11,992 nucleotides of DNA from assembly GCA_943354655.1 (NCBI GenBank), contig CALRCT010000006.1, positions 1-11,992 on the forward strand. The letters are read 5' to 3'. Position numbers and translations under genes: made by a program. This DNA is from an uncultured Candidatus Saccharimonas sp. Lineage in GTDB: Bacteria; Patescibacteriota; Saccharimonadia; Saccharimonadales; SZUA-47. The notes below the pieces were generated by a model. That model made no database searches. It worked only from the letters and a program-made list of their open reading frames with translations, and was not told the origin of the DNA. Below are positions 1-11,992 of the stretch, in pieces (the first letter of the stretch is position 1; the number at the start of each line of letters is the position of its first letter).

Positions 1-538
1 CTATGACATCTATGTTAGCTTTTTTACAAGCTACCGTGTCCCTGGTTTCGTCACCGACGTATACGACCCCTCGTTTATCTAGAGCAAATTTTTTAATTAT
101 TCTTTTTAAGGCTTTTTCTTTTCCGAATAAAGTTTTTTCAGAAATAATAAAATCGAACAAAGGATATTGGTGTGTTTCTAAAAATTCACGCACTAAGTGT
201 TCTTGATTACTAGTTAATACCCCTAGTCTATAGCCTTTTGCTTTTAGGTTTTCTAGTGCTTCTATGATTCCGTCATAAGGTTTAACTTCGGACATATGCG
301 AACGCATTTCTTTGCTTATCGTCAAAACCATCGCTGGCAATCTGGACAGCCTGATGTTTTTTAACTTCATAGCTTTGGTGTATCCAAGATCTCTTACAGC
401 TTGGCGAAGGCCTGGTAATTCTGACTCTTCGACTTTATCTGCTCCAAACTGTTCGGCGTATTGATTGTACAATCGCACAGCCAAGCCTATGCTGTCTGCC
501 AGCGTACCATCAAAGTCAAAAATTACGACTTGTTTCAT
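1..538 (-). CDS. HAD-superfamily hydrolase, phosphoglycolate-phosphatase-like (3' end cut by window)
   Basis: Reading the minus strand from the ATG at 538 gives 179 residues that are still open at the window edge, so the C-terminus is missing. The protein starts MKQVVIFDFDGTLADS, the HAD motif I, with nucleophile Asp8 and acid/base Asp10. Motif II is LTSN (about 108-111). Lys140 in LFGK suits motif III, and YVGDETRD (160-167) is motif IV with Asp163 and Asp167 as Mg ligands. A helical cap of about 70 residues after motif I fits a C1-cap HAD-IA enzyme such as Gph or PpaX, which hydrolyse small phosphate esters. The substrate cannot be read from sequence. The start sits about 10 nt after a TATAAT box and has no SD. 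PIG-L lies 55 nt upstream on the same strand but HAD has its own promoter. Confidence 0.88.
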   Translation of the reverse strand, partial: MKQVVIFDFDGTLADSIGLAVRLYNQYAEQFGADKVEESELPGLRQAVRDLGYTKAMKLKNIRLSRLPAMVLTISKEMRSHMSEVKPYDGIIEALENLKAKGYRLGVLTSNQEHLVREFLETHQYPLFDFIISEKTLFGKEKALKRIIKKFALDKRGVVYVGDETRDTVACKKANIDVI

Positions 539-547
539 TTGATATTT

Positions 548-553
548 ATTATA
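548..553 (-). promoter_or_regulatory. -10 box of the HAD gene, leaderless-type
   Basis: The minus strand reads TATAAT, a perfect -10 hexamer, with 9 nt between it and the ATG at 538. A start site 6-7 nt downstream would leave an mRNA leader of only a few nucleotides. No good -35 is seen at 17 nt (GTAAAT). A TTGACC lies further upstream, at about 23 nt, which is too far for a normal spacer. Confidence 0.5.
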
Positions 554-593
554 CAGCAAATTTTTTATACATTTACGGTCAAGTAAGATAAAA

Positions 594-1319
594 CTACTCT
601 GCTTTTTTGAAGGCTTCTGTTCCTGCGGTGATTGGCATAACAAAACTAAACTTTTTTAACATAGTTTCTGTTTGTGAAGGCATTGCTCTAAGTGCATTAA
701 TTTTAATGTCATACAGTTCATCTTTTAAACAAAAACAAATATCGCAATCGGTATCTTTATAAATTTGAGGCTGATCAATGTTAAAAAACACGTTAAGTTC
801 TTTGTCTGCTACTAGCATGCTTTTATACTGTTCTTCTGTTTGGATCGCATGATAAATTGTAGCGCTTTTTAAAGCTCTTTTATTGGCCAATCCAGCCCAT
901 TCAGAGACCGTTTTGTGGTCTAAATGCCCTGTCATTCCGTCGGGCCCAAACGTTAAAATCGTGTCTGGACTATAGTCGTTAATAAGTTTTGTAATCTTAT
1001 CTACTGCACTACTTAAATCTACGTCTACGCAGCACCCATCAGAATAATCAAGCCAATGATGGTTGTCGACGCCTAATATTTTTCTTACTACATTAAGTTC
1101 TTCTTCTCTTATTCCGGCAAGCTTGTCGGCGGGCCATCTGGACTCATCTTGTACGCCAGCTTCGCCTTTTGTGGCGGTTATAAAAACGACTTTTTGGCCA
1201 TTTTGTATCGCCGCAGCCATTATTCCACCAGAAGAATAAGTTTCATCATCTGGGTGAGCCCAAATACCCATAATTGTGCCTAACGTAGCAATATCTTGTA
1301 CTGTAGTTATAGACTTCAT
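594..1319 (-). CDS. PIG-L/LmbE-family Zn-dependent deacetylase
   Basis: The protein has 241 residues, the usual length for the PIG-L (GlcNAc-PI de-N-acetylase / LmbE) family. These enzymes remove N-acetyl groups from GlcNAc-linked substrates; MshB and BshB are relatives in thiol synthesis. The N-terminal strand leads into AHPDDE (21-26), with His22 and Asp25 as expected Zn ligands and Asp24 as the likely base. GHLDH (131-135) gives the third ligand, His135. There is no signal peptide or membrane segment, so it is cytoplasmic. The start at 1319 is chosen because the motif lies about 20 residues in, as in relatives, and a TAAAAT box ends 8 nt upstream. The physiological substrate is unknown, and no mycothiol or bacillithiol genes are nearby. 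Confidence 0.88.
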   Translation of the reverse strand: MKSITTVQDIATLGTIMGIWAHPDDETYSSGGIMAAAIQNGQKVVFITATKGEAGVQDESRWPADKLAGIREEELNVVRKILGVDNHHWLDYSDGCCVDVDLSSAVDKITKLINDYSPDTILTFGPDGMTGHLDHKTVSEWAGLANKRALKSATIYHAIQTEEQYKSMLVADKELNVFFNIDQPQIYKDTDCDICFCLKDELYDIKINALRAMPSQTETMLKKFSFVMPITAGTEAFKKAE

Positions 1320-1327
1320 TAATTAAT

Positions 1328-1355
1328 ATTTTAACCTACTGCACCTAAACATCAA
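1328..1355 (-). promoter_or_regulatory. Promoter of the PIG-L gene, leaderless-type
   Basis: The minus strand has TTGATG (1355-1350), a 16-nt spacer and TAAAAT (1333-1328), with 8 nt left before the ATG at 1319. No SD is present. It lies downstream of the tRNA terminator, so the gene is separately transcribed. Confidence 0.45.
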
Positions 1356-1374
1356 TTACTAATATCTTAAAAAC

Positions 1375-1404
1375 AAAAACACCGGTTTTTATTCCGGTGT
1401 TTTT
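1375..1404 (-). terminator. Rho-independent terminator after tRNA-Ser
   Basis: An 11-bp hairpin pairs AAAAACACCGG (1375-1385) with CCGGTGTTTTT (1394-1404) around an 8-nt loop. On the minus strand the stem is followed by a T-rich tract, four nucleotides after the tRNA 3' end. It could act in both directions, but only the minus strand has a transcript entering it. Confidence 0.85.
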
Positions 1405-1408
1405 ATTT

Positions 1409-1498
1409 TGGCGGAGAGGGAGGGATTTGAACCCTCGATGGAGTTGCCCCCATACCGCCTTTCCAAGGCGGCGCACTAGGCCACTATGCGACCTCTCC
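1409..1498 (-). tRNA. tRNA-Ser(GGA)
   Basis: The gene is 90 nt with an encoded CCA tail (1411-1409 on the minus strand). The acceptor stem GGAGAGG pairs with CCTCTCC, followed by discriminator G. The anticodon stem CCGCC/GGCGG holds the loop TTGGAAA with anticodon GGA (1464-1462). A long variable arm (ATGG...CCAT type) marks it as a class II serine tRNA. The T-arm carries GGTTCAAATCC. It reads serine codons UCC/UCU. A TATTAT sequence lies just upstream on the minus strand and may be its -10. Confidence 0.97.
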
Positions 1499-1575
1499 TT
1501 ACGTGAAAAATAATACCATAGTTACTGTGCGGATGCATTGTGGTGCATTATACATCACATTAATTACCTTAATGC

Positions 1576-1605
1576 TTGCGACCGGTGTTTTTTAACAGGT
1601 ACTAT
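1576..1605 (+). promoter_or_regulatory. Promoter of the ABC transporter operon, leaderless-type
   Basis: TTGCGA (1576-1581), an 18-nt spacer and TACTAT (1600-1605) lie just before the ATG at 1617. An overlapping TATACA (1603-1608) is an alternative -10. Either would put the start site 0-5 nt before the start codon, and there is no SD. Confidence 0.5.
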
Positions 1606-1616
1606 ACATAGTAACT

Positions 1617-2477
1617 ATGTCTGTTATAAAAATTGAAGATGTTTCTAAATTGTTTGGCTTTGGCGACGCCGCTACTGTTGCACTTGATGAAGTTAGCGTA
1701 ACCATAGAAAAAGGTGAGTTTTTAGCAATTATGGGACCAAGTGGCTCTGGCAAAACAACCCTAATGAACATGATTGGGTTATTGGACAGACCAACCTACG
1801 GACAGTTTATGCTAGACGAAAAAGATGTTTCTAAGATGCGAGTAAATAAAAGAGCAAAACTTAGAAGAGACAACATCGGATTTATTTTTCAGTCTTTTCA
1901 TATGTTGCCAAAATTAAGCGTCCTAGAAAACGTGGCACTTCCCCTTGCCTACAAAGGCGTTAGTCAAACAAAACGATTAAAGCGTGCTTCTGCAGTACTA
2001 GAACAAGTTGGTTTGTCGGACAGAGAATATTTTTACCCACATCAATTGTCGGGCGGACAAATGCAACGTGCCGCTATCGCAAGAGCGCTAGTTAATAGCC
2101 CTAGTATAATAATTGCCGACGAGCCCACAGGAAACCTTGATACAGAATCTACAAGAGTAGTAATGGAGCTATTAAGCGAAATTCACAGTATGGGCAACAC
2201 GATTCTAATGGTTACGCATAATCCTATTTTAACTAGGTATGCATCCAGAATCATTTATATGCGCGACGGCAGTATAGTTTATGACGAAGCTAGCGACGTA
2301 GGACAATTACCGGGCAGAGTCGAAAGAGCCCTTCAAGCAGTACGAACAAGTCGCGAAGAAGAACGTATTGCTGGTGTTTCTGATTACTTAAAGGCAATGC
2401 CTCAAAAAAAATCTCCTAAGCGTACGACTACAAAAAACAAAAAAAGGCACAGCGCTAAACGAAGGACAAAATCATGA
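1617..2477 (+). CDS. ABC transporter ATP-binding protein, MacB/LolD type
   Basis: The protein has 286 residues and contains every motif of an ABC ATPase: Walker A GPSGSGKTT (40-48), Q-loop Gln92 in FQSF, signature LSGGQ (144-148), Walker B IIIADEP with Glu169, and switch His201. The sequence around MNMIGLLDRPTYG matches the MacB/LolD/FtsE-like branch, whose ATPases power mechanotransmission by FtsX-fold permeases rather than classic import. The next gene is exactly such a permease and overlaps by 4 nt (ATGA), so the two form one operon and one complex. Relatives normally end near residue 225-235. This one has about 50 extra residues, ending in a strongly basic Lys/Arg/Ser/Thr tail (264-286). 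The cargo is unknown: it could be a peptide, an antimicrobial or a lipid-linked substrate. Confidence 0.93.
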   Translation: MSVIKIEDVSKLFGFGDAATVALDEVSVTIEKGEFLAIMGPSGSGKTTLMNMIGLLDRPTYGQFMLDEKDVSKMRVNKRAKLRRDNIGFIFQSFHMLPKLSVLENVALPLAYKGVSQTKRLKRASAVLEQVGLSDREYFYPHQLSGGQMQRAAIARALVNSPSIIIADEPTGNLDTESTRVVMELLSEIHSMGNTILMVTHNPILTRYASRIIYMRDGSIVYDEASDVGQLPGRVERALQAVRTSREEERIAGVSDYLKAMPQKKSPKRTTTKNKKRHSAKRRTKS

Positions 2478-3697
2478 CTAAAGAACACATGAATATGGCC
2501 CTAAGCTCTATAAATACATCAAGAACTAGAAGTTTTATGACTATGTTTGGGGTAATTATTAGCGTTTCATCGGTAATAACTATTGTTGGTCTTGGGCACG
2601 GCTTAAGAAACCAGGTAAGCAAACAAATTACAAAACTCGGAAGCAATTTAATAATTGTTCAACCCGGAAAGCCCAACAGCAGTAGTGCCGTAAGTTTGCA
2701 TTCATTACAAAGCGTAGCAAGTAGTCCTGACGGCATAATAACCGAGCAAGATCTTTCGGCAGTAGCAAAAACAGCCGACATAAACTTATTAAGCCCCATC
2801 GCCACAATTACAGGTCTACCAAGTTTTGAAGAAAAAACTATGACAAATACGGTTATTGTAGGCGCAAGCGAATCATTGCCAGAAATAGTCGATAAAAAAG
2901 TTAAATACGGTAGTTTTTTCTCTAAAGAAGATTCAACTAAATACTACGCCGTTATTGGTAGAGGCGTAGCCGAAGAATTGTTTAACGAAAACATCCCAAT
3001 CGGAAAGTCATTCAAAATCAGAAACGTAGAATTTATAGTACAAGGAGTTTTTGAAGAAACCCCGGTTACTCCATTATCTCCATCTGTAAACTTTAATAAT
3101 TCTATTGTTATACCTTATACAAAAGCCAAAGAAATTAGTGCTGGCAGCATGCAAATAAGCCAAATACTAGTTACTACTAAAAGTGCAGACGTAACAGAAA
3201 AAGTGTCTAAAACCATACAGTCAACGCTACTAAAAAACCATGGCGGACAAGAAGACTTTAGCGTACTTAGACAAGAAGAAACCTTGGCAATTAGTGACGG
3301 AGTTTTTAGCCAATTAACTATTTTTATCGGTGGCGCTGCTTTTATTTCACTAATTGTTGGCGGTATTGGAATAATGAACATTATGTTTGCAACAGTTAGT
3401 GAACGTACGCGTGAAATTGGAATCAGAAAAGCAATTGGCGCAACAAATAAACAAATCATTGATCAATTTATAATAGAGGCCGTAACGCTGTCTGCCACAG
3501 GTGGAATGGTCGGTATAATACTGTCGCTCATGATTATTATTGCAATCAGATCTACTACAAGCCTAGAACCAGCAATAGTATTGCCTGTAATTGGCGGATC
3601 TTTTTTGGTAAGCGTTGGAGTAGGAATAATATCTGGAATATTACCGGCAATTAAAGCAGCCGGAAAAGACCCTATTGATTCGCTACGCGGACTTTAA
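2474..3697 (+). CDS. ABC transporter permease, MacB/FtsX family
   Basis: The protein has 407 residues. It has the MacB layout: one N-terminal membrane helix (about 21-42, after NTSRTRSFMTMFG), a large extracytoplasmic domain (about 45-275, MacB_PCD type), then three membrane helices (about 281-305, 337-359 and 368-393). The conserved cytoplasmic link SERTREIGIRKAIGAT sits after the second helix and contacts the ATPase. The ATG lies in the ATGA overlap with the ATPase stop and is preceded by AAGGA 7 nt upstream, so translation is coupled but has its own SD. The stop is only 2 nt from that of the convergent isomerase. It probably works with the ATPase as a dimer; the substrate cannot be inferred. 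Confidence 0.92.
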   Translation: MTKEHMNMALSSINTSRTRSFMTMFGVIISVSSVITIVGLGHGLRNQVSKQITKLGSNLIIVQPGKPNSSSAVSLHSLQSVASSPDGIITEQDLSAVAKTADINLLSPIATITGLPSFEEKTMTNTVIVGASESLPEIVDKKVKYGSFFSKEDSTKYYAVIGRGVAEELFNENIPIGKSFKIRNVEFIVQGVFEETPVTPLSPSVNFNNSIVIPYTKAKEISAGSMQISQILVTTKSADVTEKVSKTIQSTLLKNHGGQEDFSVLRQEETLAISDGVFSQLTIFIGGAAFISLIVGGIGIMNIMFATVSERTREIGIRKAIGATNKQIIDQFIIEAVTLSATGGMVGIILSLMIIIAIRSTTSLEPAIVLPVIGGSFLVSVGVGIISGILPAIKAAGKDPIDSLRGL

Positions 3698-3699
3698 GC

Positions 3700-4734
3700 C
3701 TACTTTACTAGTTCGGCTTTTAGTTTTTCTACTAAGTCCACGGGTGTAGGATCTATGCCGTTTAATATACCTACATACAAACTAACAAAGTCACCAAATA
3801 CTACCGTCCAAACAAGCTGTTCAAACAAGGTGTCCCCTTTTGCATTAACTACATGTGCTGCTGGGCGTTTACCCGACAATAATTTGTCTACAATTTCAAA
3901 GCGCTTAGTTACGCGGTCATTGTCAAAACTGCTGCGCAAATCAATAATGCTGTATGGCTTTTCGACAGGATGGCTTGCCCAACCTATAAATTCGTTATGG
4001 CAAAATTCTGGGTAACTGTTACACCATGCAACATTTTTGGCATTTTCGTTAAAGCTAATCTTCCACTTATAAGCTGCTGGCCACAATGTTGAACCAGCAT
4101 AAATTACAGGCGATGTACCGGCTAGCTCTAGCGCAAGCTGTTTTGCAGGGTTCTTTGATGTTGGAACATCTACAAGCCAGTTCTTAACTGCTTCCTCTAG
4201 GTGATCTGCGGCTTTTTCTAGTTCGGCCTCAATCTGTTTAGCGTCAACCAGTCCAGCACAGGCTAAAATATTAATTAGGGCCTTAAAACAATACAGTACT
4301 GCAAATCTTGGTTGTGCAGCTTTAGGTAAAATTATTATAGGTACATTATTTTGATTTGCTAGCTCTAGTAATTTGCCTCCGCCAGCAATAACTACTAGCA
4401 CCGCATTTTTGGTGATTGCTTCGTTAAAGGCATTTATAGTTTCTTCTGTGTTACCCGAATAGCTCGCTGCTATAACTAAGGTTTTAGTGCCCACATAAGC
4501 TGGTAAATTATAATCTGTAACTATCTCAAAAGGAACACTATATTTAGGCCAAGAAGTAGACATTCGTGCAGCTAATGCCGAACCGCCCATAGCCGCATAG
4601 ACAATATTTTGTATATCATTACTTAAAATTATTTTTTCGAACTGTTTTCGTAACTGTTCTGCAGCGTGTGACGCAATCTGTAGCGCGCCGCTACTATCTA
4701 TTTGGTTAATATATTTTAAATCATCAAGCAACAT
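3700..4734 (-). CDS. Bifunctional phosphoglucose/phosphomannose isomerase-type SIS protein
   Basis: The protein has 344 residues with two SIS domains, the size of the archaeal/CPR PGI-PMI family that interconverts glucose-6-P or mannose-6-P with fructose-6-P. Landmarks are GGSALAA (50-56), the phosphate-binding SYSGNTEET (91-99), PRFA (142-145) and PEFCHNEFIGW (242-252), where Glu248 is the likely catalytic Glu. The C-terminal IDPTPVDLVEKLK (327-339) carries a Lys expected in the active site. The ATG at 4734 follows AAGGGG by 5 nt; an ATG 4 nt upstream is in another frame. It is cytoplasmic. In a reduced genome this is plausibly the only isomerase for the glycolysis entry. The family assignment is firm; dual activity is known for the family and not shown here. 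Confidence 0.88.
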   Translation of the reverse strand: MLLDDLKYINQIDSSGALQIASHAAEQLRKQFEKIILSNDIQNIVYAAMGGSALAARMSTSWPKYSVPFEIVTDYNLPAYVGTKTLVIAASYSGNTEETINAFNEAITKNAVLVVIAGGGKLLELANQNNVPIIILPKAAQPRFAVLYCFKALINILACAGLVDAKQIEAELEKAADHLEEAVKNWLVDVPTSKNPAKQLALELAGTSPVIYAGSTLWPAAYKWKISFNENAKNVAWCNSYPEFCHNEFIGWASHPVEKPYSIIDLRSSFDNDRVTKRFEIVDKLLSGKRPAAHVVNAKGDTLFEQLVWTVVFGDFVSLYVGILNGIDPTPVDLVEKLKAELVK

Positions 4735-4757
4735 ACATTCCCCTTGTGCTTTTTTTG

Positions 4758-4785
4758 TTGTATACTACTCACTATAAACTATAAT
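4758..4785 (+). promoter_or_regulatory. Promoter of the Pro-rich protein gene
   Basis: A perfect TATAAT (4780-4785) follows TTGTAT (4758-4763) with a 16-nt spacer. The predicted start near 4792 gives a leader of about 20 nt that contains the G-rich SD-like stretch 4804-4812. The box lies inside the direct repeat 4772-4796. Confidence 0.55.
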
Positions 4786-4796
4786 CTATAAACTAT
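4772..4796 (+). repeat. Two tandem 11-bp direct repeats in a divergent promoter region
   Basis: CTATAAACTAT occurs at 4772-4782 and 4786-4796 with the spacer AAT, a 14-bp period. The first copy overlaps the -10 box of the plus-strand promoter. It may be an operator or simply AT-rich promoter sequence. Confidence 0.5.
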
Positions 4797-4813
4797 CGAT
4801 ATTGGGGGTGGGA

Positions 4814-5296
4814 ATGTTCGGACAAAGAGACACAAGCAGTACAGACGATGCGAATCAACAAAGTAGCACTCCAGTTTTGCCAATGCCTGACTATAATTCT
4901 CAGATGCCGGCGAGCCTGCCCGTAACTACCGCTCCGTCAGTTCCAAATTTTGACATACCAGCACCAGAACAATTAAGCGCACCTGTTACTAACAGTCCGC
5001 AACCACCTGTTCAAACAAGCCCAGAAGTCACATCAGATATTTCACCTGAAGATCTAGTAAGTATGAAGCAAGAGGCCTTGCAACACCTTCAGCCACTAGT
5101 AGACACCCTAGAACAATCACCAGAAGAAGAATTTAGAACAATAATGATGATGATTCAGGCAACTGACGATAAAAAAATGTTAAAAAAAGCACTTGAATCA
5201 GCTAAAAAAATTAAAGACGATAAAATTCGTGCACAAGCAATGCTAGATGTAATTAACGAGATTAATTACTTTACTCAAACTTCTCAGGCAGAATAA
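4814..5296 (+). CDS. Hypothetical protein, disordered Pro-rich N-terminus and helical C-terminus
   Basis: No known family is recognised. The ATG at 4814 gives 160 residues. A TTG at 4802 is in frame but would use the G-rich SD (4804-4812) as coding sequence, so ATG is preferred. Residues 1-70 are rich in Pro, Ser, Thr, Gln and Asn and look disordered. About 76-155 is charged and predicted helical, with MKQEALQHLQPLVDTLEQ, a Met-rich RTIMMMIQ and Lys-rich KKALESAKKIKDDKIR. There is no signal peptide or membrane span, so it is probably cytoplasmic, perhaps an adaptor with a small helical bundle. It is divergent from the isomerase and convergent with the sorting-signal protein, with 5 nt between stops. 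It resembles lineage-restricted CPR proteins; the function is unknown. Confidence 0.75.
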   Translation: MFGQRDTSSTDDANQQSSTPVLPMPDYNSQMPASLPVTTAPSVPNFDIPAPEQLSAPVTNSPQPPVQTSPEVTSDISPEDLVSMKQEALQHLQPLVDTLEQSPEEEFRTIMMMIQATDDKKMLKKALESAKKIKDDKIRAQAMLDVINEINYFTQTSQAE

Positions 5297-5301
5297 ATTT
5301 A

Positions 5302-5799
5302 TTAGTTTTTACTAATTAGAATTTTTCGGTAAGAACAAAAACCAATGATAGTGACTAGGGCAAACAGCCCTGCCGACAAGCCAGGGCCAGTATTTGGCAC
5401 ATTTGTAGTTGCCGACACAGCCTTTTTATTAATAGCGTCTGTCTGACTTGGCGAAACACCTTGAGCCGGAGTTATATAACCGCTAATACTAGTTTCTACT
5501 ACTGGTACAGAAACTTTTGCTGTAGGTTGTTCTACTTTTATGACATTACCGTCGTTATTAGTTGCGTTATCGGAGCCTGCAACTTGTACGGTTGCTACTG
5601 AATTTGAATTTTTGTTGTTTAGTTTTCTGTAGACCCATCTACCCCCAGAAAAAAGTCCAACAAATACTGCAGCAGTAATAAATAAACTAGTAAAGGCCAG
5701 TAGCCAGGCTACGCTGGTACTTTGCTTATTTTGTGTAGAATAAAATTCCTGAAGTTCAGGAATTTGAGTTGTGGTATTTTTTTTACTAAATATCGACAT
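5302..5799 (-). CDS. Membrane protein with C-terminal VPNTGPG sorting-type signal
   Basis: The protein has 165 residues. The cytoplasmic-looking N-terminus (1-28) is followed by a membrane helix (about 29-51) and the basic patch RWVYRKL. A low-complexity Asn/Ser/Thr/Val linker (61-133), likely outside the cell, leads to VPNTGPG (134-140). Then come a second hydrophobic segment (141-157) and a basic tail (SYRK...K). The motif, hydrophobic stretch and basic end form the three-part layout of a sortase signal, close to LPxTG. An SD-like GGAG lies 11 nt before the ATG, and a promoter is visible upstream. No sortase gene is in the window. No enzymatic domain is seen; a surface stalk or anchor is the best guess. 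It could also be a simple two-helix membrane protein. Confidence 0.75.
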   Translation of the reverse strand: MSIFSKKNTTTQIPELQEFYSTQNKQSTSVAWLLAFTSLFITAAVFVGLFSGGRWVYRKLNNKNSNSVATVQVAGSDNATNNDGNVIKVEQPTAKVSVPVVETSISGYITPAQGVSPSQTDAINKKAVSATTNVPNTGPGLSAGLFALVTIIGFCSYRKILISKN

Positions 5800-5838
5800 G
5801 ACTTTAATATCTCCAATTAATGCCCATCATTTAAATAT

Positions 5839-5867
5839 ACAATACTACATTGATACCATTTTTGCAA
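5839..5867 (-). promoter_or_regulatory. Promoter of the sorting-signal membrane protein
   Basis: On the minus strand TTGCAA (5867-5862) is separated by 17 nt from TATTGT (5844-5839). The start site would be near 5832, leaving a leader of about 30 nt with a GGAG ribosome site. It sits in the gap after the upstream 283-residue gene, so the two minus-strand genes need not be one operon. Confidence 0.45.
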
Positions 5868-5881
5868 ATAACAACACCCTG

Positions 5882-6733
5882 TTATTCAGTTATTTTTGTA
5901 GGTCTATCGACTATGCCTTTTAGTTCAAACAAAAGCAATCTAACAGATCTGGCCGTAACGTGCTTTTCGGCTGTTTCTATTGTAGGAAACTTCTTGTCTC
6001 TCATTTTAATAACTAGGTTTCGACATTTTTCTAAATCCCAGCCATCAAGCATAAGAAAGTTTTTTATTGCCATCGACAAATTATTGTGGGCATGTGTGCG
6101 AATAACATCTAATTGAGTAATAAAAATTGGATCCTTAGAACCAGCGCCGCCCTGTGAACGCTCCAATATAGCAGATACGTGACGAGCGACTATATCTGTA
6201 TAATGATCCCATTTATCTTGTACGTGTGGAGGAAAAACTTTTTCAGGAAAAGTAAATCTAAGACCACCTGTTTTGGGGTCTTGTTCTAGCATACCCATTT
6301 TTGTAAGTAGTTCGTCTGACGAGTCATTAACCAAACTTGAATCATCAAATAATTCACCTAATTTAGTTCTGTATTCTGTGTTTTCTCGCTCTACTCTACC
6401 TTCGTCTGTTTCTATTCCAGCTATAAGCGCAAGTTCTTCGACTACGTTAGAATATATACCCTTTTGCGCCTGTACTAGTTCTTTTTCTTTTTTAGAATTT
6501 CTGTCTTTTCTTGCCTGTTGTAGAGCGGCCGATATTTCTTGTGAGTCTGGTAGCCCATCCATTATCCCAAATGCCGTCTCTTGTACTGCTTCTAGTGAAT
6601 CAAGCTGTGCTATTCCGTTATTAACATCACTTAATGCCATATTGATTCGTTCTTTAAGAGTCGGTTCGGCAGGAGCAGTTGTTTCTGTATTACTGATTGG
6701 AGTTGGTGATAATGTTGGTTCGTGTTCGTTCAT
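5882..6733 (-). CDS. Hypothetical cytoplasmic protein, mostly helical
   Basis: No family is recognised in this 283-residue protein. Residues 1-25 are Pro/Thr/Glu-rich and likely disordered. About 26-125 is acidic and helical, with a charged stretch near 70-95 (QQARKDRNSKKEKELVQAQ) that could form a coiled coil. The C-terminal half (about 145-283) looks globular, with KVFPPHVQDKWDHYTDIV, HAHNNLSMAIKNFLMLDGWD and a basic segment near the end. There is no signal peptide or transmembrane helix. The ATG at 6733 follows a run of eight A and no SD. Its promoter region is shared with the divergent 94-residue gene, so co-regulation is possible. The function is unknown. Confidence 0.72.
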   Translation of the reverse strand: MNEHEPTLSPTPISNTETTAPAEPTLKERINMALSDVNNGIAQLDSLEAVQETAFGIMDGLPDSQEISAALQQARKDRNSKKEKELVQAQKGIYSNVVEELALIAGIETDEGRVERENTEYRTKLGELFDDSSLVNDSSDELLTKMGMLEQDPKTGGLRFTFPEKVFPPHVQDKWDHYTDIVARHVSAILERSQGGAGSKDPIFITQLDVIRTHAHNNLSMAIKNFLMLDGWDLEKCRNLVIKMRDKKFPTIETAEKHVTARSVRLLLFELKGIVDRPTKITE

Positions 6734-6757
6734 TTTTTTTGTTTTAATTTATTACTA

Positions 6758-6786
6758 TTTACATTTAAGCATAAATACGTTAAAAT
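6758..6786 (+). promoter_or_regulatory. Promoter of the 94-residue gene, leaderless-type
   Basis: TTTACA (6758-6763), a 17-nt spacer and TAAAAT (6781-6786) form a near-consensus promoter. The start site expected at about 6793 is 3 nt before the ATG at 6796, and no SD is present. Confidence 0.6.
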
Positions 6787-6795
6787 GTCAATAAT

Positions 6796-7080
6796 ATGGT
6801 ACACAACGAATTACCTAACCCATCAGTCGATTTATTAAAATACGACGGTGTAGACGCAACCAGGCTTATTGCTGACAGCTTAGAATTTACTAATATTACT
6901 CTTACGATTGGTGAATTAGTACTAGGTAAAATTAGCTCTGTTAGACCCGGACCAGAAGATAGAACAATTATGGTGATCGGAAGTTTATCTAACTTTCAGC
7001 CAATAAAATTTAAGTATAGCGTCGACGACATGCCGACCATATTCCCTTTAATCGAAGTTAGTGAAATTATAAAAAATTAA
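6796..7080 (+). CDS. Small hypothetical protein, 94 residues
   Basis: No family is recognised. The protein is acidic to neutral, with an N-terminal helix (about 8-30, VDLLKYDGVDATRLIADSLE) and then probable beta strands (ITLTIGELVLGKISSV, RTIMVIGSL, FQPIKFKYS), suggesting a small alpha/beta or barrel fold. There is no signal peptide or membrane span. It has its own promoter with a nearly absent leader and its own terminator, so it is a monocistronic unit. Both support a real gene, although no homologue can be named. It is divergent from the 283-residue unknown with a 62-nt gap between starts, which hints at a shared regulatory region. Confidence 0.72.
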   Translation: MVHNELPNPSVDLLKYDGVDATRLIADSLEFTNITLTIGELVLGKISSVRPGPEDRTIMVIGSLSNFQPIKFKYSVDDMPTIFPLIEVSEIIKN

Positions 7081-7108
7081 AAAAGCTACCAAAATTGGTA
7101 GCTTTTTT
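7081..7108. terminator. Bidirectional rho-independent terminator between the 94-aa gene and groEL
   Basis: A 12-bp stem pairs AAAAGCTACCAA (7081-7092) with TTGGTAGCTTTT (7095-7106), with a T tract on both strands. It starts directly after the stop at 7080 and lies 16 nt from the groEL stop, so it can end both convergent units. Confidence 0.92.
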
Positions 7109-7123
7109 AATTAATAAACAGCT

Positions 7124-8791
7124 CTAGTAGTCAGCGCCCATGCCGCCCATACCAGCGGCTGCCGCTGATTTTGGCTCTGGTACTTCTACTACCAATGCAC
7201 CCATAGTCATGCCTGTTCCAGCAATACTAACCGCATTCTGAATCGCTTCGCGCGTTACGCGCTTAGGATCAATAATTCCTTTAGCTTTTAAGTCTACTAA
7301 CTTAGCTGGATCGTTAACATTAACGCCAAATCCTTGTTTACCTGACTTAACTTGCGGTAACCATTCGTCTGGATTAATTGCAGAGTTTTCCATTAATATA
7401 CGAAAAGGTTGTTCTAGTGCGCGCTTAAGCAAAAACTTGCCGTTACTGTAAGCAACGTTATCTACGCCAACTATTAATTTTTCGTCTTGGACTATAAGGT
7501 CGGCAAGATTAACCATAGTTACGCCACCGCCAGCCACGATTCCTTCGTCTAGTGCGGCTTTAACTGCAGCAACTGCATCGTCTACTCTAAACTTCTTTTC
7601 TTCTATTTCTGTCTCTGTTGCTCCACCTACTTTAATAACTGCAACCTTGCCACCAAGTGATGCGGCACGTTTTACCAAAGGTTCGTTTGCGTAATGTGTG
7701 TCTGGTTTTTTAGAATCAACCTGAGCCAAAATATGCTTAATACGAGACTTAACATCTGCCGCACTTCCTGCGCCTTCTATTATTGTTGTGCTGTCTTTGC
7801 CAACAATAACTTTACGGGCGCGTCCTACTACTTCTAGTCCTACGGTATCAAAAGTCATACCCAAGTCTTCGGTAACGACTGTGGCACCTGTAAGTATTGC
7901 AATATCGTTTAGTACTTCTTTACGTCGGTCGCCAAACTCTGGAGCTTTTACAGCTACAGCGTTAAATACACCTTTTAACTTGTTTAAAATTAGAGCGCCA
8001 AGTGCTTCACCCTCTACATCTTCGGCTATTAAAATAAGATTTTTTTCGCCTTTTGCTGCCAATTTTTCTAGAATTGGTAAAAATTCTTGGATATTGCTAA
8101 GTTTTTTGTCGGTTATAACAATTGCTGGCTTGTCATATACAGCCTGCATTCGCGTACTGTCGGTAACCATGTATGGGCTAACAAAACCTCTGCTAAATGT
8201 AAATCCTTCTACTACTTCGTGTTCTAGATGTAGTCCCTGACCTTCTTCAACGGTGACTACGCCCGATTTACCTACTTTGTCCATCACATCAGCAATTAAT
8301 GCACCAATTTCGGCGTCACCTGCGCTAATAGTTGCAACTTCGGCGATGCGGCTCTTTTTGCCTTCTATGCTTTCGGCCATACCGTTTAGTTTTTTAAGTA
8401 CATCTGTTGCTGCTGCTTCTAGCCCTTTTCTAAGTAGCATTGGGTTATGTCCTGCTGCTATCAGTTTATTTGCTTCGTTTAAAATATGGTACGTCAAAAC
8501 AGTAACGGTAGTAGTACCGTCGCCTGCAACATCGTTCATTTTGCTGGCCGCTTGTTTTATAAGTTCGGCACCTACTTTGTAACCCAAAGTTTCGTCGTCT
8601 ACGTCTGCAATCTCTACGCCTTTTGCTACAGTAACACCGTCATGAGTAACCGTTGGTGAGCCGTAAGTTTTGCTAATAATTACGTTACGTCCCTTTGGTC
8701 CCATTGTAGTTTTAACTGCTTCATACAAAATACGAGCTCCGCCCAATACTCTTCTGCGCGCATCTTCGTCATAAAAAACTTTTTTAGACAT
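7124..8791 (-). CDS. groEL: 60-kDa chaperonin GroEL
   Basis: The protein has 555 residues, a normal GroEL length. GroEL assembles into double rings of seven subunits that fold proteins in an ATP-driven cycle in the cytosol. Landmarks are MGPKGRNV near residue 31, the nucleotide-binding GDGTTT, the apical-domain stretch with VVEGFTFSRGFVSPYM, DDAVAAVKAALDEGIVAGGG with the hydrolytic Asp, and a short GMGGMGADY tail that keeps only a brief GGM-like repeat. The start is MSKKVFYDEDARRRVL, 3 nt after the groES stop, with AAGG about 9 nt upstream. It is co-transcribed with groES under the CIRCE-bearing promoter and ends at the hairpin 7081-7108. The sequence is diverged from proteobacterial GroEL but no key residue seems missing. 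Confidence 0.98.
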   Translation of the reverse strand: MSKKVFYDEDARRRVLGGARILYEAVKTTMGPKGRNVIISKTYGSPTVTHDGVTVAKGVEIADVDDETLGYKVGAELIKQAASKMNDVAGDGTTTVTVLTYHILNEANKLIAAGHNPMLLRKGLEAAATDVLKKLNGMAESIEGKKSRIAEVATISAGDAEIGALIADVMDKVGKSGVVTVEEGQGLHLEHEVVEGFTFSRGFVSPYMVTDSTRMQAVYDKPAIVITDKKLSNIQEFLPILEKLAAKGEKNLILIAEDVEGEALGALILNKLKGVFNAVAVKAPEFGDRRKEVLNDIAILTGATVVTEDLGMTFDTVGLEVVGRARKVIVGKDSTTIIEGAGSAADVKSRIKHILAQVDSKKPDTHYANEPLVKRAASLGGKVAVIKVGGATETEIEEKKFRVDDAVAAVKAALDEGIVAGGGVTMVNLADLIVQDEKLIVGVDNVAYSNGKFLLKRALEQPFRILMENSAINPDEWLPQVKSGKQGFGVNVNDPAKLVDLKAKGIIDPKRVTREAIQNAVSIAGTGMTMGALVVEVPEPKSAAAAGMGGMGADY

Positions 8792-8794
8792 AGT

Positions 8795-9064
8795 TTAAGC
8801 CTTTACCTTTGCATATACGTTTTCTTCTTTTACTAAAATATATTCTGTTGATTCGATTGTTACTTCGGTGTTGCTATATCCGCCGTAAACAACGCGGTCC
8901 CCAACTTTTACGTCTTTAACATCTTTGCCTACAGCTAATACTTTGGCTATTTTTGGTTTGTCGGCGGACTTTTCTGGCAAATACAAACCACTGGCAGTCT
9001 TAGTTTTAACTACTTCTTGCTCTATAACAACATAATCCGCTAGCGGAACTAAAGGTACACTCAT
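8795..9064 (-). CDS. groES: 10-kDa co-chaperonin GroES
   Basis: The protein has 89 residues and forms the heptameric lid that caps GroEL. It has the N-terminal strand VPLADYVVIEQ (the usual PLxDRV with Arg replaced by Tyr), the mobile loop TASGLYLPEKS (about 23-33) that docks on GroEL, a conserved KVLAVGK turn, VGDRVVYGGYSNTEV, and a C-terminal strand YILVKEENVYAKV. The ATG at 9064 follows a strong SD (GGAGG at 9075-9071 on the minus strand, 6-nt spacing). It is the first gene of the chaperonin operon. The leader is about 80 nt and contains a hairpin. Confidence 0.97.
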   Translation of the reverse strand: MSVPLVPLADYVVIEQEVVKTKTASGLYLPEKSADKPKIAKVLAVGKDVKDVKVGDRVVYGGYSNTEVTIESTEYILVKEENVYAKVKA

Positions 9065-9070
9065 ATTAAT

Positions 9071-9126
9071 CCTCCGATTTTAAGTTAGAAACGGTTGGTA
9101 AATCTCGCATTTTCACCAACCTCCAT
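9071..9126 (-). other. groES 5' leader with hairpin and a 13-codon open frame
   Basis: Within the leader, GGTTGGT (9121-9115 on the minus strand) can pair with ACCAACC (9099-9093), 7 bp around a 15-nt loop. A small open frame runs from the ATG at 9126 to the TAA at 9087-9085 (13 codons, starting MEVGE) without an SD. The canonical GGAGG for groES follows at 9075-9071. The hairpin may stabilise the mRNA; translation of the small frame is unsupported. Confidence 0.35.
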
Positions 9127-9143
9127 AGCTATATTAGCTTAGT

Positions 9144-9170
9144 CTAGCACTCACTATATATGAGTGCCAG
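9144..9170. promoter_or_regulatory. CIRCE operator (HrcA binding site)
   Basis: CTAGCACTC (9144-9152), a 9-nt spacer and GAGTGCCAG (9162-9170) match the CIRCE consensus TTAGCACTC-N9-GAGTGCTAA, with substitutions only at the outer positions. CIRCE is bound by the heat-labile repressor HrcA in front of groESL or dnaK operons. Position, spacing and target gene all fit. hrcA itself is not in the window. Confidence 0.93.
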
Positions 9171-9182
9171 TATAACGGTCAA
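9153..9182 (-). promoter_or_regulatory. groESL promoter overlapping CIRCE
   Basis: On the minus strand TTGACC (9182-9177), an 18-nt spacer and TATAGT (9158-9153) form a vegetative promoter. The -10 box lies in the 9-nt spacer of CIRCE, so bound HrcA would block polymerase. The start site is expected near 9146. Confidence 0.7.
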
Positions 9183-9197
9183 TACCTCTTAAAAACT

Positions 9198-9219
9198 AAA
9201 AAACCGCACTAATATGCGG
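9198..9219 (-). terminator. Rho-independent terminator at the end of the large RNA
   Basis: On the minus strand CCGCA (9219-9215), a 6-nt loop and TGCGG (9208-9204) are followed by TTTTTT (9203-9198) and a further T-rich tract to 9191. It begins 18 nt after the 17-bp closing stem of the putative RNA and 15 nt before the groES -35 box, so it separates the two minus-strand units. Confidence 0.85.
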
Positions 9220-9237
9220 ATAAACAAACGAAGTGAT

Positions 9238-9254
9238 AAATAAGAGAGATTGTA
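9238..9254. repeat. Left arm of the perfect 17-bp inverted repeat
   Basis: AAATAAGAGAGATTGTA here is the exact reverse complement of 9889-9905. In the minus-strand RNA this arm is the 3' strand of the closing helix. No target-site duplication flanks the pair, so a transposon end is not supported. Confidence 0.9.
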
Positions 9255-9832
9255 ATTGAGTGTGAAGGTGGTGCGGGGGTTGCTAATAAGCGATGTTGAT
9301 CGATTTAAATCGTTCTAATCTTTTATTAAACAATCCCCCGCTCCGTGTCGATACTAAAAATAGCATCAACCCTTCCGCATACAGCAATCTGCAGTTCCAT
9401 GAGTGGTATTGAACAACAAAGCAATTTTACTGCATGCCTATTTTCATTATTCCCCCCAAGAGGTAGAAGTTAAAAACAGATTCACCCGCTACGCGATGCT
9501 TCCTCCGTGTGCCCGAACATCTTCTAGGTCAAATTTAGCCAGACTTTCGGCGACACGAACGCGAATTGCGTCTATGTTCCCCCTGCCTTTGGTTGGCGTA
9601 AACAAAACCTCGCATGACAGTCCTTTGTGGACCTTGCGGGCATCCGGCGAGCGCGTCGGTTCGTTGCTTTTAACGAACCTGTTATTCAACTTGGCGCGCT
9701 GTCGTTGCCTTTCATGCCTTTTTGTTCGGGCCGGCTTATCATCTATGTAGCTTTTCAAGGCTACCCCCATTCCTGGATTGAGTGCAACGTTTCACAACGA
9801 GGCAGTCTTATGCATTTGCTCTTGTCTCACGA

Positions 9833-9874
9833 CAGTGCACGCTATTATTAACCGCTTAATAACACCGTGCACTG
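9833..9874 (-). other. Long hairpin near the 5' end of the putative RNA
   Basis: CAGTGCACG (9833-9841) pairs with CGTGCACTG (9866-9874), 9 bp. After a 3x3 internal loop, TTATTAA (9845-9851) pairs with TTAATAA (9856-9862), 7 bp, around a 4-nt loop. It lies 14 nt inside the closing helix. Confidence 0.8.
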
Positions 9875-9888
9875 CCCTAGAGTTTTTA

Positions 9889-9905
9889 TACAATCTCTCT
9901 TATTT
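9889..9905. repeat. Right arm of the perfect 17-bp inverted repeat
   Basis: TACAATCTCTCTTATTT is the exact reverse complement of 9238-9254, 634 nt away. In the minus-strand RNA it is the 5' strand of the closing helix. Confidence 0.9.
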
Positions 9906-9977
9906 GTAAATGTACAGCCATCGCTTGTGCGATGACACAGCGTTTATCTTATTTGACAAACTTGTTAGTAAATGTAC
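9906..9977 (+). repeat. Direct repeat of GTAAATGTAC
   Basis: The 10-mer occurs at 9906-9915 and 9968-9977, 62 nt apart. Each copy contains TACATT on the minus strand, the -10 box of the promoter at 9999-9971 in the distal copy. The proximal copy lacks a good -35. Confidence 0.5.
9919..9934 (-). other. Small hairpin in the 5' leader before the closing helix
   Basis: CATCGC (9919-9924) and GCGATG (9929-9934) form a 6-bp stem with a 4-nt loop. It would be transcribed if the promoter at 9999-9971 is used and is outside the 17-bp closing helix. Confidence 0.5.
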
Positions 9978-9999
9978 TCCTACATATCTTAATTGTCAA
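9971..9999 (-). promoter_or_regulatory. Promoter of the putative large RNA
   Basis: On the minus strand a perfect TTGACA (9999-9994), a 17-nt spacer and TACATT (9976-9971) precede the RNA. The predicted start is near 9964, about 60 nt before the closing helix. The 10-mer holding the -10 box recurs at 9906-9915, where a start would fall at the helix itself. Confidence 0.7.
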
Positions 10000-10056
10000 T
10001 TTTTTTACACTGTTGGCACACAAGTAGTTGTCTTACATTTTTGATAACGTGGGTTT

Positions 10057-10065
10057 TGATACAAT
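10057..10065 (+). promoter_or_regulatory. Extended -10 promoter of the DDAH-like gene, leaderless-type
   Basis: TGATACAAT is an extended -10 (TG, one base, TACAAT) with 7 nt between it and the ATG at 10073. The predicted start site coincides with the start codon. This is a reason to prefer 10073 over the in-frame TTG at 10028. Confidence 0.5.
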
Positions 10066-10072
10066 AGAAGCT

Positions 10073-10933
10073 ATGTCTTTAATAAACAAACATGTGCTAA
10101 TGAGCGGAACTGATTATTTTGACGATGGCTATGCCATTAACGCTCATATGGACGACAAAATACCGGTTGACCGCGTAAAAGCAGCCCAAGAACATGCCAA
10201 AATAGCAGAATATATGCAAAGTGCAGGCATAGCGGTAAGCAAAATTGCAGCACCAAAAAACTGCCAGGACGGAGTATATACTGCAAACTGGGCGCTAATT
10301 CATGGCAATACTGCCGTTATGGCAAACTTACCAAATATACGCGAATCCGAAGAATCTTATGCCAAAGATGTTTTAAAAAATCTAGGCTATAACACAATTA
10401 AATTACCCAAAGAAATTCATTTTAGCGGACAAGGCGACGCTTTGCCATGTGGAAAATATTTGTTTGTAGGAACAAATTATCGAACCAGCCCAGAAGCGCA
10501 TCAACTGCTTGAACAATACCTTAAATTAGACGTAATTGGACTACAAACGGTTCCACAAACCAACAGCAACGGCAGCCTAGTTATTAACAAAGTTACCGGC
10601 TGGCCAGACAGTTTTTTTTACGACCTAGATCTTGCTTTGGCAGTAATTAACCAAAATACAATTGCTTGGTGTCCTGACGCCTTTACTGCAGAATCATGCA
10701 AAAAAATAAGAGACCTAAAAGAACTAGTTAAAATAGAGGTTAGTTTAGACGAAGCTATGAACGGCTTTGCTTGCAACCTAGTGTCTACCGGAAAATCTGT
10801 AATTATGAGCAACCATGCGCCTATTCTAAAAAAGGCGCTGATTGACCTAGGATTAACAGTTTATTGTCCTGATGTAACCGAACTTTTAAAGGGTGGCGGT
10901 TTTATTAGATGTACTACTCTTACACTAAATTAG
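10073..10933 (+). CDS. DDAH/amidinotransferase-fold protein with catalytic His replaced
   Basis: The chosen ATG gives 286 residues, the size of dimethylarginine dimethylaminohydrolase-like proteins of the guanidino-modifying (GME) superfamily. Family landmarks are DYFDDGYAINAHMD (14-27), the substrate-side DGVYTANWAL (66-75), FSGQGDAL (117-124), and KGGGFIRCTTL (273-283) with Cys280 as the expected nucleophile. The usual FYHLD before the second half reads FFYDLD here, so the His partner of the catalytic pair is Asp184. If real, this would weaken or change hydrolysis of arginine-like substrates. A TTG at 10028 is in frame, but the promoter overlaps that extension and homology begins after the ATG. 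It has no signal peptide. It is convergent with the murE-linked gene, with 7 nt between stops. Confidence 0.82.
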   Translation: MSLINKHVLMSGTDYFDDGYAINAHMDDKIPVDRVKAAQEHAKIAEYMQSAGIAVSKIAAPKNCQDGVYTANWALIHGNTAVMANLPNIRESEESYAKDVLKNLGYNTIKLPKEIHFSGQGDALPCGKYLFVGTNYRTSPEAHQLLEQYLKLDVIGLQTVPQTNSNGSLVINKVTGWPDSFFYDLDLALAVINQNTIAWCPDAFTAESCKKIRDLKELVKIEVSLDEAMNGFACNLVSTGKSVIMSNHAPILKKALIDLGLTVYCPDVTELLKGGGFIRCTTLTLN

Positions 10934-10940
10934 TATTAAT

Positions 10941-11435
10941 TTAAGCTGTTATTTCTTGGTGAACCCAAAATAGCAATTTTACAAAATCATCGGCTGTGTT
11001 CCATAAACGCTCCATAGTTCTTGGAGCATATTCGCAACCAGGATTAGTGACAAGACTATTAGAACCATACTGAAAAACTACGCTGGGAAATTCTGAATTT
11101 AGTTCTTTAGTACTAATAGCCGCCGTTTTATATAAATTAATGGTCGCTACTCTAGTTGAATTTTTTAGGTCAGAATTAACCGCTAAAATTGTAGAATCCC
11201 TAAGAGCTAACATCAAAGCCGTACTTTTTATGCCAGTATCTTCGTCTGTATCGGTACCTACTAATGTTTCACTAAAATGTTTAGTTACTAATTTATGGTT
11301 CAGGACTAAATAGTTTGCCAGCCTAAGTGTTCTTAAGGCAATTGTATGAGGAATATCGGCAGGCGTACTAATTGCATCAACGTTATATACATCCACAAAT
11401 GGTTCGCCTTCTAAAAACGGCTGATCAATACTCAT
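10941..11435 (-). CDS. Hypothetical protein coupled to murE
   Basis: No family is recognised in this 164-residue protein. Its ATG overlaps the murE stop as ATGA (11432-11435), so it is translated with murE from one mRNA. The sequence looks like a soluble alpha/beta protein: LRTLRLANYLVLNHKLVTKHFSE, then a short acidic loop TDTDEDTG, STALMLALRDSTILAVNSD and a C-terminal aromatic segment (DDFVKLLFWVHQEITA). There are no signal peptide, membrane span or catalytic motif that I can name. Coupling to murE suggests a role in wall precursor synthesis or simple operon fusion; this is inference. It ends convergent with the DDAH-like gene. Confidence 0.72.
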   Translation of the reverse strand: MSIDQPFLEGEPFVDVYNVDAISTPADIPHTIALRTLRLANYLVLNHKLVTKHFSETLVGTDTDEDTGIKSTALMLALRDSTILAVNSDLKNSTRVATINLYKTAAISTKELNSEFPSVVFQYGSNSLVTNPGCEYAPRTMERLWNTADDFVKLLFWVHQEITA

Positions 11436-11992
11436 GATTTGTTTTTCGTTTTTAGCGATATTGCAGCCTTAGCTACAGACACTTCGTCGTATTCGCGCTT
11501 AAGTACACGCTGTTTGTCTCCGTCGTTTTGCGGTAAATGTCTAAGTTCTGCGGCCTTTGGACCGTTATACAAAATTGATTTTTCGTGACCCTTACCAAGC
11601 AAAATAACCAAGTCACCTTTTTCGGCTAAATCAATTGCCTTTTGAACGGCTTCTTCTCTTTTTAAAATACTAAATAAGTTTTGATTTAGTATTTTTCCGG
11701 ACTCTTTAGCGCCATCACAAATCTGATCCAATATTTTTAGCCCATCTATGTCTCGGTCATCTTCTTCTGTCGCAACTACAATATCGCACCATTTACCGGC
11801 TATTTTACCCTGTTCAGAACGCTTAGCTTCGTCTCGCCTACCAGCACTTCCAAATACACATATTAATTTTCCTTGTGTCAGTTTTTTTACTTCGGCTAAA
11901 ATTTTATCAAAACTTTCGGGGGTGTGTGCGTAATCTACAATAACGTCAAAATTTTGACCTTCGTCTACTTTGGTCATTCTTCCTTCTACTTC
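11432..11992 (-). CDS. murE: UDP-N-acetylmuramoyl-peptide synthetase MurE, C-terminal part (5' end cut by window)
   Basis: The frame is open to the right window edge, with EVEGR preceding the first internal Met. This is the end of the central ATPase domain and the C-terminal Mur-ligase domain. MurE adds the third amino acid to UDP-MurNAc-L-Ala-D-Glu with ATP hydrolysis. Landmarks are VDYAHTPESF, FGSAGRRDEAKR (usually GCGGDRDxxKR) and the C-terminal GKGHEKSI. The motif that selects the diamino acid, normally DNPR for meso-diaminopimelate, reads EDDR within ATEEDDRDID, so the substrate is uncertain. The start lies outside the window. The stop overlaps the next gene by 4 nt. Stop codon TGA supports the standard bacterial code. 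Confidence 0.92.
   Translation of the reverse strand, partial: EVEGRMTKVDEGQNFDVIVDYAHTPESFDKILAEVKKLTQGKLICVFGSAGRRDEAKRSEQGKIAGKWCDIVVATEEDDRDIDGLKILDQICDGAKESGKILNQNLFSILKREEAVQKAIDLAEKGDLVILLGKGHEKSILYNGPKAAELRHLPQNDGDKQRVLKREYDEVSVAKAAISLKTKNKS

What the first reader, a model, noticed from the sequence alone, without database searches (positions are those of the whole stretch)
9191..9999. Candidate large structured RNA of about 0.7 kb next to groESL
A protein-free stretch has a near-consensus minus-strand promoter (TTGACA-17-TACATT), a perfect 17-bp inverted repeat joining its ends, many internal helices and a clean rho-independent terminator. I see no motifs of tmRNA, RNase P RNA, SRP, 6S or group I/II introns. 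The size and closed ends resemble the ornate large bacterial RNAs (OLE, GOLLD and ROOL are examples of the type), but I cannot assign it to one of them.
Basis: partly seen in the sequence, partly recalled or inferred. Interest (0 to 1): 0.87.

Follow-up and report, generated by a model that had tools for sequence, protein, structure and literature searches.

The report
Structured, gene-carrying RNA cassette near groES
The stretch beside groES looks like a real, strongly folded transcript unit, but probably not a protein-free RNA: it resembles a set of folded messages found at the same place in some Saccharibacteria (bacteria that live on actinobacteria), each carrying a different small gene whose codon usage is shifted away from its own genome towards that of actinobacteria.

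Summary
The signals are real: promoter-like site, perfect 17-bp closing repeat, strong folding (z -9.8), terminator, no plausible Rfam match. 'Protein-free' is doubtful. Eight relatives, one cut off by a contig end, lie in the groES-upstream slot in the same orientation: closing helix of 12-17 bp with a GAGAT core, 5' hairpin with compensatory changes (0 of 500 shuffles), one small ORF, 3' hairpins, terminator. A 5'-module model hits 5 of 392 genomes; three were in its training set, two are new. No two cargo ORFs are related. Their GC3 exceeds that of the long ORFs beside them in all 8 complete members; against an actinophage codon table the score is positive in 5 of 8, not in the window. One cargo is a BldC-family regulator. 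The window element is divergent: the model does not score it, so its membership rests on place, orientation, closing repeat, layout and ORF composition. Best reading: an end-closed structured mRNA carrying an exchangeable small protein, perhaps aimed at the actinobacterial host. That the RNA itself enters the host is not excluded, but nothing here shows export.

The parts
9971..9999 (-). promoter-like -35 TTGACA (9994-9999) and -10 TACATT (9971-9976), spacing 17
   Evidence: sequence
9889..9905 (-). 5' arm of the closing helix P1
   Evidence: pairs with 9238-9254 at mean probability 0.95
9826..9882 (-). 5' hairpin P2, at the place of the relatives' conserved hairpin but divergent in sequence
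   Evidence: main stems 0.98-1.0, outer stem 0.86; 5' module: sense -34.4, antisense -20.0
9489..9758 (-). small ORF (cargo), 89 codons from TTG behind GGGGG; 93 codons if read from ATG 9770; net charge +10, no known relatives
9488..9751 (-). central folded domain with a four-way junction, overlapping the ORF
9258..9487 (-). 3' module: several hairpins, one with GGGGGGAAU also seen in L047 (by eye)
9238..9254 (-). 3' arm of the closing helix P1
9195..9219 (-). rho-independent terminator
9145..9166 (-). CIRCE-like operator of groESL (name recalled), just downstream of the terminator
8795..9064 (-). groES, neighbour on the downstream side
10076..10933 (+). DDAH-like hydrolase (PF19420), neighbour on the other side

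Best explanation
A transcript unit in the variable slot upstream of groES in a saccharibacterium. Shown by comparison in relatives: a shared frame (closing helix, 5' hairpin, one ORF, 3' hairpins, terminator) around an exchangeable small ORF whose GC3 is above that of the neighbouring long ORFs. Inferred for the window: it is a divergent member with the same layout. Inferred mechanism: the bacterium transcribes the unit from its own AT-rich promoter; the ends pair and the flanking hairpins make a compact, long-lived mRNA; the small protein it encodes acts on the actinobacterial host cell (one relative encodes a BldC-type regulator; in Streptomyces BldC prolongs vegetative growth), made either in the epibiont and exported or, less likely, from the RNA inside the host.
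For: Slot and orientation: L047, L051, L060, L068, L089, L297, L325, L326. Closing helix: 10 of 15 pairs changed on both sides in 8 members, covariation score reached by 0 of 500 shuffles. 5' hairpin: 12 of 22 pairs changed on both sides in 5 members, score 0.541 reached by 0 of 500 shuffles, at most 0.227 in slid registers. The 5' module is more stable on the sense strand in 8 of 9. Model R3: 5 of 392 genomes at E <= 0.1; new beyond the training set are G048 (61.7 bits) and G083 (48.9), both in this neighbourhood. Cargo GC3 0.56-0.94 against 0.29-0.62 for long ORFs of the same loci; in 8 of 8 the cargo lies nearer an actinophage codon table than every 270-nt piece of those long ORFs. Five ordinary ORFs sharing the slots of L047, L051 and L060 have GC3 0.36-0.47, so not every slot gene is shifted. 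L297 cargo passes the NCBIfam BldC cut-off (92.1 vs 77 bits) and matches PDB 6ama (E 3.4e-18). L326 cargo has a 63% identical homologue over 82%. Best promoter sites lie 87-105 nt above P1 in 6 of 8. BldC role: PMC6428758, abstract. Essential T4SS resembling conjugative ones: PMC10633639, passages.
Against: R3 does not score the window element with filters off, and L060 only at 19.6 bits. blastn and models of the window's own domains find no relative in 99, 392 and 60 genomes. The window ORF scores low by its own genome's codons and its only database match is an identical prediction, perhaps the same population. Against the actinophage table the cargo score is positive in 5 of 8 only; for window (-0.71), L089 and L297 the own table still fits better, and the yardstick is a single phage. 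Most relatives were found by their inverted repeat, so pairing of P1 is partly ascertained; 8 of the 44 loci have unrelated 13-15 bp repeats. Over the whole element the antisense strand folds as well or better in L047, L051, L060, L068 and L089; the 3' module clearly prefers sense only in window and L326. In L047 and L060 other ORFs lie between cassette and groES. Promoter matches are not significant in 4 of 8. No expression data, no evidence of export.
Confidence: 0.45

Rival explanations
1. A large noncoding structured RNA (OLE/GOLLD/ROOL-like) in which the open frame is chance.
For: Extreme folding; low codon score of the ORF by the window's own usage; an overlapping 115-codon ORF on the other strand shows that such frames arise here by chance; R3 does not score the window.
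Against: All 7 complete relatives carry an ORF at the same relative place with GC2 lowest and raised GC3; two of those ORFs are conserved proteins.
Confidence: 0.2
2. A gene cassette acquired from the actinobacterial host or its phages and simply expressed in the saccharibacterium; raised GC3 records its origin, not its place of action or translation.
For: tblastn of the L297 cargo matches 184 phage records, nearly all actinophages, over its DNA-binding part; Saccharibacteria are naturally competent (PMC10633639, passages); phages shared by Saccharibacteria and Actinobacteria are predicted (PMC10746230, abstract); the slot is generally variable.
Against: The two other cargos tested have no match in 50,697 phage records (L326, L089), L326 none in plasmids and one homologue in 5.8 billion proteins; the frame is kept while the cargo changes. 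It overlaps with the best explanation and is not excluded.
Confidence: 0.28
3. An invertible DNA element: the 12-17 bp repeats are recombination sites and the segment flips relative to the outside promoter.
For: Promoter outside, ORF inside, perfect repeats with a conserved core; matching changes in both arms are also expected if recombination needs identical arms.
Against: 8 of 8 complete members have the ORF in one orientation; P2 covaries too and prefers the sense strand; no recombinase family among the window's ORFs scanned, though several gave no family at all; the second scaffold L227 has G-U pairs in its closing helix.
Confidence: 0.05

Closest known systems
OLE, GOLLD and ROOL large bacterial RNAs
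   Same: Size, intricate predicted fold, closed ends, own transcript unit
   Different: No Rfam match; relatives carry one ORF inside; tied to the groES neighbourhood
hok/sok-type type I toxin mRNAs (recalled)
   Same: Short structured mRNA whose 5' and 3' ends pair around a small ORF
   Different: No antisense RNA looked for; cargos are unrelated to each other, one is a transcription factor; not tested as toxins
Integron and other gene-cassette systems (recalled)
   Same: Constant frame with exchangeable small ORFs at one place
   Different: No integrase family seen among the window's ORFs scanned; the frame is part of the predicted transcript and its hairpin covaries
BldC family regulators of Actinobacteria
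   Same: Cargo of L297 passes the curated cut-off and matches the solved chain 6ama (the identity of 6ama as Streptomyces BldC is recalled)
   Different: Only this one cargo; it has a longer C-terminal part; it also just reaches the excisionase-type domain cut-off

Membership tests
OLE / GOLLD / ROOL and other Rfam families | match to the curated covariance model | tested here: not met
   only mir-1912, mir-223 and TeloSII_ncR43, all far below gathering scores; that the three large RNAs are in Rfam 15 is recalled
RNase P RNA | match to RF00010 | tested here: not met
   the genome has its own rnpB on contig C15
tmRNA | match to RF00023 or ARAGORN tmRNA | tested here: not met
   in this incomplete genome only hits below the RF00023 cut-off
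groES-upstream cassette family of this report | slot upstream of groES, read towards groES | tested here: met
   window; relatives
groES-upstream cassette family of this report | closing helix with GAGAT core | tested here: met
groES-upstream cassette family of this report | 5' module scored by model R3 | tested here: not met
   no hit at the element with filters off; a hairpin is at the place but divergent
groES-upstream cassette family of this report | one ORF with GC3 above neighbouring genes | tested here: met
   coding itself not proven for the window
Invertible DNA element | both orientations observed | tested here: inconclusive
   8 of 8 complete members in one orientation; no reads to look for flipped copies
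Type I toxin mRNA | toxic product and antisense RNA | not tested
   needs expression data

The most novel reading that the evidence does not exclude
The folded, end-closed transcript is itself the effector: the epibiont makes a long-lived mRNA whose codons lean towards its actinobacterial host, passes it into the attached host cell, and the host's ribosomes make a small regulator (BldC-like in one lineage) that keeps the host growing for the parasite. A cross-phylum mRNA delivery system.
Probability: 0.08. Interest if true: 0.97.

Novelty: categorically new. Interest (0 to 1): 0.76.

Why it matters
How Saccharibacteria control the actinobacteria they live on is open. Here is a genomic place where some of them keep small, unrelated, quickly changing genes in a shared RNA frame, one of them a regulator of an actinobacterial developmental family. 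It gives concrete candidate host-directed genes, a signature (closing helix, 5' hairpin, raised GC3, groES neighbourhood) to find more, and a testable question: does a product reach the host, and is it the protein or the RNA?

Tried and rejected
blastn of the region in 99 relatives, 392 class genomes, phages and plasmids: only short chance-level matches. Single-sequence models R1 (3' domain, 99 genomes) and R2 (central domain, 60 genomes), and both in 44 DDAH loci: only the window at E below 1. Pseudogene of genes that fill the slot in relatives: best E 0.37. ORF as a known protein: nothing in Pfam, PHROGs or NCBIfam; phrog_14264 at E 0.0068 for the L047 cargo I treat as chance. The same pattern hit 15 of 392 genomes; 2 (G017, G036) pass both checks, 13 do not. 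Alignments A3, A4, A5 and A7 were not used for counts: window, L060 or the arms were misaligned, or A6 superseded them; A6 leaves out window and L060, and L325 and L326 were not yet known. MT836007.1, an unannotated faecal contig with the best BldC hit among phage records, gives 17.2 bits with R3 (E 0.064), which I do not count. The strongest fold signal in L047 (z -12.9, 3087-3336) that led me to the locus lies beside the cassette, not in it. Literature: eight searches; among the titles and abstract beginnings listed I saw nothing on such cassettes. Only the listed top rows were seen and most subscription journals are not held, so this is weak evidence of absence.

Full report
OBSERVATION. 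The minus strand from 9999 to about 9195 has a promoter-like site, a perfect 17-bp inverted repeat enclosing 634 nt, strong predicted folding and a terminator. The fold is 9.8 standard deviations below 20 dinucleotide shuffles. In a scan of 300-nt pieces on both strands the region stands out with the tRNA-Ser gene and 6901-7350 at the groEL end. The core folds better as the minus than as the plus strand. Rfam gives nothing plausible (one search lists only the tRNA). The genome has a normal RNase P RNA elsewhere; it is incomplete (66%) and shows no tmRNA over the cut-off, while 7 of 11 family genomes do.

FIRST SEARCHES FOUND NO RELATIVES. blastn in 99 relatives, 392 class genomes, phages and plasmids gave only chance-level pieces. 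Models of the window's own 3' and central domains found only the window. By the window's own codon usage the 93-codon ORF looked noncoding (-0.24 bits per codon; whole genes 0.10 to 0.45).

SYNTENY OPENED IT UP. A scan of named genomes with the DDAH-like neighbour gave 44 loci; in 27 of them groES was found upstream, and the slot between varies from 142 bp to 3.6 kb. A fold scan of 25 slots drew attention to L047, although its strongest window lies beside the cassette. An inverted-repeat scan of the 44 loci found perfect repeats of 13 bp or more in 12; in L047, L051, L060 and L068 they lie in the slot and share TGAGAT, the other 8 are unrelated. The window's arm has the same GAGAT core. A pattern search of 392 genomes added L089; 100 groES-upstream stretches, some short, added L297; model R3 added L325 and L326. 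That is nine with the window; L325 is cut by its contig end. All are oriented towards groES where groES is in view.

PLACE. The cassette ends 130-174 nt before the groES match in window, L051, L068 and L089, but 1.4 kb in L047 and 2.9 kb in L060, where other ORFs lie between. L326 has groES downstream and a Mur-ligase-like ORF, not DDAH, on the other side (name recalled); a Mur ligase also lies just beyond DDAH in the window. R3 hits 5 of 392 genomes at E <= 0.1. G017, G036 and G257 are training members; G048 and G083 are new. Four of the five are directly upstream of groES; for G048 the contig ends inside the ORF with DDAH where expected. The search scored at most 12 candidates per genome with strict filters, so weak copies are missed, as the window itself shows.

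ARCHITECTURE. In order: best promoter sites 87-105 nt above the closing helix in six of eight (window 65, L068 38); a G[CT]AC motif a few bases before the helix in the eight complete members (by eye, no control); closing helix P1; hairpin P2; a purine-rich stretch before the start codon; one ORF; 3' hairpins; P1 3' arm; hairpin plus T-run (by eye, weak in L068). P2: 12 of 22 pairs changed on both sides among 5 sequences, 0 of 500 shuffles, at most 6 in slid registers; the count of pair types is less striking (26 of 500). P1: 10 of 15 pairs, 0 of 500 shuffles, 8 sequences including the window; since several members were found by their repeat, the pairing is partly ascertained. The 5' module prefers the sense strand in 8 of 9, L297 being the exception; the 3' module has no general preference; over whole elements the antisense strand folds as well or better in five of six members compared.

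CARGO. The ORFs encode 54 to 153 residues (window 89 or 93); no two are related by blastp (best E 0.44) and five of eight have a net positive charge. GC3 is 0.89 (L047), 0.94 (L051; 0.93), 0.87 (L060), 0.77 (L068), 0.70 (L089), 0.69 (L297), 0.83 (L326) and 0.56 (window), against 0.29-0.62 for long ORFs of the same loci, which I did not check gene by gene. In all eight the cargo is nearer one actinophage's codon table than any 270-nt piece of those ORFs; the absolute score is positive in five and negative in window, L089 and L297. Untranslated parts have GC 0.41-0.58 in six members, and five other ORFs of the same slots have GC3 0.36-0.47, so the shift is neither regional nor general. The L297 cargo is a BldC-family regulator; in Streptomyces venezuelae BldC represses sporulation genes and extends vegetative growth (PMC6428758, abstract). 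The L326 cargo has one homologue besides its own record among 5.8 billion proteins. The window cargo matches only an identical 89-residue prediction on a 2.1-kb contig.

SHOWN AND INFERRED. Shown: a set of ORF-carrying, covarying structured units in one neighbourhood, with shifted codon usage. Inferred: the window unit belongs to it. For: slot, orientation, arm core, layout, ORF with raised GC3, terminator. Against: R3 does not score it, its hairpin does not align, its cargo is unrelated. Less certain: host-directed function. For: raised GC3 in every complete member, the BldC cargo, an essential conjugation-like T4SS in a cultured saccharibacterium (PMC10633639, passages). Against: no export or expression data; acquisition from host or phage DNA would leave the same codon signal, and phages shared between the two phyla are predicted (PMC10746230, abstract).

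VERDICT. I rate the family as solid, the window's membership as likely, host-directed action as plausible, and delivery of the RNA itself as a bold, open possibility.

Noticed in passing
L047 2757-3116, L051 3339-3791, L060 1042-1395 (+ strand): A second kind of high-GC3 ORF (0.77-0.81) in the same slots on the opposite strand, each followed by a large hairpin and a GGGCTT...AAGCCC structure: apparently a second structured cassette family.
   Followed up: partly
L227 and L235 (genomes G362, G045), upstream of groES: A second scaffold with closing arms around GGCAA...TTGCC and 174- to 184-codon ORFs of GC3 about 0.7.
   Followed up: partly
L306, upstream of groES: A 68-codon ORF with GC3 0.78 between a promoter-like site and a strong hairpin; possibly a third scaffold.
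   Followed up: no
window 6901-7350: Strong folding on both strands at the groEL 3' end (z down to -6.4), probably terminator hairpins.
   Followed up: no
window 9899-9977: A 17-nt direct repeat (88% identical) at the -10 site and again just before the closing helix.
   Followed up: no
L043-L086: The slot between groES and the DDAH-like gene is highly variable across Saccharibacteria (27 of 44 loci with both genes found, 142 bp to 3.6 kb), a hotspot worth its own survey.
   Followed up: partly

What the first reader, a model, noticed from the sequence alone, without database searches (positions are those of the whole stretch)
9191..9999. Candidate large structured RNA of about 0.7 kb next to groESL
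A protein-free stretch has a near-consensus minus-strand promoter (TTGACA-17-TACATT), a perfect 17-bp inverted repeat joining its ends, many internal helices and a clean rho-independent terminator. I see no motifs of tmRNA, RNase P RNA, SRP, 6S or group I/II introns. The size and closed ends resemble the ornate large bacterial RNAs (OLE, GOLLD and ROOL are examples of the type), but I cannot assign it to one of them.
Basis: partly seen in the sequence, partly recalled or inferred. Interest (0 to 1): 0.87.

Follow-up and report, generated by a model that had tools for sequence, protein, structure and literature searches.

The report
Closed-ended messenger RNA beside groESL
In an ultra-small bacterium of the Saccharibacteria, whose cultured relatives live on the surface of Actinobacteria, the stretch next to the chaperone genes appears to encode a folded RNA whose two ends clamp together around a small protein gene, and related genomes carry the same kind of clamp around unrelated proteins written in codons that resemble those of actinobacteria, which hints at genes aimed at the host cell.

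Summary
In detail: a promoter-like site, a perfect 17-bp inverted repeat, an RNA fold far below shuffles (z -9.5; -7.9 in a second set) and a terminator; no Rfam hit. It is not protein-free. In nine other Saccharibacteria genomes the slot beside groES holds gene units of the same build: 5' clamp arm (core GAGAU), 5' hairpin, small ORF, GC-rich 3' hairpin, 3' clamp arm, terminator (3' side unseen in two). The clamp covaries (11 of 17 pairs change on both sides, 0 of 500 shuffles). The ORFs are unrelated; one is a BldC-family regulator, an actinobacterial protein. All 12 clamped ORFs are richer in third-position GC than their own genes (by 0.13-0.44); 22 same-strand slot ORFs without a known clamp average -0.06, though some opposite-strand ones are GC-rich too. 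I read the window as a divergent member of an undescribed family of closed-ended mRNAs carrying hypervariable small proteins, possibly host-directed. Against: the family's 5' profile does not recognise the window copy; its ORF has no homologue and a weak coding signature; nothing shows transcription or delivery. The OLE/GOLLD/ROOL analogy fails; the structured transcript stands.

The parts
9971..9999 (-). promoter-like site TTGACA-17-TACATT, start of transcript near 9964
   Evidence: start position inferred
9941..9949 (-). outer helix P1, 5' strand (pairs with 9222-9230)
   Evidence: pair probability 0.80; not looked for systematically in relatives
9917..9936 (-). leader hairpin GUCAUCGC/GCGAUGGC
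   Evidence: p 0.97
9889..9905 (-). 5' arm of the closing helix (clamp), AAAUAAGAGAGAUUGUA, holds the GAGAU core
9826..9882 (-). 5' hairpin directly inside the clamp
   Evidence: p 0.86-1.00; a hairpin stands in the same position in the relatives
9489..9758 (-). small basic ORF, 89 codons from TTG 9758 (or 93 from ATG 9770), net charge +10, GC3 0.55 against 0.31 in its own groES/groEL/DDAH codons
9438..9479 (-). hairpin carrying CTCTTGGGGGGAAT (9449-9462), similar motif in the G018 element (CTCTATGGGGGGAAT)
9347..9437 (-). two further hairpins (9377-9437, 9347-9370)
   Evidence: no counterpart seen in G018 by my reading
9273..9341 (-). GC-rich 3' hairpin GCGGGGG...CCCCCGC
   Evidence: p 1.00 for its base; counterpart in the relatives read by eye
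9238..9254 (-). 3' arm of the closing helix
9222..9230 (-). outer helix P1, 3' strand
9204..9219 (-). intrinsic terminator-like hairpin, 18 nt after the clamp
9147..9167 (-). GCACTC-N9-GAGTGC (CIRCE-like operator; name recalled) of the separate groESL promoter
   Evidence: read; promoter-like site 9182..9153
8795..9064 (-). groES (groEL follows at 7124-8791)
10073..10933 (+). DDAH-like (dimethylargininase family) gene, the other border of the slot
   Evidence: below NCBIfam cut-offs; Pfam PF19420 above cut-off

Best explanation
The region is a gene on the minus strand whose product is a structured mRNA of about 760 nt. A 17-bp helix between its 5' and 3' UTRs closes the transcript end to end around a small basic protein gene. 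It is a divergent, putative member of a Saccharibacterial family that occupies the slot between groES and a DDAH-like gene. In this family the UTR frame (clamp, 5' hairpin, GC-rich 3' hairpin, terminator) is kept, while the enclosed protein is hypervariable and written in codons unlike the rest of the genome and close to those of actinobacteria. Shown by computation: architecture, position, covariation of the clamp, codon contrast, coding signature in the relatives. Inferred: the clamp protects the message from exonucleases and may gate translation, and the proteins act in or on the actinobacterial host, as the BldC-family member suggests. Not shown: transcription, translation of the window ORF, secretion or delivery.
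For: Same slot and strand in 9 other genomes, 7 of them with both clamp arms seen. Clamp: 11 of 17 pairs changed on both sides, 0/500 shuffles reach this, 83% of cells paired against 29-42% when slid. Of its 8 rows, 6 (the window, G015, G017, G018, G036, UBA75) were noticed through perfect inverted repeats; G083 and G146 were found by a 5'-side model that cannot see the 3' arm, and both close (16 and 12 bp). The 5 non-training hits of that model among 278 genomes lie next to groES and/or DDAH. GC3 of 12 clamped ORFs exceeds their own groES/groEL/DDAH codons by 0.13-0.44; 22 same-strand slot ORFs without a known clamp average -0.06, range -0.18 to 0.15. The G083 ORF ranks first of 767 for GC3; none of 287 window-genome ORFs of 120 aa or more reaches the window ORF's 0.55. 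GC3>GC1>GC2 in 8 of 10 ORFs; in G146 GC1 is slightly above GC3, and the window is weak. BldC family in G146. Codon log-likelihood is best under two actinobacterial plasmid tables. Window and G018 share CTCT[A]TGGGGGGAAT, found in 4 of 273 genomes (motif picked after the fact).
Against: The 5' model R3 does not recognise 9820-9921 even with filters off, so window membership rests on position, architecture, clamp core, one shared motif and codon contrast. The window ORF has no homologue but itself, weak periodicity (GC1/2/3 0.56/0.45/0.55), a codon score below all 13 window genes (-0.28 against 0.20-0.45) and no clear Shine-Dalgarno at a good distance. AlphaFold on the single sequence gives no confident fold (pLDDT 58). 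R3 finds nothing in the ten other family-f1 genomes, and the five f1 slots that were seen hold no perfect repeat of 12 bp. GC-rich codons are not exclusive to clamped ORFs: of 18 opposite-strand slot ORFs without a known clamp 5 exceed their own genes by more than 0.15 (up to 0.35). Host-like codons fit a GC3-tilted own table nearly as well (G015 -1.528 against -1.518 and -1.512). Two of the ten genomes (G048 contig end, G049 masked stretch) show only the 5' side. No expression data.
Confidence: 0.6

Rival explanations
1. A noncoding large structured RNA; the ORF inside the window copy is incidental.
For: Window ORF without homologues and with weak periodicity; in the window the ORF region is more stable than synonymous shuffles (z -3.6, 0 of 60); fold z -9.5.
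Against: Relatives with the same frame carry coding ORFs: GC3 far above GC2, usually a Shine-Dalgarno, a BldC protein. For 7 of 10 ORFs the coding part is no more folded than synonymous shuffles.
Confidence: 0.15
2. A cassette site that takes up genes from actinobacteria: the foreign codons are a relic of recent transfer and the genes act inside the epibiont itself.
For: BldC-family gene; codon tables nearest actinobacteria; mutually unrelated ORFs in one fixed slot (best of 66 pairwise comparisons E 0.013); some GC3-rich opposite-strand slot ORFs without a known clamp.
Against: 10 of the 11 ORFs scanned match no family above cut-off, so donors are not seen (the G049 ORF was not scanned); the UTR frame stays with the changing ORFs; same-strand slot ORFs without a known clamp are not GC-rich.
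Confidence: 0.3
3. The GC-rich codons are selected only because the whole transcript must be strongly folded.
For: 3' UTRs are GC-rich in nine of ten (0.54-0.64; window 0.40); window and L112x ORFs are more folded than all 60 synonymous shuffles, L121x than all but one.
Against: Seven of ten ORFs are not more folded than synonymous shuffles, and as a group the ten do not differ from 29 control stretches (p 0.40); 5' UTRs are less GC-rich (0.44-0.56); the excess sits in codon position 3.
Confidence: 0.15
4. A small transposable element (MITE) whose terminal inverted repeats are the 17-bp arms.
For: A perfect 17-bp inverted repeat bounds the region.
Against: Arms lie inside promoter and terminator; no target-site duplication seen by eye; no second copy in the own incomplete genome and one R3 match in G083; arms keep a GAGAU core and covary.
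Confidence: 0.03

Closest known systems
icaR mRNA of Staphylococcus aureus (5'-3' UTR pairing, PMC3868564; abstract and outline read)
   Same: One bacterial mRNA whose 3' UTR pairs with its own 5' UTR.
   Different: There a short UCCCCUG motif pairs with the Shine-Dalgarno region and makes an RNase III substrate. Here 12-17 bp pair, the 5' arm beginning 85-187 nt before the start codon, in a family with unrelated ORFs.
OLE, GOLLD and ROOL RNAs (PMC12286853; search listing and passages read)
   Different: No Rfam match; ORFs enclosed; beside groESL in a Saccharibacterium, whereas GOLLD and ROOL are described from phages and prophages, often near tRNA islands.
BldC-family regulators (NCBIfam NF033787; PDB 6ama and 6amk, deposited as putative DNA-binding protein, recalled as BldC)
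   Same: The G146 clamped ORF matches NF033787 at 92.1 bits (cut-off 77) and 6ama at E 3e-18.
   Different: Found inside a Saccharibacterial clamped unit, with an extra C-terminal half; the window ORF matches no family.

Membership tests
Closed-ended groES-slot mRNA family (defined here) | Lies between groES and the DDAH-like gene, on the groES strand, before a separate groES promoter | tested here: met
Closed-ended groES-slot mRNA family (defined here) | Perfect 5'-3' helix of at least 12 bp with a GAGAU core, terminator within about 30 nt | tested here: met
Closed-ended groES-slot mRNA family (defined here) | 5' hairpin directly inside the clamp | tested here: met
Closed-ended groES-slot mRNA family (defined here) | Sequence and structure of the 5' arm plus hairpin match model R3 | tested here: not met
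   hence only a divergent, putative member
Closed-ended groES-slot mRNA family (defined here) | Enclosed ORF with third-position GC well above its own genes | tested here: met
Closed-ended groES-slot mRNA family (defined here) | Enclosed ORF is protein-coding | tested here: inconclusive
   for the window; clear in relatives
OLE / GOLLD / ROOL and all other Rfam families | Covariance-model score at or above the gathering cut-off | tested here: not met
icaR-type translational control | 3' UTR pairs with the Shine-Dalgarno region | tested here: not met
   the 5' arm begins 85-187 nt before the start codon in ten elements, 147 nt in the window; other pairings of the 3' UTR were not excluded
MITE | Several copies per genome, target-site duplication | tested here: inconclusive
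   one copy in the own genome, which is 66% complete; duplication looked for by eye only
Host-directed effector | Protein or RNA reaches the actinobacterial host | not testable with these tools
   needs co-culture experiments

The most novel reading that the evidence does not exclude
The mRNA itself is the cargo: the epibiont makes an end-clamped, exonuclease-resistant message written in its host's codons, passes it into the actinobacterial host, and the host's ribosomes make the small proteins, among them a BldC-like regulator that would interfere with host development.
Probability: 0.1. Interest if true: 0.98.

Novelty: categorically new. Interest (0 to 1): 0.82.

Why it matters
A conserved RNA frame that keeps its own ends paired while the protein inside is exchanged is, as far as the searches here show, not described. 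What was searched: Rfam and open PubMed Central papers (judged mostly from listings); the preprint library is not held and most subscription papers are missing. If the proteins or messages act in the actinobacterial host, these loci give a list of candidate effectors for an epibiotic life style whose mechanism is open, and a marker (clamp plus codon contrast) to find them in uncultured genomes.

Tried and rejected
DNA similarity of the element: none but self in 60 genomes; in 294 genomes 25 had a match at E<=0.05, apart from self short scattered pieces of 18-35 nt (19 fetched loci re-examined); phages and plasmids none. Those searches also missed the true relatives, so they are weak evidence of absence. 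Single-sequence models of two window domains: R1 only self in 197, 379 and 39 genomes, R2 only self in 197 and 39; over 60 held sources R1 self only, R2 six weak short hits at E 0.058 to 9.3, rejected. Protein-level searches of the 93-aa ORF and the opposite-strand ORF: self only, or none; four sub-threshold rows at E 0.02-0.3 were not followed. Viral-contig patterns: no motif hit had a closing repeat like the element's; the matches, a capped list, were not examined further. G008 slot: thought to be a homologue, rejected, it holds an apparently frameshifted protein gene. Integron cassette considered because GTTGAGA resembles a core site from memory; not searched for. Six other long inverted repeats in the window's genome do not flank GC3-rich ORFs. 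TTA absence (0 of 101 leucines in 12 ORFs) is confounded with high GC3 and is not used as proof. Start codons of the clamped ORFs were chosen by eye (for UBA75, G015 and L112x not the longest possible ORF).

Full report
What is there. The window is from a Saccharibacteria genome: relatives carrying the same genes are mostly named Candidatus Saccharibacteria in public records. Between groES (8795-9064, minus) and a dimethylargininase-like gene (10073-10933, plus) lie 1008 bases. Promoter-like sites are no more frequent than in shuffles (3 found, 3.1 expected), so the promoter carries weight only by its position. The transcript folds at z -9.5 (20 shuffles) or -7.9 (40 shuffles), with many helices at pair probability above 0.95. 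The whole plus strand is nearly as extreme (z -7.7), but the 3' domain and the 5' hairpin domain fold much better on minus. Rfam has nothing above cut-off in this region.

First attempts to find relatives by sequence failed. BLAST in 60 and 294 genomes, single-sequence covariance models (R1 in 197, 379 and 39 genomes, R2 in 197 and 39), and protein searches of the 93-codon ORF gave only the window itself or weak pieces.

Synteny opened the case. groES was found in 105 of 118 genomes and the dimethylargininase-like gene in 26 of 60. In many they stand in the same divergent arrangement. A scan of genome contigs gave 44 loci. With those these gave 35 groES-to-DDAH gaps, 33 distinct, the window's included. 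Most hold different small genes. Fold scans in 300-nt windows of the window's gap and 25 gaps (first 1500 bases; shorter than 400 left out) drew my eye to L105 (G018, z -13.3 in one window). That most extreme window turned out to lie mainly over hairpins just after the element; windows over the element itself scored -7.1 to -1.3. Other gaps also have windows of -5 to -7.6. Reading L105 showed a perfect 17-bp 5'-3' helix, a 5' hairpin, a small ORF, a motif CTCTATGGGGGGAAT (window: CTCTTGGGGGGAAT) and a terminator. An exact inverted-repeat search over all held loci (67 rows, most of them taken as chance or copies of the same place) then showed clamps with the same GAGAT core in the slots of L089 (G017), L125 (HKST-UBA75, the same sequence as L418 of G273), L109 (G036) and L118 (G015). 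In the 33 gaps, 6 hold a perfect repeat of 13 bp or more, the window included; two more hold one of 12 bp.

A covariance model of the 5' arm and 5' hairpin was built from three of these (R3). Among 278 genomes of the order it hit 8: the three training genomes and G048, G049, G083, G146, G273. All five new ones lie beside groES and/or the dimethylargininase-like gene. It missed G015 and the window there; G015 scores 24.4 bits when searched directly. R3 cannot see the 3' arm. Of the new hits, G083 and G146 have complete sequence and were not chosen by their arms; both have the 3' arm, 16 bp and 12 bp. G048 stops at a contig end and G049 has a masked stretch, so their 3' side is unseen. With the window and G015 this makes 10 genomes in 8 families.

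Covariation. Eight clamps aligned on the GAGAU core give 17 pairs: 5 never vary, 11 have changes on both sides, 1 departs only by unpaired cells; 83% of cells pair. 0 of 500 shuffles reach the paired percentage, the double changes or the covariation score (5 of 500 reach the number of further pair types); sliding the partner drops pairing to 29-42%. Six of the eight rows were noticed because their arms match, which favours pairing; G083 and G146 are free of that bias.

The anatomy in each complete slot element, 5' to 3': a 5' arm; a hairpin (GGAAGC...GCUUCC type in several); usually a Shine-Dalgarno read by eye (AAGGAG, GAGGAG, GGGAGG and similar); an ORF of 54-153 codons; a GC-rich hairpin; a pyrimidine-rich stretch; the 3' arm; some 15-30 nt later a terminator; then the groESL promoter. 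Two further elements of a similar build, but with unrelated arms, lie beyond the dimethylargininase-like gene in L112 and L121 (called L112x, L121x); I see no terminator after the 3' arm of L121x. They are counted with the ORFs below but not in the covariation.

The ORFs are protein-coding in the relatives. GC3 is 0.69-0.94 and GC2 0.40-0.53 in nine of ten examined, the window being the weak one (0.56/0.45/0.55). The 12 ORFs show no similarity to each other (best of 66 pairs E 0.013). G146 encodes a BldC-family protein: NCBIfam NF033787 92.1 bits against a cut-off of 77, PDB 6ama/6amk (recalled as BldC structures); on plasmids 19 of 21 records with a match are actinobacterial, and the three names with an organism among the 120 listed relatives are actinobacterial BldC (P0054, P0072, P0117). 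Of 11 ORFs scanned only this one matches a family above cut-off (G049 not scanned).

Codon contrast. In all 12 clamped ORFs GC3 exceeds that of the same locus's groES/groEL/DDAH codons (those found in the locus), by 0.13 to 0.44. Twenty-two same-strand slot ORFs of 100 codons or more without a known clamp average -0.06, range -0.18 to +0.15, so the two groups barely overlap. Not so clean: of 18 opposite-strand slot ORFs without a known clamp in the same call, 5 exceed +0.15 (up to +0.35); they may be further members or may mean that the slot itself takes GC-rich genes. In the whole G083 genome the clamped ORF has the highest GC3 of 767 non-overlapping ORFs of at least 120 aa (0.83; mean 0.543, sd 0.069). 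In 325 kb of the window's genome no ORF of 287 reaches 0.55 (mean 0.285, sd 0.040, maximum 0.50). In a 241-kb contig of G036 0 of 209 reach 0.94 (the next, 0.85, is an opposite-strand slot ORF); in a 386-kb contig of G015 1 of 332 reaches 0.86. These comparison ORFs are longer than the 54-89-codon clamped ORFs of those three. The pooled codons of ten ORFs (1116) score -1.523 and -1.522 bits under two actinobacterial plasmid tables, -1.556 under an alphaproteobacterial one of similar GC3 and -1.70 to -2.50 under four own-genome tables. After all tables are tilted to the same GC3 the actinobacterial ones remain best (-1.518, -1.512; Sinorhizobium -1.555; own -1.528 to -1.727). This is a leaning, not a proof. 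Local structure does not explain it: seven of ten ORFs are no more stable than synonymous shuffles, and the ten as a group do not differ from 29 control stretches (p 0.40); window, L112x and L121x are more stable (z -3.6, -5.2, -1.9).

How it may work. Shown by computation: a transcript-shaped unit with paired ends, kept by covariation, holding exchangeable GC3-rich ORFs at one chromosomal site. Inferred: the clamp shields both ends from exonucleases and perhaps controls loading of ribosomes; the proteins are aimed at the actinobacterial host. That cultured Saccharibacteria live on Actinobacteria and that one of them has an essential type IV secretion-like apparatus is stated in PMC10633639 (search listing and passages); hosts also in PMC10746230 (passages). 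icaR mRNA is the nearest known mechanism (PMC3868564, abstract and outline), but there the pairing covers the Shine-Dalgarno; here the 5' arm begins 85-187 nt before the start codon.

Where the window stands. It meets position, strand, clamp with GAGAU core, 5' hairpin, 3' GC-rich hairpin, terminator spacing and codon contrast, and shares a rare motif with G018 (4 of 273 genomes hold it, 2 of them these elements; the control pattern also has 2 matches; the motif was chosen after comparing the two). It fails the R3 profile, has an outer helix and hairpins not seen in G018, and its ORF is not proven. I file it as a divergent, putative member.

Literature. No paper in the held library holds Saccharibacteria with 'structured noncoding RNA' or with BldC, nor Patescibacteria with 'structured RNA'. 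Seven papers hold Saccharibacteria and 'untranslated region'; judging from titles and abstracts, and one passage of PMC11665869, none describes this. Preprint servers were not searched.

Noticed in passing
L108, L109, L120, L121, L140 (groES-DDAH slot, DDAH strand): Five GC3-rich ORFs (0.73-0.92) on the opposite strand of the slot; in L121 two 8-bp helices span the ORF, in the others no spanning helix of 6 bp or more was predicted. They may be further members with other clamps.
   Followed up: partly
L112:5724-6347 and L121:5671-6354: Elements of a similar build with unrelated 15- and 14-bp arms lie outside the slot, beyond the DDAH-like gene.
   Followed up: partly
9899-9915 and 9961-9977: A 17-nt direct repeat (88%) lies at the -10 region of the promoter and again at the 5' arm of the clamp.
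   Followed up: no
L011:780-1372 (G008 slot): The G008 slot holds a protein gene apparently split by a frameshift.
   Followed up: no
L082:711-1379 (G002): A REP-type (Y1) transposase-like ORF, named by eye, lies beside the DDAH-like gene.
   Followed up: no
G015 contig C20 33474-34577 and 328396-328863 (loci L485, L500): Two other ORFs with very high GC3 (0.87, 0.81) away from the slot; possible further foreign-codon genes.
   Followed up: no
G000 contig C32 3530-4332 (locus L535 is C33, L534 is C32; position from the 33rd entry of the list): A second perfect 17-bp inverted repeat in the window's genome flanks a sigma-factor-like ORF (named by eye) with ordinary GC3. The contig of 5412 bases is C33.
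   Followed up: partly
L241, L250, L263 (viral contigs): Three near-identical viral stretches carry CTCTTGGGGGGAAT closed by a 12-bp stem (10 Watson-Crick pairs), like the hairpin of the element, but without the closing repeat.
   Followed up: no
1409-1498: Serine tRNA gene (anticodon GGA), the only Rfam match above cut-off in the window.
   Followed up: no
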